Below are positions 1 through 64,000 of a stretch of DNA of 64,000 bases, one piece after another. This DNA comes from Streptomyces sp. S4.7. GTDB taxonomy: Bacteria > Actinomycetota > Actinomycetes > Streptomycetales > Streptomycetaceae. The position numbers were made by a program, and so were the translations under genes. The notes under the pieces were generated by a model. That model had not been told where the DNA came from, made no database searches, and was given only the letters and a program-made list of their open reading frames with translations. Location: positions 1,984,001-2,048,000 of the forward strand of contig NZ_CP048397.1 in the NCBI RefSeq assembly GCF_010384365.1. The letters are read 5' to 3'. Positions within the stretch are counted from its first letter, which is position 1. Every line of letters begins with the position of its first letter.

Positions 1-1282
1 TCCGCTTGCGGGAGGCGGGGTAGCCGTCCCAGCCGTCCATCGACAGCTTGAAGTCCGGCCGGGGCACGTCGCGGCGCTGCGCGAACGTCACCTGCTGCGG
101 CACCACGTTCCACCTCGCGCGGGACTGCTTCCAGCCGTTCAGCAGCCACCGCTCCTGTGTCTCGCCGGTCATGGTGCGTGCCGGGTCCTCGGACTCCGGT
201 CCCGGGACCTGCCAGCCGTCCCCGTACGCCTGGTTGGAGCGGTACTGGCGGGTGTCGAGGATGTCGAACTGGGCGAGGCGCCCGAAGTGCAGCCGGCGGT
301 AGAGCTGCATGTCGGGTCCGTCGGGCTGCTGGGGGGTGCGCAGGGGCTGGTTCTCCCAGTAGGCGCGGTAGGCGGCGGCCCTGCGGAGCAGGAACTCCTC
401 CGGCGGTACGTCGTTCTCCGGTGTCTCGTCCGCGTAGTTGTTCTCCGTCTCGTGGTCGTCCCACGTGACGATGAAGGGGTGCGCGGCGTGCGCGGCCATC
501 AGGTCCGGGTCGGACTTGTAGAGGCCGTAACGCAGCCGGTAGTCCTCCAGCGTGACGGTCTCGCGGTTGTAGTGCGCGGGCAGCCGCCGGTCGGTGTAGT
601 TGCGGGCGCCGCCGACCGCTGTCACGGCGTACTCGTACAGGTAGTCGCCGAGGTGGACGACGACGTCGAGGTCCTCGGCGGCCAGGTGCCTGTACGCGGT
701 GAAGTAGCCGTCGTGGTAGGCCTGGCAGGAGACGGCGGCGAGCTTGAGTTCCCCGACGTTCGCGGAGCGCGCGGGGGCGGTGCGGGTGCGGCCGACCGGG
801 CTGATCCACTTCCCGGCGCGGAAGCGGTAGAAGTAGAAGCGGTCCGCGTCGAGGCCGGGGACCTCGACATGGACGCTGTGGTCGAACTCGGGGTGGGCGG
901 TGGCGGTGCCACGTCTGACGATCCGGGTGAACCGCTCGTCGTGCGAGACCTCCCAGCGTACGGAGACCCTGCTCCGGGGCAGGCCGCTGTCGGACTGGTA
1001 CGGGCTGGGCGCGAGGCGGGTCCAGAGCAGTACGGACGCGGGCTGCGGGTCGCCGGAGCCGACGCCGAGTGTGAAGGGGTCGCTCTTGATTGTCGCGGCG
1101 TCCAGCTCGGCGGCGCTCGCGGTGCCCGCCGTGGGCAGGTTGACGGCGAAGGCCAGCGCGGCGGCGGCGCCGGTGACGGTGAGGAACCTGCGGCGGCCGA
1201 GGTGGGCCGCGGCGGCCCGCAACTCGGGCGAGTGAGCGGCGGCGGTCCGGCCGGCGGGCGTGCCTGTGCGTGCGGGTGTCAT
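1..1282 (-). CDS. PhoD-type alkaline phosphatase, TAT-exported, 3' end outside window
   Basis: This gene encodes a secreted phosphatase of the PhoD family, which releases phosphate from phosphomonoesters or phosphodiesters outside the cell. About 427 codons are visible, and the C-terminus lies beyond the left edge of the window. The N-terminus carries a twin-arginine signal with RRRFLTVTG at about residues 30-38, followed by an alanine-rich hydrophobic stretch. An N-terminal beta domain precedes the metallophosphatase core, which shows [21 protein letters not shown] and [11 protein letters not shown], the expected metal-binding motifs. The start is the ATG at 1280-1282. PhoD genes are usually under PhoP control in Streptomyces, but I did not identify a PHO box here. 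A second, shorter PhoD-like gene without a signal peptide lies at 49273. Confidence 0.9.
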
Positions 1283-1423
1283 GTGATGTGCCCCTCCCCT
1301 GATGGCTGTTGTCAGAGGAAGTGCAGCCGTACGCGACGTCCGATCGTTGTCGGGTACACAACATCGGAGTGTCCGCCTGATGAGTTCCCCGTGCGCGCTC
1401 CTCCTCCCGTACGCTGCGGGCCC

Positions 1424-2179
1424 ATGAGTGCTGAGCGGAAGATCGCCGTGGTGACGGGAGCGGGTTCGGGCATCGGACGGGGCGTCTCGCTCGCCCTCGC
1501 CGGGGCCGGCTGGTCGGTGGTGCTCGCGGGGCGGAAGGCGGAGCGCCTGGCGGAGACGGCGGCGCTGGCGCCCGGCGCGGACCTGGTCCGGGTGCCGACC
1601 GACGTGGCGCGGCCCGAGGACGTGGACGCGCTCTTCGGGACGGTGCGCGAGAGGTACGGCAGGATCGACTTCCTCTTCAACAACGCGGGCACGTTCGGCC
1701 CCGGCGGCGTACCGCTGGAGGATCTGCCCTACTCCGCCTGGCGCAAGGTCGTCGACACCAATCTGACGGGCTCGTTCCTGTGCGCGCAGGCGGCGTTCCG
1801 GCTGATGAAGGACCAGGAACCGCAGGGCGGCCGGATCATCAACAACGGGTCGATCTCGGCGCACGCGCCACGCCCGGACTCGGTGGCGTACACGGCGACC
1901 AAGCACGCGCTGACCGGCCTCACCAAGTCGCTGTCCCTGGACGGCCGTCCGTACCGCATCGCCTGCGGCCAGATCGACATCGGCAACGCGGCGACGGACA
2001 TGACGCAGCGCATGCGGCGGGGTGTGCCGCAGGCGAACGGCGAGCTGGCGGTGGAGCCGGTGATGGACGCGGCCGATGTCGCGACGACGGTCCTGCACAT
2101 GGCGGAGCTGCCGCTGGAGGCGAACATCCAGTTCGCGACGGTACTGGCGACGACGATGCCGTTCATCGGGCGGGGGTAG
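1424..2179 (+). CDS. SDR family NAD(P)-dependent oxidoreductase
   Basis: This 251-residue protein is a classical short-chain dehydrogenase/reductase. The nucleotide-binding [10 protein letters not shown] motif is near residues 10-19, NNAG is near residue 87, and a catalytic Ser precedes the YTATK motif (Tyr-x3-Lys). The start was placed at the ATG of [14 protein letters not shown] because the nucleotide-binding strand normally begins about eight residues in, and a longer upstream open frame overlaps the divergent phosphatase gene. The substrate cannot be told from the sequence. It runs in the same direction as the PhzF gene 55 bases downstream, so co-transcription is possible. No strong ribosome-binding site is visible. 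Confidence 0.88.
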
Positions 2180-2234
2180 GACCCCCCGCGCCGACGTCGG
2201 GAATGCCTCCGCGCCCCCGGTGGTTGGCACGCGC

Positions 2235-3137
2235 ATGAGCGAACCCACACTGACCGGCGAAGTCCTGCGCTACACCGCCTTCTCGAGCGACCCCGCCGGC
2301 GGCAACCCGGCCGGCGTCGTGCTCGACGCCGCCGGGCTCACGGACGACGCGATGCTCGCGATAGCCGCCGACCTCGGGTACAGCGAGTCCGCTTTCCTGA
2401 CGGCGGCCCCCGACGGCGCCGGTGAGCCGGGGCGGGCCTTCACGATCAGATACTTCAGCCCGAAGGCCGAGGTCCCGTTCTGCGGGCACGCCACCGTCGC
2501 CACCGCGGTCGCGCTGGCGGAGCGGATCGGCGCGGGCGATCTGGTCTTCGGGACGCGCGCCGGGACCGTGCCCGTGACGGTCACCGCGGGCGCGGACGGC
2601 GGCGCGCCGCGCGCCACGCTCACCAGCGTCGAGCCGCACGTCGAGGACGTCGACGACGCCGACCTCGCCGAGGCGCTGGCCGCGCTCGGCTGGCCGGCCG
2701 GCGATCTCGACCCGGCCCTGCCCTCGCGCATCGCGTACGGCGGCGCCCGCCACCTCGTCGTCGGCGCGGCGACCCGCGCCCGGCTGGCGGACCTGGACTA
2801 CGACTTCGCCCGCCTCGAAGCGCTGATGCACCGGCTGGACCTGACCACGGTCCAGCTGGTGTGGCGCGAGTCGGCGGACGTCTTCCACGTACGCGACCCG
2901 TTCCCGGTGGGCGGTGTGGTCGAGGACCCGGCGACGGGAGCCGCGGCGGCGGCGTTCGGGGCGTACGCGCGCGAACTCGGCCTCGTACCCGAGGCGTCGG
3001 TGCTCACCCTCCACCAGGGCGTGGACATGGGCCGGCCGGGAGTGCTGACGGTGGAGCTGCGGGCGGGCGACGCCCGCGTCCGGGTGACGGGCACGGGCGC
3101 CCCCATCCCCGCGGGGCCCGCCCAGGGGGTGTCCTGA
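2235..3137 (+). CDS. PhzF family isomerase/epimerase-like protein
   Basis: This 300-residue protein belongs to the PhzF family, whose members share a two-lobed diaminopimelate-epimerase-like fold. The founding enzyme isomerises an intermediate of phenazine biosynthesis. The sequence shows the GGNPAGVV motif, a YSESAF segment holding the usual catalytic glutamate, the PFCGHATVATA motif, and DPATGAAAAAFGAY in the C-terminal lobe. No other phenazine gene is nearby, so this is probably one of the many stand-alone PhzF proteins of unknown substrate. The ATG at 2235 was chosen because it gives the usual N-terminal beta-strand. It ends 48 bases before the convergent aldo/keto reductase gene. Confidence 0.88.
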   Translation: MSEPTLTGEVLRYTAFSSDPAGGNPAGVVLDAAGLTDDAMLAIAADLGYSESAFLTAAPDGAGEPGRAFTIRYFSPKAEVPFCGHATVATAVALAERIGAGDLVFGTRAGTVPVTVTAGADGGAPRATLTSVEPHVEDVDDADLAEALAALGWPAGDLDPALPSRIAYGGARHLVVGAATRARLADLDYDFARLEALMHRLDLTTVQLVWRESADVFHVRDPFPVGGVVEDPATGAAAAAFGAYARELGLVPEASVLTLHQGVDMGRPGVLTVELRAGDARVRVTGTGAPIPAGPAQGVS

Positions 3138-3185
3138 CCCCTGAACGGGCCCCGCGATGCCGTCCCGCGATGATGCCGTCCGGGA

Positions 3186-4187
3186 TCAGGACGACGCTTC
3201 GCCCGGCGCCGCCAACAGCTCGGCGATCTCCCGGAGTTGCGCCGCGCTCAGCGCGCCGAACTCCCGGGCGCCCGCGTTCTCCTCGACCTGTGCGACCGAC
3301 CGGAAGCCCGGAATCGGCACGGTCAGCTCGCTGCGCGCCCACAGCCACGCGAGCGCACCCTGCGCGAGGGTGCGCCCGTCGCTGGTGAGTGCGGACCGGA
3401 CGGCGTCGACCCGCGCCACCCACTCGGGCAGCGCCCCGCCGCCCTCCCCGAACCACCGCAGCCACGACGGCGGTACGGCCCTTATGTCGCCCTTGGCGCC
3501 CCGGCTGCCCGCACCGGTCTTGTCGGTGAGCAGCCCCATCGCGAGCGGACCGCGGTTGATGCTGAGGAGCCCGTGCCGCGCGCACAGGTCGAGCATCTCG
3601 GGGGTGTCCTCGAGCACGTTGCACTGGTGCTGCACGGCCGCGCAGTGCGGCCCTTCGGCGAAGACGGCGGCACGCGCCGGGTCGTCGGTGCTCCAGGCGT
3701 ACGCGCGGATCAGCCCCTCGGCCACGAACTCCTCGCAGAGATCGCGGAGTTCGGCGCCCTCCGCGAGTGAAGCGGCGCCGACGTGGAACTGGTACAGGTC
3801 GATGTGGTCCGTACCGAGCCGGCGCAGCGACGCGGTCAGCGCCTTCCTGGCGTAGTCGGGGGTGGTGACCGGGCCGGTGGCCGTACGGGTCGCCTCGTCG
3901 AAGGAGCTGCCCCACTTGGTGGCGATGACCACCTCGTCCCGCCGCCCGGCGATCGCCCGGCCGAGTATCCGCTCGCTGTGCCCGGCGCCGTACGCGTCCG
4001 CCGTGTCGAAGAATCTCACGCCCAGTTCGAGCGCCCGCCTGATCGCGGCGACGGACTCGTCGTCGTCCACCCTGCCCCAGCCGAGCGGCTTGCCGTCGCG
4101 GTCCTGCCACTCGCCTCCGATGGCCCAGCAGCCGAAGCCGAGCGAACCGATCTCCGGGCCGCCGTGTCCCAACGTCCTTGTCTTCAT
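3186..4187 (-). CDS. Aldo/keto reductase
   Basis: This gene encodes a 333-residue NADPH-dependent aldo/keto reductase with a TIM-barrel fold. The catalytic tetrad region is visible in FDTADAYGAGHSERILG (Asp and Tyr), VVIATKWG (Lys) and DLYQFHVG (His). The C-terminal cofactor-binding part contains PIPGFRSVAQVEENAGA. The ATG at 4185-4187 gives MKTRTLGHGG, the family's usual beginning. An open frame continues 46 codons upstream but has no family-like sequence. The physiological carbonyl substrate is unknown. Confidence 0.9.
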   Translation of the reverse strand: MKTRTLGHGGPEIGSLGFGCWAIGGEWQDRDGKPLGWGRVDDDESVAAIRRALELGVRFFDTADAYGAGHSERILGRAIAGRRDEVVIATKWGSSFDEATRTATGPVTTPDYARKALTASLRRLGTDHIDLYQFHVGAASLAEGAELRDLCEEFVAEGLIRAYAWSTDDPARAAVFAEGPHCAAVQHQCNVLEDTPEMLDLCARHGLLSINRGPLAMGLLTDKTGAGSRGAKGDIRAVPPSWLRWFGEGGGALPEWVARVDAVRSALTSDGRTLAQGALAWLWARSELTVPIPGFRSVAQVEENAGAREFGALSAAQLREIAELLAAPGEASS

Positions 4188-4347
4188 GGGCGGAACGGTA
4201 GACGCTGGAGTGCGCTCGAAGGCAAGAGTGGCGGCCGGCGTCGGCGACCCGCGCGTACCAGCTCCCGGCCCCGTGCCCGTACACGTCTCACTCCTCCGGC
4301 TCGCGCTGCTCCCCGCACGGCCCATCCCGCCCGCCTATGCTCACGGC

Positions 4348-4698
4348 ATGGAGCAGAGCGAGGTCCTGAAGCGCGTGATCGGCATCCTGACGCAGGCCGG
4401 TGACTGGCAGCGTCGGCTTGAGGAGGACACCGGTCAGGAGCAGGACATGGACGCCGAGATGGGCGTCGTGACCGAACTGCTCAACGAGACGATGCCCCGC
4501 GTCGAGGTCCCGGCCGACGCGACCCCCGAGGAACTCAGCGCCCTGCTCGGCCGGGAGGTCGGCGGCGCCGTGGAACAGCTCGTGGGGGCGTTCACCCTCG
4601 CCTTCGTGACGCTGGCCCGCGTCCACGACGCCGGCGGCCCGGAGGTCTCGTCGGCGGACATCCTCCAGGACCTGGCACTGCGCGCCGAGGAACTCTGA
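4348..4698 (+). CDS. Conserved hypothetical acidic protein, 116 aa
   Basis: I do not recognise a named family. The product is a small, acidic, probably alpha-helical cytosolic protein beginning MEQSEVLKRVIGILTQAG, without signal peptide or membrane segment. A region around residues 45-80 has the pattern of two amphipathic helices. The ATG at 4348 was chosen because the frame upstream overlaps the start region of the divergent aldo/keto reductase and lacks coding character. Third-position G/C bias supports that it is real. It lies between the aldo/keto reductase and the short gene next to rnpB. Confidence 0.6.
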   Translation: MEQSEVLKRVIGILTQAGDWQRRLEEDTGQEQDMDAEMGVVTELLNETMPRVEVPADATPEELSALLGREVGGAVEQLVGAFTLAFVTLARVHDAGGPEVSSADILQDLALRAEEL

Positions 4699-4710
4699 CC
4701 GCCCGTCCCG

Positions 4711-4935
4711 TCAGCGCCCCCGGTTGCGGGGGTGGTCACGGGCCATACGCTCGTTCCCGAATTTGTACGCCCCGGTCCACCGGGCCATCACCAACTGGGC
4801 GTCACCCGCCTCGACCTGCGCGACGAACTTGTCGGCGCGCCCACCCCTCAGCGTGCTCGCCACCCGTCCCCGGTGCGTGATGACGACGGTGCCGTCGGTG
4901 TGCCGCTCGTAACTGAATCCGGTGGGTCGGGGCAT
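4711..4935 (-). CDS. Conserved small hypothetical protein next to rnpB, 74 aa
   Basis: This short basic protein starts MPRPTGFSYERHTDGTVVITHRG and ends with a basic tail (ARDHPRNRGR). It has no signal peptide or membrane segment. The pattern of short hydrophobic strands followed by RGGRADKFVAQVEAGDAQLVMARWTGAYKFGNERMARD resembles a small alpha/beta fold, but I cannot name a function. It is encoded on the same strand as the RNase P RNA and begins about 65 bases after its end, so it may be transcribed with it. The ATG is preceded by GGGG in a weak ribosome-binding context. Confidence 0.65.
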   Translation of the reverse strand: MPRPTGFSYERHTDGTVVITHRGRVASTLRGGRADKFVAQVEAGDAQLVMARWTGAYKFGNERMARDHPRNRGR

Positions 4936-4998
4936 GCCCCCATCCTCGCCCCTGCCGCGCTCACGGGCTCCCCCGGGGCGAGGCCGGCCGGGGCGGCA

Positions 4999-5402
4999 GA
5001 CGAGTCGGGCTGTACGCCGGGTTCTGTCGCCCGGTCGCCTCGCGGCGGCCGGGGAGACGGCCATCCATCTAGGACCGACGTTGCCGTCGGCCTCCTGCGG
5101 TCTACCCGCGGACTCGGGCGGGCAGCCCTCGGACGTCCGCGCAGGACCGTCTCGCGACGGCCCCTCTTGACCTTGCTCCAAGTGGGGTTTACCTAGCCGC
5201 CTGAGTCACCTCAGGCGCTGGTGGTCTCTTACACCACCGTTTCACCCTTACCCGGCACCTGGGCGCCGGGCGGTCTGTTTTCTGTGGCACTGTCCCGCGG
5301 GTCACCCCGGGTGGGCGTTACCCACCACCTTGCCCTGTGGAGTCCGGACGTTCCTCGGGAAGATCCGAGGATCTTCACGCGGCCGTCCGCCCGGCTCGTC
5401 TG
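4999..5402 (-). ncRNA. rnpB: RNase P RNA (bacterial type A)
   Basis: This is the catalytic RNA of ribonuclease P, which removes the 5' leaders of tRNA precursors. Read on the minus strand, the segment contains conserved landmarks of the bacterial RNA. These are a GAGGAACGTCCGGACTCCAC block after the first stem, GGTAAGGGTGAAACGGTG, AGGTAAACCCCACTTGGAGC, GGGTAGACCGCAGGAGGCC, the P4-closing TAGATGGATGGCCGT, and ACAGAACCCGGCGTACAGCCC near the 3' end. Length (about 400 nt) and order match actinobacterial RNase P RNA. The exact ends are estimated to within a few bases. Confidence 0.96.
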
Positions 5403-5495
5403 CCGTGATCGTCATGATACCCGCCCCGGCGGTCACCCGGGTGCCCGGCCGATCCGCCTTGACCTTGTCGCAGCGTCAGGGTTTCTACTGGGGTC

Positions 5496-6242
5496 ATGCG
5501 AATCGGAGAGATCGCCGCGCTCGTGGGGGTCACCTCGCGGGCGGTGCGGCACTACCACCATCTGGGGCTGCTGCCCGAGCCCGAGCGGCGGTCCAACGGC
5601 TACCGCGTCTACACCGTACGGGACGCCGTCCTCCTCGCCCGGATCCGCAGGCTCTCGGAGCTGGGGCTCAGCCTGGACGAGGTGCGGGACGTGCTCGCCG
5701 ACGACGCGGGGCGGGAGCTGGCCGAGGTGCTCGGTGAGCTGGACGCCGATCTGGCGCGGCAGGAGGAGGAGATCCGGACCAGGCGGCGCAGGCTCGCCGA
5801 GCTGATGGCGGGGACGCCGCCTCCCGAGGGTCCGGTGTCGCCCGCGCTGGCGCGGCTGCTGGGGGCCATGCCGGAGACCACCTCGGCGATGGCGGCCAAG
5901 GACCGCGAGCTCCTCACGCTGCTCGACACGGTCGGCGGCGACGAGATCGTCTACGACGCACTGCTCCCCCTGACGCACGACCCGGACGTCCTCGCGCTCT
6001 ACGAACGTCTCGACGACCTCGCCGACGCGGCGGTCGGCGACCCCCGTGTCGGGCCGCTCGCCGAGGCGCTCGCGGCCGTCATCCCGGCGGAGGTGCTGGC
6101 GAAGTTGGCGCGGGCGGACGGTCCCGCGCTGGAGGGGTTCGGCGACGCGTTCCTCGCCGATTTCGCCCCCGCCCAGGCCCAGGTGGCACAGCAGGTGATG
6201 GAAGAACTGGCGAAGAGGATGGGCGGGGAGAGGGAGAAATGA
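5496..6242 (+). CDS. MerR family transcriptional regulator
   Basis: This 248-residue regulator has an N-terminal MerR winged-helix DNA-binding domain (MRIGEIAALVGVTSRAVRHYHHLGLLPEPER, with the NGYRVYTVRDAVLLARIRRL wing and helix) followed by the usual coiled-coil dimerisation helix at about residues 75-105. The remaining 130 residues are helical and contain no obvious metal-binding cysteines, so an organic effector or protein partner is more likely than a metal. The stop overlaps the start of the next membrane-protein gene in an ATGA arrangement, which points to a functional pair. Its target is unknown and is most plausibly its own operon. Confidence 0.88.
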   Translation: MRIGEIAALVGVTSRAVRHYHHLGLLPEPERRSNGYRVYTVRDAVLLARIRRLSELGLSLDEVRDVLADDAGRELAEVLGELDADLARQEEEIRTRRRRLAELMAGTPPPEGPVSPALARLLGAMPETTSAMAAKDRELLTLLDTVGGDEIVYDALLPLTHDPDVLALYERLDDLADAAVGDPRVGPLAEALAAVIPAEVLAKLARADGPALEGFGDAFLADFAPAQAQVAQQVMEELAKRMGGEREK

Positions 6243-7126
6243 ACAAGGTCCTGTGGGTGATGGTGCCGGCCGAGATCACGCTGGTCGTGTGTCTGCTGGC
6301 GGGCGTGGACGTCCCGGCGCCGGTCATCTGGACCGCCGAGGCCGTCGTGCTCACGCTCGTGGCGGTCGAGGCCGTGCTGGTGCGGCGGCACTACAAGGCG
6401 GCACGTCTCGCCGGGGCCGAGCGCCGGGCGGCTCTCGCGCGGGCCGTGGAGGCCGCCGTACCGGCCACCGCACTCAGGCTGCTCGTCAACGAGGCGCGGG
6501 GCGTCACCAGCCTCGTACGGTGGGTGGCCCGGCGCCGGCACGGCGTGCGCGAGGGGGATCTCGCCGCCGCGTACACCGGCCCGCAGACGGCGATGATGTA
6601 CGGATTGCTCTTCGTCTCCGTCATCGAGACGGTGGCGCTGGCGATGCTCATCCCCTGGCCGTTGGTGCACATGATCCTGCTGGTGCTGGACGTGTACGGC
6701 GTGCTGATGGTGCTCGCCCTGCACGCGGCCTGCGTCACCCGACCGCACGTCGTGGGCGCCGACGGGTCGCTCCGGGTGCGCTGGGGCGCGCTGTTCGACA
6801 TGCGGATCGGGAGCGGTCAGATCACCTCGGCGCGTGTCGAACGCCGTTACCCGGACGGCTCGTTGATCAGGATCGACGAGCCGGGCGGGACGCTCGACCT
6901 GATCGTGGGCGGGCAGACGACGGTACGGGTGGAGCTGAGCGAGCCGGTCGGGTTCGTACGGCCGATGGGGGCACGCGGCACGGCGACGGTGGTCCGCTTC
7001 CACGCGGACGACCCGGCGGCGCTGGTGGCCCGGCTCACACAGCTCAGGACGGCGCCCGCCGAGGCACAGGACGGGGTCGCGGACCGGGCCACGGGCGGGG
7101 ACGGGATCGTGCGCCGCGTCGCTTAA
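6239..7126 (+). CDS. Membrane protein, 295 aa, coupled to the MerR regulator
   Basis: The first 160 residues hold three to four predicted membrane segments (for example VLWVMVPAEITLVVCLLAGV, PVIWTAEAVVLTLVAVEAVLV and a long pair around residues 120-160). A soluble C-terminal part of about 130 residues is rich in beta strands. I do not recognise a family name. The start codon overlaps the MerR stop (ATGA), so the two are translationally coupled. The protein could be the regulated output of the regulator or a membrane-bound partner, which is inference from arrangement only. Confidence 0.7.
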   Translation: MNKVLWVMVPAEITLVVCLLAGVDVPAPVIWTAEAVVLTLVAVEAVLVRRHYKAARLAGAERRAALARAVEAAVPATALRLLVNEARGVTSLVRWVARRRHGVREGDLAAAYTGPQTAMMYGLLFVSVIETVALAMLIPWPLVHMILLVLDVYGVLMVLALHAACVTRPHVVGADGSLRVRWGALFDMRIGSGQITSARVERRYPDGSLIRIDEPGGTLDLIVGGQTTVRVELSEPVGFVRPMGARGTATVVRFHADDPAALVARLTQLRTAPAEAQDGVADRATGGDGIVRRVA

Positions 7127-7179
7127 CCTGGCGGACCGGGGGCCGCCCCCCGGTCGTCGCGTCCTTGAGGAGAACCGCC

Positions 7180-7980
7180 GTGCTCGTGCTGCTGCCACCG
7201 TCGGAAGGCAAGGCCGCTTCCGGCCGCGGGGCTCCGCTGAAGCCGGAATCGCTGTCACTGCCGGGGCTGGCCGACGCACGGGCCGCCGTGCTGGACGAGC
7301 TGGTCGAGCTGTGCGCCGCCGACGAGGAGAAGGCCGCGGCGGTCCTGGGGCTGAGCGAGGGTCTGCGCGGCGAGGTCGCGAAGAACGTGGAGCTGCGGAC
7401 CGCGGGGACGCGGCAGGCCGGGGACATCTACACCGGCGTCCTGTACGACGCGCTCGGCCTGGCCACGCTGGACACCGCCGCGCGGCGGCGGGCCGGGAGG
7501 TCGCTGCTGGTCTTCTCCGGGCTGTGGGGCGCGGTGCGGATCGGCGACCGGATTCCGTCCTACCGCTGCTCGATGGGCGTGAAGCTGCCGGGCGTCGGGG
7601 CGCTGAGCACCCACTGGCGGAAGGCGATGGCGCCGGTGCTGCCGGAGGTGGCCGGTGACGGGCTCGTACTGGACCTGCGCTCGTCGTCGTACGCGCCGGC
7701 CTGGAAGCCGGTGGGCGACGTCGCGTCCCGTACGGCGACGGTGCGCGTCCTGCACGCGCAGTTCGTGGACGGCGTCGAGAAGCGCTCGGTGGTCAGCCAC
7801 TTCAACAAGGCCACCAAGGGGCGGCTGGTACGGGACCTGCTGATGTCCGGCGCGAAGCCGCGCAGGACCGGGCAACTGGTGGAGACGTTGCGCGAGTTGG
7901 GGTACGTGGTGGAGGTCGCGGCGCCCGGCGGGGCGGGGCGGCCGTGGTCGCTCGACGTGGTGGTGACGGAGATCCACTGA
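7180..7980 (+). CDS. yaaA: YaaA family peroxide stress protein
   Basis: This 266-residue cytosolic protein belongs to the YaaA (DUF328) family, which in Escherichia coli lowers free intracellular iron during hydrogen peroxide stress. Family features visible are the N-terminal LVLLPPSEGKA, a central YTGVLYDALG, the FSGLWGAVRIGDRIPSYR block, and FVDGVEKRSVVSHFNKATKGRLVRDLL near residue 195. The start is the GTG at 7180, preceded by TTGAGGAG at a good distance. Its role in Streptomyces is inferred from the family. No peroxide-responsive operator was identified upstream. Confidence 0.9.
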   Translation: MLVLLPPSEGKAASGRGAPLKPESLSLPGLADARAAVLDELVELCAADEEKAAAVLGLSEGLRGEVAKNVELRTAGTRQAGDIYTGVLYDALGLATLDTAARRRAGRSLLVFSGLWGAVRIGDRIPSYRCSMGVKLPGVGALSTHWRKAMAPVLPEVAGDGLVLDLRSSSYAPAWKPVGDVASRTATVRVLHAQFVDGVEKRSVVSHFNKATKGRLVRDLLMSGAKPRRTGQLVETLRELGYVVEVAAPGGAGRPWSLDVVVTEIH

Positions 7981-8056
7981 AGGCCGCGCCGGGCGAGCGT
8001 TGCGCAGGACGCAACGCTCATTGCGAGGGACGTGGGCGGCGCGGCAGGATGGTGGC

Positions 8057-8671
8057 ATGACCTCCGTGCTGGACCTCGCCCCCGTTGTCCCTGTCGTCGT
8101 CGTGGACGATGTCGCCGACGCCGTACCGCTGGCGCGCGCCCTCGTGGCCGGCGGGCTGCCCGCGATCGAGGTGACGCTGCGCACGCCGGTCGCGCTGGAG
8201 GCGATCCGGGCGATCGCCGCGGAGGTGCCAGACGCGGTGGTCGGCGCCGGGACGGTCATCTCGGCGCGGTCGGTGACGGACTCCGTGGCCGCCGGGGCGC
8301 GCTTCCTGGTCAGCCCCGGGTGGACGGACACACTGCTGGAGGCGATGCGGGCGTCCGGGGTGCCGTTCCTGCCGGGGGTGTCGACGACGTCGGAGGTCGT
8401 GGCGCTGCTGGAGCGGGGCGTGAGCGAGATGAAGTTCTTCCCGGCGGAGGCGGCCGGCGGTACGGCGTATCTGAAGGCGCTGTCGGGGCCGTTGCCGCAG
8501 GCGCGGTTCTGCCCGACGGGCGGGATCTCCCCGGCGTCGGCCGGGTCGTATCTGGCGCTGGGCAACGTGGGCTGCGTGGGCGGCTCCTGGATGCTGCCGG
8601 CGGACGCGATCGCGACGAAGGACTGGGACCGGGTGGAGAAGCTGGCCCGCGAGGCGTCGGCCCTGCGCTGA
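8057..8671 (+). CDS. eda: KDPG/KHG aldolase
   Basis: This 204-residue protein is a class I aldolase that cleaves 2-keto-3-deoxy-6-phosphogluconate (and 4-hydroxy-2-oxoglutarate) to pyruvate plus an aldehyde. The (beta/alpha)8 barrel markers are AIEVTLRTPVALEAI with the catalytic glutamate, VVGAGTVISA, FLVSPGWTDTLLEA, and SEMKFFPAEAAGG, which contains the Schiff-base lysine. It ends with FCPTGGISPASAGSYLALGNVGCVGGSW. The ATG at 8057 follows a short purine-rich stretch. No dehydratase (edd) or sugar-acid dehydrogenase gene is adjacent, so it may serve a scattered uronate or Entner-Doudoroff route. Confidence 0.92.
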   Translation: MTSVLDLAPVVPVVVVDDVADAVPLARALVAGGLPAIEVTLRTPVALEAIRAIAAEVPDAVVGAGTVISARSVTDSVAAGARFLVSPGWTDTLLEAMRASGVPFLPGVSTTSEVVALLERGVSEMKFFPAEAAGGTAYLKALSGPLPQARFCPTGGISPASAGSYLALGNVGCVGGSWMLPADAIATKDWDRVEKLAREASALR

Positions 8672-8815
8672 CGGCGGCGCGGTGTGACGCACCGGCAGGA
8701 GCGGTGTCACCCACCGGCCGGAGCGGGTCCCGCACCGACCGGCGTACGGAACTGCCCGGCGTACTCGGTCAGTTGCCCGCCCGCGCGCACCGCTCCCCCG
8801 GCCCCTCGAATCCGC

Positions 8816-10063
8816 TCAGCGCAGATGCGACGTGTCGTTCAGCAGACGCAGCGACGCGTTGCCGTCGGCGTAGTAGGCGACCGCCGAGAGCGACGCCGCC
8901 GACAGCTCCATCCGGAACAGGGACTCCGGCGGTGCCCCCAGCGCCAGTCTGACCAGGGTCTTCACCGGTGTCACATGGGTGACGACCAGCACGGTGCGGC
9001 CCGCGTGCCGCGCCAGCAGGGCGTCACGTGTGGCGGCGACCCGTGTCGCGACCGCGTTGAAGCTCTCGCCGCCGCCCGTCGGTGCCACGCCGGGTGACGC
9101 CAGCCAGGCGCTCAGATCGTCCGGGTACCGCTCCCTGACCTCGGTGAACGTCAGCCCTTCCCAGTCCCCGAAGTCCGTCTCGCGCAGCCCGTCCTGGACA
9201 TCGACGTCCAGTCCGAGCCGGGTGGCGACGGCGTCCGCGGTCCGGCGGCAGCGCAGCAGCGGGGAGGAGACGATCGCCTGGATCGTGCCGCGCGCGGCCA
9301 GGGCGGTCGCGACGGCGTCGGCCTGCCTGCGGCCGACGGCCGACAGCTCCGGGTCGCCGCCGCCGCTGCCCGAGAAGCGCTTCTCGGGGGTGAGGGCGGT
9401 CTCGCCGTGCCGCAGCAGGACGAAGGTGGCGGGTGTGCCGAGGTCGGCGGCGCCCCAGCCGGCGGACGGCGCGGCCTGTTCGGGGACGACGGGCATCAGT
9501 TCGTACGCGGCGGCCAGCGCCGCGCGCGCCTTCGCCGCGCCGGCCGCCGCGTCACCGGGCGGCCCCTGGGCCGCGGGAGCGGCCGAACGCGCGGCCCCGC
9601 GTCCCGACTTCGCGTCGAGCTCCGCCGTGGAGCCCGAGGGCTCCCACCGCTTGCCCTTCTTGCCCGCGTCCATCGCCTCGTTGGCGAGCCGGTCGGCGTG
9701 CTTGTTCTTCTCGCGCGGGATCCACTCGTAGCGGACCTGCCCCGTGGGAAGGATCCGCCCGGCCTCGGCGGCCAGCGGCTTCATGTCCGGGTGCTTGATC
9801 TTCCAGCGCCCCGACATCTGCTCCACGACGAGCTTGGAGTCCATCCGGACGTGTACGTCGGCCCCCGGGTCGAGCGCCTTCGCGGCCTTCAGCCCGGCGA
9901 TCAGACCCTTGTACTCGGCGACGTTGTTCGTGGCGACGCCGATGTACTCGGCGGCCTCGGCGAGCGTCTCACCGGTCACCCCGTCGATGACGACGGCGCC
10001 GTAACCCGCCGGACCCGGGTTGCCCCGCGACCCGCCGTCCGCCTCGACGACGAATTTCGGCAT
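8816..10063 (-). CDS. Bifunctional ribonuclease H / acid phosphatase
   Basis: This 415-residue fusion has two enzymes. Residues 1-135 form an RNase HI domain (MPKFVVEADGGSRGNPGPAGYGAVVI, AEYKGLIAGLKAA, VHVRMDSKLVVEQMSG) that degrades RNA in RNA-DNA hybrids. After a linker, residues 210-410 form a histidine phosphatase domain with LLRHGETALTPEKRFSG and the distal VVTHVTPVKTL. The architecture is known from Streptomyces SCO2299 and mycobacterial Rv2228c, whose C-terminal domain is acid-phosphatase/CobC-like. The ATG directly follows the TAG stop of the upstream zinc-ribbon gene with no gap, in a three-gene operon with nif3. A role of the phosphatase in cobalamin assembly is possible but not shown here. 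Confidence 0.93.
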   Translation of the reverse strand: MPKFVVEADGGSRGNPGPAGYGAVVIDGVTGETLAEAAEYIGVATNNVAEYKGLIAGLKAAKALDPGADVHVRMDSKLVVEQMSGRWKIKHPDMKPLAAEAGRILPTGQVRYEWIPREKNKHADRLANEAMDAGKKGKRWEPSGSTAELDAKSGRGAARSAAPAAQGPPGDAAAGAAKARAALAAAYELMPVVPEQAAPSAGWGAADLGTPATFVLLRHGETALTPEKRFSGSGGGDPELSAVGRRQADAVATALAARGTIQAIVSSPLLRCRRTADAVATRLGLDVDVQDGLRETDFGDWEGLTFTEVRERYPDDLSAWLASPGVAPTGGGESFNAVATRVAATRDALLARHAGRTVLVVTHVTPVKTLVRLALGAPPESLFRMELSAASLSAVAYYADGNASLRLLNDTSHLR

Positions 10064-10807
10064 CTACAGACCCGATTCGGCGGTACGGACGAGGATGCGG
10101 CGGCAGTTCTCGCACCGCAGGACGGTGCTGGGGCTCGCCGCCTTGACCTCGTTGACCTCGGTGATGTTGAGCTCCAGCCGGCAGCCCTCGCAGCGGCGCT
10201 GGTAGAGACGGGCCGCGCCGACGCCGCCCTGCTGCACGCGCAGCTTCTCGTACAGCTTGAGGAGGTCGGCGGGGATCGTCGCCGAGACGGATCCGCGCTC
10301 CCTGGTCGCCGTCGACTCCTCCCCGTCGAGCTTCTCCGCGGCGGCGTCGCGGCGCGCGACCGCGTCGTCCGTCTTGGCCTGGACGGAGGAGACGCGTTCG
10401 GTCAGTTCCGCCGCACGCTCCTGCGCGGCCTCACGGCGCTCCATGACCTCGAGGACGACGTCCTCCAGGTCACCCTGGCGCTTGGCGAGCGAGACGATCT
10501 CGCGCTGGAGGCTCTCCAGGTCCTTGGGCGAGGTGACGGCGCCCGAGTCGAGGCGCTGCTGGTCGCGTACGGCGCGCTGGCGCACCTGGTCGACGTCCTG
10601 CTCCGCCTTGGTCTGTTCGCGAGCGGTGTCGCTCTCCTCGGTCTGCGAGGCGACCAGCAGGTCGCGCAGCTGGGTGAGGTCCTTGGTCAGCGACTCGATC
10701 TCGGCGTGCTCGGGCAGCGAGTCGCGCCGGTGGGCGATCTGCTGGAGTCGCAGATCGAGGGCCTGGACGTCGAGGAGTCGGATCTGGTCGGCGGGTTCGG
10801 CGTTCAG
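10064..10807 (-). CDS. Zinc-ribbon coiled-coil protein (C4-type, Rv2229c-like), CTG start
   Basis: This 247-residue protein has a long coiled coil (roughly residues 10-190, rich in QRDIVSLAKRQ-like heptads) and a C-terminal four-cysteine zinc ribbon, CEGCRLELNITEV followed by CENCRR. Homologues always sit between Nif3 and RNase H/acid phosphatase in actinomycetes; they may act in nucleic-acid handling, but the function is unproven. The family's N-terminus corresponds to NAEPADQIRLLDVQALD. Here the codon before it is CTG at 10807-10805, which overlaps the TGA of nif3 as CTGA, with AGGAG upstream. No ATG, GTG or TTG lies close by in frame, so CTG is the inferred initiation codon. Confidence 0.85.
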   Translation of the reverse strand: MNAEPADQIRLLDVQALDLRLQQIAHRRDSLPEHAEIESLTKDLTQLRDLLVASQTEESDTAREQTKAEQDVDQVRQRAVRDQQRLDSGAVTSPKDLESLQREIVSLAKRQGDLEDVVLEVMERREAAQERAAELTERVSSVQAKTDDAVARRDAAAEKLDGEESTATRERGSVSATIPADLLKLYEKLRVQQGGVGAARLYQRRCEGCRLELNITEVNEVKAASPSTVLRCENCRRILVRTAESGL

Positions 10808-11640
10808 TTGGGGGCTCCTGAGGAGTGGTGGGAGGACCAGGGGTCGGTGACCGTCTTCGAGACGTGGACCCGCAGGTCCCAGCCGTGACGGTCGGAGATC
10901 TCGTCGAGCTGGGTGGCCGCGAGTTCGCACCAGGGCCACTCGGTGGCCCAGTGCGCCGCGTCGACCAGCGCCAGCGGTGAGTGCTGTGTGGCCTCGGAGA
11001 CCGGGTGGTGTCGCAGGTCGGCCGTGAGGAAGACGTCCACACCCGCCGCCCGTACGTGGTCGAAGAGGCTGTCGCCGGATCCGCCGCTCACGGCGACGGT
11101 GCTGACGACGGAGTCGGGGTCGCCGGCCACGCGGATGCCCTGCGCGGTGGCGGGCAGCCGGTGCGCGGCGCGTGCGGCGAAGTCGCGCAGGGTCGCCGGG
11201 CGGTCGAGTTCGCAGACCCGGCCCAGGCCCCGCCGGCCGGCCGGGTCGGTCGGGTCGGGTACGAGGGGGCGTACGACGCGCAGGTCGAGCGCGCCGGCGA
11301 GGGCGTCGGAGACTCCCGGATCGGCGCTGTCGGCGTTGGTGTGCGCGACGTGCAGCGCGATGTCGTGCTTGATCAGGGTGTGCACGACGCGGCCCTTGAA
11401 GGTGCCGGCGGCGACCGTCGTCGTCCCGCGCAGATAGAGCGGGTGATGGGTGAGGATCAGATCGGCGCCGAGCCGCAGGGCCTCGTCCACGACGTCCTGG
11501 ACGGGGTCGACGGCGATCAGGACGCGGCTCACCGGGGCGTCGGGGTCGCCGCAGACGGTGCCGACGGCGTCCCACTGTTCGGCCCGCTCGGGCGGCCAGA
11601 GGGCGTCGAACTGGGCGAGGACTTCGGACAGGCGGGGCAC
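10804..11640 (-). CDS. Nif3-like dinuclear metal centre protein
   Basis: This 278-residue protein belongs to the Nif3/YbgI family of hexameric toroids with a two-metal site; the biochemical role is not firmly known. Metal ligands appear in ADLILTHHPLYLRG near residue 65 and in the C-terminal DAAHWATEWPWCE. The GVSDALAG segment and AVSGGSGDSLFDHV are also family features. The start is the GTG at 11638-11640 (VPRLSEVLAQFDALWPPERAEQWD). It is the first gene of a compact operon with the zinc-ribbon and RNase H/phosphatase genes, and its TGA overlaps the next start. About 200 bases separate it from the convergently placed terminator of the siderophore gene. Confidence 0.92.
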   Translation of the reverse strand: MPRLSEVLAQFDALWPPERAEQWDAVGTVCGDPDAPVSRVLIAVDPVQDVVDEALRLGADLILTHHPLYLRGTTTVAAGTFKGRVVHTLIKHDIALHVAHTNADSADPGVSDALAGALDLRVVRPLVPDPTDPAGRRGLGRVCELDRPATLRDFAARAAHRLPATAQGIRVAGDPDSVVSTVAVSGGSGDSLFDHVRAAGVDVFLTADLRHHPVSEATQHSPLALVDAAHWATEWPWCELAATQLDEISDRHGWDLRVHVSKTVTDPWSSHHSSGAPN

Positions 11641-11800
11641 GGGGCAAAGGCTACCTGCCACCCCTGGTGCTCCGACCATGGGCGGCGGGCTCCCGGTCGC
11701 CCGGCGCCCGCTCGCGGGGCGGCTTCCGGTCCGTCCGGCGGTTGAGGACGCCGCCTGCCGGATCCACCCACCCCGCCCCGTCCGGTGCTCCGGGACGAAC

Positions 11801-11829
11801 GGGTCCACCGGACGGCGCCCGGTGGACCC
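11801..11829 (-). terminator. Hairpin terminator after the siderophore-binding protein gene
   Basis: A perfect 11-base inverted repeat (GGGTCCACCGG and CCGGTGGACCC) with a seven-base loop lies eight bases beyond the stop of the minus-strand lipoprotein gene. There is no T-tract, which is common for actinomycete terminators. Confidence 0.7.
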
Positions 11830-11836
11830 TCCGGTG

Positions 11837-12868
11837 TCACTTCGCCAGGTACCCGCGCAGATCGTCCAGCACCAGCTCCGCCGCCGTGACGCCGAGCCCC
11901 AGGTACCAGGTCTCGTCCGGTACGTCCTCGGCCTGTCCCGACTCGACGGCCTCCAGGTTCTTCCAGAGGGGGTTCGAGCGCGCGGTGTCCCGCTTGGTGG
12001 CCTTGGGGTCGCCGTACACACCGGTGAAGATCCAGTCGGCGTCCGCCTCGTCGATCTTCTCGGGGCTGACCTCGACGGCGAGATCGTTGATCTGCTGGTT
12101 CGCGGGCCGCGGCAGACCGGCGTCGTCGAGGATGGTGCCGATGAAGGACGCCTTGGCGTAGAGGCGGATCCTGCCCGGCATGTACCGCACCATCGAGATG
12201 GTCGGCTTGTCGGCACCGATGTCCGCGGACAGGGCCTTCACCTTGGTGTCGTACGCGCCGAGCGCCTTCTCGGCCGCCGCGCTCCGGTCGAGCGCCGCCG
12301 CGTTGAGCCGGAAGTTCTCCTTCCAGGTGAAGCCCGGGCGGATGGAGAACACGGTGGGGGCGATCTTCGACAGCTCGTCGTACTTGTCGGCGGCGCGCAG
12401 CTGGCTGCCGAGGATGAGGTCGGGCTCGAGGGCGGCGATCGCCTCCAGGTTGAGGCCGTTGATGGTGCCGACGCTCGTCGGGCTGCCCGCACCCTTCTTC
12501 AGGTACTCGGGTATGCCCTCGTCGCCCTCGGTGGGCGCGTAACCGACCGGCGCGACACCGAGCGAGACGACGTTGTCGAACTCGCCGACGTCCAGCACGA
12601 CGACGCGCTCCGGCCGCGCCTGGAGGACGGTCTCGCCCATGGCGTGGGTGACGGTACGGGGGAACTCGCCCGGCTCGGCGTCGGTGCCGTAGCCCGCCGT
12701 CTTCGCCGCCGCCTCCGCGAAGTCCTCGCCTCCCTGTGCGACGGCCTTCTTGTCCGCTCCGGCGGGGGAGGACTTCTCGTCCGATCCTCCGTCGCTTCCG
12801 CAGGCCGCGAGGGAGAGGGCGGCGGCGAGGGCCACCAGCGCGGCCGTGCCGCGACGTCTAACGGACAT
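11837..12868 (-). CDS. Iron-siderophore ABC transporter substrate-binding lipoprotein
   Basis: This 343-residue protein is a class III (FepB/FhuD-like) solute-binding lipoprotein that captures ferric siderophores outside the membrane and delivers them to an ABC permease. The N-terminus has a basic start, a hydrophobic stretch and the lipobox LSLAAC near residue 23. Family features include PERVVVLDVGEFDNVVSLGVAPVGY, LEAIAALEPDLILGS and VSMVRYMPG-like strands. The ATG at 12868 has GGAG nearby. An iron-box-like sequence overlaps its promoter region at 12889-12907. No permease or ATPase gene is adjacent, so it is an orphan binding protein that must share a transporter encoded elsewhere. Confidence 0.9.
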   Translation of the reverse strand: MSVRRRGTAALVALAAALSLAACGSDGGSDEKSSPAGADKKAVAQGGEDFAEAAAKTAGYGTDAEPGEFPRTVTHAMGETVLQARPERVVVLDVGEFDNVVSLGVAPVGYAPTEGDEGIPEYLKKGAGSPTSVGTINGLNLEAIAALEPDLILGSQLRAADKYDELSKIAPTVFSIRPGFTWKENFRLNAAALDRSAAAEKALGAYDTKVKALSADIGADKPTISMVRYMPGRIRLYAKASFIGTILDDAGLPRPANQQINDLAVEVSPEKIDEADADWIFTGVYGDPKATKRDTARSNPLWKNLEAVESGQAEDVPDETWYLGLGVTAAELVLDDLRGYLAK

Positions 12869-12888
12869 CAGCGCTCCAAGAGTCTTAC

Positions 12889-12907
12889 TTAGGGATGCCT
12901 TACTTTA
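12889..12907. promoter_or_regulatory. Probable DmdR/IdeR iron box
   Basis: The 19-base sequence TAAAGTAAGGCATCCCTAA (minus strand) matches the commonly cited IdeR/DmdR consensus TTAGGTTAGGCTAACCTAA at 13 of 19 positions by my count, including the central AGGC and the terminal CCTAA. It sits 21 bases upstream of the start codon of the siderophore-binding lipoprotein, where a ferrous-iron-loaded repressor would block transcription. The functional match fits an iron-uptake gene. Confidence 0.75.
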
Positions 12908-13049
12908 GGCACGCCCGTCCCGGTCGGCACAACCACCCCCTTCCCCTCAGCCGAACCCTGGACCAGCCACCCTTACGTGTGAAGCGGGCGGGCCGGTGTT
13001 GTTCGGCAGCGAGTGCGAACCTAGCGTCGTCGCCGGAGGTGACGGATCG

Positions 13050-14324
13050 ATGACAGCCTGTGTCATTGAGAGCGTGGATAACGTCGCGCCGGACGGGGCC
13101 GTCCGGCGCGCTGGACTCGCGATCGCGTCGGACGGTTCGTACGCGGCGCGGCTGACCCTCGGTACGGACGGCGGAGCAGGCTCCCCTTCCCCGGAAGCAC
13201 GGGAGCGGGAGGGGACTCAGGAGCGAAGAGACGGCGCGGGCGCCGCGTGGTTCCCGGAGCGGTGGACGCTCGACGGACCGGAGCCGTACGCCGTACCGCT
13301 CCCCCTCGACCAGCCCGAGGAGCCCGACGCCGATGTGCTGCCGCTGGCCGACGGCCGGGTGCTGATCCACCGGCGGGTGGCGGGCCGGCAGGGGTTCTCG
13401 CTGCTCTACCCGACCGGGCCGGGGACGGGTGAGCTGCCGCTCGGCGCGGTCGGGTGCCCGGAGCTGACGCTGCTGCCGCCGTCGCCCGACGGCACGAGCG
13501 CCTACGCGCTGGCGCCCGGCGCACACGGCACGACCGTCTGGCTGGTGGCGGGCGGTGCCTTCGGCCCGGAACCGGTCGCGACCGTGCGCGGACGCTGCAC
13601 GGGCGGCGTCTGGCTCGACCGTACGGGGCGGCTGCTCTCCGTCGACCGTGAACTGGACGGTGTGGTCAAGGCGGTCGCCGTCGATCTCCAACGCGGCGGC
13701 GAGGTGAGCCCGCTGCTCCAGATCGCGGAGGGCAGCAACGACCGGCTGCTGCTGGCCGACGCCGACAGCGGTCTGCTGCTGATCCGCTCGGACGCGCCGG
13801 GCCAGGACCTCCTCGGCTGGGGCGTGCTGGGCAGCGCTCGGCCGGTGCGCTTCCCGGAGTGCCTGCGGCCGGCCGGCCGCGTCGTCACACCGTTCGCCGC
13901 CCAGCCGGGGCAGACGCTGATGCCGGAGAGCTGCGCGGTCGCGCTGCGGATCGACGGGCCGGCCGGTACATGGGTGGGGACCTGGCGGCCGTCGGACCGA
14001 CGGCTCCACCAACAGTCCGCCCCCGAGGGCTGGTTGGCCGGGGCGGGGCTGTGGTCGCGGGACGGGGTGCTCCAACTGCCGTACGCGACCGGCACGATGC
14101 CGTGCGGCCTGGCACGGCTGGAGGTACCCGGCGACGTTCCCCGGGCCGAGCCGACGGACACTTGGCACGGCGCCCCGCCGGATATGCGGCCGGAATCGGC
14201 CACAGAACCCGCACAAGCGGAAGCCGCAGGTGGGAATGGGTCCGCGCCCCGGCCAACTCGTCTCGTCCACAAGCCGGTTCCGTTGCAGCAGGCACCCCTC
14301 ACCGGGCGTACGGCCGCCGGATAG
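13050..14324 (+). CDS. Hypothetical protein with beta-propeller-like repeats, 424 aa
   Basis: This cytosolic protein has no signal peptide or membrane segment. Its middle part repeats strand-turn-strand blocks such as LPLADGRVLIHRR, LLPPSPDGTSAYAL, GGVWLDRTGRLLSVDRELDG and RLLLADADSGLLLIRSD, which resemble WD40/YncE-type propeller blades. The last 60 residues are low-complexity. GTG and TTG alternatives exist upstream, but the ATG at 13050 follows GGAGGTGACG at good spacing. I cannot assign a function. It is divergent from the iron-siderophore gene but has no visible link with iron. Confidence 0.65.
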   Translation: MTACVIESVDNVAPDGAVRRAGLAIASDGSYAARLTLGTDGGAGSPSPEAREREGTQERRDGAGAAWFPERWTLDGPEPYAVPLPLDQPEEPDADVLPLADGRVLIHRRVAGRQGFSLLYPTGPGTGELPLGAVGCPELTLLPPSPDGTSAYALAPGAHGTTVWLVAGGAFGPEPVATVRGRCTGGVWLDRTGRLLSVDRELDGVVKAVAVDLQRGGEVSPLLQIAEGSNDRLLLADADSGLLLIRSDAPGQDLLGWGVLGSARPVRFPECLRPAGRVVTPFAAQPGQTLMPESCAVALRIDGPAGTWVGTWRPSDRRLHQQSAPEGWLAGAGLWSRDGVLQLPYATGTMPCGLARLEVPGDVPRAEPTDTWHGAPPDMRPESATEPAQAEAAGGNGSAPRPTRLVHKPVPLQQAPLTGRTAAG

Positions 14325-14433
14325 GGCTGGTTAGTGTTTTGCCGCGGGTCCGGTCGGTCGGTACGGGGACGGACGGCCCCGTGTGCCAGCAGTGGCAGCA
14401 GCGATGCAGCGATTTAACGGGGTGACTTCCCAC

Positions 14434-14603
14434 ATGTCTGAAAGCCGAACAGACACGGCCCAGGACCGTCCGCACCAGGCGGCCGGCGACCGGGACGGAA
14501 CGGGCCACGGAAAACACCGGGCCGGGCCCCCGCGACCGACGACTCGCAGTCGTCGGCCCACGGGCGCCACCGCCGTCCCGGGGAGGGCGTCGAGACGGTC
14601 TGA
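14434..14603 (+). pseudogene. Small HGKHR/HGRHRR protein gene with an apparent frameshift
   Basis: From the ATG at 14434 one frame reads MSESRTDTAQDRPHQ... to HGKHRAGP. At a C-run (14527-14531) the coding character moves by -1 to a second frame that reads ATDDSQSSAHGRHRRPGEGVETV and ends at the TGA 14601-14603. Third positions are strongly G/C in the second frame and poor in the first frame beyond the shift. Joined, the product would be about 56 residues with two copies of an HG-(K/R)-HR motif. It may be a recently frameshifted gene, a sequence error or a slippage site. A strong hairpin 18 bases downstream supports a real transcription unit. Function unknown. Confidence 0.5.
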
Positions 14604-14620
14604 GTGCCGTTCTCCCTCAC

Positions 14621-14653
14621 CGGGCGGACCCGGACGGACTTCGGGTCCGCCCG
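14621..14653 (+). terminator. Strong hairpin, probable terminator
   Basis: CGGGCGGACCCG at 14621-14632 and CGGGTCCGCCCG at 14642-14653 are perfect 12-base inverted repeats with a nine-base loop. The right arm is the first of five tandem copies of a 10-base unit, so several alternative pairings are possible. Confidence 0.6.
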
Positions 14654-14692
14654 GGTCCGCCCGGGTCCGCCCGGGTCCGCCCGGGTCCGCCC
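14643..14692. repeat. Five tandem copies of a 10-bp unit GGGTCCGCCC
   Basis: The unit GGGTCCGCCC is repeated five times without a mismatch, followed by GG. The array lies in the non-coding stretch before the ABC exporter operon and overlaps the right arm of the hairpin at 14621-14653. Copy number is likely to vary between strains by slippage. Confidence 0.9.
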
Positions 14693-14823
14693 GGTGTCCG
14701 GGGCGAAACCCGCGCAAGGCAGCACCGCCGGGCGAACACCGTGTGAGGGCGGGACATTTGTCCCGGCCGAGTCCGTACATGCGCATCTGCCGGGGCCCGC
14801 CCGCTTTCCGTAGCCTCGTCGGC

Positions 14824-15807
14824 ATGAGACGACCAACGGCCGCGGCGACGGCACCGGCACCGGCAACGGCGACGCCCGAGACGCACCGCGCAACCGCAAC
14901 CGCACCCGCCCCGTCCGCCGTGCGCGTCGAGGGAGCCGTCAAGTCCTTCGGCGCCGTACGCGCGGTGGACGGCGTCGATCTGGACATCGCACGCGGCGAG
15001 ACCATCGCCCTCCTCGGACGCAACGGCGCGGGCAAGTCCACCACCATCAGCCTGCTGCTCGGCCTCGACGAGCCCGACGCCGGCCGCGTCCGGCTCTTCG
15101 GTGAGACCCCCGAGCGCGCGGTGACCTCGGGGCGGGTCGGCGCCATGCTCCAGGAGGGCAGGCCGGTCCGCCGTACGACGGTGCGCGAACTCGTGTCGTT
15201 CGTCGCGAGCACCTACCCGCGCCCGCTGCCCCTGGCCGACGCCCTGGACCTCGCCGGGCTCACCGAACTCGCCGGGCGCCGCGTCGACAAGCTCTCCGGC
15301 GGCCAGTGGCAGCGCGTCCGCTTCGCGATCGCCCTCGCCGGCAGCCCCGAGCTGGTCGTCCTCGACGAGCCGACGGCGGCCCTGGACGTGGAGGCCAGAC
15401 GCGCGTTCTGGACGTCGATGCGCGCCTACGCCCGCCGGGGCAACACCGTCCTGTTCTCCACGCACTACATGGAGGAGGCCGACGACAACGCCGACCGGAT
15501 CGTGGTCATCGACCACGGCCGCATCGTCGCCGACGGCAGCGGCGGGAGCATCAAGCGCGCGGTCGGCGGCCATCTCGTCGCCTTCGACCTCGCGGGGCGC
15601 GGCACGGAGGGGCTCGGCACGCTGCCGGGTGTCGTCTCGGTGGAGATACGGGGCGACCGGGCCCGGCTGCGTACGGACGACTCCGACGCGACCGTGGTGG
15701 CGCTGGCCGGCCTCGGCCGGATCAAGGGCCTGGAGGTCGCCCACGCCACGCTGGAGGACGCCTTCCTCACGCTCACCGGTACCGGGAAGACGAAGGAGAC
15801 GGTGTGA
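14824..15807 (+). CDS. ABC exporter ATP-binding protein (ABC-2 type)
   Basis: This 327-residue ATPase powers an ABC-2-type exporter. Motifs are the Walker A LLGRNGAGKSTT near residue 70, the signature LSGGQWQRVRFAIAL, the Walker B LVVLDEPTAALD and the switch histidine in LFSTHYMEEAD. The N-terminal 35 residues are Thr/Ala/Pro-rich. The ATG at 14824 is the first plausible start (MRRPTAAATAPA). It is the first of four genes joined by one-base or ATGA overlaps: ATPase, permease, histidine kinase, response regulator. This order matches bacterial lnr/yvf-type systems that sense and expel membrane-active antibiotics, which is an inference for the substrate. Confidence 0.93.
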   Translation: MRRPTAAATAPAPATATPETHRATATAPAPSAVRVEGAVKSFGAVRAVDGVDLDIARGETIALLGRNGAGKSTTISLLLGLDEPDAGRVRLFGETPERAVTSGRVGAMLQEGRPVRRTTVRELVSFVASTYPRPLPLADALDLAGLTELAGRRVDKLSGGQWQRVRFAIALAGSPELVVLDEPTAALDVEARRAFWTSMRAYARRGNTVLFSTHYMEEADDNADRIVVIDHGRIVADGSGGSIKRAVGGHLVAFDLAGRGTEGLGTLPGVVSVEIRGDRARLRTDDSDATVVALAGLGRIKGLEVAHATLEDAFLTLTGTGKTKETV

Positions 15808-16532
15808 TGTTCGCCTACGTCCGGCTCGAAGTACGACGCACCCTGCGCGACCCGGGATTCGTGATCTTCGGCGCCGGGATGCCCGTGCTGATGTATCTGC
15901 TGTTCACCAACCTCGGCCCCGCCGACGACGGCGCCGACGGCTGGAAGACGACCGCGATGGTCGGCATGGCCGCCTACGGTGCGCTCGGCGCCGCCGTCGG
16001 CGTCGGTACGGGCATCGCCGAGGACCGCTCGCTCGGCTGGCTGCGCCAGTTGCGCATCACCCCCATGCGGCCCCGTCAGGTCGTACTCGGCCGCGCGGTC
16101 ACCAGCTCGGTGACCGTCCTGCCCGCGATCCTGGCGGTCCTCACGGCCGGCGCCTTGTCCAACGGGGTACGGCTCCACGCGTGGCAGTGGGCCGTGCTGG
16201 TCCTGCTGCTGTGGGTGGGCACGCTGCCGTTCACGCTGTTCGGGATCGGCAACGGCTACCGGCTCTCCGCGCAGACCGCGGGAGTGGTCAACGTGGGCGC
16301 CCTGATGGGTCTGGCCGTGCTCGGCGGGCTCTGGTTCCCGATCGAGGCGTTCCCGGGCTGGCTGCGGAGCGTCGCCGAGTACTCGCCCGCCCACGGATTC
16401 GCCGAACTCGGCTGGGCCACGACCGCCGGCCACGCCCCCGGCATCACGGCGGTCGCGGTACTCCTCGGCTGGCTGGCGGTCTTCGGTTCGTACGCTGTCA
16501 TGTCCTACCGCAAGTCCGCGAGGACGGCATGA
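15807..16532 (+). CDS. ABC-2 type exporter permease
   Basis: This 241-residue integral membrane protein has six predicted membrane segments and the ABC-2 permease pattern, including the LRQLRITPMRPRQVVLGRA loop between segments two and three and the conserved GLWFPIEAFPGWLRSVAEYSPAHGF motif before the last segment. It pairs with the ATPase encoded just upstream; the stop and start overlap by one base (TGATG). Its own TGA overlaps the kinase start as ATGA, so the four genes are almost certainly co-translated in series. Confidence 0.92.
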   Translation: MFAYVRLEVRRTLRDPGFVIFGAGMPVLMYLLFTNLGPADDGADGWKTTAMVGMAAYGALGAAVGVGTGIAEDRSLGWLRQLRITPMRPRQVVLGRAVTSSVTVLPAILAVLTAGALSNGVRLHAWQWAVLVLLLWVGTLPFTLFGIGNGYRLSAQTAGVVNVGALMGLAVLGGLWFPIEAFPGWLRSVAEYSPAHGFAELGWATTAGHAPGITAVAVLLGWLAVFGSYAVMSYRKSARTA

Positions 16533-17788
16533 CCGACGTGGCGACGGAGACCCGGCGCGAGCAGGTGAGGACACAACGGCGGGAGCCGAAGGCCCGGCGC
16601 GGGCTCAGGCCGGGGTCGACCGCGGGCTTCGCCATGCTGCCGTGGCTCCTGCTGGGCCTCGGTTCCTTCTCCAACCTCACCCGGGGCGAGACCCCCAACC
16701 CCTGGTTCAACGCCATCGGGCTGCTGGTCTTCAACTCCCTCTACATCAACGTGGTTTTCCGTGCCTTCCACCCGTCGGCACGGCACAGCGGGGGCACCTG
16801 GTTCGCGCTGGCCGGGATGGCCGTGACGACGTTCGGCCTCGGCGGTGCCTACGGCGGCAGCTGGCTGCTGTTCTTCCCGCTGTTCGGGCTCGCCTGCGGC
16901 ATCGTGCTGCGCGGCCGGTACCTCGCCCTGGTCGGCGCGCCGCTGGCGGTCACGGTCGCGGCCGTCGCGGCCTTCCACGACGGCTGGGGCGCGGTCACCA
17001 TCGCGTACGGCACGGTCATCTCGATGCTGGTCACCGCGGCGATCCTGGCCCTGTCCGAGACGGTGGTGGAGCTGCGCTCGACCCGGCAGGAGCTGGCGCG
17101 TGCGGCGGTCGAGGAGGAGCGGCTGCGCTTCTCGCGCGATCTGCACGACCTGCTCGGCCACACCCTGTCCGTGATCGTGGTGAAGTCCGAGGCCGCTCGC
17201 AGGCTCGCGCCGCGCGACATGGCCGCCGCACTGGCGCAGATCAGCGACATCGAGTCCGTCGGCCGGCAGGCGCTGACCGAGATCCGCGAGGCCGTCACCG
17301 GCTACCGCGACGCCGGCCTGACGACCGAACTGGACCGGGCGCGCTCCGCGCTGACGGCCGCCGGGATCGAGCCGGTCGTAAGGCGGTCGGGACCGCCGCC
17401 GGGACCTCGTACGGAGGCGCTGCTCGGCTGGGTCGTACGGGAGGCCGTCACCAACGCCGTACGGCACAGCGGGGCGACCCGCTGCGAGATCACGGTGGAC
17501 GGCGCGCCGGAACAGGTCCGGCTGGTGATCGCGGACAACGGTCGCGGCGTACGCTCTGGACCTGCCGACGACATGGGCGCGGACACGGGTACGGGAACCG
17601 GTTACCAAGGTACGGGCCTGACGGGTCTCACCGAGCGGCTGGCCGTGGCGGGCGGTTCGCTCGAAGCGGGTCCGGGTGGTCCGGCGGGGCGCGGCTTCCG
17701 GGTGACCGCCGTACTCCCGGTCGACCCCACGGCGGACGCGCGGCCCACGGGAACGGATTCACCGACGAAATCGGAGCGACCGGAATGA
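16529..17788 (+). CDS. Sensor histidine kinase (HisKA_3, NarL-type partner)
   Basis: This 419-residue membrane kinase has about five membrane segments in residues 30-170 and no large extracellular domain, suggesting that it senses within the membrane. The dimerisation and phosphoacceptor helix is LRFSRDLHDLLGHTLSVIVVKSE, with the phosphorylated His in DLHD. The ATPase domain shows EAVTNAVRHSGA, ADNGRGV and GTGLTGLTERL. The start overlaps the permease stop. With the exporter encoded upstream and the regulator downstream, it resembles DesK/LnrJ-type kinases that respond to membrane-perturbing compounds, though the signal here is unproven. Confidence 0.92.
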   Translation: MTDVATETRREQVRTQRREPKARRGLRPGSTAGFAMLPWLLLGLGSFSNLTRGETPNPWFNAIGLLVFNSLYINVVFRAFHPSARHSGGTWFALAGMAVTTFGLGGAYGGSWLLFFPLFGLACGIVLRGRYLALVGAPLAVTVAAVAAFHDGWGAVTIAYGTVISMLVTAAILALSETVVELRSTRQELARAAVEEERLRFSRDLHDLLGHTLSVIVVKSEAARRLAPRDMAAALAQISDIESVGRQALTEIREAVTGYRDAGLTTELDRARSALTAAGIEPVVRRSGPPPGPRTEALLGWVVREAVTNAVRHSGATRCEITVDGAPEQVRLVIADNGRGVRSGPADDMGADTGTGTGYQGTGLTGLTERLAVAGGSLEAGPGGPAGRGFRVTAVLPVDPTADARPTGTDSPTKSERPE

Positions 17789-18390
17789 TCAGAGTCCTTC
17801 TCGCCGAGGACCAGGGCATGATGCGCGGCGCCCTCGCGCTGCTCCTCGGTATGGAGAGGGACATGGAGGTGGTCGCCCAGGTGTCCACCGGGGACGCCAT
17901 CGTCCCCACCGCCCTCACGGCACGCCCCGACGTCGCGCTGCTCGACATCGAACTCCCCGGCCGCAGCGGTCTCGACGCCGCCACCGAACTGCGCGAGGAG
18001 GTCCCCGACTGCCGGGTGCTGATCCTCACCACCTTCGGCAGGCCCGGCTATCTGCGCCGGGCCATGGAGGCGGGGGCCGCGGGTTTCCTGGTCAAGGACG
18101 GGCCGGTGGAGGAGCTGGCCGAGGCGATCCGGCGGGTGCTCGGCGGGGAGAGCGTGGTCGATCCGGTGCTGGCCGCGGCCGCACTGAGCGCGGGTCCGAG
18201 TCCGCTGACCGCCCGTGAGCGCGACGCGCTGAACGCCTCCGTGGACGGGGCGACCGTCGCGGACATCGCGGCGAAGCTGAATCTGTCCGAGTCGACCGTG
18301 CGGAACTACCTCTCGTCGGCGATCGGCAAGACCCGCACCCGTAACCGCATGGAGGCCGTGCGGGCCGCCCGGCAGCAGGGCTGGCTCTGA
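17785..18390 (+). CDS. LuxR/NarL family response regulator
   Basis: This 201-residue regulator has a receiver domain (LLAEDQGMMRGAL with acidic residues, phosphoacceptor Asp in VALLDIELPG, Thr in ILTTFGRPG, Lys in FLVKDGP) and a C-terminal LuxR helix-turn-helix (LTARERDALNASVDGATVADIAAKLNLSESTVRNYL). It overlaps the kinase gene by ATGA. It most likely activates the exporter operon in which it lies. The gene ends 49 bases before the convergent MFS gene. Confidence 0.93.
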   Translation: MIRVLLAEDQGMMRGALALLLGMERDMEVVAQVSTGDAIVPTALTARPDVALLDIELPGRSGLDAATELREEVPDCRVLILTTFGRPGYLRRAMEAGAAGFLVKDGPVEELAEAIRRVLGGESVVDPVLAAAALSAGPSPLTARERDALNASVDGATVADIAAKLNLSESTVRNYLSSAIGKTRTRNRMEAVRAARQQGWL

Positions 18391-18439
18391 GGGACCGGCG
18401 CACGCGGCGCGGGTCACGTGCCCCCCGTCATGCCGGTCG

Positions 18440-19933
18440 TCATGTGTCCGACTGGCGCGGCAGCCAGAAGAACATCAGCACGGCCGCCACGAACAGCAGC
18501 CCCGCCCCGGTCCTGAACGCCAGCGCGTACCCCTCGGTGAGCGCCACCGGCCCCGTCCCGTGGGACGTACGGGCCGCCGCGACCGTGGAGAGGACCGCGA
18601 GGCCGATGGCCCCGCCCATGGTCCGCGAGGTGTTCACGAGGCCGGAGACGAGACCGGCCTCGCCGGGTGCCGCGCTCGCCGTCGCGAGGGCGGCCAGCGG
18701 TGTCATGGCCAGTCCGGCGCCGGCCATCATCAGGATGCCGGGTCCCAGGATCGTCCTCAGGAAGGTGCCGTCGGCGGTCATCATCGACTGCCAGCCGAAT
18801 CCGGCGGACCCGACGAGCGCGCCGAGGACCGCGACGTGGCGGGCCCCGACGCGCCGCATCAGCAGGGGCGCCAGCTTGGAGCCGAGTACGACGCTCAGCG
18901 AACTCGGTATGAGCGCGAGGCCCGCTTCGAGGGGCGTGTAGCCGAGGACGTTCTGGGCGTAGACCGTCATGAAGAACCACATGCCGAACGACGCCGAACC
19001 GGTGACCACCATCCCCGCGTTGGCCGCCGAGACCGCCCGGACCCGGAAGAGTCTCAGTGGCATCAGCGGCTGTTCCGTGCGCGCCTCCACCACCAGGAAG
19101 GCCGCGAGCAGCAGCAGCCCGCCGAGGAGCGGCACGAGCGTGGCCGCGGCCGTCCAGCCCGCCCGCTCGGTCTGCACGATGCCGTACGCGACGACGGCGA
19201 GACCGCCGGTGACCAGGACGGCGCCGGGCAGGTCCAGCCGGCGCCGCGCCTCCTTCGCCCGGCTCTCCGTCAGCCACAGCACGGCGGCGGCCAGGACCAG
19301 CGCCCCGGCGGGCACGTTGATCAGCAGCACCCAGCGCCAGGACAGCGCATCGGTCAGGACACCGCCGACGAGCCCGCCCGCCGCGCCCCCGCCCGCGCCG
19401 ACCGCGGCCCACGTGGCTATGGCCCTCGTCCGCGCCGGTCCGGCGGGGACGGCGGCGGTCAGGATGGTGAGCGTCGCGGGGGCCAGCACGGCGGCGCCGA
19501 GACCCTGCACACCACGGGCGGCGAGCAGTTGCCAGCCCTCCTGCGCGAGACCGCCTGCCAGGGACGCGGCGGTGAAGACACCGAGCCCGGCGAGGAACAT
19601 CCGTTTGCGGCCGAAGATGTCGGCGGCCCGGCCGCCGAGGAGCATGAAACCGGCGAACGCGATCGAGTAGGCGTTGAGGACCCACTGGAGACCGATGGTG
19701 CTGAGGCCGAGGTCGGTGCGCATCGACGGCAGGGCGACGTTGACCACCGAGACGTCGAGGACGACGAGGAACTGCCCGGCGCACGCGGCGGCGATGACGG
19801 CCCAGGTACGGGTCGACCGCGCGGCGGGACTCTCGGAGCCGGACGCGCGACCGGGCCCGGAGCCGGGCCCGCCTTCGGGCTCGCGGCCGTTATCGGTTTC
19901 GGGGACTGCCGGGACTTGGGCCATGGCCGTCAT
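18440..19933 (-). CDS. MFS transporter, DHA2-type drug exporter
   Basis: This 497-residue transporter has about 14 predicted membrane segments, as in the DHA2 (QacA/EmrB) family of proton-driven drug exporters. Visible markers are FLVVLDVSVVNVALPSM in segment one, LGGRAADIFGRKRMFLAG after segment two and LSWRWVLLINVPAGALVLA between segments five and six. The 40 N-terminal residues are a flexible Gly/Pro-rich tail. The ATG at 19933 is preceded by GGAGGGG; a second ATG lies three codons later. A 22-base inverted repeat at 19957-19978 lies directly upstream and is a candidate repressor site. No regulator gene lies beside it. Confidence 0.92.
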   Translation of the reverse strand: MTAMAQVPAVPETDNGREPEGGPGSGPGRASGSESPAARSTRTWAVIAAACAGQFLVVLDVSVVNVALPSMRTDLGLSTIGLQWVLNAYSIAFAGFMLLGGRAADIFGRKRMFLAGLGVFTAASLAGGLAQEGWQLLAARGVQGLGAAVLAPATLTILTAAVPAGPARTRAIATWAAVGAGGGAAGGLVGGVLTDALSWRWVLLINVPAGALVLAAAVLWLTESRAKEARRRLDLPGAVLVTGGLAVVAYGIVQTERAGWTAAATLVPLLGGLLLLAAFLVVEARTEQPLMPLRLFRVRAVSAANAGMVVTGSASFGMWFFMTVYAQNVLGYTPLEAGLALIPSSLSVVLGSKLAPLLMRRVGARHVAVLGALVGSAGFGWQSMMTADGTFLRTILGPGILMMAGAGLAMTPLAALATASAAPGEAGLVSGLVNTSRTMGGAIGLAVLSTVAAARTSHGTGPVALTEGYALAFRTGAGLLFVAAVLMFFWLPRQSDT

Positions 19934-19956
19934 GGTCGCAGCCCCTCCCCTGCCCC

Positions 19957-19978
19957 GTACATCGGGATATCGATGTAC
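19957..19978. promoter_or_regulatory. Inverted repeat, candidate repressor operator
   Basis: GTACATCG and CGATGTAC are perfect eight-base arms separated by GGATAT, in the 167-base gap between two divergent MFS genes and 24 bases upstream of the minus-strand start. The ATGTAC core and spacing resemble operators of PadR- or TetR-type repressors of efflux genes. This is a sequence-based suggestion only. Confidence 0.55.
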
Positions 19979-20100
19979 GCGACACCGGGCCCGCGGCCTA
20001 AGTCCGGTCGTCCCCGCGGAATACCCGGGCCCCCGGAAGCGTTGAGCTTCCGTCCACCCGGCCGCCCCGCCCACTCTTCCCCTGCCCGGAGGCTTCACCT

Positions 20101-21885
20101 ATGCCGCAAGCGACGCCCGACCAGTACGCCGGACCCGGCCCCGTCCCCGGGGCCGTTGCGCGCAAGCGGGGCACCGGCGGCGTCGTACCGGTACTCGCGT
20201 TCGCCGGCATCACCGTCGCCGTCATGCAGACCCTGCTCGTCCCGATCATCAAGGACCTGCCGTCGCTGCTCCGTACGTCGCCCGACAACGCGACATGGGT
20301 CATCACGGCGACGCTCCTCGCGGGTGCGGTGTCCACCCCGATCATGGGGCGGCTCGGCGATCTGTACGGCAAGCGCCGGATGCTGCTCGCGAGCCTCGCG
20401 GTCATGGTCGTCGGCTCGCTGATCTGCGCGTTCACCGACGATCTGACGGTGATGATCGCCGGCCGCGCCCTCCAGGGCTTCGCGATGGGCGCGATCCCCC
20501 TGGGCATCGGGATCATGCGTGACGAGCTGCCCCGGGAGAAGCTCGGCTCGGCGATGGCCCTGATGAGCTCGTCGATCGGGGTCGGCGGCGGGCTCGCCCT
20601 GCCCGGCGCCGCGCTGGTCGCGCAGCACGCCGACTGGCACACCCTGTTCTTCGGCGCCGCCGGGCTCGGCGTGCTGTCGATGGTGCTGACGGTCCTGGTG
20701 GTGCCGGAGAGTTCGGTACGGGCGGGCGGCCGGTTCGACTGGTTCGGCGCGCTCGGGCTCTCCGTGGGCCTCGTCGCCCTGCTGCTGCCGATCACCAAGG
20801 GCAGCGCCTGGGGCTGGACGTCGTCCACGACGCTCGGTCTGTTCGGCGTGGCCGTCGTGGTCCTCGGACTGTGGGGTTCCATGGAGCTGCGTCTGCGGGC
20901 CCCGCTGGTCGACCTCCGTACGAGCGCGCGCCGCGAGGTGCTGCTGACCAACCTCGTGTCGGTGATGGTCGGCGTCGCGTTCTACGCGGTGTCGCTGATC
21001 CTCCCGCAGCTTCTTCAGCTCCCCACGTCGACGGGTTACGGCCTCGGCCAGTCCATGGTCGTCGCGGGCCTGTGCGTCGCGCCGCTGGGTCTGACGATGA
21101 TGTTCGTGGCCCCGGTCTACGCCCGGATATCCGCGCGGCGGGGCCCCAAGGTCTCGCTGATGATCGGCATGGCGGTCATCGCGGTCGGTTACGGCGCGGG
21201 GCTGGTCATGATGAGCGCCGCCTGGCAGACCGTCGTCATCTCGGTGGTCCTCGGCGCGGGTATCGGGCTGGCGTACTCCTCGCTGCCCGCCCTGATCGTG
21301 GGGGCCGTCGACCCGAAGGAGACGGGCGCCGCCAACGGGCTCAACACACTGGCCCGTTCGATCGGTACGTCGGTCTCCAGCGCCGTCATCGGCATGGTGC
21401 TCGCACGTACGGCGATCGGTACGGGCCCCACGGCGGTCCCCAGCCTGCACGGCTTCCGCATCTCGTTCGTGATCGCCACGGCCGCCGTGCTCGGCGGTCT
21501 GGCGCTGGCGGCGTTCCTGCCTGCCCACCGCACCTCGCCCCGGACGGAGTTGCTGGCCAGCAGCGAGGACGACGCCCCCGCGCCGCCCGGCGTCCGGGGC
21601 TTCCGCGGCCGGGTGCTGGACGCCGACGGCGTTCCCGTCCCGCGGGCGAACGTCACGCTCATCGACCCCCGCGGCCGGCAGGCCGGTCTCACCACGGCGG
21701 ACGACGAGGGCCGGTACGCGCTCGCGGCGCCCTGCGCCGGTGAGTACGTCCTGGCGGGCTCGGCCACGGGCTACGCGCCGTACGCCCACCCGGCGGCCTG
21801 CCTCGGCGGGGCGCTGTCGGTGGACGTCGACCTGGTGCTGGCGCCCAGGGCGGCGCTCCGGTCTCAGGGCGTGTCCGGAATGTAG
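20101..21885 (+). CDS. MFS transporter with C-terminal carboxypeptidase-regulatory-like domain
   Basis: This 594-residue protein has an MFS core of about 14 membrane segments (residues 25-475), with PIMGRLGDLYGKRRMLLASL after segment two and a GIGLAYSSLPALIVGAV segment late in the core. Residues 500-590 form a separate beta-sandwich of the CarboxypepD_reg type: GFRGRVLDADGVPVPRANVTLIDPRGRQ, TTADDEGRYALAAPCAGEYVL. That domain is usually extracellular or periplasmic; here it follows the last membrane segment. The final residues GVSGM come from an interspersed repeat that supplies the stop codon. The ATG at 20101 follows CCGGAGG. The transported compound is unknown. Confidence 0.9.
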   Translation: MPQATPDQYAGPGPVPGAVARKRGTGGVVPVLAFAGITVAVMQTLLVPIIKDLPSLLRTSPDNATWVITATLLAGAVSTPIMGRLGDLYGKRRMLLASLAVMVVGSLICAFTDDLTVMIAGRALQGFAMGAIPLGIGIMRDELPREKLGSAMALMSSSIGVGGGLALPGAALVAQHADWHTLFFGAAGLGVLSMVLTVLVVPESSVRAGGRFDWFGALGLSVGLVALLLPITKGSAWGWTSSTTLGLFGVAVVVLGLWGSMELRLRAPLVDLRTSARREVLLTNLVSVMVGVAFYAVSLILPQLLQLPTSTGYGLGQSMVVAGLCVAPLGLTMMFVAPVYARISARRGPKVSLMIGMAVIAVGYGAGLVMMSAAWQTVVISVVLGAGIGLAYSSLPALIVGAVDPKETGAANGLNTLARSIGTSVSSAVIGMVLARTAIGTGPTAVPSLHGFRISFVIATAAVLGGLALAAFLPAHRTSPRTELLASSEDDAPAPPGVRGFRGRVLDADGVPVPRANVTLIDPRGRQAGLTTADDEGRYALAAPCAGEYVLAGSATGYAPYAHPAACLGGALSVDVDLVLAPRAALRSQGVSGM

Positions 21886-22075
21886 CGCCGTCCGCCCGCG
21901 GGGCGGGGCCCGCGGCGGCAGGCGCGGTGCATCGCAAGGCGGAGGACCGGTGTGGTGGATGGACCGGCCGTACTCGGCAGACTCCGACAACGCAGGGGGC
22001 ACCTCCCGTGCCCCCTCGGGGGCTACACCGTGCCGGGCGCCACGGGCCGGGCGGGACATTCCGGACACGACCTAG
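21866..22075 (+). repeat. CTAG-ended short interspersed repeat, type A, copy 1
   Basis: This 210-base element has perfect 13-base terminal inverted repeats, GTGTCCGGAATGT at 21871-21883 and ACATTCCGGACAC at 22056-22068. Its right end is followed by CTAG at 22072-22075. The inside has no open frame of note and contains a GTGCCCCC-type hairpin. Copies related in sequence are at 47898 (truncated) and 53588 (reversed). The left end forms the last codons and stop of the MFS gene. It looks like a non-autonomous, MITE-like mobile element. Confidence 0.8.
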
Positions 22076-22146
22076 GGCGTGTCCGTGTGCGGGGCGGCGT
22101 ACGGCACCATGGGCGACCGCACCGCACACCCGCTCAGGAGGAACCG

Positions 22147-22830
22147 ATGACCGCCGGGACCGCCCCGCACGAACCGAACCCGGCCGCCGCCCCCACCCCC
22201 TCCCCCGAGGTGCTGGACGCCTTCGAGCGCGCCAAGGGCTTCATGCCGACCGGTGAGGGCCTGGCTTTGTACACCGCCGCCGTCGAAGCCGCCGCCCTGG
22301 GGCTGCCGTTGCTCGAGGTCGGCACCTACTGCGGCCGGTCCACCATCCTGCTCGCCGACGCGGCCCGCGCCGCCGGTGTCACGGCGCTGACCGTCGACCA
22401 CCACCGCGGCAGCGAGGAGCAGCAGCCCGGCTGGGAGTACCACGACCCGTCGGTCGTCGACCCCGAGGTCGGCCGTATGGACACGCTGCCGTCCTTCCGC
22501 CGTACGCTCCACGCGGCCGGCCTGGAGGACCATGTCGTGGCGGTCGTCGGCCGCTCCCCGCAGGTGGCCGCCGTCTGGGGCGGTCCGCTCGGCCTGGTGT
22601 TCATCGACGGCGGCCACACCGACGAGCACGCGAACGGTGACTACGAGGGCTGGGCGCCGCATCTCGCCGTGGGCGGGCTGCTGGTCGTGCACGACGTGTT
22701 CCCCGACCCGGCGGACGGTGGCCAGGCCCCGTACCGGGTGTGGCGGCGCGCGCTGGCGTCCGGCGCGTTCGCCGAGGTCTCGGCGCACGAGTCTCTGCGT
22801 GTCCTGCGACGTACCGGGGCGGGAACCTGA
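22147..22830 (+). CDS. Class I SAM-dependent methyltransferase (Methyltransf_24 type)
   Basis: This 227-residue protein has the class I methyltransferase fold. The SAM-binding LLEVGTYCGRSTILLADAAR is near residue 58, and LVFIDGGHTDEHANGDYEGWAPHLAVGGLLVVHDVF near residue 155 resembles O-methyltransferases whose Asp residues bind a metal. The substrate is unknown. The ATG at 22147 is preceded by an excellent AGGAGGA sequence. It follows the type A repeat, and the amidase gene begins 32 bases later. Confidence 0.85.
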   Translation: MTAGTAPHEPNPAAAPTPSPEVLDAFERAKGFMPTGEGLALYTAAVEAAALGLPLLEVGTYCGRSTILLADAARAAGVTALTVDHHRGSEEQQPGWEYHDPSVVDPEVGRMDTLPSFRRTLHAAGLEDHVVAVVGRSPQVAAVWGGPLGLVFIDGGHTDEHANGDYEGWAPHLAVGGLLVVHDVFPDPADGGQAPYRVWRRALASGAFAEVSAHESLRVLRRTGAGT

Positions 22831-22861
22831 CGCTCCGTCCTTCACGCACTAGCATCGCCGG

Positions 22862-23836
22862 GTGTCGTACGACGAAAGCCACCCCCCCGCCCGCCGCCGC
22901 CCCCTCTCACGGCTCACGCTCGTCATCGCCGCCGCGGCCCTGGTGCCGGGCGCCTTCGCCGGCTGGCTGATCTGGCAGGCCACCGGCGGGTCCGACGACG
23001 GGGGCCCCGCCGGCCTCCCCGCCCAGGGCTCCAGCGCGTCCGCCTCGGCCGACCCCTCGCCGGGTTCGTCCGGACCGGGGCCGTCCGGCACGCGGTCGCC
23101 GTCGAAGCCCGCGTCCGGCGGCGACGCCGCTCCGGGGGACGCGCGGCCGGCTCCCGGTGACGGGCCGCTCGCGGGCCGGACCGTCGTCATCGACCCGGGG
23201 CACAATCCCGGCAACTTCAAGCACACGGCCGAGATCAACAGACTCGTGGACATCGGAACCAATCGCAAGGAATGCGACACCACGGGCACCTCGGGCAACT
23301 CCGGTTACACGGAAGCCGAATTCACCGCCGATGTTTCACAGCGCCTCCGCACTCTCCTCCGTAAAGAGGGGGCGACGGTGAAACTCACACACGAGAACGA
23401 CCGGGCGTGGGGACCGTGCGTGGACGAGCGCGCGGAAATCGGTAACAAGGCCGGTGCGGACGCGGTCATCTCCATCCACGCGGACGGCTCGGCCGCGGGC
23501 AACCGCGGCTTCCATGTCATCCTTCCCGCACTGGTGAAGTCGGGCGGGGCCGACACCTCGAAGATCGTGGCCCCCTCGCGCGATCTCGGCGAACGCGTCG
23601 CGGGCAATTTCGTACGCACGACCGGAAGCGCACCGTCCAATTATCTCGGCGGGGGTACGGGACTTGATGTGCGTGACGACCTCGGCGGGCTGAATCTCTC
23701 GACCGTGCCCAAGGTCTTCATCGAGTGCGGCAACATGCGTGACTCGAAGGACATCGCCCTGCTGACGAGCGCCGACTGGCGGCAGAAGGCGGCACAGGGA
23801 ATGGCGGACGGGATCAGCGGCTTCCTGAAGCGATAG
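22862..23836 (+). CDS. N-acetylmuramoyl-L-alanine amidase, membrane-anchored
   Basis: This 324-residue cell-wall hydrolase cleaves the bond between muramic acid and the stem peptide. A signal anchor (LTLVIAAAALVPGAFAGWLI) is followed by a Ser/Pro/Gly-rich spacer of about 70 residues and an Amidase_3 domain. Zinc ligands appear in VVIDPGHNPGN (His), YTEAEFT (Glu) and AVISIHADGSA (His), and the catalytic Glu in FIECGNMRDSKD. The start is the GTG at 22862. It probably acts in wall remodelling at the outer face of the membrane. Confidence 0.92.
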   Translation: MSYDESHPPARRRPLSRLTLVIAAAALVPGAFAGWLIWQATGGSDDGGPAGLPAQGSSASASADPSPGSSGPGPSGTRSPSKPASGGDAAPGDARPAPGDGPLAGRTVVIDPGHNPGNFKHTAEINRLVDIGTNRKECDTTGTSGNSGYTEAEFTADVSQRLRTLLRKEGATVKLTHENDRAWGPCVDERAEIGNKAGADAVISIHADGSAAGNRGFHVILPALVKSGGADTSKIVAPSRDLGERVAGNFVRTTGSAPSNYLGGGTGLDVRDDLGGLNLSTVPKVFIECGNMRDSKDIALLTSADWRQKAAQGMADGISGFLKR

Positions 23837-24161
23837 CCACACCCGTAACCCCCGGCCGATAGCCGAACACGGGGAACGGCGCGCGAAAACGCGGGGGAAG
23901 GCGTCCGAACAGCCGTCAAATGGCAACGGATTCACAACGAAAAGACCGCGATCCATTCTTCTTCGCGCACTCCCGCAACCGTTGGAGGGCCTGCCGTGGT
24001 CCTCTTCCCAGGTGGCCCGGAACCGAGGAGACGCCCCGCTCGGGCAGAGGATAGATTTATCCGTACGATAGGGAGCCGCCCCCGAGCTTCGCACCCCTCG
24101 CCGTCGCCCCTGCGACGGTGGCGACCGCCCCGACGAGACGACCTACGAAGGACTTTTCAAC
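23837..24161. other. Intergenic region of 325 bases, possible promoter
   Basis: No open frame with coding bias is visible. A small inverted repeat GGATA-GATT-TATCC lies at 24049-24062, about 100 bases upstream of the membrane-protein gene at 24162, in a locally AT-richer stretch (GATAGATTTATCCGTACGATAG). It may be part of a promoter or operator; nothing else is recognised. Confidence 0.35.
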
Positions 24162-25001
24162 GTGAACATCCGCTCCCTCACACGAGGCGATGGCGTGGTG
24201 ATCGGAGCAGCGGTGGTGCTGTTCATCGCCTCGTTCCTCGACCTCGTCGGCATCGACTGCCCGCAGGGCGTCGACTGCTCGAGCTACAGCTCGAACGCCT
24301 GGGACTCGCTCGGTCTTGTGATGAGCATCTACATCGCCGGCATCATCGGCGCCGCGCTCATCGTCGTCGGTCGGGGCATGCCGGGCCGCAAGGTGGCAGG
24401 TCTCGACCTCGGCCAGTTCGGTGTCGCCCTGACCGTCTTCGCGCTGTGGACCGCGTTCTGGACCATCATCGACGCGAACAACGCGGGCGCCGGCCTGATC
24501 CTCGGCCTGCTCTCCACCATCGTGCTCGCCGCGGGCGCCCTCGCCACCCCGCTCGTTCCCGCCCTCAAGGCGCCCCTCGTCGGCGCCCCGAAGCCGCAGG
24601 TCGCCTCGCCGTACGGCCAGCCGGGCCACCCCGGCCAGGGTTACGGCTACCCGGGCGCCCAGCAGCAGCCGTACGGCGGCCAGCCGGGTCAGCCCCAGCC
24701 GGCGTACGGCGGTGCCCAGCCGGGCCAGCCGGGTCCGGGTCAGCCCTCGCAGGGCGGGCAGCCGGCGGCGCCGGGTCCGAAGCAGGACGGCTCGTCCGGT
24801 GGCAACTTCGAACCGTTCTGGTTCGCCGTGCCGGTGGCCCGTCCCCTGTACGGCGAGGACGGCTCGCCGTCCCCGATCGCCGAACTCGCTCCGGGTACGT
24901 GGTACTTGGCCGTCGAGCAGCGCGGTCCGGGCCTGATCGCCCAGACGCAGGACGGCCGCCGCGGTCTGCTTCAGGACACGACCGGCATCCAGCGCGGCTG
25001 A
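24162..25001 (+). CDS. Four-helix membrane protein with Gly/Pro/Gln/Tyr-rich tail (DUF5336-like)
   Basis: This 279-residue protein has four predicted membrane segments in residues 10-140 and a low-complexity stretch at residues 145-205 of YGQPGHPGQGYGYPGAQ-type repeats. It closes with a conserved globular end (FWFAVPVARPLYGEDGSPSPIAELAPGTWYLAVEQRG). The plan resembles actinobacterial DUF5336 proteins of unknown function. Cys-rich spacing in the first loop (IDCPQGVDCSS) may form a disulfide. The start is the GTG at 24162 with GAAGGA upstream. A strong terminator follows. Confidence 0.8.
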   Translation: MNIRSLTRGDGVVIGAAVVLFIASFLDLVGIDCPQGVDCSSYSSNAWDSLGLVMSIYIAGIIGAALIVVGRGMPGRKVAGLDLGQFGVALTVFALWTAFWTIIDANNAGAGLILGLLSTIVLAAGALATPLVPALKAPLVGAPKPQVASPYGQPGHPGQGYGYPGAQQQPYGGQPGQPQPAYGGAQPGQPGPGQPSQGGQPAAPGPKQDGSSGGNFEPFWFAVPVARPLYGEDGSPSPIAELAPGTWYLAVEQRGPGLIAQTQDGRRGLLQDTTGIQRG

Positions 25002-25019
25002 GCCGCGCGACAGCACCGT

Positions 25020-25056
25020 CCGACGGCCCCCGCCCTCCCCGGGCGGGGGCCGTCGG
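25020..25056 (+). terminator. Strong hairpin terminator
   Basis: Perfect 16-base arms, CCGACGGCCCCCGCCC and GGGCGGGGGCCGTCGG, with a five-base TCCCC loop begin 18 bases after the stop of the preceding gene. There is no T-tract. Confidence 0.85.
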
Positions 25057-25125
25057 CGTCGACCGGACACGGCATGCCGGCAAGGTGGGGGGTTTCGGCC
25101 GTCCGGGAGCGGCAACACGGACGTC

Positions 25126-25419
25126 ATGGCCACACGTCAACGCAGTGGAAGCAGCGCAGCAGCCACGATCCTCGTAGTGATCGCGGATGTCATGGCCTTC
25201 ATCTTGGGCCTCTGGATTCTGATGTACCTGCTGGATGCCAACCGCGCCAACGACCTGGTGAACTTCGTCCAGGACGCGGCGCGCTGGCTCGCCGGCTGGT
25301 CCTACGACCTGTTCACCTTCGACGAGGCATGGGCGCGAGTGGTGTGCGGCTACGGTCTCGCGGCCGTGGTCTACCTGTTTATCGGCCACGCGCTGGCCAG
25401 CCGGATCCGCCGGGTCTGA
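25126..25419 (+). CDS. Small membrane protein, 97 aa
   Basis: This short protein has a basic N-terminus, a first membrane segment (ILVVIADVMAFILGLWILMYLL) and a second near the C-terminus (YGLAAVVYLFIGHALA), ending in RIRRV. Between them lies an amphipathic stretch with DLVNFVQDAARWLAGWSYDLFTFD. It resembles small conserved streptomycete membrane proteins of unknown role. The ATG at 25126 is clear. It ends 20 bases before the stop of the convergent operon. Confidence 0.75.
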   Translation: MATRQRSGSSAAATILVVIADVMAFILGLWILMYLLDANRANDLVNFVQDAARWLAGWSYDLFTFDEAWARVVCGYGLAAVVYLFIGHALASRIRRV

Positions 25420-25439
25420 CGGGCAGTCAGTAACCTTGC

Positions 25440-26534
25440 TCAGCCGACCCGTTCACAGCAGTCCGGCTCAAGCCCGGACGGCAGCCTCTCACCGCTGAAG
25501 ACCGCCGTGGTCGCCTCGTCCCCCCCGAGAGCGGCCACGGCCAGCAGCAGTGAGGCTGCCGTCCAGCTCGTCAACTCCTCGGGCCAGACGGCCTTCTCAC
25601 CCTCGAAGACATAGCCCGTCCAGTACATGCCGCCGTCCGCGCGCAGATGCCCGATGGACTGGAGTACGTCCAGCGCCCGGTCCGACTCGCCCACCACCCA
25701 CAGCGCCAGAGCGAGTTCGCAGCTCTCGCCGCCGGTCACCCACGGGTTGGGCAGCACACAGCGCACCCCCAGTCCGGGGACGACGAAGCGGTCCCAGCCC
25801 TCCTCGATCCGGTCCTTCGCCCGCGGTCCGGTCATCGCCCCGCCGAGGACCGGGTAGTACCAGTCCATCGAGTAGCGGCTCTTGTCGAGGAACCGCTCGG
25901 GGTGCTCACGGATCGCGTGGGCGAGTGACCCGGCCGCCAGCTCCCAGTCGGGCTGCGGCTCCTCACGTTCCTCGGCGATGGCGAGCGCGCAGCGCAGCGC
26001 CTGGTGCACGGACGAACTGCCGGTCAGCAGCGCGTCGTCGACGGGTGTGCCGTCGGCCTCGCGCTTCCAGCCGATCTGCCCGCCGGGCCGCTGGAGTTCC
26101 AGGACGAACCCGATGGCCGAGCGGACGACGGGCCACATCCGGTCGAGGAAGACCTCGTCGCCGGTGGCCAGGTAGTGGTGCCAGACGCCGACCGCGGGAT
26201 AGGCGCAGAAGTTGGTCTCGCGGCTGAGATCGGTCGGCCGGGTGGCCTCGCCGTCGTCGTAGGCGGCGTACCAGGACCCGTCCTCGTTCTGGTGCCGGGC
26301 CAGCCACGCGTACGCCCGCGCCGCCGCCTCGTGTTCACCCGACGCGTCGAGCGCCATGGCGGCCTCGGTGTGGTCCCAGGGATCGAGGTGGTGGCCGCGG
26401 AACCAGGGGATGGCACCGTCGGGGCGCTGGACGGCGAGGATGGCGGCGACGGTCTCGTCGGCCTGATCGGCCGTCAGGACACCGGGCAGGACGAGGTGTT
26501 CGGTGCGGTCGGGGCCGCGACCGGGCAAGGTCAC
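25440..26534 (-). CDS. Alpha/alpha-toroid (prenyltransferase/squalene-cyclase-like) protein
   Basis: This 364-residue cytosolic protein is built from repeated helical hairpins with sequences such as VAAILAVQRPDGAIPWFRG, YAWLARHQNEDGSWYAAYDDGE and VLELQRPGGQIGWKREADG, typical of an alpha/alpha toroid of the prenyltransferase or terpene-cyclase superfamily or of glycoside-hydrolase toroids. The catalytic DXDD motif of a terpene cyclase is not seen. It is the last gene of an operon with a GT4 glycosyltransferase and a methyltransferase, so a role in making or trimming a methylated polysaccharide or glycolipid is more plausible than terpene synthesis. The GTG start overlaps the methyltransferase stop (GTGA). 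Confidence 0.75.
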   Translation of the reverse strand: MTLPGRGPDRTEHLVLPGVLTADQADETVAAILAVQRPDGAIPWFRGHHLDPWDHTEAAMALDASGEHEAAARAYAWLARHQNEDGSWYAAYDDGEATRPTDLSRETNFCAYPAVGVWHHYLATGDEVFLDRMWPVVRSAIGFVLELQRPGGQIGWKREADGTPVDDALLTGSSSVHQALRCALAIAEEREEPQPDWELAAGSLAHAIREHPERFLDKSRYSMDWYYPVLGGAMTGPRAKDRIEEGWDRFVVPGLGVRCVLPNPWVTGGESCELALALWVVGESDRALDVLQSIGHLRADGGMYWTGYVFEGEKAVWPEELTSWTAASLLLAVAALGGDEATTAVFSGERLPSGLEPDCCERVG

Positions 26535-27265
26535 TTGCCCTCCGCCGTCGGCAGGTGCGGCTTGGTGGCGTAGGCGACGAAGCTCTTGCCGACGACCGGG
26601 TTGAGCAGTTGCTCGGCGAAGCGCGTCGCGAAGGGCTTCTTCATGATGTCCCAGACGAGGAGCTTGTGGTACGCGCGGACGGGCAGCGCCCGGTCGTTGT
26701 CCACGCCGAAGGCGCACTTGAGCCACCAGTACGGCGAGTGCAGGGCGTGCGCGTGGTGGGTGCCGTAGGGCCGGAGTCCGGCCTCCCGTATCCGGTCGAG
26801 GAGTTCGTCGGCCCTGTAGATACGGATGTGGCCGCCCTCGACCTCGTGGTACGCGTCGGACAGCGTCCAGCAGACCTTCTCGGGGCCGTAGCGGGGCACG
26901 GTCACGGCGATCCGGCCGCCGGGCCGCAGGACGCGGACCATCTCGGCGAGTACGCCCTTGTCGTCGGGGATGTGCTCCATGACCTCGGAGATGATCACGA
27001 CGTCGAAGGACTCGTCGGGGAAGGGGAGGTTCAGCGCGTCGCCCTCCATCGCGGTGGCGGTGGCACCGGGTGGCGCCTCGCCGGCCTCCTTCATCGCGGC
27101 GAACCAGGTGGCGACCTCGCGGATCTCCGCACCGTTCCGGTCGAGGGCCACGACCTGGGCGCCGCGCCGGTAGCACTCGAAGGCGTGCCGGCCCGCGCCG
27201 CACCCCAGATCGAGCACCCGGTCGCCGGCGGCGAGCGGGAAACGGGAGAAGTCCACGGTCAGCAC
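26531..27265 (-). CDS. Class I SAM-dependent methyltransferase
   Basis: This 244-residue protein has the Methyltransf_11 core: RVLDLGCGAGRHAFECYRRG near residue 18, VVALDRNGAEI, a DALNLPFPDESFDVVIISEVMEHI motif and VLRPGGRIAVTVPRYGPEKVCW. The C-terminal half (HALHSPYWWLKCAF) is atypical and may bind a lipid or sugar acceptor. It lies between the GT4 gene and the toroid gene. The pairing of a GT4 enzyme with a methyltransferase recalls the mycobacterial methylglucose-lipopolysaccharide locus, but orthology is not established here. Confidence 0.87.
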   Translation of the reverse strand: MLTVDFSRFPLAAGDRVLDLGCGAGRHAFECYRRGAQVVALDRNGAEIREVATWFAAMKEAGEAPPGATATAMEGDALNLPFPDESFDVVIISEVMEHIPDDKGVLAEMVRVLRPGGRIAVTVPRYGPEKVCWTLSDAYHEVEGGHIRIYRADELLDRIREAGLRPYGTHHAHALHSPYWWLKCAFGVDNDRALPVRAYHKLLVWDIMKKPFATRFAEQLLNPVVGKSFVAYATKPHLPTAEGK

Positions 27266-27387
27266 GAGTTCCTGCTTTCGCGGTCGGGATGGGGAGGGCG
27301 GGTTGGCGAGATCAAGGATCGGGGGTGGGCGGAACGCCGGTCACAGGGCCGGGGAGGACAGACACGACGGGCGCGGGGCACACGGCC

Positions 27388-28707
27388 TCATCGGCGGGCC
27401 GCCCTCGCATGGGCGGCGACGGCCGCGCGGTACAGCTCGACGGTGCCCTCGGCGGCGCGCGCCCAGGTGAACCGGCGCAGCACCCGCTCGCGCCCCGCGG
27501 CGCCGAGCCGCTCGCGCAACTCCCGGTCGCCGAGGAGTCTGTTGAGCGCGGCGGCCAGGGCGTCCGCGTCGCCGGGCGGTACGGCCAGAGCGCTCTCGCC
27601 GTCGGCCCCCGCGACCTCGGGGATCGCGCCGCCGGTGGTGGCGACCAGCGGGGTGCCGGTGGCCATGGCCTCGGCGGCGGGCAGCGAGAACCCCTCGTAC
27701 AGGGACGGCACGCACGCGATCTGCGCGCCGCGCACGAGGTCGACCAGTTCGGCGTCGGAGATGCCCTTGACGAACCGGACGGCGTCGCCGAGCCCGTACC
27801 GCTCGATGGCCCGGTAGACGGGGCCGTCCTCGGCGCGCTTGCCGACGACGACGAGATGCGCCGAGGGAGTCGACGTCCGGACCTTGGCCAGCGCCTCCAC
27901 CAGATGTATGAGCCCCTTCAGCGGCACGTCGGCGCTGGAGGTGGTGACGATCCGGCCCGGGATCTCGGGGACGGCGGGGTCCGGTGAGAACAGGCGCGTG
28001 TCGGCGCCGATCGGGACGACCCGGATGCGCTCGGGCCGCACTCCGAGGTGGTCGGTGATCTCCTGCTTCGAACTGCCGGAGACGGTGACCACGGCGGGCA
28101 GCCGGCGCGCGACGCGCTTCTGCATGCGGGTGAAGCCGTACCAGCGACGTACGGAGGCGCGGGCGCGCCGCCCGTCGGCGGCGTCGATCTCCAGCCGCCG
28201 GTCGACGGTGATGGGGTGGTGGATGGTGGTGACGAGGGGGGCGCCGAGATCGCCGAGGAGCCCGTAGCCGAGGGTCTGGTTGTCGTGGACGACGTCGAAC
28301 TCGCCCCGGCGGGCGGCCAGATGGCGGCGGGCGCGCAGTGAGAAGGTCAGCGGTTCGGGGAAGCCGCCGGTCCACATGGTGGCGACTTCGAGTGCGTCGA
28401 TCCAGTCGCGGTACTCGCCGCGCTTCGGCGTCCGGAACGGGTCGGGCTGCCGGTAGAGGTCGAGACTGCCGAGCTCGGTGAGCGGGACGCCCTCGTCGAG
28501 TACGGGGTAGGGCTGGGCGCCGATGACCTCGACGCTGTGGCCGAGACGGGCCAGCTCGCGTGAGAGGTGCCGTACGTAGACGCCCTGGCCGCCGCAGTAG
28601 GGGTTGCCCTTGTAGGTGAGGAGGGCGATCCGCAGCGGCCGGTCCGCCGCCGCGAAGGTGCCTGCGGGCCCTGCGGGGGTACCCGCCTCTACGGCCTCAG
28701 CGGTCAC
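27388..28707 (-). CDS. Glycosyltransferase family 4 protein
   Basis: This 439-residue GT-B glycosyltransferase uses a nucleotide-sugar donor. The acceptor domain begins ALLTYKGNPYCGGQGVYVRHLSRELARLGHSVEVIG. The donor domain has GADTRLFSPDP and the retaining EX7E motif in CVPSLYEGFSLPAAEAMATGTPLVA. The N-terminal 25 residues are a low-complexity lead. It is the first gene of a minus-strand operon with a methyltransferase (122 bases downstream) and the toroid protein. The product of the pathway is not known; a methylated polysaccharide or glycolipid is an inference. Confidence 0.9.
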   Translation of the reverse strand: MTAEAVEAGTPAGPAGTFAAADRPLRIALLTYKGNPYCGGQGVYVRHLSRELARLGHSVEVIGAQPYPVLDEGVPLTELGSLDLYRQPDPFRTPKRGEYRDWIDALEVATMWTGGFPEPLTFSLRARRHLAARRGEFDVVHDNQTLGYGLLGDLGAPLVTTIHHPITVDRRLEIDAADGRRARASVRRWYGFTRMQKRVARRLPAVVTVSGSSKQEITDHLGVRPERIRVVPIGADTRLFSPDPAVPEIPGRIVTTSSADVPLKGLIHLVEALAKVRTSTPSAHLVVVGKRAEDGPVYRAIERYGLGDAVRFVKGISDAELVDLVRGAQIACVPSLYEGFSLPAAEAMATGTPLVATTGGAIPEVAGADGESALAVPPGDADALAAALNRLLGDRELRERLGAAGRERVLRRFTWARAAEGTVELYRAAVAAHARAARR

Positions 28708-29080
28708 TCTCGGCCCTCACTTCTCACTTCACTTTCGGCGGAGCGTAACGCTCGCGTCAATCCGGAACAAGTTCCCGTCCGGGGGACGGGAGGACACGGG
28801 GAGCCTCGAATCTACCGGCAGGTAGCGCCCCGCAGAGGGGCGGCCCCGGGTGATTCGCACCACGGCGGGCCCGTGCGGCGCGGCCGGAGTGAGCGGGTGG
28901 GCATGATCGATGACGGGGCGTCAGGCGAGGGGTGTCCACGATCGCGGGACGGGGCCGGCGCGGGTCCGTCCGGCGATCGGGGACCGGTCCGGCCCGGCGG
29001 GCGCGTGCCTCCGGCGGCCCTGTCCGGCACCGGCGCGGGCGGCGGCGGCCGGGGCGGCCGAAAAGGGGCCGGTAGAGTGA
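28708..29080. other. Intergenic region before the riboswitch
   Basis: This stretch separates the divergent GT4 gene and the cobalamin-controlled operon. It must hold both promoters, but I can point to no certain -35/-10 pair. No frame shows sustained third-position G/C bias. Confidence 0.4.
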
Positions 29081-29185
29081 GCGCGTCGTCATCATGCCCG
29101 TACGGGGGGAAGCCGGTGCGAATCCGGCACTGACCCGCAACCGTGAGCCGCCCTCACCGGCGGTGAGTCGGAACACCCCGGACGC
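29081..29185 (+). promoter_or_regulatory. Cobalamin riboswitch
   Basis: The core GGGGGGAAGCCGGTGCGAA (from about 29104), TCCGGCACTGACCCGCAACCGTGA and the B12-box-like GAGTCGGAACACC (29165-29177) are the conserved signature of the adenosylcobalamin aptamer. The ends are estimated. A hairpin GCCACCGG/CCGGTGGC (29203-29224) lies between the aptamer and the GGAGAG ribosome-binding site (29303-29308), suggesting that translation of the first gene is switched off when cobalamin binds. The downstream operon is a transport system, consistent with this control. Confidence 0.93.
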
Positions 29186-29320
29186 GGACGTGACCGGCTC
29201 GCGCCACCGGAAACCCCCGGTGGCCGGCACCGTCGAGGCATACGGAGCCGAGCCTGGTGCCTCAGCGTGCCTGCCCGGTTCCCGCGTTCACGCGTTCACG
29301 CAGGAGAGGCCGCACCCGCC

Positions 29321-30634
29321 ATGACCACCGTTCGCCGCCACCTGGCGCGCGGCGCAGCAGCGCTCGCCGCGGCCGCTGTCCTGTGCGTGACCGCCGTCCC
29401 CGCCGTGGCCTCCGCCGCCCCGGCCGCCCCGGCCTCTCCGGCCGACGAAGGGGTTCCCGCAGGGCCGCCTGCCGAGCTGCCCGACGGGATGTACGGCACG
29501 ACGGACCCGACGTACGACGGTGTCTGGCGCCAGTCGCTCGCCATGCTGGCGCAGCGCGCCGTGAACGTCATGCCCGCCGACTCCGCCGTCAACTGGCTCC
29601 TCGGCCAGCAGTGCGACAGCGGCGCCTTCCCGGCGTACCGCCCCGACCCCACGAAGCCGTGCGACGCGACGACCGTCGTCGACACCAACTCCACGGCCGC
29701 CGCCGTACAGATACTGGCCGCGCTCACCACCTACCCGGACGCCATGAACAACGGCATGAGCTGGCTGGCCTCCGTGCAGAACAAGGACGGCGGCTGGGGA
29801 TACAGCGCGGGCGCGCCCAGTGACGCCAACTCCACGGGCCTGGTGATAGGAGCACTGGCCGCCGGCGGGGCCCCGGTGGACAAACGGCTCTCGACGCAGG
29901 GCAGGTCCCCGTACCAGGCGCTGAACAGCTTCGCGATCCCCTGCGACGCGCGGGAGGGCGGCGGCGCGTTCGCGTATCAGCCGGACAAGTCCGGCAAACT
30001 GCTCCCCAACGCCGACGCCACGGCCGCCGGTCTGCTCGGCGGTATCGGCAAGCGGATGGTCACGACGGGCGTCGAGCCCGGCCCCGGGCCCGTCTGTCAG
30101 GACCTGCACCCGCTCACCCCGGAGCGCGCGGCGCGCAACGGCGCGTCGTATCTGGTGAAGGCGCTCGCCGAGACGGGGCATCTGGACCAGCCGCCCATGC
30201 CGGGCGCCGCCGACTCGGCGCCGCTGCCGGACCACGGCAACACGGCGGACGCCGTCGTCGCGCTGACGACCGCCGGGTACGGCAAGCAGGCGGTGGCCCC
30301 GATGAAGTGGCTGGAGAGGAACTCGGCCGCGTGGGCGAAGGAGAACGGCCCCGCCGCCTACGCCCAGTTGATCTTCGCCGCGCACACGACGGGCACCGAC
30401 CCGCGCAAGTTCGGCGGCACCGACCTGGTGAAGGCCCTGAACGCGACGGGACCGGCGCCCAAGTGGATCGGGCCCAAGCCCCTGACGACCGCCGAGCAGC
30501 AGAAGGTGCTGGCGGAGCAGAAGGCGGAGAAGCACAGCATGTCCGGGAACCTGTGGACGATGGGCATCGGGGCGTTCTTCGCGCTCGTCGTCTGCGCGCT
30601 GTTCGTGGTGCGGGCGAAGCGGCGCCGGGCATGA
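29321..30634 (+). CDS. Secreted, membrane-anchored alpha/alpha-toroid protein in cobalamin-controlled ECF operon
   Basis: This 437-residue protein has a cleavable signal peptide (RHLARGAAALAAAAVLCVTAVPAVASA) and a large extracellular region with prenyltransferase/squalene-oxidase-like repeats, such as AVNWLLGQQCDSGAFPAY, GMSWLASVQNKDGGWGY and RNGASYLVKALAETG. A C-terminal membrane segment (GIGAFFALVVCALFVV) ends in RAKRRRA. The toroid fold is also that of the alpha domain of eukaryotic intrinsic factor and transcobalamin, so a surface cobalamin or corrinoid receptor is a reasonable hypothesis. The ATG at 29321 has CAGGAGAG upstream. Its stop overlaps the next start (ATGA). Six Cys residues may form disulfides. 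Confidence 0.82.
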   Translation: MTTVRRHLARGAAALAAAAVLCVTAVPAVASAAPAAPASPADEGVPAGPPAELPDGMYGTTDPTYDGVWRQSLAMLAQRAVNVMPADSAVNWLLGQQCDSGAFPAYRPDPTKPCDATTVVDTNSTAAAVQILAALTTYPDAMNNGMSWLASVQNKDGGWGYSAGAPSDANSTGLVIGALAAGGAPVDKRLSTQGRSPYQALNSFAIPCDAREGGGAFAYQPDKSGKLLPNADATAAGLLGGIGKRMVTTGVEPGPGPVCQDLHPLTPERAARNGASYLVKALAETGHLDQPPMPGAADSAPLPDHGNTADAVVALTTAGYGKQAVAPMKWLERNSAAWAKENGPAAYAQLIFAAHTTGTDPRKFGGTDLVKALNATGPAPKWIGPKPLTTAEQQKVLAEQKAEKHSMSGNLWTMGIGAFFALVVCALFVVRAKRRRA

Positions 30635-31344
30635 GGCGGGCACCGGTACGCGTGCGGATACGGGCCCGGCGTCTCGTCCCGCTCGTCGCGGTCCTGCTCG
30701 CCTTCACCGGCGCGCTGACGGTGCCGGGCACGGGGACGGCCCACGCGGCGGGCTACCGCTACTGGTCGTTCTGGGAGAGCGACGGCGCGCGGTGGACGTA
30801 CGCCACACAGGGACCGGCCCTCGCGCGCCCCGCCGACGGCGCGGTGAACGGTTTCCGCTTCGCGGTCAGCGCGGACAGCCAGGACGCGGCGAAGCCCCGC
30901 GAGACACCGGACTTCACGGCCGTCTGCGGGTCGACCCCCGCGAAGAGCGGCGCCAAGCGGGTCGCGGTGGTCGTCGACCCCGGCACGGAGGCGGACGCCC
31001 CGGACGGCGAGAAGCCGCCGGCGCCGCTGGCAGAGTGCGCGCGGGTCGACGCCGACGCGACGAGCGCGGACGCGCTCGCGGCGGTCGCGAAGCCGCTGCG
31101 CTACAACAGCGCCGCGCTGCTCTGCGCGATCACCGGCTACCCGAAGTCGGGCTGCGGCGAACAGATCTCGGACGACGGGGCCGCCTCCCCGGCCCCCACC
31201 GCCTCGCGCGCCACGGGTGGCCTGAGCAGGGACGACGAGGACGAGGAGGGCGGCACCCCGTCGCTCGGCATCCTCGCGGGAGCCGCGGCCGTGCTCACCC
31301 TGGCCACGGCCGCGGTCTGGCAGGCCCGCCGTCGCCGCGGCTGA
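30631..31344 (+). CDS. Secreted, membrane-anchored partner protein (SCO2324-like)
   Basis: This 237-residue protein has a signal peptide (LVPLVAVLLAFTGALTVPGTGTAHA), an extracellular domain starting YRYWSFWESDGARWTYATQGP with four cysteines, an acidic linker (SRDDEDEEGG) and a C-terminal membrane segment ending in QARRRRG. I do not recognise a named domain. It overlaps the toroid-protein gene by ATGA and so is its likely stoichiometric partner, perhaps a second domain for cobalamin capture, as intrinsic factor also has two domains. The TGA at 31342-31344 is followed directly by a coding-like frame that leads into the ecfT gene. Confidence 0.82.
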   Translation: MRRAPVRVRIRARRLVPLVAVLLAFTGALTVPGTGTAHAAGYRYWSFWESDGARWTYATQGPALARPADGAVNGFRFAVSADSQDAAKPRETPDFTAVCGSTPAKSGAKRVAVVVDPGTEADAPDGEKPPAPLAECARVDADATSADALAAVAKPLRYNSAALLCAITGYPKSGCGEQISDDGAASPAPTASRATGGLSRDDEDEEGGTPSLGILAGAAAVLTLATAAVWQARRRRG

Positions 31345-31657
31345 CCCGGCCGAGGCGGGCCGGCCGGATGCGGGCGCGGATGCCCCCGGCGGTACGACCG
31401 AGCGCGCGGGCACCGGAGCGGCCCCCGCACCGGCGGAGCCCGCTGCCGGCGGTCCCGGCACCCACCGCACGAGCCACGACAGCGCCCCGCCCCGTCCTCC
31501 GGAGGGCGATGCCGACGCACCCGCGCACACCCGCGCGACCCCGGACCGGGGCCCCGCACCGACACGGCCCACCGGCGCCGCGCCAGTTCGCGCCTCCCGC
31601 AGCTTCCGGGCGCCGCAAGCCGGCCGCAGCAACGCCCTGCACGCCGGAGCCTGGTGG

Positions 31658-32713
31658 TTGTGGGCTCTCGGGCTGGCCGCCGCCGCCTCGCGGACCACCA
31701 ATCCGCTGCTGCTCGGGCTCCTCGTCGGGGTGGCCGGGTACGTCGTCGCCGCCCGGCGGACCGACGCGCCGTGGGCCCGGTCGTACGGGGCCTTCGTCAA
31801 GCTCGGGCTGGCCGTCATCGTCGTCCGGCTGGTCCTCGCGGCCTTCCTCGGCTCACCGATCCCCGGCTCGCACCTGATCGTGACCCTGCCCGAACTGCCC
31901 CTGCCCGACTGGGCGAAGGGCGTTAGGATCGGGGGCCGCGTGACGGCCGAGCAGCTGGTGTTCGCGCTGTACGACGGCGCCAAGCTCGCCACGCTCCTCA
32001 TCTGCGTGGGCGCGGCGAACGCGCTCGCCAACCCGGCCAGACTGCTCAAGTCCCTGCCGGGCGCGCTGTACGAGGCCGGTGTCGCCGTCGTCGTCGCCAT
32101 GACCTTCGCGCCGAACATGGTCGCCGACGTCCTGCGCCTGCGCACCGCCCGCCGTCTGCGCGGCCGGCCGACCGGCGGGGTGAAGGCGATCCTCCAGATC
32201 GGACTGCCGGTCCTGGAGGGTGCGTTGGAGCGCTCCGTCGCCGTCGCCGCGTCGATGGACGCGCGCGGCTACGGCCGCACGGCCGCCGTACCCCCCGCCG
32301 TCCGCCGCACCACCACCGCACTGACCCTCGGCGGTCTGCTCGGCGTCTGCGCGGGATCGTACGGGCTCCTCGCCGCCGAGGGCGCCGGGTACGGTCTGCC
32401 CCTCCTCGGTATCGGGCTCGCCGCCGCGCTCGCCGGTCTGCTGCTCGGCGGGCGCCGTTCGGTCCGTACGCGCTACCGCCCCGACCTGTGGGGCGTCCGG
32501 GCCTGGCTGGTCGCGGGGTCGGGCGCGGCCGTCGCCGCGCTGATGATCCGGGCGAGCGCGTACGACCCCGCGGGCCTGTACCCCGGCGTCGTACCGCTCG
32601 TGGCACCCGGTCTGCCGCTCTGGCCCGCCGCCGGCATCCTGCTCGGCCTGCTCCCGGCCTTCGTCGCGCCCCTGCCCGCCACTTCCACCACCCCCGAGGA
32701 GAAGACCCGGTGA
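31658..32713 (+). CDS. ecfT: ECF transporter transmembrane protein (EcfT), true start upstream and unresolved
   Basis: This integral membrane protein (at least 351 residues) has five to six segments and the EcfT coupling signature: LRTARRLRGRP and MDARGYGRTA, arginine-containing loops that contact the ATPases. TTG at 31658 is the first ATG/GTG/TTG in this frame, but the conserved sequence runs further back (HAGAWWLWALGLAAAASRTTN). The same frame keeps strong G/C third positions from 31343, the base after the T of the preceding TGA, giving a 105-codon Ala/Pro/Thr-rich leader with no usual start codon. CTG at 31637 or a frameshift from the upstream gene are the options. The GTGA at the end couples it to the ATPase. 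Confidence 0.8.
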   Translation: MWALGLAAAASRTTNPLLLGLLVGVAGYVVAARRTDAPWARSYGAFVKLGLAVIVVRLVLAAFLGSPIPGSHLIVTLPELPLPDWAKGVRIGGRVTAEQLVFALYDGAKLATLLICVGAANALANPARLLKSLPGALYEAGVAVVVAMTFAPNMVADVLRLRTARRLRGRPTGGVKAILQIGLPVLEGALERSVAVAASMDARGYGRTAAVPPAVRRTTTALTLGGLLGVCAGSYGLLAAEGAGYGLPLLGIGLAAALAGLLLGGRRSVRTRYRPDLWGVRAWLVAGSGAAVAALMIRASAYDPAGLYPGVVPLVAPGLPLWPAAGILLGLLPAFVAPLPATSTTPEEKTR

Positions 32714-34644
32714 TCCGGTTCGAGCAGGTGTCGGTGACCTACGCCGACGCGCCGGCCCCCGCCCTCGGCGCGTTGCGGGGGGTGGATCTCACCGTCCCCG
32801 AGGGCGAGTTGGTGCTGCTCGTCGGCCCCTCGGGGGTCGGCAAGTCCACCCTGCTGGGCGCGGTGTCCGGGCTCGTCCCCCACTTCACCGGCGGCCGCCT
32901 CCGCGGCAGAGTGACCGTCGACGGCCGCGACACCCGTACCCACAAGCCGCGCGAACTCGCCGATCTCGTCGGCACGGTGGGCCAGGACCCGCTCGCCCAC
33001 TTCGTCACCGACACGGTCGAGGACGAACTGGCCTACGGGATGGAGTCGCTGGGCCTGGCCCCCGACGTGATGCGGCGCCGCGTCGAGGAGACCCTGGACC
33101 TGCTCGGTCTGGCCGAGCTGCGCGACCGCCCGATCGCCACGCTCTCCGGCGGCCAGCGGCAGCGCGTCGCGATCGGTTCGGTGCTGACCCCGCACCCCAA
33201 GGTGCTGGTCCTGGACGAGCCGACGTCCGCGCTCGACCCGGCGGCGGCCGAGGAGGTGCTGGCCGTGCTGCAACGGCTGGTGCACGACCTGGGCACGACC
33301 GTGCTGATGGCCGAGCACCGGCTGGAGCGGGTCGTGCAGTACGCGGACCAGGTCATCCTCCTCCCCGGCCCCGGCGAGGCGCCGGTCGTCGGCGAGCCGG
33401 AACGGATCATGGCCCTCTCCCCTGTCTGTCCGCCGGTGGTGGCGCTCGGCCGGCTGGCCGGCTGGGACCCGCTGCCGCTGTCCGTACGCGACGCGCGCCG
33501 CCGGGCGGCCGGTCTGCGCGAGCGGCTCGCCACGACGCCGCCCCCGTCGGCGCGCGACGCGACGCCGCCTCCCGTGGCACCGGGCGGGCGGCCCGCCGCC
33601 CCCCGTACCGCGCTCGGGCGCCTGCTGGGCCGTCGGCCACCGGAACCCCGGAACCCGGACACCGGAATCACGACCGTCAGCCGGCTCGCCGTACGGCGCG
33701 GCCGGATCGAGGCGCTGCGCGGCATCGACCTCACCGTGACCCCCGGCGAGACGATCGCCCTCATGGGCCGTAACGGCGCGGGCAAGTCGACGCTGCTCGC
33801 CACCCTCGTCGGCATGGTCGAGCCCTCGTCGGGCTCGGTCACCGTCGGCGGGCGGGCCCCGCACCGGACACATCCGCGCGAGCTGATCCGGCAGGTCGGC
33901 CTCGTCCCGCAGGAGCCGCGCGACCTGCTGTACGCGGACACGGTCGCCGCCGAGTGCGCGGCGGCGGACGCCGACGCGGGCGCGCCGCCCGGCAGTTGCC
34001 GCGCGCTGGTCGACGAACTGCTGCCGCAGGTGCCCGACGCGACGCATCCGCGTGACCTGTCGGAGGGGCAGCGGCTGGCGCTGGCGCTGGCGATCGTGCT
34101 GACGGGCCGGCCCCCGCTGCTGCTCCTGGACGAGCCGACGCGCGGCCTGGACTACGCGGCGAAGGCCCGCCTCGTGGACGTCCTGCGCGCGCTCGCGGCC
34201 GAGGGGCACGCGATCGTTCTGGCCACCCACGATGTTGAACTGGCCGCCGAACTCGCCCGCCGGGTCGTGATCCTGGCCGACGGCGAGATCGTCGCCGACG
34301 GGCCGACCCCCCAAGTGGTCGTCTCCTCACCGGCGTTCGCCCCACAGGTCACGAAGATCATGGCCCCGCAGGACTGGCTGACGGTCTCTCAGATACGCCG
34401 GGCACTGACAGCGGGCGGAACCGGCGCGCAGGATGCGCCCGACCGGGCCGGCACGACGGGTGCCCCCGGCACCACCGCCGGGACCGCAGCGACCGGCCGG
34501 ACCGGCACGACGGCCGCACCCGGTGCGACGGGCACGACCCTCAGGGCGGACGAGCCCGGGACCTCCGACACGACGGGTACGCCCGGCACGACGGGTGCCC
34601 CCGGCACCAGCGGCACACCCCGCACCCGCGAGGATCCCGTATGA
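32710..34644 (+). CDS. ECF transporter ATPase with two ABC domains
   Basis: This 644-residue protein fuses two energy-coupling ATPase domains. The first has Walker A VGPSGVGKSTL, signature LSGGQRQRV and Walker B VLVLDEPTSALD. The second has MGRNGAGKSTL, the less usual signature LSEGQRLAL and LLLLDEPTRGLD, and a switch His in ATHDVELA. A Pro-rich linker joins them. The last 70 residues are a Thr/Gly/Pro/Ala low-complexity tail encoded by degenerate DNA repeats. The GTG at 32710 overlaps the ecfT stop. It energises uptake by the EcfT/EcfS pair in this cobalamin-controlled operon. Confidence 0.93.
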   Translation: MIRFEQVSVTYADAPAPALGALRGVDLTVPEGELVLLVGPSGVGKSTLLGAVSGLVPHFTGGRLRGRVTVDGRDTRTHKPRELADLVGTVGQDPLAHFVTDTVEDELAYGMESLGLAPDVMRRRVEETLDLLGLAELRDRPIATLSGGQRQRVAIGSVLTPHPKVLVLDEPTSALDPAAAEEVLAVLQRLVHDLGTTVLMAEHRLERVVQYADQVILLPGPGEAPVVGEPERIMALSPVCPPVVALGRLAGWDPLPLSVRDARRRAAGLRERLATTPPPSARDATPPPVAPGGRPAAPRTALGRLLGRRPPEPRNPDTGITTVSRLAVRRGRIEALRGIDLTVTPGETIALMGRNGAGKSTLLATLVGMVEPSSGSVTVGGRAPHRTHPRELIRQVGLVPQEPRDLLYADTVAAECAAADADAGAPPGSCRALVDELLPQVPDATHPRDLSEGQRLALALAIVLTGRPPLLLLDEPTRGLDYAAKARLVDVLRALAAEGHAIVLATHDVELAAELARRVVILADGEIVADGPTPQVVVSSPAFAPQVTKIMAPQDWLTVSQIRRALTAGGTGAQDAPDRAGTTGAPGTTAGTAATGRTGTTAAPGATGTTLRADEPGTSDTTGTPGTTGAPGTSGTPRTREDPV

Positions 34645-35477
34645 GCGCCGGTCCCGACCCCCAGGTCCGGGCCGTGCGGCTCGGGCCCCGTTCCGTCGCC
34701 GCGCTCGTGCTCGTCAGCGCGATCGGGGTGATCGCCTTCGGGTGGCCGCTGCTCGCCGACTCCGCCTCCGGGCTCGCCCACTCCCGGGACGCGCCCTGGC
34801 TCTTCGCCGTGCTGCTCCCCCTCCTGGTCGCCGTCGTCGTCGCGACGATCGCCGACTCCGGCCTGGACGCCAAGGCGGTCGCCATGCTGGGCGTGCTGGC
34901 CGCCGTCGGCGCCGCGCTGCGTCCGATCGGCGCGGGGACGGCCGGTCTGGAGCCGATGTTCTTCCTGATGGTGCTGAGCGGCCGGGTGCTGGGCCCCGGC
35001 TTCGGTTTCGTACTCGGCGCGGTCACGATGTTCGCCTCCGCGCTGCTGACCGGCGGCGTCGGGCCGTGGATGCCGTTCCAGATGCTGTCGATGGGCTGGT
35101 TCACGATGGGCGCGGGGCTGCTGCCGGGCCCGGACCGGCTGCGCGGACGCGGCGAGTCGCTGATGCTCGCCGCGTACGGGGCCCTCGCCGGCTTCGCGTA
35201 CGGCACGATCATGAATCTCCAGGGCTGGACCTATATCGGCGGGCTCTCCTCCGGGATCTCGTTCCGGCCGGGCGACCCGGTCCACGAGAACCTGGTCCGC
35301 TTCCTGGCGTACTGCGCGGCGACATCGTTCGGCTGGGACCTGGGGCGGGCGGTGCTCACCGTCGTCCTGACACTGACGATCGGCGCCACCGTCCTCAAGG
35401 CGCTGCGCCGGGCCACCCGGCGGGCCGCGTTCGACGCGGAGGTCGCCTTCGAGGAACCGGCCGAACCCGCGCGCTGA
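34641..35477 (+). CDS. ECF transporter substrate-binding membrane component (EcfS)
   Basis: This 278-residue membrane protein has about six segments and the shape of ECF S components (GTAGLEPMFFLMVLSGRVLGPGFGFVLGAVTMFASALLTGGVGPWMPFQMLSMGW is the characteristic central region, spanning roughly residues 90-155). Riboswitch control and operon order suggest cobalamin, cobinamide or a related compound as ligand, not cobalt, because CbiM/CbiN-type features are absent. The ATG overlaps the ATPase stop. It ends 15 bases before the convergent acetyltransferase. Confidence 0.87.
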   Translation: MSAGPDPQVRAVRLGPRSVAALVLVSAIGVIAFGWPLLADSASGLAHSRDAPWLFAVLLPLLVAVVVATIADSGLDAKAVAMLGVLAAVGAALRPIGAGTAGLEPMFFLMVLSGRVLGPGFGFVLGAVTMFASALLTGGVGPWMPFQMLSMGWFTMGAGLLPGPDRLRGRGESLMLAAYGALAGFAYGTIMNLQGWTYIGGLSSGISFRPGDPVHENLVRFLAYCAATSFGWDLGRAVLTVVLTLTIGATVLKALRRATRRAAFDAEVAFEEPAEPAR

Positions 35478-35492
35478 GCCGGGCGTCGGGCG

Positions 35493-35978
35493 TCAGTCGG
35501 CGCGGCCCGGCTCCAACTCCAGTACCCCCACCGTCTGGTCCCCGCTCGTCTCCCCCGTCAGCCGGAACCCGAGCCCCAGATAGAAGCGTTCGGGCCCTTC
35601 GTCGCCCGGCTCCCACGTGACGGTCAGCCGGGTGCCGCCGCGCCGGCGGATCTCGGCGGCCACGGTCCCGACCGCGAAGCGGCCGTAGCCGCGCCCCTGT
35701 TCACCGGCCGCGATGTTGAGACGCCACAGGCCCGAGCGGATGTCCTTGCCCGTCCCGTCGCCCGCGAAGTCGATGTCGAAGAAGGCCATCAGGAAGCCGA
35801 CGGTCCGGTCACCGTCGACGATGAGCCGGGGCCAGGCGACGCCCGGGTGGACGTACGCCTCGGCGAGGGACTTCACGACGGGGGCGACCAAGTGCCCCTG
35901 GTCGGGGCGGACCTTGACGCCGAGCGCGGCGTCGAGGTTGTCGGGGGTGATCTTCTCCAGCCGGAGCGCGGTTGTCAT
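35493..35978 (-). CDS. GNAT family N-acetyltransferase
   Basis: This 161-residue protein has the GNAT fold with the acetyl-CoA-binding motif A in LWRLNIAAGEQGRGYGRFAVGTVAAEIRRRG (Q-x2-G-x-G/A). A preceding PRLIVDGDRTVGFLMAFFDI strand and a FYLGLGFRLTGE end typical of spermidine/aminoglycoside-like acetyltransferases are also visible. The substrate is unknown. The ATG at 35976-35978 is the family-like start (MTTALRLEKITPDNL). Confidence 0.9.
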   Translation of the reverse strand: MTTALRLEKITPDNLDAALGVKVRPDQGHLVAPVVKSLAEAYVHPGVAWPRLIVDGDRTVGFLMAFFDIDFAGDGTGKDIRSGLWRLNIAAGEQGRGYGRFAVGTVAAEIRRRGGTRLTVTWEPGDEGPERFYLGLGFRLTGETSGDQTVGVLELEPGRAD

Positions 35979-36008
35979 CCGAGAACGATAGAAGTCCGCG
36001 CCGAGCGA

Positions 36009-38165
36009 TCAAGTGATATATCGGGCCGCCGACCTCGTGGCCGCGTCCCGCTCCCCCGGCCCGCTCTCGCCGTCCTCCTCCGGGTCCTCCCCGTCCGCGG
36101 TCCTCAGCCCCGTGACGGCTCCCGGCACTTCCACGGGCCCCGGCTTCAGCGTCGGCCGCACCGCACGCCGGAGCCTGCGCGGCCCCGACAGGACGTACGT
36201 GAGGGTGAAGCCCGCGCCCACGACGACCGCGCCGCCCACCGCGTCCAGCACCCAGTGGTTGGCCGTGGCGACGATCGCGCAGACGGTGAAGAGGGGGTGG
36301 AGCAGCCCCAGCAGCTTCATCCACATCTTGGGCGCCAGCAGCACGATCACGATCCCGCACCACAGCGACCAGCCGAAGTGCAGCGACGGCATCGCCGCGT
36401 ACTGGTTGGTGATGGTGGTCATCGGACCGTAGTCCGGGTTCGCGAGGTCCTGCGGGCCGTGCACCGTGTCGATGTAGTCCAGGCCCGGCATCAGCCGCGG
36501 CGGTGCCAGCGGGTAGAGCCAGAAGCCGAGCAGCGCGAGCAGCGTGGCGAAGGCCAGCGAGGCGCGCGCCCAGCGGTAGTCGGCGGGCCGCCGTACGTAC
36601 AGCACGGCGAGGATGGCCAGCGGCACGACGAAGTGGAACGAGGTGTAGTAGAAGTCGAAGAATCCTTCCGCCCAACTCGCCTTCACCACCGCGTGGTTGA
36701 CCCAGTGCTCGATGTCGATGCCGAGCGCTTCCTCTATGGCGATGACCTGGTGGGCGTGCGACTCGGCGGCCTCGCGTCCACCGGTGGCGGCGGCCCGGAT
36801 GTGCGAGTAGACGGAGTAGCCGACGCGGATGGCGAGCAGTTCGAGCAGCAGGTTCGGCCGGGTGACCAGGCGCCGCCAGAACGGCGCGAGCGGGACGCGT
36901 CTGAAGCGCGCGGCGACGGGCGTCGCGTACTCGGTCTCGATCGGCCGGTCGAAGTACGGCGACGTGCGCGTCTGGAAGGGTACGGCGCAGGCGGCGGCCA
37001 GGGCCGTGATCAGCAGCACGTTGTCCCGCACCGGGTGCAGGAGCGTCATGTTCGGCAGCATCATCTTGCCGGGCAGCGTCATGACTATCACCACGACCGC
37101 CGGCCACACGGGCCGGTCCGCGGCCCGGGTGCCGACCCGGCCGGCGAGCGCGAGCAGCAGCCACAGCAGCTGGTGCTGCCACGCGGTGGGTGACACGGCG
37201 ACCGCCACGCAGCCGGTGATCGCGACGGCCAGCAGCAGCTGCCCGTCCAGGGCGTAGCGCGCGGCGCGCCGCAGCCCGACGAAGCAGACGGCCGCGGCCA
37301 GCACGGCGAACAGCGCGATCTCCAGGGGCCCTTCGAGGCCCATGCGCAACAGCGCGCCGTGCAGGGACTGGTTGGCGAGGCTGTCCGGGCTCTCGCCGAG
37401 GCCCGCGCCCGCGAGATGGCGGGTCACATAGGTCCAGGTGTCGCTCGGCAGCACCACCCAGGCGAGAGCGGTGCAGGCCGCGAACGTGCCGGCCGTGGTG
37501 ACGGCCTGGCGTCTGCGGCCGGTGAGCCAGAGCAGCGGGGCGAACAGCAGCACCGCGGGCTGGAGGGCGGCGCCGAGACCGATGAGGACACCGGGGCCGG
37601 GTTCGCCCCGGTCGCCGCGCGCGACGAAGAACCCGAGGAGGACGAGAAGCACCGGGATGATGCTGGTCTGGCCGAGGTGGAAGCTGTTGCGGACCGGCAG
37701 GGACAGCATGAGCAGGCTGATGGCGACGGGAGCGGCGAGAAGCCTCGTACGGCGCGAGACGGGGCCCGGTACGGCGCGCGCGGCGACGAGGCCGAGTGCG
37801 ACGACGAGCAGGAGTGTGCCGAGGGTCCAGGCGACCCCGAGGGCGTGTTCGGCGGCGCGGCCCAGTGGTTTGAGCACGAGGCCGGCGAAGGGGGTGCCGG
37901 TGAACTTCCCGCTCTCGTAGAGCGAGCCCGACACGTGCAGTACGCCGTTCTCCCCGATCCAGGTCTCCAGATCGAGCAGCCGCTCGCCGGGGGGCAGCCG
38001 CAGGACGGCCACCGCCTGCCGTACCGCGAGACCGGCCGCGAGGGCCCAGAGCACCGCGCGTGCGACTCCGTACCCGCTGCCTGTCACCGTGCTGCCCCGC
38101 ACACCCTGCTCCGCATTCGCCACGCCGCGCCGACCCTCCGTTTCCAACCCTCGACCCTGGGTCAT
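36009..38165 (-). CDS. Bifunctional GT87 mannosyltransferase-like / PAP2 phosphatase fusion
   Basis: This 718-residue polytopic membrane protein joins two modules. Residues 25-410 form a GT-C polyprenyl-phosphate-dependent glycosyltransferase of family GT87 (DUF2029) with about ten membrane segments. Residues 430-670 form a PAP2 domain of the inositolphosphotransferase type with AAMPSLHFGWSL and VATANHWVLDAVGG, holding the two catalytic histidines and an Asp. The pair could assemble or recycle a lipid-linked mannoside at the outer membrane face; this is inference. The ATG at 38165 was taken because the longer upstream frame is antisense to the next gene. Confidence 0.88.
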   Translation of the reverse strand: MTQGRGLETEGRRGVANAEQGVRGSTVTGSGYGVARAVLWALAAGLAVRQAVAVLRLPPGERLLDLETWIGENGVLHVSGSLYESGKFTGTPFAGLVLKPLGRAAEHALGVAWTLGTLLLVVALGLVAARAVPGPVSRRTRLLAAPVAISLLMLSLPVRNSFHLGQTSIIPVLLVLLGFFVARGDRGEPGPGVLIGLGAALQPAVLLFAPLLWLTGRRRQAVTTAGTFAACTALAWVVLPSDTWTYVTRHLAGAGLGESPDSLANQSLHGALLRMGLEGPLEIALFAVLAAAVCFVGLRRAARYALDGQLLLAVAITGCVAVAVSPTAWQHQLLWLLLALAGRVGTRAADRPVWPAVVVIVMTLPGKMMLPNMTLLHPVRDNVLLITALAAACAVPFQTRTSPYFDRPIETEYATPVAARFRRVPLAPFWRRLVTRPNLLLELLAIRVGYSVYSHIRAAATGGREAAESHAHQVIAIEEALGIDIEHWVNHAVVKASWAEGFFDFYYTSFHFVVPLAILAVLYVRRPADYRWARASLAFATLLALLGFWLYPLAPPRLMPGLDYIDTVHGPQDLANPDYGPMTTITNQYAAMPSLHFGWSLWCGIVIVLLAPKMWMKLLGLLHPLFTVCAIVATANHWVLDAVGGAVVVGAGFTLTYVLSGPRRLRRAVRPTLKPGPVEVPGAVTGLRTADGEDPEEDGESGPGERDAATRSAARYIT

Positions 38166-38396
38166 GAGCCTCGCATTCCCCCACTGTGGAGACTCAGGCA
38201 ACCCCCTCTTCGCCTGAGTGTCATCCCTGTTTTGTCCAAATGCCGATGAAAGCACCGATGACACCACAGTCGACCGGCCGGGGCGCCGTGCCCCTCGGGT
38301 GCGGGGCCAGGAACCGTACCGGCGGCCGATGTCGTCTGAGGCGTTGGGTTGACGTGCCGGACGGACGGCGCGCGACACGGCTTGGGGGTACGGGGG

Positions 38397-39527
38397 ATGC
38401 GGGGCATGCCGGGCATACGGGGCACGCGACGGGCTCGACGGGCGCTTCTGGTGGTGTGCGCGCTGTTGTTGACACAGCTCGGGTCGCTGATCGCTCCGGC
38501 GTACGCGTGCGGCTGTGGCGCGATGGTGCCGGGCCGCCAGTCCACGATGGGGGTCGACCGGGAGACGTCGGTGGTGCGTTGGGACGGTGCCACGGAGCAG
38601 ATCGTGATGCGTTTCACGGTGAACGGGAACGCGCCGGAGGCCGCGTGGATCATGCCGGTGCCGGGCCGCGCGGAGGTGGAACTGGGCGATGCGGATCTCT
38701 TCGCCGAACTCGACGCCCTCACCGAGCCGGAGCGCCGTACCCGCCACTACTTCTGGCCGCGCGACGACGACTGGCCGTTCACCCCGGACGGCGACGGCCT
38801 GTCGGCCGGGGCGCCGCCGCCGGGCGACGCGGCGCCCCCGGTCGGGGTCGTCGGCCGCGAACGCCTCGGGGACTTCGACGTGGCACGCCTGGCGGCGACG
38901 GACCCCGGCGCACTGCGGGACTGGCTGGAGACGAACGGCTTCGAACTCCCGGTGGACCTCGCGGCGGGGCTGAGGCCGTATGTGGACCAGGAGTGGGAGT
39001 ACGTCGCGGTGCGGCTGGCCCCGGAGGAGGACGGCGCGACCCTGCGCGGGACGCTCGACCCGCTGCGGCTGACCTTCGAGAGCGACCGGCTGATCTACCC
39101 GATGCGCCTGTCCCGTCTGGCGGACCAGCCCCAGTCGCTGGGCCTGTACGTGCTGGCCGACCACCGGATGGAACCGCGCGCGTCGATCGGCGGGGACGAG
39201 CCGGAGATACGTTTCGCGGGCCGGGTCTCGGCCGGGGACTCACCGGCGCTGGGTGAACTGGCGGGCGAGGGAGGGACGTTCCTCACCGCGATCGACCAGT
39301 ACTTCCCGCGCCCCGAACGCATCGACGCGGACCACGAGTTGCGCGCGACGGCATCGGACACGCCGTACCGGCGGGTGTACTACGACGACGAGCTGCGCAT
39401 GTTCGCGGGCGTCCCGGCGTGGCTGGCGACGGTGGGCGGCGCGTTCGTGGCGCTGACGCTGCTGGTGGTGGGCTCCGCGGTGCTGCGGGTACGGCGCCGG
39501 GCGGCCGGCACGGCGCCGCGCCAGTGA
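38397..39527 (+). CDS. DUF2330 domain secreted protein with C-terminal anchor
   Basis: This 376-residue protein has a signal peptide ending APAYACGCG, where the CGCG cysteines begin the mature domain. The DUF2330 region ([43 protein letters not shown]) and a C-terminal membrane segment ([14 protein letters not shown]) follow. The function of DUF2330 is not known. The ATG at 38397 is one of several nearby (MRGMPGIRG); upstream ATG/GTG alternatives would only lengthen the pre-signal region. Confidence 0.82.
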
Positions 39528-39585
39528 CTCCGGCGCCCGCCGAAAGGCGTTTGGCGCGGCACGGGAGGGGCCCTACTGTGGCGCG

Positions 39586-40164
39586 ATGACGACTCGGATG
39601 ATCATTCTCAACGGCGGTTCTAGTTCGGGGAAGTCCGGGATCGTACGGTGTCTACAGGCCGTACTGCCGGACCCGTGGCTCGCGTTCGGGGTCGACTCGC
39701 TGGTCGACGCCATGCCCGCGAAGATGCACGGATCGGCCGAGGGGATCGAGTTCGCCGCGGACGGCCGAGTAGAGGTCGGGGCGCGGTTCGCGGCCCTGGA
39801 GGCGGCCTGGGCGGAGGGCGTGGTGGCCATGGCCCGCGCGGGCGCCAGGGTCGTCACCGACGACGTCTTCCTCGGCGGACCGGCGTCCCAGCGGCGTTGG
39901 GAGAAGGCTGTGGGCGGGATGGAAGTGCTGTGGGTCGGCGTCAGATGTGACGCCGCGGTCGCGGCGGGCCGCGAGATCGCCCGGGGAGACCGGGCCCGCG
40001 GAATGGCCGAGTCACAGGCGGAGCTGGTCCATGAGGGCGTGCGCTACGACCTGGAGGTGGACACGACGCACACGGAGTCCCTCAGCTGCGCGCGAACGAT
40101 CGCGTCGCGCGTCGCGCCCGTCGCCCGACTCTCCCCCGGGCTCGACCCCCACCGCGGTCGGTAG
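39586..40164 (+). CDS. Chloramphenicol phosphotransferase (CPT)-like kinase
   Basis: This 192-residue protein closely follows the chloramphenicol 3-O-phosphotransferase of Streptomyces venezuelae: [19 protein letters not shown] (P-loop), [36 protein letters not shown] (with the acidic residues near the active site) and [27 protein letters not shown]. Members inactivate chloramphenicol by phosphorylation, but no chloramphenicol biosynthetic genes are in this window. The ATG at 39586 has weak upstream purines. An HxlR regulator begins 30 bases after it. Confidence 0.92.
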
Positions 40165-40193
40165 GGTCGGGGTAGGCACGTCTCAGGGGGCGA

Positions 40194-40664
40194 ATGGTGA
40201 CATCGGCACGGCGTGGTCCCTACTTCTGCGGCATCGACGCGGCGATGGACGTGGTCAGCGGCAAGTGGAAGTCCCTGATCCTCTGGGAGTTGCACCACTA
40301 CGGCGTACGCAGGTTCGGCGAGCTCCGGCGCGGTCTGCCGGGTGTCAGCGAGAAGATGCTGATCCAGCATCTGCGGGAGATGGAGGAAGACGGGCTCGTG
40401 CATCGTGAGGTGTACCGGGAGGTGCCGCCGAAGGTCGAGTACTCCCTGACGGAGCACGGCGTCTCGCTCAACACCGCCCTGACCTCCCTGGGGGAATGGG
40501 GCACCGAACGCATACGGCGGATCGGGGCCGAGAAGATCTCCGCCGACGCGGCCGCGACCGCGACCGCACGGCGATGGAAGCGGTCGGGGGCCGCGGAGGC
40601 GCTCTCCGCGCAGCGTGCGGATCGCCCGGGTCGCGAACAGCGCCATGCGGCCCCCGTGCCATGA
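40194..40664 (+). CDS. HxlR family transcriptional regulator
   Basis: This 156-residue winged-helix regulator has the HxlR signature: an early Cys (YFCGIDAAMDVVSGKWKSLILWELHHYG), RRFGELRRGLPGVSEKMLIQHLREMEEDGLV and REVPPKVEYSLTEHG. A 50-residue basic C-terminal tail is not typical. Early cysteines in this family sometimes sense oxidants or electrophiles. A perfect 42-base palindrome follows its stop. The target is unknown; the neighbouring CPT-like gene is possible. Confidence 0.87.
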   Translation: MVTSARRGPYFCGIDAAMDVVSGKWKSLILWELHHYGVRRFGELRRGLPGVSEKMLIQHLREMEEDGLVHREVYREVPPKVEYSLTEHGVSLNTALTSLGEWGTERIRRIGAEKISADAAATATARRWKRSGAAEALSAQRADRPGREQRHAAPVP

Positions 40665-40705
40665 CGCCGGGGGGCAGGTACCGATCGGTACCTGCCCCCC
40701 GGCGT
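40664..40705. terminator. Perfect 42-base palindrome, bidirectional terminator
   Basis: ACGCCGGGGGGCAGGTACCGA pairs with TCGGTACCTGCCCCCCGGCGT, 21 bases each, with no spacer. It lies exactly between the stop of the HxlR gene and the end of the convergent serpin gene, which is what a terminator shared by two convergent genes should look like. Confidence 0.85.
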
Positions 40706-40723
40706 GGAGAGACCAACCACGCG

Positions 40724-41854
40724 TCACTCCCCCACCACCGGCCCGCGAGGCGCACTCGCCTGCCAGGCCGTGAACAGGGGCACCTCGCCCGTGCCGTCCA
40801 GGACCACCACGCCGAACGGCCGGTCGAAGGCGATCGGCGCCACGCGCGGCGGCCGGGACATCCCGGCCGCCCGCATCATGATCACCGTCACCGCCGCCGC
40901 CTCGACGCCCAGTTCGGCGACCTTGACCACCGCTTCCTGGACGACCTTCTCGATCTTGAGCGGTTCCGGCGACAGGGCCGAGAAGTCCGCGTGGTCGGTC
41001 GTCGCGTACCTCACTCCGAGCGCCGCCAGTTGGGGCGTGATCTCCATCGTCGTACGGAGTTCGAGCCGCGGCAGCGCGACGGCGATCATCTCCGTGTCGA
41101 TCGGGGCGCGGCGCTCCTTAGGCGCCCATCCGGCGGCGAGGACGTCCGCCGCCCTCGCGCCCTCCTCCCCCAGCACGAACCGCACGCGTACTGCGGACTC
41201 GCCGCCCTCGCAGCGCAGTTCGACCACCTGCGTGCCCTCCACCGTCCATCCGGAGCCCGCACCGAGGTGCTGGTGCATGGTCGGTACCCGACTCACCGAT
41301 CCGGCCGCGTCCGTGAAGGGCCGGTCGGAGGTGGCGTTCCCCTCGAAGGGCATGGCCCAACGCGCCTTCAGCGCGAGGACGTTGACCAGGGCGAGCAGGG
41401 AGTTCTCGTCGATCTCCACCGGCAGTTCCTCGATCAGCCCGCCGGTCGCCTCCCGTACCCACGCGTCGATCTCGGCCGGGTCCATGTGCCCGAATCGGAT
41501 GTCGGGCAGCGCTTCGCGGTACGCGCGGTAGACCGGGGTACGGCTCCACACCCGGGTGGCCACGCCCAGTTGTCGGGTCCCCGCGAGCGCTCTGGCGCTG
41601 TCTGTCACGGCCCCGGCGACACCTCCTTCGGCGACGTCCGTCCCGTCGAGCCCCAGCAGCGCCTCCAGCTCCCCGGCGGTCTCCCCCCGCGCCCCCGCGG
41701 TCACCGCGCCGAGCGCCAGCCACAGTCCGGCGGGCGAGCAGACGAAGTCGCCGTCCACCGCGTGCTGTTCACCTTCGCCGCGCACCCGCAGCCATCGCTC
41801 GGCGAGTGCCCGCATCGCCCCGGCATGTGTCGTCAGTCCTGTCGCCTGTCCCAT
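40724..41854 (-). CDS. Serpin family protein
   Basis: This 376-residue protein has the serpin fold. The N-terminal helix region is followed by FVCSPAGLWLALGAVTAGARGETAGELEALL, the breach/shutter LVNVLALKARWAMPF, and a reactive-centre region EAAAVTVIMMRAAGMSRPP that leads into the signature IAFDRPFGVVVLDGTGEVPLFTAW. The hinge EAAAVT is typical of inhibitory serpins; the cleavage site is probably within RAAGMSR. There is no signal peptide, so an intracellular role is likely. Serpins are uncommon in bacteria and act as suicide inhibitors of serine or cysteine proteases. Confidence 0.92.
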   Translation of the reverse strand: MGQATGLTTHAGAMRALAERWLRVRGEGEQHAVDGDFVCSPAGLWLALGAVTAGARGETAGELEALLGLDGTDVAEGGVAGAVTDSARALAGTRQLGVATRVWSRTPVYRAYREALPDIRFGHMDPAEIDAWVREATGGLIEELPVEIDENSLLALVNVLALKARWAMPFEGNATSDRPFTDAAGSVSRVPTMHQHLGAGSGWTVEGTQVVELRCEGGESAVRVRFVLGEEGARAADVLAAGWAPKERRAPIDTEMIAVALPRLELRTTMEITPQLAALGVRYATTDHADFSALSPEPLKIEKVVQEAVVKVAELGVEAAAVTVIMMRAAGMSRPPRVAPIAFDRPFGVVVLDGTGEVPLFTAWQASAPRGPVVGE

Positions 41855-41957
41855 GCCTCGACCCTACGACGGGCACCACCCGCCCGTCGGAGCCCGACCC
41901 CGCCCCCCGGCATGCCAAGGTTGACCGCAGAGGTCCCACCGACCGGCCGGAGGCGCC

Positions 41958-42302
41958 GTGACCGGGCGGACGAAGTCGCGCGCGATCACACCCGACTGCC
42001 CGGCCCCGGAGGCTCTGGCCGCGTTCTACCGGCAGGCCACCGGCTTCGAGCCGCATCCGGGGTCGTTGGGCGCGGCGAAACCGGATCACCAACCCCATGA
42101 CGGATGGCGGGTCTTCACCGATCCGGCCGGGCACCCCTTCTGCGCCGTGCTGCGGGCCCGACCGCCAACCGTGGTCAACAACAGGGCTGTTGAGCACAGG
42201 ACATCGCCGGACGGACCGCAATCGGTCCGTCCGGCGATCGAGGTCGGCCGTGTCCCAACACGGCTTCCTCGGCTTCTCAGATCCGGAGCAGCCGCTCCGT
42301 GA
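41958..42302 (+). pseudogene. VOC/glyoxalase-like protein remnant, internally deleted
   Basis: The frame starts with GTG at 41958 (GGAGG upstream). The beginning resembles the first strand-helix of a vicinal-oxygen-chelate protein (ITPDCPAPEALAAFYRQATGFEPHPGS) and a later part resembles the C-terminal strand (DGWRVFTDPAGHPFCAVLR). The roughly 65-75 residues that should lie between them are absent, leaving only LGAAKPDHQPH. The frame then runs on without family resemblance to 42302, through a terminator hairpin. It is likely a decayed gene. Confidence 0.6.
42203..42238. terminator. Hairpin terminator between convergent genes
   Basis: ATCGCCGGACGGACC and GGTCCGTCCGGCGAT are perfect 15-base arms with a six-base loop, located between the VOC remnant and the end of the minus-strand gene at 42277. 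Confidence 0.8.
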
Positions 42303-43026
42303 CCTCGCGATAGCTCCGCAGCGCGAGCCGCAGATCCTCCGTGTCGGCCGTCGACGCGCCGTTCCCGCCGCCGCCCGCGTCCCAGCTGTCGCGCAGATGG
42401 CGGGGCCGTTCGGCGAGGGCCGTCGTAAGGCGCTTGGCCGTCTCCTCCAGTACGTCCGCCGCTTCCTCGACCGAGCGCCTGGGCCCGTCGATGAAGGTGG
42501 ACAGGGCCTCCTGGAGGCGCAGGTTCAGCCTGTCGCACTCGTCCTGGGGGATCAGCCGGGGCGTCTGCGCCGGGGTGGACTCCGGCGTACGGCCGGGCAC
42601 CGTCTCGCGCGCGGGCGCGCTCTGCGCCCCGGTGTCCCGGACCTCCGCCTCGTGCACGGGGTCCTGGACCGGAACCGCGAACGGATCCTTCTCCGGCCGC
42701 GCCGCGCTCGCGGGCGCTGCCTCGGGCGCTGCTTCGGACGGTGTCGCGGGCGCTGTGCCCGGCGGCGTCACAGGAGGCGCGACGGGCGGGGGCGCCGTGG
42801 GCCTCGCGGGCCGGCGCCCGGCGTCACGGCCGACACCGGCAGCGGCGGCCGGGTCGGACTCGGACAGCGGCACGACAGGCGTCGCGGGCTTGCTTCCGCG
42901 CTCGCTCCTGAGCGCGCGTTCCACCTTGCCCGCCACCGTCCGCCGGTCCTTGTCGGGCTCGTGCCCGGCGTCACCGGGGTCACCGGGGTTCTTCGCGTCC
43001 TTGGCCTCGTACGGGTCGTACGTCAT
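42277..43026 (-). CDS. Hypothetical protein, Pro/Ala-rich with helical C-terminus, 249 aa
   Basis: The N-terminal 160 residues are disordered and rich in Pro, Ala, Asp and Thr. The last 90 residues (RLNLRLQEALSTFIDGPRRSVEEAADVLEETAKRLTTALAERPRHLR) form a helical domain that resembles the corresponding part of the upstream gene product (FVDSPRQAVVEADKLIARLA). The ATG at 43024-43026 overlaps the upstream stop (TGATG). The two adjacent genes therefore look like a diverged pair sharing a short helical domain. Function unknown; no membrane segment. Confidence 0.72.
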   Translation of the reverse strand: MTYDPYEAKDAKNPGDPGDAGHEPDKDRRTVAGKVERALRSERGSKPATPVVPLSESDPAAAAGVGRDAGRRPARPTAPPPVAPPVTPPGTAPATPSEAAPEAAPASAARPEKDPFAVPVQDPVHEAEVRDTGAQSAPARETVPGRTPESTPAQTPRLIPQDECDRLNLRLQEALSTFIDGPRRSVEEAADVLEETAKRLTTALAERPRHLRDSWDAGGGGNGASTADTEDLRLALRSYREVTERLLRI

Positions 43027-43640
43027 CACACGCCACTTCCTTTGGGCCTCAGTGCGGCACTCCGGCCGGGGATGCCGGGACGGTGCCGGGGGCTGTCCTC
43101 CTTGGAGTCCAGGACCAGCCGTTCGAAGAGCTGACGGGCCTGGACCATCGCCTCGCGCAGTTCCTCGGTGCTCGCGTCGTGACCGGCGTCGGAGGCCGCG
43201 TGGTGCACCCGGCGGTAACCGTCCACCTGGTGCGCGTGGTGCACGGACAGGGCGTCGATGTGCTGGGAGTGCTCGTCCGCGTCCGGGAAGCCGCGGTCGG
43301 CCGCCAGCCGGGCGATCAGCTTGTCGGCCTCGACGACGGCCTGTCGCGGCGAGTCGACGAAACGCTCCTGGAGACCGGCCCAGTGGGCGACGTACTGGTC
43401 GCGCGCTTCGGCGGGCAGGGGGCGCGGACGCAGGTCGCCGTGGCGCCTGACCCGCTCGGTCAGCTCGTTCTCGGCGGCCTTGGCATCACCGTGGTGCCGG
43501 TTGACGGCGCGTTCGTACTCGGGGCCGAACCGCCGCTTCAGTCCGGCGCGTCCGCCACCCTTGCCGGTCCCGTACAGGACGGCGGCGACAGCGACGGCGA
43601 TCACCACGATCAGCGCGACGACGATCAGGACAGTGGACAT
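43026..43640 (-). CDS. Membrane-anchored helical protein, 204 aa
   Basis: An N-terminal membrane segment (VLIVVALIVVIAVAVAAVLYG) is followed by a cytosolic charged helical domain with KRRFGPEYERAVNRHHGDAKAAENELTERVRRH and AHWAGLQERFVDSPRQAVVEADKLIARLA. This organisation is common in streptomycetes, but I know no function. The ATG at 43640 (MSTVLIVVAL) was chosen because it places the membrane segment at the start; the longer frame has no coding character. It is translationally coupled to the next gene. Confidence 0.78.
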   Translation of the reverse strand: MSTVLIVVALIVVIAVAVAAVLYGTGKGGGRAGLKRRFGPEYERAVNRHHGDAKAAENELTERVRRHGDLRPRPLPAEARDQYVAHWAGLQERFVDSPRQAVVEADKLIARLAADRGFPDADEHSQHIDALSVHHAHQVDGYRRVHHAASDAGHDASTEELREAMVQARQLFERLVLDSKEDSPRHRPGIPGRSAALRPKGSGV

Positions 43641-43802
43641 GGTGGCCTTCCTGGATTCGGCTCGTGTCTGTTGAACTCGTGTCTGGTGAACGGGCGCTCG
43701 GTGAATCGGGTTGCCCGGAATCAGCGGTCCAAACAGCACGGGTCCCGCCCGCGAGGATGACCATGGGCCGGAGCGCCCCGCACGCACCGTGTCCCCGGCG
43801 GT

Positions 43803-45851
43803 TCACACCGCGTGATCGCCGCGCGCCTGCGCCCCGTTGGGCCGTTCGGCGTCCGATCCGCACAACTCGGCGCTCAACTCCCGTACCAGCTCGGTCAGAT
43901 CGGTCGGCCGCTCCGGCCCCCACCAGTCGCCCAGCAGCTGGGACAGCGACTGCTCCCGTGCCCGCGCCAGTACCTCCGCGACCTCCAGGCCCTCTTCGGT
44001 GAGGACCAGCCCCACGCCGTCCCGGCGGGCCAGGCCGCGCTCCTCGATCTGCCGGGACGCGTCGTTGACGACCGTCAGCGGTACGGGGGTGGCGTCGGCG
44101 AGGCGTGCGGGGTCGACCACCCCGTGCCGCCTGATGCGCAGCAGCATCCAACTGGCCGCCGGGTGCAGGTCGTACCCCGCCTTCTCGGTGATCGTCTCGT
44201 AGATCCGCCGGCGTCCTTCACGGGTGCCGAGCACGGAGAGCATGCGGGCGCACTCGTCGCGCGAGGAGCGTTCGACCGGATTGCTGGCCAGGGTCTCGCT
44301 CGCCTCGGGGGCGGTGACCGAGCCGCGCAACTTGTCCTCCTTGACGAACCAGGCGACGACGAAGGCCACCAGGACGACGGGCACGGCGTACAGGAAGACG
44401 CTGGTGATCGACGACGAGTACGCGTCGAGCACCCCGGACCGCAGCGCGGGCGGCAGTCCGCCGACGGACCGGGGGTCGGCGGCGAGGTCGCCTGGGCTCA
44501 TGCCGGGCGGGAGCCGCTGTCCGGCGAGCGAGTCGGTGAGCTTGTTCCGGAGCAGGTTGGTGAAGATGGTGCCGAAGATGGCGACACCGAACGAGGCACC
44601 GATGGAGCGGAAGAAGGTCGCGCCGGCGGTGGCGACGCCCAGGTCCTCGTAACGGACGGAGTTCTGCGCGACCAGCACGAGCACCTGCATGACGAGTCCG
44701 AGACCGGCGCCGAAGACGAGGAAGTACGCACTCATCTCCCAGGTGCCGCTGCTCACTTCGAGCTGGTGGAGCAGCAGCAGTCCGACCGCGATGATGCCCG
44801 TGCCGAGGACGGGGAAGACCTTCCAGCGGCCGGTACGGCTGACGATCTGGCCCGAGACGGTGGAGGTGATCAGCAGCCCGAACACCATCGGCAGCATGTG
44901 CACACCGGACAGGGTGGGTGAGACGCCCTGCACGATCTGGAGGAACGTCGGCAGATAGGTCATGGCGCCGAACATGGCGAACCCGACGATGAAGCTGATG
45001 ACGCAGACGAGCGAGAAGGTCCTGATACCGAAGAGTCCGAGGGGCAGTACGGGCTCCGCGGCCCGCCGCTCGACCCGGAGAAAGAGGACCAGCAGGATCA
45101 CGGCGAGTACGGCGAGGCCGATGATCTGGGCGGAACCCCAGGCCCAGGTGGTGCCGCCGAGCGAGGCGACGAGGACCAGGCAGGTGGCGACGGAGGCGAT
45201 GAGCAAGGTGCCGAGGTAGTCGATGGTGTGCTTGGTGGAGCGCACCGGGATGTGCAGGACGGCGGCGATGACGGCCAGGGCGACGACACCGATGGGCAGA
45301 TTGATGTAGAAGACCCAGCGCCAGCTCAGATGCTGGGTGAACAGCCCGCCGAGCAGCGGGCCCAGGACACTCGTGGCGCCGAAGACGGCGCCGAACAGGC
45401 CCTGGTACTTGCCGCGTTCGCGCGGTGAGACGATGTCGCCGACGATCGACATCGACAGCACGATGAGGCCGCCGCCGCCGAGGCCCTGGAGGGCGCGGAA
45501 GATGATGAGCTCGGCCATGCTCTGGGAGATTCCGCAGAGGGCCGAGCCGATGAGGAAGATGACGATCGCCGTCTGGAAGAGTCTTTTGCGGCCGTACTGG
45601 TCGCCGAGCTTGCCCCACAGCGGGGTGGCGGCGGTCGAGGCGAGCAGATACGCGGTGACGACCCAGGACAGATGGTCGAGGCCGCCGAGATCGCTGGCGA
45701 TGGTGGGCAGCGCGGTCGAGACGATGGTCTGGTCGAGGGCGGCGAGCAGGAGACCGAGCAGCAGAGCACCGATCGACACGAAAATGGTCCGACGGCTCAG
45801 GCCCTCGCCCGGTACGGGACTCGTGGGCGGGGTGCTCACTTCCTGAGCCAT
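43803..45851 (-). CDS. MFS drug exporter (DHA2) with C-terminal MarR-like domain
   Basis: This 682-residue protein has a 14-segment EmrB/QacA-type exporter ([57 protein letters not shown]). The cytosolic C-terminal 140 residues resemble a MarR winged helix ([49 protein letters not shown]). The GAGGAG ribosome-binding site abuts an upstream ATG at 45857, so the second ATG at 45851 (MAQEVSTPP) is the better start. The fusion could let the exporter sense its drug or regulate its own gene; neither is shown. Confidence 0.9.
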
Positions 45852-46017
45852 GGGCATCTCCTCGGGTCTGCGCCTGCACCCATCCTCATTGCTCTGCCCG
45901 TGTATGGCCTGTTATGTCCTGCCGAACGCGGCCATGGACGACGGTCGGCGGACGTGGCGGCCGACCGCGCGGGGGCGGGCTGCATAATCGCTGACAGCCC
46001 AAGGGAGGGGACCCACA

Positions 46018-47037
46018 TTGACCGGACAGCTCTGTCCCGAATGCGGTACGCCGCGGGACGCGTACGGCCGATCGGGCGCCGGCTGCGACTGCCCCGAGCG
46101 GTCGGCGGCAGCGGCGGCCGAGGGCTTCGACCCACTGCGGATACGCCCGTACGTGGCGCTGGAGGACCCGAACGACGCCGTACCGTCCATCCCGCCACCG
46201 CTGCCACCGCCACCGCGCGACACGACACCGTCCATCCCGCCGCCCCCGCCGCTGTACGGCGGCGACCGGTCGGAGGGCAGCGATCCCACGGAGACGATGC
46301 AGCTGTCGCTGCCGGGACTGCGCACGACGGGGCCGCGGCCGGCGGTCGATCCGGAGAACACGGGCGGACGCAGGACGTTCGCGATGGTGGCGCTGGCGGC
46401 GGCGGCCGTGGCGGTGATCGGCACGGCTTCGTTCGCCGGGGGCCTGTTCACCGGTGACGACGGCGGGGACGGGGCGACCTCCGATCTGAATTCGGGGCTG
46501 TCGACGGCGAGCGTGGAGCCGGATCCGTCGGCGTCCGCCACGAAGCCGGGGTCGGCGTCGGCGAGCGCGTCGGCGAGCGCGTCCGCGAGTGCGTCCGCGA
46601 CGAAGCCGGCCACGAGCGCGCCGCCGTCGCCGACCGCGAAGCCCCCGGCGCCAAGCGTCGCCGCGACGAAGGCGCCGGCGCCGGACGGCGCGGCGACGAC
46701 CGAGGAGGCGGGCCCGGGGCTGCGGCGCGGGGACAGCGGGCCGGAGGTCGAGGAGCTTCAGCGGAGGCTGTCGGAGGTCTGGCTCTACAACGACGGCTAC
46801 GACGGCCGGTACAGCGACCGCGTGGAGGCGGCGGTCCGTATCTACCAGTCGTACAAGAGCATCGAGGGCGACCCGAGCGGTGTGTACGGCCCCAGCACCC
46901 GGCGCGCGCTGGAGGCGGAGACCAGCGGGCAGGGCCGGGAACAGGGCGGGGGCGGGCCGGGCGGCGGGTCCGGCGGCGGGCCGGGCGGAAACGGCCCCGG
47001 AGGCGGACCGGGCCGGGGAGAGGACTGGCGGGACTGA
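46018..47037 (+). CDS. Membrane protein with N-terminal zinc ribbon and peptidoglycan-binding domain
   Basis: This 339-residue protein starts at TTG 46018, preceded by GGGAGGGG. The N-terminus has a CPECG...CDC four-cysteine ribbon, then a Pro-rich cytosolic stretch, one membrane segment (MVALAAAAVAVIGTASFAGGLF) and a Ser/Ala and Pro-rich spacer that contains an exact SASASASA run. A PG_binding_1 domain follows (LRRGDSGPEVEELQRRLSEVWLYNDGYDGRYSDRVEAAVRIYQ). The C-terminus is a Gly-rich tail. It probably links the cytosol to the cell wall; a regulatory role is a guess. Confidence 0.83.
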   Translation: MTGQLCPECGTPRDAYGRSGAGCDCPERSAAAAAEGFDPLRIRPYVALEDPNDAVPSIPPPLPPPPRDTTPSIPPPPPLYGGDRSEGSDPTETMQLSLPGLRTTGPRPAVDPENTGGRRTFAMVALAAAAVAVIGTASFAGGLFTGDDGGDGATSDLNSGLSTASVEPDPSASATKPGSASASASASASASASATKPATSAPPSPTAKPPAPSVAATKAPAPDGAATTEEAGPGLRRGDSGPEVEELQRRLSEVWLYNDGYDGRYSDRVEAAVRIYQSYKSIEGDPSGVYGPSTRRALEAETSGQGREQGGGGPGGGSGGGPGGNGPGGGPGRGEDWRD

Positions 47038-47217
47038 CGGCACCGACCGCGGGCACCGGACCGGCCTCGCGTCGGCGTGCCGAGTGGAGGGGGCCGGGGT
47101 GGCGTGATTCCCCACCCATTTTGTATATTCATTGAACAAAGCGGTTCCCGTCCGTGTCCCTGACCGGCGGGCGGGAGCCGCTCTTGTCTGTGCTCTTCCC
47201 CTGCTTGGAGTCCGCCG

Positions 47218-47916
47218 ATGCCGGCCAACGCCCCGACCACGACGACATCCGTCCTGACCGCCCGCGCGCTACTGCTCGACATGGACGGGACCCTCGTCAA
47301 CTCCGACGCCGTCGTCGAACGCTGCTGGCGCCGCTGGGCGATCGAGCACGGACTGGACCCGGAGGAGGCGCTGAAGGTCGTCCACGGCCGCCAGGGCTAT
47401 CTGACGATGGCGGTACTGCTGCCGGACCGGCCGATGGAGCAGAACCTCGCCGACAACCGCGTGATGCTCGCGCAGGAGACGGCGGACCTGGACGGGGTGG
47501 TCCCGATCACCGGCGCCCCCGCGTTCATGGCGGCGATCGCGGCACTGCCGCACGCCCTGGTGACCTCGGCGGACGAAGCCCTCGCCACCGCGCGCCTGAC
47601 CGCGTCCGGCCTCCCGATCCCCTCGACGCGCGTGACGGCCGAACACGTCTCCGCGAGCAAGCCGGACCCGGAGGGCTTCCTGAAGGCCGCCGCGGAACTG
47701 GGCGTCGACCCGGCGGACTGCCTGGCCCTGGAGGACTCCGACGCGGGCATCACGGCGGCGTTCGCGGCGGGGATGCGGGTGCTGGGCGTGGGCCCGCGGG
47801 CCGCGGCCCTGTCCCCGACGGCCCACACCGAGGACCTCACGGACGTCAGGGTGACGTCGCTCCCGGACGGCACGATCCGGATCCACGTCGGCGGCCGGGG
47901 CGTGTCCGGGATGTAG
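47218..47916 (+). CDS. HAD family phosphatase (GS1-like sugar phosphatase type)
   Basis: This 232-residue protein has the HAD motifs LLDMDGTLVNSD (nucleophile and acid Asp), LVTSADE, a Lys in SASKPDPEGFLKAAAEL and LALEDSDAGITAAFAAGM. The cap domain and length match small sugar-phosphate phosphatases. The last five codons and TAG (GVSGM, stop) belong to a type A repeat copy that begins inside the gene end, so the original C-terminus was probably altered. The ATG at 47218 follows GGAGTCCGCC. An AT-rich element lies 80 bases upstream. Confidence 0.9.
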   Translation: MPANAPTTTTSVLTARALLLDMDGTLVNSDAVVERCWRRWAIEHGLDPEEALKVVHGRQGYLTMAVLLPDRPMEQNLADNRVMLAQETADLDGVVPITGAPAFMAAIAALPHALVTSADEALATARLTASGLPIPSTRVTAEHVSASKPDPEGFLKAAAELGVDPADCLALEDSDAGITAAFAAGMRVLGVGPRAAALSPTAHTEDLTDVRVTSLPDGTIRIHVGGRGVSGM

Positions 47917-47979
47917 CGCCGTCCGCCCCAGGGGCGGGGCCCGCGGCGGCCGGCGCGGTGCGTCGCGAGGCGCGAAGGG
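47898..47979 (+). repeat. Truncated type A repeat, copy 2
   Basis: The segment GGGCGTGTCCGGGATGTAGCG and the following bases to about 47979 match the left half of the repeat at 21866 with few differences, including the GGGGCGGGGCCCGCGG block. The right half and right terminal repeat are absent. The match ends at the truncated fetB-like gene, so the junction probably marks a deletion. Confidence 0.75.
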
Positions 47980-48259
47980 GCACCGCGGCCCACCACCACG
48001 TCCCGTTCGGCGTGATGCGGCGTCCGGCGGTGCGTACCGCCACCACGTACATGAGCACGACGAAGACCAGCAGCGCCGGCAGGGACTCGACGACCCACCC
48101 GATCACCAGGGAGACCGCGCCGAGTTGGAGCGCCGCGCGCACCCCCGCCGTAGCGATCTCACGCCCCCGTCCGAGATGCGTGAGCGCGGCCGTACCGGCC
48201 GCCGCGACCAGCAGAACGGCCACGACGACCCCGAACGTGACATCGATTCTCAGCAGCAT
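47980..48259 (-). pseudogene. FetB/YbbM (UPF0014) ABC permease, truncated by a repeat
   Basis: From the ATG at 48259 about 93 codons read as the first two to three membrane segments of a FetB-type permease (VTFGVVVAVLLVAAAGTAAL, HLGRGREIATAGVRAALQLGAVSLVIGWVVES, LVFVVLMYVVAVRTAGRRI). Family members are about 250 residues. Here the frame passes into the repeat copy at about 47979 and ends at 47846 within the antisense of the HAD gene. The rest of fetB is missing, so the gene is almost certainly non-functional. Confidence 0.75.
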
Positions 48260-48509
48260 GTGCCATACCGGCCCTGCTCCATGACGGACATTTTTGCCTC
48301 TCCGTCAGATAACTCCCCCTCACGGGGCATTGACACCGGCCGAGTCTGAGGTCGGAAGCCCCAAAGCTCTTGATGTGACGTGCCCATGTCGTCACCCTGT
48401 TACCTGGTGCCCACCTCGCGGCAATCCGGCGCCACCACCATGGCCTTCGGGCCCCGACCCCACAACGGATTCCGAACGGCCGGTTTCCCCCCACGACAAG
48501 GGAGTTCGC

Positions 48510-49175
48510 ATGTCAGGTATCTACGCGCGTCAAGCCCGTCCCGCCCGCCGAATAGCCGGCATGGCAGCCTCCGTCGCCTTCATCTCGGCCACGGCGCTGC
48601 TCGTCGCCCCGTCCCCCGCCCAGGCGTCCCCGCCCACTCCCATCGCCGCCTCCACCGCCCGTACTTACCTCGGTCAGCTGACCGAGCGCGCCGAAGGCTC
48701 CTCCAGCGGCTACAGCCGCGACCTGTTCCCGCACTGGATCACGCAGTCGGGCGCCTGCGACACCCGCGAGACCGTGCTCCAGCGGGACGGTTCGAACGTC
48801 GTGACGAACTCCAGCTGTGCGGCGACGAGCGGCAGTTGGTACTCCGAGTACGACGGCGCCACCTGGACCGCCGCCGGCGACGTGGACATCGACCACATGG
48901 TGCCGCTCGCCGAGGCGTGGACCTCCGGCGCCAGCGGCTGGTCGACCGCCCAGCGCCAGACCTTCGCCAACGACCTCAGCCAGCCGCAGCTGATCGCGGT
49001 CACCGACAACGTCAACCAGTCCAAGAGCGACCGTGACCCGGCGGAGTGGATGCCGCCGAGCGCCTCGTACCACTGCATGTACGCCCGTATGTGGGTGGAC
49101 GTGAAGCACCACTACGACCTGAGCGTCGACTCCGCGGAGAAGGCCAAGCTCCAGAGCGTCCTGAACGGCTGCTGA
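48510..49175 (+). CDS. Secreted HNH nuclease (DUF1524 type)
   Basis: This 221-residue protein has a signal peptide (IAGMAASVAFISATALLVAPSPAQA) and a nuclease domain with the HNH-like motif DVDIDHMVPLAEAWTSGA, followed by LIAVTDNVNQSKSDRDPAEWMPP. The two Cys pairs probably form disulfides. Extracellular nucleases of this type degrade external DNA or RNA. The ATG at 48510 follows GGGAGTT. No immunity protein gene is adjacent, which fits a secreted scavenging enzyme. Confidence 0.92.
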   Translation: MSGIYARQARPARRIAGMAASVAFISATALLVAPSPAQASPPTPIAASTARTYLGQLTERAEGSSSGYSRDLFPHWITQSGACDTRETVLQRDGSNVVTNSSCAATSGSWYSEYDGATWTAAGDVDIDHMVPLAEAWTSGASGWSTAQRQTFANDLSQPQLIAVTDNVNQSKSDRDPAEWMPPSASYHCMYARMWVDVKHHYDLSVDSAEKAKLQSVLNGC

Positions 49176-49230
49176 GCGGCGCGCCGGAGCCGGCCGCGCT
49201 TGAGATCACAGACCGGAAACTGGTCGGCCC

Positions 49231-49265
49231 CCTCCGTCGTTCCGTACCGTACGGGGCGACGGAGG
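49231..49265 (+). promoter_or_regulatory. Hairpin that would cover the ribosome-binding site of the PhoD-like gene
   Basis: CCTCCGTCG (49231-49239) pairs perfectly with CGACGGAGG (49257-49265), and the right arm overlaps the GGAGGAGG ribosome-binding site of the gene at 49273. It may limit translation; no effector is indicated. Confidence 0.5.
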
Positions 49266-49272
49266 AGGCACC

Positions 49273-51027
49273 ATGACCGGGCTGCGCCTGGGACCACTGC
49301 TGCGCTATGTCGACGGGGAATCCGCCGGCACGGCCACGATCTGGGTCGAGACGGACGGGCCGTGCACGGCCGAGGTCCGCTGCGAGGGCGGCGCGTACGG
49401 CTCGTCGCGCACGTTCCTGATCGCCGGGCACCACTACGCCCTGATCCCGGTGACGGGGCTGGCCCCGGGCACCGCGGCCGCGTACGAGGTCCTGCTGGAC
49501 GAGCGCCGTGTCTGGCCGCCCGAGGACTCGACGCTCCCGGCGAGCGTGATCCGTACACCGGCCGCGTTCTCCCCGGAGACCGGGACGGACCCCGCCGCGG
49601 ACGCCCGGCGCCCCAGGAGCACCGCGAGCGCGCAGAGCACCGCGCCCGGCGGAGCGGCCCCCGCGCCCGAGCTCCGCGTCTCCTTCGGCTCCTGCCGCTG
49701 GGCCTCCGCGCCGGTCGGCGAGCCCGACCCGGTGGGACCCGACGCCCTCCACACCCTCGCCGCGACCCTCGCGGCCGACCCCGGCGCCGTACCTCCCGAC
49801 GTCCTGCTCCTGCTCGGCGATCAGGTGTACGCGGACGAGACGTCGACGGCCACCCGCCGCCGGCTGGCCGAGCGCCGCGATCTGTCCGAACCACCGGGCG
49901 CGGAGGTCGCCGACTACGAGGAGTACACCCGCCTCTACGACGAGTCGTGGAGCGACCCCGAGGTGCGCTGGCTGCTCTCGACCGTCCCGAGCTGCATGAT
50001 CTTCGACGACCACGACGTGATAGACGACTGGAACACCAGCGCGTCCTGGGTCGCCGAGATGCGTACGAAGCCATGGTGGCGCGAGCGCATCCTGAGCGGT
50101 CTGATGTCGTACTGGGTGTATCAGCACCTCGGCAATCTCTCCCCCGCCGAACTGGCGACGGACAAGCTGTACGCCGCCGTAAGGGGGGAGGCGGACGGCA
50201 CCGGCCGGCTGCGGGAGTTCGCCGCCGAGGCCGACGCCGATCCGGCCCGTGTGCGCTGGAGCTACCGGCGCGACTTCGGCCGGACGCGGCTGCTGATGGT
50301 CGACTCTCGGGCGGCCCGCGTCCTGGAGGAGGGACAGCGGGAGATGCTGGACGCGGAGGAGGCCCGGTGGGTGCGTGACCAGGCACTGACCGATCCCGGC
50401 GAACGCGACCACCTCCTCATCGGCACCTCCCTGCCCTGGCTGCTGCCGCCGCTGGTGCACGACGCGGAGAGCTGGAACGCCGCGCTGGCCCGTGGCGAGC
50501 GCGGGAAGCGGTGGGCGCGTTTCGGCGAGGCTCTGCGCCGCGGGGCGGATCTGGAGCACTGGGCGGCGTTCCCCACGTCGTTCGAGAAGCTGGCGGGGCT
50601 GATCGCCGAGGCGGGCGAGGGGCCCGACGCGCCGGCGACGGTCTGTGTGCTGTCGGGCGATGTGCACCACGCGTACGTCGCCGAGCCGGCCTGGCGTACG
50701 GCGCAGCCCCGGTCGCGGGTCGTCCAGCTCACCTGCTCCCCCGTGCACAACTCCATCCCGCTCTCGATCCGCCTCGGTTTCCGGTTCGGCTGGAGCAGGG
50801 TGGGCCGGCGCCTGGGACGCGCCTTCGCCCGGCACGGGCGGGTGGACGCGCCGTCCGTCACCTGGGGGAAGACCGGCGGCCCTTGGTTCGGTAACCAGCT
50901 GATGACGCTGACGTTGCGGGGACGCGCGGCGCGGCTGAGCCTGGTCCAGGCGCAGATACGGGACGGCGAGCCGCAGGCGGGGGCGCGGCTCGTGACCGTG
51001 GACGAACGGGAACTGGCCACCGAGTAG
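49273..51027 (+). CDS. PhoD-like metallophosphatase, cytosolic
   Basis: This 584-residue protein has the PhoD-like core with SFGSCRWASAP, LLLLGDQVYADETS, FDDHDVIDDWNTS and VLSGDVHHAYVAEP, the metal ligands of this phosphatase family. Unlike the gene at the left window edge, it has no twin-arginine or other signal and so probably acts in the cytosol. An N-terminal beta domain and an insert around residues 100-140 are variable. The ATG is at 49273. A T-tracted terminator follows. Confidence 0.87.
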   Translation: MTGLRLGPLLRYVDGESAGTATIWVETDGPCTAEVRCEGGAYGSSRTFLIAGHHYALIPVTGLAPGTAAAYEVLLDERRVWPPEDSTLPASVIRTPAAFSPETGTDPAADARRPRSTASAQSTAPGGAAPAPELRVSFGSCRWASAPVGEPDPVGPDALHTLAATLAADPGAVPPDVLLLLGDQVYADETSTATRRRLAERRDLSEPPGAEVADYEEYTRLYDESWSDPEVRWLLSTVPSCMIFDDHDVIDDWNTSASWVAEMRTKPWWRERILSGLMSYWVYQHLGNLSPAELATDKLYAAVRGEADGTGRLREFAAEADADPARVRWSYRRDFGRTRLLMVDSRAARVLEEGQREMLDAEEARWVRDQALTDPGERDHLLIGTSLPWLLPPLVHDAESWNAALARGERGKRWARFGEALRRGADLEHWAAFPTSFEKLAGLIAEAGEGPDAPATVCVLSGDVHHAYVAEPAWRTAQPRSRVVQLTCSPVHNSIPLSIRLGFRFGWSRVGRRLGRAFARHGRVDAPSVTWGKTGGPWFGNQLMTLTLRGRAARLSLVQAQIRDGEPQAGARLVTVDERELATE

Positions 51028-51349
51028 CCCCGGTGACCCCGAAGCCCTCTCAAAGCCGTCAACTCGCCCCGGTTGGCGGCTTTTTGACACCCTCCGCACC
51101 GCCATGCCCGGTTCCTCCGTACCGGCCATTGGTCCACCCGCGTCCCGACGAATCGGATCTCCGTCGCAGTCGCGACAAGCCGATCGGAACCGGCAGGTCA
51201 GAGCGCACGGACCGGATTCGCTCCGGAGAACGGACCCGAGGCCGAGAAAGACCCGTCCGCAGGATGTTGAACTTGCAAGCATTCCTTAGGGCTGCCCGAC
51301 GTGAAGGCTCTCCTCGGTTACGTCCCGAACCGAAGGAGCCCCACCCCCC
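51028..51349. other. Intergenic region of 322 bases with one terminator
   Basis: Besides the terminator at 51052-51085, the stretch contains TTGAAC at about 51264 and an AT-richer GCAAGCATTCCTTAGG, a possible promoter for the DoxX gene. No frame has coding bias. A translated frame here reads charged, random-looking sequence. Confidence 0.4.
51052..51085 (+). terminator. Rho-independent terminator
   Basis: AAAGCCGTCAAC and GTTGGCGGCTTT pair with one mismatch around an eight-base loop and are followed by further T residues (51081-51085 is TTTTT). It begins 25 bases after the PhoD-like gene. Confidence 0.85.
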
Positions 51350-51787
51350 ATGTACACACGTCTCAACCATGCGCAGCCGTACGCCCTCGGACTCTTCCGA
51401 ATGGTGATCGGACTGCTCTTCGCCTGCCACGGCGCCGCGACACTCTTCGGCGTCCTCGGCAAGCAAGCCCTCCAGGCCGGCAGCTGGCCCGGCTGGTACG
51501 CGGCGGTCATCCAGCTCGTAGGAGGCAGCCTGGTCCTTTTCGGCCTGGGAACCAGGGTCGCCGCGTTCGCGGCCTCGGGTTCCATGACCTACGCGTACTT
51601 CAACGTCCACCAGCCCGACGGGCTGTTCCCCATGGAGAACGGCGGCGAGGCCTCGGCGATCTTCTGCTGGACCTTCCTGCTCATCGTCTTCAACGGTCCC
51701 GGCGCGCTCTCGCTGGACCGGCTCATCGGCGCGCGCGGCACACGCGAGCCGGAGCACCGGGACCGGCCCACGGCGGTGACCGTCTGA
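51350..51787 (+). CDS. DoxX family membrane protein
   Basis: This 145-residue protein has four membrane segments, as in the DoxX/DoxD family: GLFRMVIGLLFACHGAATLFG, AVIQLVGGSLVLFGLGTRVAAFAASGSMTYAY and AIFCWTFLLIVFNGPGALSLDRL. Members are linked with redox homeostasis and thiosulfate or quinone metabolism, but the function is unclear. The ATG is at 51350 with GAAGGAG upstream. A TTCG-loop terminator follows. Confidence 0.88.
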   Translation: MYTRLNHAQPYALGLFRMVIGLLFACHGAATLFGVLGKQALQAGSWPGWYAAVIQLVGGSLVLFGLGTRVAAFAASGSMTYAYFNVHQPDGLFPMENGGEASAIFCWTFLLIVFNGPGALSLDRLIGARGTREPEHRDRPTAVTV

Positions 51788-51830
51788 CCCACACCCGGAC
51801 GGCCGGCCAACCCGGCCGGCCGAGCGGCAC

Positions 51831-51872
51831 ACGGGCGCCCGGATCCCGTTTCGACGGGGTCCGGGCGCCCGT
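51831..51872 (+). terminator. Hairpin terminator with TTCG loop
   Basis: Nineteen-base arms (ACGGGCGCCCGGATCCCGT and its near-perfect complement, one mismatch) enclose a TTCG tetraloop, 44 bases after the DoxX gene. Such UUCG hairpins are very stable. Confidence 0.85.
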
Positions 51873-52100
51873 GCGTGGGCAAGATCCGGCACACACCGAG
51901 TTTCGGCCATTCCCGGATCTCGGCCATTGCAGAAACAGGAGGTGGACAACACCCGCCCCGTGGGAAGGTGGTCCACCACACAGGCGTACGCTGTATGGCT
52001 GACAGCCGCCCCCGCGTTCGCCTCGCGCGAGGGGTCCGGCGGTCACGGGGGTACGAGGCCGGGGGATTTCGGCTTCGTTACGGAAACGGGGAATGTAACA

Positions 52101-52808
52101 GTGCTGGAGAGTCTGGGCGCGCTGACCGGCAGCCCATGGATCTACGCCGTGGTGGCGCTCTCCGTGCTCCTGGACGTGTTCCTGCCCGTGCTGCCCAGTG
52201 GCGTGCTGGTGATCACGACCGCCACGGCGGCGGCAGCGGGGACCTCGGCGGTGGCCGACGCGGCCGGCAAGGTGTCGCACGTGGCGCATGTGCCGCAGGA
52301 GGTGCCTTCGCTCCTCGTCCTGATGGTGTGCGCGGCCGTCGCCTCCGTGATCGGCGACTTCGTCGCGTACCGCCTCGCCTGGCGCGGCGGGGACCGGCTT
52401 GCCCGCGCGATCGCGCGCTCGCGCCGGCTGACCAGCGCGCAGGAACGTCTCGGCGCGTCCCTCACCGGCGGCGGGATCCTCGTCGTGATCGCCCGCTTCG
52501 TACCGGCGGGCCGCTCGGTCGTCTCACTGAGCGCGGGAGCCGCGCACCGCAAGGTGAAGGAGTTCCTGCCCTGGTCGGCGCTGGCGGCCGTGGCATGGAC
52601 CGGCTACAGCGTGGGCCTCGGCTACTTCGGCGGCCAGTGGCTGGGCGCGAGCTGGTTCGGCGCGGCGGTGTCCGTGCTGGCGCTGTTCGCGGCGGGGGTG
52701 GTGGCCGCGTACATCGTCCGCCGACCGTCACGCCGCCGCGACGCGGCGCGCGAGAGCGCACCGGCACCGGCCCAGACGCCGACGACATCGCCGTCCCCGG
52801 CGGTCTGA
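52101..52808 (+). CDS. DedA family membrane protein
   Basis: This 235-residue membrane protein contains the VTT/DedA domain: FLPVLPSGVLVITTATAAAAG, VASVIGDFVAYRLAWRGGDRLARAI, GGILVVIARFVPAGRSVVSLSAG and FLPWSALAAVAWTGYSVGLGYFGG. DedA proteins act as scramblases or flippases for lipid carriers such as undecaprenyl phosphate. The GTG at 52101 places the N-terminus VLESLGALTGSPWIY as in the family, with GGGGAA upstream. The last 35 residues are a Pro/Ala-rich cytosolic tail. Confidence 0.88.
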   Translation: MLESLGALTGSPWIYAVVALSVLLDVFLPVLPSGVLVITTATAAAAGTSAVADAAGKVSHVAHVPQEVPSLLVLMVCAAVASVIGDFVAYRLAWRGGDRLARAIARSRRLTSAQERLGASLTGGGILVVIARFVPAGRSVVSLSAGAAHRKVKEFLPWSALAAVAWTGYSVGLGYFGGQWLGASWFGAAVSVLALFAAGVVAAYIVRRPSRRRDAARESAPAPAQTPTTSPSPAV

Positions 52809-52840
52809 GCCCCCGGCCACCGCCGCCCGCCCGTCGTTCC

Positions 52841-53062
52841 TCAGGTGCGGGCCGCGCCCCGCACCTCGATGCCGTCGAGCAGCCGCATCGTGGACGCGGT
52901 GATCTCGTCGACGGCCCGGTCGAACACCTCACGGTTGTGGGCGGCGGGCGCGCGGAAGCCGGAGACCTTGCGCACGTACTGGAGGGCGGCGGCCCTGATC
53001 TCCTCCTCGGTGGCCTCTTCGGGGATGACGGGCGGACGAAGAGTCTTGATGCTGCGGCACAT
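52841..53062 (-). CDS. DUF2277 domain-containing protein, 73 aa
   Basis: This small protein begins MCRSIKTLRPPVIPEEATEEEI and continues with AALQYVRKVSGFRAPAAHN, a conserved pattern of the DUF2277 family, which is often found near DNA-repair or stress genes but has no defined role. The single early Cys and the helical body suggest a small regulatory or metal-binding protein. It is divergent from the thioesterase gene. Confidence 0.88.
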   Translation of the reverse strand: MCRSIKTLRPPVIPEEATEEEIRAAALQYVRKVSGFRAPAAHNREVFDRAVDEITASTMRLLDGIEVRGAART

Positions 53063-53126
53063 ACCTCCAGTGTGACCGATCACCGCTCGTGGTGGGTTCA
53101 GAATCAGAACTGATGACTTCTGCCGC

Positions 53127-53591
53127 ATGACGACTGTCGACCTCACCACGATGTCCGGCCTGGAACTGCTGCGCTGGGCGGCCGGGCAGCCCACGGACCG
53201 CCCCTCCGTCGGACGGCTCCTCGGCATGACCTTCGACGAACTGGACGAGGGCCGTGTCGTCCTGTCGCTCAGCACCAAGCCCGACTTCGCCAACCCGCTG
53301 GGCTCGGTGCACGGCGGCATCGCGGCGACGCTGCTCGACTCCGCGCTGGGCTGCGCGGTGCACACGACACTGCCGGCGGGCGTCGGTTTCACCACGCTGG
53401 AGCTGAAGGTGAACTACATCCGCACCGTCGCCGTGGACGCGGGACGGCTCACGGCGGTGGGCACGACGATCCACGTCGGAAGGCGGACGGCGACGGCGGA
53501 GGGCCGGGTCACGGACGAACGCGGCAAACCGATCGCCCACGCGACGACGACCTGCATGATCCTGCGCCCCGAAGGCCACCCCACGGCCTAG
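53127..53591 (+). CDS. PaaI family hotdog-fold thioesterase
   Basis: This 154-residue protein has the hotdog fold with the catalytic region NPLGSVHGGIAATLLDSALGCAVHT and ELKVNYIRTVAVDAGRLTAVGTTIHVGRRTATAEG. Members hydrolyse phenylacetyl- or other acyl-CoA thioesters. The ATG is at 53127. Its TAG stop lies in CTAG (53588-53591), which is also the end of a type A repeat. Confidence 0.9.
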   Translation: MTTVDLTTMSGLELLRWAAGQPTDRPSVGRLLGMTFDELDEGRVVLSLSTKPDFANPLGSVHGGIAATLLDSALGCAVHTTLPAGVGFTTLELKVNYIRTVAVDAGRLTAVGTTIHVGRRTATAEGRVTDERGKPIAHATTTCMILRPEGHPTA

Positions 53592-53815
53592 GTGATATCC
53601 GGAAAGTCCCGCCTGGCCCGCGACGCCCGGCACGGCACCTCTCCCCCGTGCCCCCCGAGAGGGGCACCGAAGGTGCCCCTGCGTTGTCGGAGTCGGCCGA
53701 GTGCGGCCGGTCCATCCACCACACCGATCTTCCGCCCTGCGATGCACCGCGCCGGCCGCCGCCGGGCCCCGCCCCGCGGGCGGACGGCGCTACATCCCGG
53801 ACACGCCTCGGCGGG
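53588..53815 (-). repeat. CTAG-ended type A repeat, copy 3 (reversed)
   Basis: Read on the minus strand it is closely similar to the repeat at 21866. Its left-hand end here carries a degenerate terminal repeat next to CTAG, and the other end is ACATCCCGGACAC (53792-53804). It begins exactly at the TAG stop of the thioesterase gene, with a GTGCCCC hairpin inside. Confidence 0.8.
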
Positions 53816-53860
53816 TGTCCGTCCGATCCGGCCGACCCGCAAGTCCGGGCCCGGCCCGGC

Positions 53861-54038
53861 CAGGACCTGTCTTCGAACTGGCGCCGTCCGCCCGCGGGGC
53901 GGGGCTCACGGCGTCCGGCGTGTGATCGCAAGACGGCGGATCGCATCCGTACCGGGCGTACTCGGGCGAGTCCGACAACGCAGCGGGCGTGCGTGCCAGA
54001 CGCCGTGAGCCAGACGCCAGTGTGAAGACAGGACCTAG
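53861..54038 (+). repeat. CTAG-ended type B repeat, copy 1
   Basis: This 178-base repeat is bounded by CCTGTCTTC...CTGGCG and CGCCAG...GAAGACAGG terminal inverted repeats and ends in CTAG (54035-54038), where the IS701-type element begins. It shares TCCGCCCGCGGGGCGGGGC and GTACTCGGGCGAGTCCGACAACGC with copy 2 at 56973 and, more distantly, with the type A repeats. Confidence 0.78.
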
Positions 54039-55480
54039 TAGTGCTTGGTCATGTTGGTGCGGGGTCTGGCATGTCGCGGTGACAGGTGGGGCAGGCGCCG
54101 GTCCAGGTCGCGAGGAGTCTCTGCAGCTCGCGGACGACTCGGTAGAGGCTCAGGCCGACGCCGTCTCTTTTGGGGATCTGTTCAGTCGCTGCAGGGTGCA
54201 GAAGGCGTGGGCGACCGAGACGAGGGTGACGTGGTGGTGCCAGCCTGGCCAGGTCCGGCCCTCGAAGTGGGACAGGCCCAGGGCCTGTTTCATCTCGCGG
54301 TAGTCGTTCTCGATGCGCCAGCGGAGCTTCGCGGTGCGCACGAGGACGGGCAGCGGGGTGGTTGCGGGCAGGTTGGAGAGCCAGAACTGCACGGGCTCGT
54401 CCTGGTCGGCGGGCCATTCGGCCAGCAGCCAGCGGACCGGAAGCTCGGCGGTGGCCGCGGCCTTGCGGATCTCGCGTCCGGCGGGCCGGATCCGCAGGGC
54501 CACGAAGCGCGAGTACATGCGCTTGAATCCGCTGCGGCCGCTGCCCGGCCGTGATCCCTCCCTCCACTGCACCGGCCGCGCGGAGGATTTGCCGGCCGCG
54601 ATGACCAGGCTCTTCACTCGCTGGGCCGGCTCGGGGTAGGAAGGAACCGGATGTGGGCCGCGGCCGGAGTAGGCCGGGGTGCACGGTTGTGCGTCCTCGG
54701 GTTGCGCGGTGGTCGTGGTCGAGATGCCCACCACGTAGTCGAGACCGCGTTCTTCCAGGCCGAGCCGGAAGGCTGCGGTGTCCCCGTAGCCGCCGTCGGC
54801 GATGACCTGGGGCACCTCGATGCCCCAGGACCGCGTCTCGTCGATCATGTCGAGGGCCAGCTGCCACTTCTCGACATGCCCCACCTGGGCAGGGATGGCG
54901 CACTTGTCACGGCGGGCCACTTTGGCCCGGTCGGCCTTGGGCGAGGCGGGATCCCAGCTCCCGGGCAGGAACAGACGCCAGTTCACCGCCGCGGAGGCTC
55001 CGTTGGAGGCCAGGTGGAGCGAGACTCCGGCCTGGCAGTTGGTGACCTTGCCCGCGGTGCCGGTGTACTGCCGGGTCACGCACGCCGACGCGTCCCCGTC
55101 CTTGAGGAACCCGGTGTCATCGATGACCAACGAGGTGGGTTTGATGACCGGCTGCATGCGCCAGGCCAGGCGGGCCCGCACATGCGCCGCATCCCACGGG
55201 CTGGAGGTGACGAAGTGGGCCAGGGCCTGCCGGTTCCCGTCCTCGCCCAGGCGGGCGGCCATCGGCTCCACCGACTTGCGCCCGCCGTCCAGCAGCAGGC
55301 CCCGCAGATAGACCCCGCCCCACCGACGCTGATCCGCCCGCGCGAACGGCTCGAACATCTCCGCCGCGAAGTCCTCCAGATCACACCGGACCGCAGCCAA
55401 TTCCTCACTCAGCACACACGGTCAACGACACGACCGATCAAGAAGACACGCCATCACAAACCACACATGACCAAGCCCTA
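54039..55480 (-). mobile_element. IS701-family insertion sequence, complete
   Basis: The 1442-base element has near-perfect terminal inverted repeats TAGTGCTTGGTCATGT and, at the other end, TAGGGCTTGGTCATGT, flanked on both sides by CTAG (54035-54038 and 55481-55484), the usual four-base target duplication of IS701-type elements. It carries one intact transposase gene. The right CTAG supplies the TAG stop of the HxlR gene. Confidence 0.92.
54150..55415 (-). CDS. IS701 family DDE transposase
   Basis: This 421-residue transposase has the IS701/DDE_5 pattern: SLVIDDTGFLKDGDASACVTRQY with the first catalytic Asp pair, a second Asp in EVPQVIADGGYGDTAAFR, and the Glu in LRWRIENDYREMKQALGLSHFEGRTWPGWHHH. 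The frame is intact, so the element may still be active. The ATG at 55415 gives MLSEELAAVRCDLEDFAAEMF. Confidence 0.93.
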   Translation of the reverse strand: MLSEELAAVRCDLEDFAAEMFEPFARADQRRWGGVYLRGLLLDGGRKSVEPMAARLGEDGNRQALAHFVTSSPWDAAHVRARLAWRMQPVIKPTSLVIDDTGFLKDGDASACVTRQYTGTAGKVTNCQAGVSLHLASNGASAAVNWRLFLPGSWDPASPKADRAKVARRDKCAIPAQVGHVEKWQLALDMIDETRSWGIEVPQVIADGGYGDTAAFRLGLEERGLDYVVGISTTTTAQPEDAQPCTPAYSGRGPHPVPSYPEPAQRVKSLVIAAGKSSARPVQWREGSRPGSGRSGFKRMYSRFVALRIRPAGREIRKAAATAELPVRWLLAEWPADQDEPVQFWLSNLPATTPLPVLVRTAKLRWRIENDYREMKQALGLSHFEGRTWPGWHHHVTLVSVAHAFCTLQRLNRSPKETASA

Positions 55481-55975
55481 CTAGGAGCCGACGCGCCCCG
55501 CCCGTGAGATCTCGCGGGGGCCAGCCCCGTGCTCGGGCCGCAGCGTCGGCCGTACGTCTCGCGGGTCGATCGTCTCGCCGCAGTCGGGGCAGGCCAGTTC
55601 GGGCGTCATCGTGTGCCCGCACGGCTCGTGGCGCAGCCGTACGGGCGGACCGTCGTCGCCCGCCATCCACCGGTCGCCCCACGCGAGGAGCGACACGATC
55701 ACGGGATACAGGCCGACGCCCTTCTCCGTGAGCCGGTACTCGTACCGCTCCGGCCGCTCCTGATACCGCACCCGCCGCAGCACCCCGTGTTCCACGAGCG
55801 TGGTCAGCCGCTCGGTGAGCAGGGGCCGTGACGCGCCCGTGTTCGCCCGGAAGTCCTCGAACCGCCTCACGCCGAGGAACGCGTCACGCAGCACGAGCAG
55901 CGTCCAGCGGTCCCCCACCACCGACAGCGCCCGCGCGACCGAGCAGTCGACCTCACCGATCTCGTTCCACCGCAT
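55481..55975 (-). CDS. HxlR family regulator with C-terminal zinc-binding tail
   Basis: This 164-residue regulator has the HxlR winged helix (VDCSVARALSVVGDRWTLLVLRDAFLGVRRFEDFRANTGASRPLLTERLTTLVEHGVL). A C-terminal CGHTMTPELACPDCGETI segment with four ligands (C/H) may bind zinc. The stop TAG lies within the CTAG target of the IS701 element. The ATG at 55975 gives MRWNEIGEVDC, the normal beginning; a longer frame is unlikely. It is divergent from the gene at 56110, a candidate target. Confidence 0.85.
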   Translation of the reverse strand: MRWNEIGEVDCSVARALSVVGDRWTLLVLRDAFLGVRRFEDFRANTGASRPLLTERLTTLVEHGVLRRVRYQERPERYEYRLTEKGVGLYPVIVSLLAWGDRWMAGDDGPPVRLRHEPCGHTMTPELACPDCGETIDPRDVRPTLRPEHGAGPREISRAGRVGS

Positions 55976-56109
55976 GCGTTCGAGTGTAGGAGCCCGGCGC
56001 AGACCGGGGCCCGGCCGCGCGACCTGCCGGGACCCGGCAACCGCCGCCCGCACAACATGGCCGACCCCTGGCCTGACGGGAGAGGCCCCGGACCGCCCAT
56101 GCTGCCCGC

Positions 56110-56976
56110 ATGGTCCATCTCAAGTACACCGTGGCCGTCGAATCGGTTCCACGACGGTGGTTCGAGCAGGCGGTCGTCACGCTGTACGACCTGGTGGCGG
56201 AGACCCGTACCGAGGACGGCCGGCTGCTCCTCGCGGACGGCCGCGAAGTACCGGACGTCCGGCTGGTGCGGGGCGATCATCTGCGCCCGGGCGCGGTGTA
56301 CGAGGTGGACGACGACGCCCATGTGCGGGTGGAGGAGTGGGACCGGCGTTCGGCGGTGCGCGTCGCCCAGCACGTCACCGACGGCGCGGTGACGGCGGAG
56401 ATCGAAGCGCTGCTGAAGGGCGTCGAACGCCCCCGGGAGGCCGAATTGCGCGGCTCGCTGAGTTCGGGCGGGACAAGCGGGACGAGCGGACCGACAGGGA
56501 CGAACCGATGGGCCTCACTGCAACGCGCCACCGGCACTTCGCACATCCGGCTGGACGACTGGTGGGACGCGGCGTCCCAGGAGTGGCCGCCGCAGGGTTC
56601 CGGCAAGGAACGGGCCGTAAACCGGCCGGCCTCCCCCTCCGCGCCCGCGCCGCTCGAAGCACGGCTCGACCACCGCCTTGGCCGGGTGACCGTGCGAGCC
56701 AGGCCCGGCCAACTGCCGGACGGCCGCTGGGCGATCCGCGTCTCACTGACCGCGCGGGGCCGCTCCCTGCTGCGTCCGTTGACGGCCGTGGCACTGCTCG
56801 TCACCGCCCGCGCCCTGCGCCGCCACTTCACCCGCACCCTGGACACGACGGCCGCCCGCTGGAACGACGTCGTCCCCGGCCTCGTGTCCCAGGAGATGCC
56901 GCACCTGCGCGAACGGATCCTCACGACGGCACTGGAGACACCGGAGACCAAGGCCGTCCCGCGAGACGCGCTCTAG
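56110..56976 (+). CDS. Conserved hypothetical protein, 288 aa
   Basis: I do not recognise a family. The N-terminal 110 residues form an alpha/beta-like domain (MVHLKYTVAVESVPRRWFEQAVVTLYDLVAE, REVPDVRLVRGDHL), then a Gly/Ser/Thr linker, and a C-terminal region with a possible amphipathic or membrane helix (LLRPLTAVALLVTARAL) ending in helices. There is no signal peptide. It is divergent from the HxlR regulator and may be its target. The TAG stop lies in CTAG at the start of a type B repeat. Confidence 0.65.
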   Translation: MVHLKYTVAVESVPRRWFEQAVVTLYDLVAETRTEDGRLLLADGREVPDVRLVRGDHLRPGAVYEVDDDAHVRVEEWDRRSAVRVAQHVTDGAVTAEIEALLKGVERPREAELRGSLSSGGTSGTSGPTGTNRWASLQRATGTSHIRLDDWWDAASQEWPPQGSGKERAVNRPASPSAPAPLEARLDHRLGRVTVRARPGQLPDGRWAIRVSLTARGRSLLRPLTAVALLVTARALRRHFTRTLDTTAARWNDVVPGLVSQEMPHLRERILTTALETPETKAVPRDAL

Positions 56977-57118
56977 GTTCTGTCTTCGAACTGGCGTCGT
57001 CCGCCCGCAGGGCGGGGCTCACGGCGTCCGGTGCGTGCGATCGCAAGACGGAGGATCGCATCCGTACCAGGCGTACTCGGGCGAGTCCGACAACGCGGCG
57101 GGCGTGCGTGCCACCTAG
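56973..57118 (+). repeat. CTAG-ended type B repeat, copy 2, right end shortened
   Basis: It begins CTAGGTTCTGTCTTCGAACTGGCG, as in type B, and keeps the internal GCGGGGCTCACGGCGTCCG and AGTCCGACAACGCGGCGGGCGTGCGTGCC. It lacks the last ~35 bases including the right terminal repeat and ends in CTAG. CTAGGTTCT occurs at both ends (56973-56981 and 57115-57123). It fills the gap between two convergent genes whose TAG stops are at its ends or next to them. Confidence 0.75.
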
Positions 57119-57121
57119 GTT

Positions 57122-58573
57122 CTACGGGCGCACCGCGACGGACCAGCCGGGGTTGTACGTGCCGGGCACCGGGCGCCCCGGCCACTCCCGTGCCCAGCGC
57201 GGCGGATCCGCGCGGCGCAGGATCACCGCGGTAGCGGGCACCGGATCGTCCATACCGGCCGACGCGCAGCCCGCCGTGTACGCGACGGGGATCGCCGAAC
57301 TGTTCCCCTTGATCAGACACGGCGGCCGCACCCCCTCCTCACGCAGTACCGCACTGATCCGCAGCCAGTCGCCGCGCGCCCGTTCCTGGACGCCCACATG
57401 GGTCCGTACCTGCGTGATCTGTACGGCCGCGTGCCCCAGCAGTACGACGGCGAGCCCGACCGCGACCGGGCGCGAGCCACGCGCCCGGTCGGCGACGGCG
57501 AGCAGACCGACGGCCGCGGGCAGCACCAGCAGCGCGTAACCGGGCAGGAGGAAACGGGGCGCCGCGTAGGGGACGAGGAAGAGATACGGCACCGACGCGG
57601 ACGCCGCGACGGCCACCGCGAGCCACATCGGCGCTCTCGGGCACCCGGCACGCCGTGTGGCCCACAGCCCGAGCACGACCAGCAGCGGGAGCAGCAGCCA
57701 CCATTCGACGACCCCGGAGGCGACGGTGTCGCCCGTACAAGGACGACAGAGCAACGGGCCGTCCAACGCGGTGAGATGAGCCTTCAGTGAAGGAACGGGC
57801 CGCATACCGCCCTGGATGTCGCTCGCCTCGGAGAGCCGCCGCACCACACCGCCGAACCGCAGCCACGCCTCCACGACCCACGGCAGCGCGCCCACCCCGA
57901 CGCCCGCCACCACGGCCGCCGGCCGGGACCGGCCGCGCCACGCGGGCACCACAAGGGGCGCGACAAGCAGCGGAAGGGCCACGGCCACACCGTCGTTGGG
58001 CCGCATCAGCGTGACGACGGCCAGCCCGGCGACGATCCCCGCGTACGCACCACGGCCCGGGTCCCGGCGCAGCGAACAGCCGGTGGCGGCGGCAGCGCCC
58101 ATCGCCGTGTAGTGGTTGGGCATGGCGGAGTTGGCGTAGAAGAGGGCGAACCACAGGCTCCCGAACAGCCCCGCGGCCACCCATACGCCCGCGGGACGCC
58201 GCAGCACCCCCAGCCACGGCCGAAACCCCAGATAGAGCGCCCCACCCGCCAGCGTCCCCATCCAGAGCCGCAGAAGCACCACCGAGTCGCTCCACGACGC
58301 GACGGGCACGAGCAACAGCGGCACCCCGCGGGTACGCGGCGCGCTGAACGGCACGGCGGGCCCGTACGGACCGAACCTGCTGGCGTAGACGATCTCGTCC
58401 CACCCGAGAGGCAACCCGATCGGCACGAGCACCCCGGCGACGACCACAAACCCAAGGCACACCCCACCAAGCCCCCACCGCCCGACCCCGACCGTCCTGC
58501 GCCCACCACCCGCCGCGGCACGCGGAACGACACCCCCGACGGACGGCACGACGTCTGTCTCCACGCGCGGCAC
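57122..58573 (-). CDS. GT-C family (GT39-like) membrane glycosyltransferase
   Basis: This 483-residue integral membrane protein has about ten segments and the GT-C Asp-Glu motif near the first extracellular loop (PLGWDEIVYASRFGPYGPAVPF), typical of enzymes that transfer a sugar from a polyprenyl phosphate carrier. The Ala-rich segments and late APRFLLPGYALLVLP agree. The GTG at 58571-58573 is the start. The acceptor and sugar are unknown. The gene stands alone on the minus strand. Confidence 0.8.
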   Translation of the reverse strand: MPRVETDVVPSVGGVVPRAAAGGGRRTVGVGRWGLGGVCLGFVVVAGVLVPIGLPLGWDEIVYASRFGPYGPAVPFSAPRTRGVPLLLVPVASWSDSVVLLRLWMGTLAGGALYLGFRPWLGVLRRPAGVWVAAGLFGSLWFALFYANSAMPNHYTAMGAAAATGCSLRRDPGRGAYAGIVAGLAVVTLMRPNDGVAVALPLLVAPLVVPAWRGRSRPAAVVAGVGVGALPWVVEAWLRFGGVVRRLSEASDIQGGMRPVPSLKAHLTALDGPLLCRPCTGDTVASGVVEWWLLLPLLVVLGLWATRRAGCPRAPMWLAVAVAASASVPYLFLVPYAAPRFLLPGYALLVLPAAVGLLAVADRARGSRPVAVGLAVVLLGHAAVQITQVRTHVGVQERARGDWLRISAVLREEGVRPPCLIKGNSSAIPVAYTAGCASAGMDDPVPATAVILRRADPPRWAREWPGRPVPGTYNPGWSVAVRP

Positions 58574-58783
58574 TCCCCCGCCTCACCCAACGACGCCCCG
58601 CGCCGCCACTGTCCCGCCGCACACCGGGGCCGGTGGTCAACCACCCCTGCGGATCACTCCACATACAACGGCACTTCATCCCAACTCGGCCCATTTCCTG
58701 CCATCCTGTCATCCGGCAGACGAGGGAAGCTGCTGGGCGGGCGCCGAGAAGATGTGGACTCTGGACGGACGGGTCACGAGAAA
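58574..58783. other. Intergenic region between glycosyltransferase gene and tRNA terminator
   Basis: Nothing coding is seen here. It must contain the minus-strand promoter of the glycosyltransferase gene; TTTCCTGCCATCCTGTCATC is AT-richer than its surroundings, but no firm promoter can be given. Confidence 0.35.
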
Positions 58784-58816
58784 CGGCCCCTCGTCCTTTG
58801 ACTGGACGAGAGGCCG
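58784..58816 (-). terminator. Hairpin terminator of tRNA-Val
   Basis: CGGCCCCTCGTCC and GGACGAGAGGCCG pair with one mismatch around a TTTGACT loop, 27 bases downstream of the minus-strand tRNA, and run into TTTCTC. Confidence 0.75.
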
Positions 58817-58843
58817 ATACAGGTCTCACCTGCGGTTTACCAC

Positions 58844-58918
58844 TGGTGGGCGCGGACGGTTTCGAACCGCCGACATTTGCTTTGTAAGAGCAACGCTCTA
58901 CCCCTGAGCTACGCACCC
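58844..58918 (-). tRNA. tRNA-Val: tRNA-Val (anticodon TAC)
   Basis: On the minus strand the sequence starts GGGTGCGTAGCTCAGGGGTA, with an anticodon arm TTGCT-CTTACAA-AGCAA giving anticodon TAC, a GTTCGAAAC T-loop, and an acceptor end CGCGCCCACCA. The acceptor stem GGGTGCG/CGCGCCC pairs with one G-U. The CCA is encoded. This isoacceptor reads GUA and other GUN valine codons, which are rare in such a genome. Confidence 0.96.
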
Positions 58919-59120
58919 GTGGATGAGGCATCAGGGTACATGGCGTACTCCCCCCTCTCACAAACGCCCTTCGCAGGCCGGACGCCCGGTCCCAGCCTGG
59001 CGGGGTGGTGACGGGGGGATATCCCCACCACGGAGACGGTGGCCGACCGGATCGTTCGGGGGCGCCCGGATTCGTACGCTGATAGCACATCAGCAGGACC
59101 AGCCTGGGGGACCGATCACC

Positions 59121-59915
59121 GTGGACACACGCCGCACACAGCACATCCGCCGCAGCCGTCGCGCTCGCACTCTTGTCGCCGCCGGAGGCGCCGCGCTCGC
59201 CGTGGTCGCCGTCAGTGGGTGCGGGAGCGCCGACGCCGACGAGGCGCCGACCGAGAAGCGGTCGTTCGCCTTCAGTGGCAAGACGCTGACCATCGCGTCG
59301 GCGAACTCTTCGATCGATCTGGTGCCGGCCGATGTGAAGGACATCGAGGTGACGCGCCAGGTCGACGGCTGGGTCGTACTCGGTTCGGGCCCCGACCCGG
59401 TCTGGAAGATGGAGGACGACACCCTCACCCTCAAGGTGAAGTGCGAGGCACTGGTGAACAACTGCGAGTCGCGGCACCGGGTGAAGGTCCCGCGCGGGGT
59501 GGCCGTGAAGGTGGAGAACGACAACGGCAGGCTGCGCGCCGACGGCTTCGACACCGCCCTGAACCTCCGCTCCGACAACGGCTCCGTCGACGTACGGAAC
59601 TCCAGCGGCGCGCTCGATCTGTTCAGCGACAACGGCAGGGTGACGACCGAGGGCGTCTCGTCCAGGTCGGTGCACGCCCGGTCCGACAACGGAGCGGTAC
59701 GGCTGGAGCTCACCTCCGTACCCGACAAGGTGGACACCTTCAGTGACAACGGGTCCGTCACGATCGACCTGCCGAAGTCCGGCACCAGCTACGCGGTGAC
59801 CGCCAAGAGCGACAACGGGAGCGTCGATGTGGACGTGCCCACGGACGACGACAGCGCCCACGTGGTGAAGGCCCACAGCGACAACGGCAAAGTCACAGTC
59901 CGAAGCGCGAACTAA
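59121..59915 (+). CDS. DUF4097 family beta-strand-repeat lipoprotein
   Basis: This 264-residue protein has a basic N-terminus and a lipobox (VVAVSGC, Cys near residue 34), followed by a right-handed beta-helix-like domain. The repeat is about 18-20 residues long with a shared S/N-DNG-x-V: ENDNGRL, RSDNGSV, FSDNGRV, RSDNGAV, FSDNGSV, KSDNGSV and HSDNGKV. The pattern is typical of DUF4097/DUF4098. The GTG at 59121 is preceded by GGGGGAC. A role at the cell surface is likely; the function is unknown. Confidence 0.87.
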   Translation: MDTRRTQHIRRSRRARTLVAAGGAALAVVAVSGCGSADADEAPTEKRSFAFSGKTLTIASANSSIDLVPADVKDIEVTRQVDGWVVLGSGPDPVWKMEDDTLTLKVKCEALVNNCESRHRVKVPRGVAVKVENDNGRLRADGFDTALNLRSDNGSVDVRNSSGALDLFSDNGRVTTEGVSSRSVHARSDNGAVRLELTSVPDKVDTFSDNGSVTIDLPKSGTSYAVTAKSDNGSVDVDVPTDDDSAHVVKAHSDNGKVTVRSAN

Positions 59916-59987
59916 CCGACCCGTGTGTTCGTCCCTTCCTGGTGGGAGAATGAACTGGGCAGGGCGTAATCGGCACGGGAGAGGGAT

Positions 59988-61352
59988 GTGACGGCGACAC
60001 ACGCGCAGCCGCACGCACGAGCGAGGGCGGGTGGCGTCCGTGATGTCGTCATCCTGATGCTGCTGCCGGTGCCGTTGATCGCCGCGACCCTGCCCGGGGC
60101 CTTCGCCGGCGGGGGCACACGGCGGTGGTTCGGCGGGCGCGGGGAGAATCAGCGGGCCGATGCGCAGGCCGCCAAGGACGCCGCCGCAGCCGCTTTCTAC
60201 GAGCTGGACACCGCCCAGCGCGATCTGCGCATCTCCATAGAGACGATCACCGCCGTCGACAGCTCGCCGGGCGCACGGCGGGCCGTGGACGAGTTCGCCG
60301 CGCTGGGACGGCGGATCGACGAGGCCAGCAGCGGCTACATCAGCGCCGTCGACGCGCACGACCTCGACCGGGACGATCTCGAACCGTCCGTGGCCTCCAC
60401 GGCCCGTACGGCGCTGACCAGGGCCAAGGACGAGCTCGTCCGGGTCAAGGGTGAGCTCGACCGCTTCGAGCGCGGGCTCGGCCCGCTGCTGGACAAGGCG
60501 GAGACACAGCTCGCACGGCTGGCGCCCGCCGTGGAGCGGGCGCGGCAGACCCTGCTCGCCGCGAGCAACGCCCTCGACGCGGTGCGCGGCACCGGGCTGC
60601 GGGCCGACGACCTCGCGGCGCGGCTCGCGACGCTCGGCCCGGAGCTGACCAAGCTCAATCAGGGCGCGGGCCAGCACGGCGTGGCCGAGACCATTCAGCG
60701 CGCCGACCGGGTGCTGCGGGACGCCGAGGCCGTACGGGCCGAGGCCGAGCGGCTGCCCGAGCGCGCGGCGGAGATCGACCGGCGGCTGGTGTCGCTGCGT
60801 ACGCGCGCCCAGGCCCTGACCACGCGCTCCGGCACCGTGGAGCCCGTGCTGAGCGAGCTGCGGCGCCGCTTCAGCGCCGCCTGCTGGCAGGATCTCCAGC
60901 CCGTGGCCGGTCAGGCGGCGACCTCCGTGCACCAGGCGGAGGAGAAGCTGAAGGAGGCCGCCAAGGCGCGCGAGGAGCAGCGCTGGCCGGACGCGACGGC
61001 TCTGCTCAGCACGGTCCGCGCGCTGCTGAACTCCACCGACGAGGCCGTCTCGGCCGCCGGTGACCGGCTTCAGCGGCTCAATGCCGTCTCGAAGGACCCG
61101 CAGCAGGAGATCGACCGGACGCGGTTCGCCGTGCGGGACGCCCAGCGGCTGGCGATGGCGGGCCGCAACACGCCCGAGCCCCGGCACGCGCGCCCGCTGG
61201 ACGACGCCGTGGCACGGCTGGACCGCGCCGTGGCCGGGCTGGAGGGCCGGCATCCCGACTGGTGGCACTTCCTGACGGAGACCGAAGCGGTGCGCAACAC
61301 GGTGACCCGCGTGGTCGGCGAGATCCGCGACGAGCGGGGCGCCGGGGCCTGA
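59988..61352 (+). CDS. Coiled-coil protein with N-terminal hydrophobic segment, 454 aa
   Basis: The first 45 residues contain a hydrophobic segment (VVILMLLPVPLIAATLPGAFAGG), so the protein is probably membrane-attached. The remaining 400 residues are almost wholly helical with many Ala, Arg, Glu and Leu residues and heptad-like spacing (LTRAKDELVRVKGELDRFERGLGPLLDKAETQLARLAPAVERA). No enzyme motif is seen. It may be a cytoskeletal or scaffold-like protein, but I cannot name a family. The start is the GTG at 59988. Confidence 0.75.
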   Translation: MTATHAQPHARARAGGVRDVVILMLLPVPLIAATLPGAFAGGGTRRWFGGRGENQRADAQAAKDAAAAAFYELDTAQRDLRISIETITAVDSSPGARRAVDEFAALGRRIDEASSGYISAVDAHDLDRDDLEPSVASTARTALTRAKDELVRVKGELDRFERGLGPLLDKAETQLARLAPAVERARQTLLAASNALDAVRGTGLRADDLAARLATLGPELTKLNQGAGQHGVAETIQRADRVLRDAEAVRAEAERLPERAAEIDRRLVSLRTRAQALTTRSGTVEPVLSELRRRFSAACWQDLQPVAGQAATSVHQAEEKLKEAAKAREEQRWPDATALLSTVRALLNSTDEAVSAAGDRLQRLNAVSKDPQQEIDRTRFAVRDAQRLAMAGRNTPEPRHARPLDDAVARLDRAVAGLEGRHPDWWHFLTETEAVRNTVTRVVGEIRDERGAGA

Positions 61353-61461
61353 CCGGCTCCGAACCCCCACACCTTGCCCGATTTGTCCCCTGGTCGTGCC
61401 GGACGGATCCTTGAGGTACGCAGAGAGCGCACAGGTGTGCACCGGCTGAAGGGGGCCGCTC

Positions 61462-62079
61462 GTGTCCGGTTCAGAGACCCGTTCCCACCCCGCACGGCAA
61501 CACCGGCGGGGGGTCATGCTTGACGAGCATCTGCCCGTCGACCACCGTCTGAGCCGGGTGTACCGCGTCGGTGCGGGGCTGATCGGCCTGGTGCTGCTCG
61601 TGTTCGGCATCCTCGGGCTGACCGACCAGATCGGTGTCTTCGACACCGGCAGCCACACCACCGCCGGTCTGAACACCAACGGCGCGCTGAGTGTCCTGTC
61701 CTTCTGTGTCGGCGCCCTGCTCTTCGTCGGTATGCTGATCGGCAAGAACTTCGCGTCGACGCTGAACATGGTCCTCGGCGTGCTCTTCATCCTCAGCGGC
61801 TTCGTCAATCTCGCGCTGCTCGACAGTTCGTTCAACCCCCTCGCCTTCCGCATCCAGAACGTGTTGTTCAGCTTCGTGGTGGGCGTGATGCTCATGTTCT
61901 TCGGCATGTACGGGAGAGTCAGCGGCGGCCTGCCGCACGACAATCCGTACTGGCGGGCCCGTCACCCGACCCAGGTCGAGGACGAGCGGCGCGGCCGGAC
62001 CGCGGCCGGTCAGCGTGCGGTCCATGCCCACCGCGCTGTCACCTCCCACCGGCACGGTGCGCACCGGCCGGCCGGATAA
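61462..62079 (+). CDS. DUF4383 domain membrane protein
   Basis: This 205-residue protein has four membrane segments with the DUF4383 pattern: LIGLVLLVFGILGLTDQIGVF, GALSVLSFCVGALLFVGMLIGKNFASTLNMVLGVLFILSGFVNL and NVLFSFVVGVMLMFFGMYGR. A His/Arg-rich tail follows (VHAHRAVTSHRHGAHRP). Function unknown. The GTG at 61462 is the likely start because a stretch with conserved charge precedes the first segment; an ATG at 61516 is an alternative. Confidence 0.83.
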   Translation: MSGSETRSHPARQHRRGVMLDEHLPVDHRLSRVYRVGAGLIGLVLLVFGILGLTDQIGVFDTGSHTTAGLNTNGALSVLSFCVGALLFVGMLIGKNFASTLNMVLGVLFILSGFVNLALLDSSFNPLAFRIQNVLFSFVVGVMLMFFGMYGRVSGGLPHDNPYWRARHPTQVEDERRGRTAAGQRAVHAHRAVTSHRHGAHRPAG

Positions 62080-62088
62080 CCTGGCCCC

Positions 62089-62304
62089 ATGCCTCGCTAC
62101 GAGTACCGCTGCCGCCCCTGCGACACGACCTTCGAACTCAGCCGCCCGATGGCGGAGTCGTCGGCCTCGGCGACCTGCCCCGCCGGCCACCAGGACACCG
62201 TGAAGCTGCTGTCCACCGTCGCCGTGGGCGGCTCGGCGAAGGGCTCCCCCGCCCCCTCGGCGGGCGGCGGAGGCGGCTGCTGCGGTGGGGGCTGCTGCTC
62301 CTAG
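62089..62304 (+). CDS. FmdB family zinc-ribbon protein
   Basis: This 71-residue protein has the FmdB-type ribbon MPRYEYRCRPCDTTFEL with the first Cys pair and a second pair starting at CPAGH. The C-terminus is a Cys- and Gly-rich tail (GGGGGCCGGGCCS) with four further cysteines and may bind a metal. FmdB-type proteins have been proposed as transcriptional regulators in methylotrophs; most homologues are unassigned. It follows the DUF4383 gene by nine bases. Confidence 0.88.
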   Translation: MPRYEYRCRPCDTTFELSRPMAESSASATCPAGHQDTVKLLSTVAVGGSAKGSPAPSAGGGGGCCGGGCCS

Positions 62305-62347
62305 GACGAGTCGGCGGAGCCGTCGACCCTTCGCTGGTCGGGGGACG

Positions 62348-62992
62348 CTAGGTGTTCAGATAACGCAGCACGGCGAGGACCCGGCGGCTGTAGCCGCCCG
62401 TCCCGCTGATCTCCAGCTTGTCGAAGATCGCGTTGCAGTGTTTCTCGACGGCACTCACCGAAATGTACAGACGCCGCGCGATCGCCGTGTTGGTGTGCCC
62501 CTGGGCCATCTCGGCAAGCACTTCCCGCTCACGCTCGGTGAGCCGCGACAGCGGATCCGTACGGTTGGAGCGGGCCAGCAACTGCCGTACGACCTCCGGG
62601 TCGAATGCCGCCCGGCCCGCCGCCACCCGCTCCAACGCGTCGAGGAACTCGTCCACTTGGACCACCCGGTCCTTCAGGAGATAACCGACGCCTTCCGAAT
62701 CGCCGGTCAGCAACTCCGTCGCGTAGCGCTTCTCCACATACTGGGAGAGGACCAGCACCCCCACCGCCGGCCAGCGCTTACGGATCTCCAGCGCGGCCCG
62801 CAGCCCCTCGTCGGTGTGTGAGGGCGGCATCCGAACGTCTGCCACCACCACATCCGGCTGGTCATGGGCGACGACGGCCAGCAGCGTCTCCGCGTCGGCG
62901 ACCGCGTCCACCACCTCGTGCCCCTCCTCGGAGAGCAACCGCACCAGGCCCTCCCTCAGCAACGTCGAATCCTCGGCCAGGACTACTCGCAT
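62348..62992 (-). CDS. LuxR/NarL family response regulator
   Basis: This 214-residue regulator has a receiver domain (VVLAEDSTLLREGLVRLL, phosphoacceptor Asp in VVVADVRMPPSHTDEGL, Ser in VLVLSQYV, Lys in YLLKDRV) and a LuxR helix-turn-helix (LTEREREVLAEMAQGHTNTAIARRLYISVSAVEKHCNAIF). The ATG at 62992 overlaps the kinase stop by 10 bases, so the pair is translationally coupled. Its targets are unknown. Confidence 0.93.
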   Translation of the reverse strand: MRVVLAEDSTLLREGLVRLLSEEGHEVVDAVADAETLLAVVAHDQPDVVVADVRMPPSHTDEGLRAALEIRKRWPAVGVLVLSQYVEKRYATELLTGDSEGVGYLLKDRVVQVDEFLDALERVAAGRAAFDPEVVRQLLARSNRTDPLSRLTEREREVLAEMAQGHTNTAIARRLYISVSAVEKHCNAIFDKLEISGTGGYSRRVLAVLRYLNT

Positions 62993-63975
62993 GGAATCTC
63001 CGCGGTGATGGTGGTGGGGCCGCCGGGCGGACTGTCGACCCGCAGGATCCCGTCGAGGGCCTCGACACGGCGGGCAAGCCCGAACAGACCGCTGCCCGAC
63101 GCGTCGGCGCCGCCCTTGCCGTCGTCCGTCACCCGTATTCGCAGCGTGCGGGTGTCCTCGTCGACTCTCACGTCGATACTCGCCGCCCCTGAGTGCTTGA
63201 CCGCGTTGGTGACGCTTTCGGAGACGACGAAGTAGGCGACGGTCGCGGCCGCTTTCGGTGGTTCACTCCCGAGCCGGCAGCGCAGCCGCACCGGCAGCGG
63301 GCACCGTTCGGCGACCGTCTCCAGCGCCGCTCGGAGCCCTGCCTCGTCCAGCACCGTCGGATAGACGCGCCAGGCCACCTCACGCAGCTCGCTGAGAACC
63401 TGACCGGCCTGTTCATGGGCCTGCCTCAGCAGGTCGTCCGCGTGTCGAGCGTCGCTGCTGCGCCGGGCACGGCCCAGCAGCATTCCGAGCGCCACCAGCC
63501 CCTGCTGCACTCCGTCGTGCAGGTCCCGCTCGATACGACGGCGCTCGTCATGGACCACGTCCACGACTCCCGCACGGCTGACGGCGAGCTGTTCTATACG
63601 CCGCTCCAACTCCTCCTGCTGGCTGGGGCCGAGGAAGTGCCTGGCCAATTTCCCTTCGAGAGCGGCGACTTCGAAGAATCCCCGCGACGTGAGGAAGAGC
63701 AGGAACAGACCGCCGAAAGTGCCGAGCGCGAGCTCGTCCGGATTCTTGAGATCCGTTATCGCCCAGGCGTAGACGAAAAAAGTGCCGTAGCCGACACCGA
63801 CCACCGCGGCCAACACCACGACCACGCCGAACAACCCGAGCGCCCAGCGGGTCGCGAGATACCACAGCGCGTTGGCCGGCTCATAGCTGGCGGACACCCG
63901 CTCGCCGAGCATCGTGCGCAGCCGGTGTCGCTCCAGGTCGACCAGTCTCCGCGCTCCGGCCGCCACCGGCCTCAT
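62983..63975 (-). CDS. Sensor histidine kinase, start may lie outside window
   Basis: This kinase has two membrane segments near the N-terminus (WALGLFGVVVVLAAVVGVGYGTFFVYAW and LGTFGGLFLLFLTSRGF), a HisKA_3 phosphoacceptor helix (DERRRIERDLHDGVQQGLVALGMLLG, His in DLHDG) and a HATPase domain with SESVTNAVKHSGA, VTDDGKGG and GSGLFGLARRVEALDG. The ATG at 63975 has no ribosome-binding site, and the frame stays open to the window edge, so the real start may be further upstream. It is co-encoded with the regulator at 62348. Confidence 0.9.
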   Translation of the reverse strand: MRPVAAGARRLVDLERHRLRTMLGERVSASYEPANALWYLATRWALGLFGVVVVLAAVVGVGYGTFFVYAWAITDLKNPDELALGTFGGLFLLFLTSRGFFEVAALEGKLARHFLGPSQQEELERRIEQLAVSRAGVVDVVHDERRRIERDLHDGVQQGLVALGMLLGRARRSSDARHADDLLRQAHEQAGQVLSELREVAWRVYPTVLDEAGLRAALETVAERCPLPVRLRCRLGSEPPKAAATVAYFVVSESVTNAVKHSGAASIDVRVDEDTRTLRIRVTDDGKGGADASGSGLFGLARRVEALDGILRVDSPPGGPTTITAEIPCE

Positions 63976-64000
63976 GACCGCGCGACGCCCGCGCGGCCAT

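Follow-up and report, generated by a model that had tools for sequence, protein, structure and literature searches.

A cobalamin-riboswitch operon of Streptomyces encoding a putative two-part, circularly permuted corrinoid lid beside an ECF importer

In a 64,000-nucleotide stretch of DNA from Streptomyces sp. S4.7 (the window), a cobalamin riboswitch heads a five-gene operon on the + strand which encodes, in order, an SCO2321-family toroid, an SCO2322-family protein, EcfT, a double EcfA and EcfS; riboswitch and operon are confirmed as they were first described. The operon probably serves corrinoid capture and import, with a membrane-tethered two-part lid feeding the ECF importer. The alignments indicate that the SCO2321 toroid and the putative SCO2322 beta domain are both circularly permuted, and neither protein has the unpermuted chain order of transcobalamin and intrinsic factor. 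If the reading as a whole is right, ECF transporters gain an extracellular binding partner, the bacterial relatives of intrinsic factor are extended to Actinomycetota, and two partner domains have both undergone circular permutation. The reading also gives a testable function to two families named at NCBI by locus tag only (SCO2321, SCO2322) and present in Streptomyces and beyond, including small-genome candidates for B12 auxotrophy. Among the matches listed for the tags SCO2321-SCO2324 in open-licence PubMed Central, only SCO2321 appeared, in one transdermal peptide paper.

Riboswitch, gene arrangement and transporter genes

The preliminary description had placed a cobalamin aptamer ahead of the operon, and Rfam family RF00174 was matched there at 29106-29178 on the same strand (37.5 bits, gathering cut-off 31.5); the match spans model positions 45-169 of 189, the compact form. 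This leader is one of five cobalamin riboswitches in the genome. A strict core pattern detected the riboswitch in 40 of 78 loci only, and a covariance model, R1, built from the riboswitch of the window and three relatives, was used in its place. R1 matched 72 of 80 related loci (three of the 72 had gone into building it), once each, always upstream of the toroid gene at a distance of 100-439 bases, and gave no match elsewhere in 1.37 Mb; it found nothing in the other eight, two of which are without upstream DNA. Rfam at gathering reported the riboswitch in three of seven Streptomyces loci. In 30 of 36 genomes picked for toroid matches, an RF00174 match lay within 2 kb upstream of the toroid match on the same strand, about half of the nearest riboswitch matches being below gathering. 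Of 22 genomes picked for SCO2322 matches, 19 had a riboswitch match immediately ahead of the SCO2322 or toroid gene (gathering was reached in only 6 of the 19), and an above-gathering riboswitch was present in 7 of 9 scanned DUF4430 or fusion loci. The link of the operon to cobalamin, also proposed earlier, was supported.

The genes had been said to be joined mostly by ATGA/GTGA overlaps, and three such four-base joints were read from the sequence: ATGA at 30631 (SCO2321/SCO2322), GTGA at 32710 (EcfT/double EcfA) and ATGA at 34641 (double EcfA/EcfS). The exception is the SCO2322/EcfT junction, which reads CTGA and so lacks a start/stop overlap; among relatives an ATGA or GTGA overlap occurs at this junction in 44 of 73 and is absent from the other 29. 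The EcfT frame of the window is open from 31226, with no ATG, GTG or TTG before 31658, and GC content by codon position gave no coding frame from 31345 to about 31580. Gene order is conserved in 64 of the 66 related loci that have enough downstream sequence (the loci compared for order and leader are nearly all from Streptomyces); this conservation, together with the reach of the leader model (72 of 80 loci, none elsewhere), makes a chance origin of the arrangement very unlikely.

EcfT (provisionally 31658-32713, + strand) is a CbiQ-like transmembrane component (CbiQ 18.0 bits, cut-off 25) carrying the ARRLRG and ARG motifs. The double EcfA (32710-34644, + strand) holds two ATPase domains in one chain, matched by ABC_tran in two stretches (193.9 bits), with Walker A and signature motifs each present twice, and scored 301 bits to TIGR04521, below the cut-off of 330. 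The substrate component EcfS (34641-35477, + strand) matched PF12822 as its sole family (29.7 bits, cut-off 30.7), with no match to CbiM. EcfT, an EcfA pair and EcfS are found together, EcfA strongly and the other two below Pfam cut-offs. We infer the corrinoid specificity of EcfS only from the riboswitch and the context.

Fold and chain order of the two surface proteins

The product of 29321-30634 (+ strand) belongs to NCBIfam SCO2321_fam (NF053823; 503 bits, cut-off 300), and that of 30631-31344 (+ strand) to SCO2322_fam (NF040672; 224 bits, cut-off 85), with GPS-CTERM on the latter at 22.7 bits, under its cut-off of 28. Both had been described as secreted and C-terminally anchored. Each carries a signal-like stretch near its N-terminus and, near its C-terminus, a hydrophobic segment (409-434 in SCO2321, 210-230 in SCO2322) with basic residues after it; both look secreted, and from this composition the tether resembles a membrane tail and not LPXTG.

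An AlphaFold2 model of the toroid (29465-30436; pLDDT 93.6, pTM 0.92) has the alpha/alpha toroid fold, with Z about 19-23 to several toroid families. The nearest folds among the matches listed were terpene cyclases, prenyltransferases, complement domains and carbohydrate-active toroids, led by squalene-hopene and drimenyl diphosphate cyclases (Z about 23), and the sequence profile of the toroid matched squalene-hopene cyclase at E 4e-36. Cyclases led this structure comparison among the matches listed, and a specifically intrinsic-factor-like character of the toroid did not emerge. No solved B12 carrier was among the best 60 of 86 profile matches, and intrinsic factor, transcobalamin and haptocorrin were all missing from the best 50 in each of two structure searches with the model, a comparison in which the permutation hampers sequential aligners. 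Pfam Cobalamin_bind touched only 3 of 21 toroid relatives (best E 2.2e-4). Identity to the toroid of the window was 49-64%, with one at 89%, as against 69-95% for the T, A and S components. NF053823 had matches in 97 of 296 genomes and its family cut-off was passed in only 9 of the 296; since some of the 97 represent squalene-cyclase-like proteins (e.g., loci L179, L180, L190 and L191), that figure is no count of B12 systems.

No Pfam family was matched by the SCO2322 product up to an E of 1, and PF14478 (DUF4430), sought at its curated cut-off, had no match in genome G000. A profile of 15 unpermuted partners was compared with 28 of 30 DUF4430 sequences (L153, with a stop, and L168, in the wrong frame, were dropped) and gave a probability of 91.2, and 94.2 (E 1.1e-7, single comparison) when half-swapped SCO2322 was added to the partners; the column-reversed controls gave 0.1 and 0.0. 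SCO2322 alone reached 69.3 in native order and 73.8 with its halves swapped, the s1 half alone being aligned (reversed control, 3.0). The partners had been collected with the SCO2322 profile, mostly via the s2 half, so that likeness in s2 was selected and only s1 is independent evidence. The partners gave no informative Pfam match, and a PDB search with their profile was negative, an unrelated enzyme at E 1 being its best row. Structure searches with the beta model yielded no fold match either (E 2.4 at best in Foldseek, and a single row at Z 2.2 elsewhere); for the model, the permutation may be the reason. Of the comparison with DUF4430 suggested earlier, the profiles gave support at family level and the structure search no match. 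The profiles indicate that SCO2322 is probably a divergent, half-swapped transcobalamin-type (DUF4430/SLBB) beta domain.

Within the toroid, block tB (29477-30061, + strand; hhalign native piece 260.5, A1 columns 112-298), which is C-terminal in unpermuted relatives, precedes block tA (30122-30436, + strand; native piece 109.1, A1 columns 4-105), which is N-terminal in them. In the beta domain, likewise, s2 (30757-30873, + strand; YWSFW...W...G...G.V.GF.F; native piece 65.4), C-terminal in unpermuted relatives, precedes s1 (30949-31152, + strand; VAVVVD...C...AL...LLCAITGYP; native piece 37.0), N-terminal in them. These orders could be artefacts of the internal repeats of the toroid, which are alike, and of the short beta-domain motifs, and the toroid halves are indeed ambiguous in L182, L189 and L205. 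We hold this to be most improbable: cyclic shifting of the toroid family led to a single alignment that covers 284 of 302 columns and scores 359.8, where the better native piece had 260.5, swapping the halves of the beta domain turned two pieces into one alignment at 93.0, and both chain orders stand side by side in one genome (G171, loci L048 and L049). Among 54 loci tested for order, 24 had separable halves in both domains (L182, L189 and L205, where the toroid halves overlap, were left out); both domains had the canonical order in 14 and the permuted order in 9, and 1 was mixed (L037, toroid permuted and beta domain canonical). Common descent inflates this agreement, and many of the tested loci had also gone into the half-profiles. 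One joint event behind both permutations was not supported. Among the matches listed from open-licence PubMed Central (titles and abstract starts), there was no work on these permutations.

Probable corrinoid import and its alternatives

If the operon does capture and import corrinoids, a low level of coenzyme B12 would, as expected of its riboswitch family, permit expression, and SCO2321 and SCO2322 would be exported and, through their C-terminal tails, stay attached to the membrane on its outer side. The permuted toroid and the half-swapped beta-grasp domain would then sandwich the corrinoid in the manner of the two transcobalamin domains. Toroid-less operons and EcfS-toroid fusions suggest that the beta protein would be the constant partner delivering to EcfS and that the toroid would act as a lid, raising affinity as it closes. 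Judged by their families, EcfT and the double EcfA would power import.

Unpermuted versions of the toroid and beta domain occur in riboswitch-headed ECF operons of other Actinomycetota, and DUF4430 is present in toroid/ECF operons of others. EcfS is fused to the toroid in at least four loci, and the EcfS of the window matched the S part of four such fusions (blastp E 9e-21 to 7e-14, those four only); the existence of these fusions supports the coupling of the surface proteins to the S component that had been suggested. Toroid and beta domain are fused in a single chain in L054. The toroid is missing from 7 of 15 related operons examined, from which it looks as though the beta protein, and not the toroid, is the constant partner. 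Five riboswitch-linked toroid loci (in G134, G102, G166, G018 and G284) had no EcfT or EcfS nearby. A single family supplied ten genomes, 1.3-2.2 Mb in size, in none of which CobD/CbiB was found; all ten have B12-binding domains, and all ten have a riboswitch match 166-234 bases before SCO2322 (3 of 10 reach gathering), a combination that fits corrinoid import and not cobalt import for synthesis. In three small genomes without CobD/CbiB the operon has the beta protein and no toroid.

Cobalt-ion import for B12 synthesis, with the surface proteins as accessory subunits in a CbiN-like role, would agree with the weak CbiQ likeness of EcfT and the CbiO-like families of the ATPases, and cobalt transporters are also found under cobalamin riboswitches (PMC3766115, in the portion available). 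We consider it very unlikely, as EcfS matches PF12822 and not CbiM, the beta family resembles a transcobalamin domain, and the riboswitch-led SCO2322 operon persists in the ten small genomes (at three of these loci the whole operon was examined), where cobalt would be useless for synthesis. The toroid and its partner might instead bind no ligand and serve at the cell surface to stabilise the ECF complex or to regulate it; the toroid is dispensable in some operons and evolves faster than the transporter, and the S-toroid fusions indicate contact, not binding. This we regard as unlikely, since both parts resemble the ligand-sandwiching domains of the known B12 carrier type (PMC1796856, in the portion available) and the toroid-beta fusion in a single chain exists.

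The cyclase matches given above would suit a toroid acting as a terpene cyclase or a carbohydrate-active enzyme that is secreted and co-regulated by coincidence, a reading we find scarcely credible for a protein that is apparently exported, linked to riboswitch and ECF genes and fused to EcfS in some loci. Terpene cyclases have a conserved DxDD acid motif; DxDD occurred anywhere in the sequence in only 4 of 21 and 2 of 74 toroid relatives, and with this motif unconserved, identity as a terpene cyclase was rejected. Corrinoid capture and import remains our best explanation. CobD/CbiB is present in the genome of the window, so the organism probably makes B12, and a second riboswitch-headed ABC importer (BtuC/F420-0/siderophore group, with NCBIfam matches all below cut-off) is encoded there; both count against this explanation, as the organism may not need the capture system.

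Relation to known carriers and importers

Animal B12 carriers are soluble single chains taken up through receptors. Intrinsic factor, transcobalamin and haptocorrin have the two-part design proposed for SCO2321 plus SCO2322, and the likeness drawn at the outset is supported by the profile assignment of the partner as a putative divergent, permuted transcobalamin/DUF4430-like beta domain. In transcobalamin, an alpha/alpha toroid and a beta-grasp domain surround one cobalamin (PMC1796856). Burroughs et al. (2007, PMC1796856) predicted a toroid plus transcobalamin-like domain with CbiO/CbiQ in Gram-positives and proposed that the secreted or anchored parts scavenge B12, so the general idea of Gram-positive surface capture parts was already known. 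The available portion of their paper assigns the clade to low-GC Gram-positives, planctomycetes and some euryarchaea, and stresses domains fused in one chain and owners usually without key B12 enzymes. Common to that account and ours are a toroid and a beta-grasp part of transcobalamin type, the latter putative in our case, whose genes accompany those for CbiO-like ATPases and CbiQ-like proteins; here, by comparison with that portion, they come from Actinomycetota as two separate membrane-tethered chains, both apparently permuted, with a divergent beta domain lacking a Pfam match, a cobalamin riboswitch and a host that has CobD/CbiB. The terms "riboswitch", "Streptomyces" and "circular permut" are absent from the text of PMC1796856.

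A wider proposal joins an actinobacterial split transcobalamin beside EcfS, its domains permuted, to the variants of other branches and to an animal offshoot; taken jointly, these could equally be right or wrong. Permutation would shift the point at which each membrane tail leaves its domain, and the two halves could still shut around the corrinoid; other branches would have fused the toroid to EcfS, or lost it and let the beta domain deliver alone; and a capture lid widespread among bacteria would have given rise to the animal B12 carriers as one of its offshoots.

In ECF vitamin importers the membrane S component itself is usually described as binding the substrate, with no extracellular binding protein. 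The BtuG/BtuH surface lipoproteins of Bacteroides capture B12 ahead of the transporter in the outer-membrane systems of diderm bacteria; surface capture is shared, whereas the protein families differ from SCO2321/SCO2322. ECF-CbrT of Lactobacillus delbrueckii is an ECF cobalamin importer, the type proposed here, with the S component as substrate-binding protein and no extracellular binding partner mentioned in the available portion of its description (PMC5997447). In acI freshwater Actinobacteria, a cobalamin ECF module behind riboswitches was predicted in strains without B12 synthesis (PMC5301498). That module may correspond to the operon of the 1.3-2.2 Mb genomes; the available portion of PMC5301498 names no surface capture protein, whereas here the gene for the putatively permuted beta domain leads the operon.

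The riboswitch operon and its conservation

The preliminary description of a cobalamin riboswitch followed by five genes was confirmed by family profile matches. The cobalamin aptamer RF00174 (29106-29178; 37.5 bits against a gathering threshold of 31.5) precedes the genes for an SCO2321-family protein, the toroid (29321-30634; 503 bits), an SCO2322-family protein (30631-31344; 224 bits), EcfT, a double EcfA and EcfS, in that order. The genome (G000) is 7.94 Mb and is close to that of Streptomyces niveus (L066), whose toroid is 89% identical. The gene overlaps described earlier were found as four-base overlaps at three joints and were lacking at the SCO2322/EcfT joint; the EcfT frame contains no ATG, GTG or TTG from 31226 until 31658. 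The EcfT start lies within an ATGA or GTGA overlap in 44 of 73 relatives. A CTGA at this joint is common to the window and S. niveus L066, where an in-frame GTG occurs 95 bases downstream.

A scan of named genomes supplied the 80 top-ranking loci, almost all from Streptomyces, in which conservation was assessed. The order and strand of all four toroid partners were kept in 64 of the 66 loci that extend 5.9 kb or more from the start of the toroid, the exceptions being L100 and L130. A covariance model built from four leaders (window, L098, L072 and L124) matched once each in 72 of the 80 loci (E of 0.01 or lower), three of these 72 leaders having gone into the model; matches lay 100-439 bases upstream of the toroid match, and none was found elsewhere in 1.37 Mb. 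Two of the eight loci without a match have too little upstream DNA.

Chain order of the toroid and the putative beta domain

It had been proposed that the two surface-anchored proteins form a surface capture module, comparable to animal cobalamin carriers in its two-part design, feeding the ECF S component; this was supported in part, and sharpened. AlphaFold2 modelling of 29465-30436 with 74 sequences gave a confident alpha/alpha toroid (pLDDT 93.6, pTM 0.92). Its best Foldseek match was drimenyl diphosphate synthase (E 2.7e-6), and its best match by Z score was squalene-hopene cyclase (Z 23.2, rmsd 2.9, 254 aligned), with Z about 19-21 for further toroid families. The matches listed included no B12 carrier, and a special kinship of the toroid to intrinsic factor is therefore unsupported.

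The window toroid family was compared with profile A1, which covers 21 toroids from other Actinomycetota and the second copy in genome G171. In native order it aligned in two pieces with the halves exchanged: columns 112-298 were matched by residues 5-199 (score 260.5), and columns 4-105 by residues 220-324 (score 109.1). Cyclic shifting did best at residues 201 and 221, where a single alignment resulted, spanning 284 (score 359.8) and 283 (score 359.6), respectively, of the 302 columns (E 7.6e-53).

The SCO2322 model was fair (pLDDT 84.4, pTM 0.83) and had no convincing structural match in the PDB; neither SCO2322 nor its unpermuted counterparts had an informative Pfam match. The 15 counterparts (profile A5) came from toroid operons and were retrieved with the SCO2322 profile mostly via block s2, which is C-terminal in unpermuted relatives, so that the s2 likeness (score 65.4) results from selection; the N-terminal block, s1, aligned as a second piece independently of selection (score 37.0, E 8.7e-6). 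With its halves swapped, SCO2322 aligned in one piece over 108 columns (score 93.0, E 4e-16). Against a profile of 28 sequences of DUF4430, which we take to be the C-terminal domain type of animal B12 carriers, A5 gave a probability of 91.2 over 94 columns, and A5 plus swapped SCO2322 one of 94.2 over 98 columns; column-reversed controls gave 0.1 and 0.0. SCO2322 alone gave 69.3 in native and 73.8 in swapped order (reversed, 3.0) and aligned by s1 only, so its DUF4430 link runs mainly through the unpermuted relatives. These profile comparisons support, at family level, the reading of SCO2322 as a transcobalamin-type beta domain with permuted halves.

Both domains had separable halves in 24 of 54 loci tested: in 14 loci each domain had the canonical order, in 9 each had the permuted order, and 1 was mixed. 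Genome G171, of the same genus as the window, holds two complete systems (L048 and L049), one permuted in both domains and the other unpermuted in both; a DUF4430 match lies downstream of the unpermuted system's toroid.

Distribution, fusions and toroid-less operons

A search of 296 genomes of the phylum with NF053823 gave matches in 97, 9 of them above the cut-off. The 36 genomes and 34 distant loci considered next were hand-picked, and their counts are not population rates. Among the 36 genomes, chosen for toroid matches, 30 had an RF00174 match (counting those below gathering) within 2 kb upstream of the toroid match on the same strand, and 26 had an above-gathering match anywhere. EcfA (E below 1e-35) was present in 28 of the 34 distant loci and absent at that threshold from L036, L039, L040, L053, L060 and L063. 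For L036 (G134), L040 (G102), L063 (G284), L039 (G166) and L060 (G018), no EcfT/EcfS was found nearby and a cobalamin riboswitch match lies upstream of the toroid gene; these toroids are possibly stand-alone secreted corrinoid binders. Across the phylum, 34 of the 198 genomes searched carry DUF4430 genes, and operons with EcfA, EcfS and a toroid (L184-L188) hold several; an above-gathering cobalamin riboswitch was present in seven of nine loci scanned (L176, L177, L182, L184, L187, L188 and L189). A protein at L054:8129-10573 (G258) combines a toroid, an unpermuted beta domain and cell-wall-binding CWB2 repeats, and is a natural single-chain version; a second beta-domain gene follows.

In L065, L177, L182 and L189, EcfS is joined to the toroid within a single open frame. 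The S portion of these fusions resembles the window EcfS (blastp, E 9e-21 to 7e-14, with a database of those four only and composition correction off), and three of the four match PF12822 below its cut-off.

SCO2322 in permuted order also extends beyond Streptomyces; of 246 genomes surveyed in the class, 83 exceeded the family cut-off. EcfT, EcfA and EcfS lie directly downstream in 12 of 15 such loci read, and seven of the 15 (L192-L196, L198 and L201), with upstream sequence present, lack any toroid match on the strand of the operon. These toroid-less operons suggest that the transporter's constant partner is the beta protein and that the toroid is optional.

Probable corrinoid supply and known systems

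Ten genomes of one family (1.3-2.2 Mb) all have a riboswitch match 166-234 bases upstream of SCO2322 (reaching gathering in three) and B12-binding domains, and none has a CobD/CbiB match. This combination fits imported corrinoid rather than cobalt. In the small single-contig genomes of L192-L194 (G317, G371 and G360, family f92; 1.3-1.4 Mb), the sole cobalamin riboswitch match precedes the SCO2322-ECF operon, B12-binding domains are present and CobD/CbiB had no match; these organisms are likely B12 auxotrophs. The ten genomes resemble the acI group, for which PMC5301498 describes an ECF module preceded by a riboswitch.

The core idea is already known: Burroughs et al. (2007, PMC1796856) describe the C-terminal domain of animal carriers as SLBB, and propose B12 scavenging in bacteria by SLBB domains of the transcobalamin clade, which are often fused to toroids and have CbiO and CbiQ proteins encoded alongside. 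The surface genes of this operon are not named in the available parts of two riboswitch papers (PMC3766115, PMC8079986), where an S. lividans table gives two cobalamin riboswitches, located upstream of cbiM and cobD genes. As far as searched, the new elements are the actinobacterial branch, the interpretation of SCO2322 as a beta domain with permuted halves, the toroid permutation, the division between two chains with a membrane tail each, the fusions of EcfS to the toroid, and operons that lack the toroid; no prior report of them was among the best matches in the open-licence literature, subscription papers being outside this scope.

Elsewhere in the window genome, riboswitches precede genes for a B12-independent methionine synthase and CobD/CbiB (both family matches above cut-off). 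Another precedes an ABC importer; its permease and binding protein gave matches to the BtuC, F420-0 and siderophore families, all below cut-offs. The organism probably makes B12 and scavenges it as well, whereas the owners described in 2007 usually lack key B12 enzymes (PMC1796856). An RNase P class A RNA gene lies at 4997-5398 on the minus strand of the window (296.6 bits).
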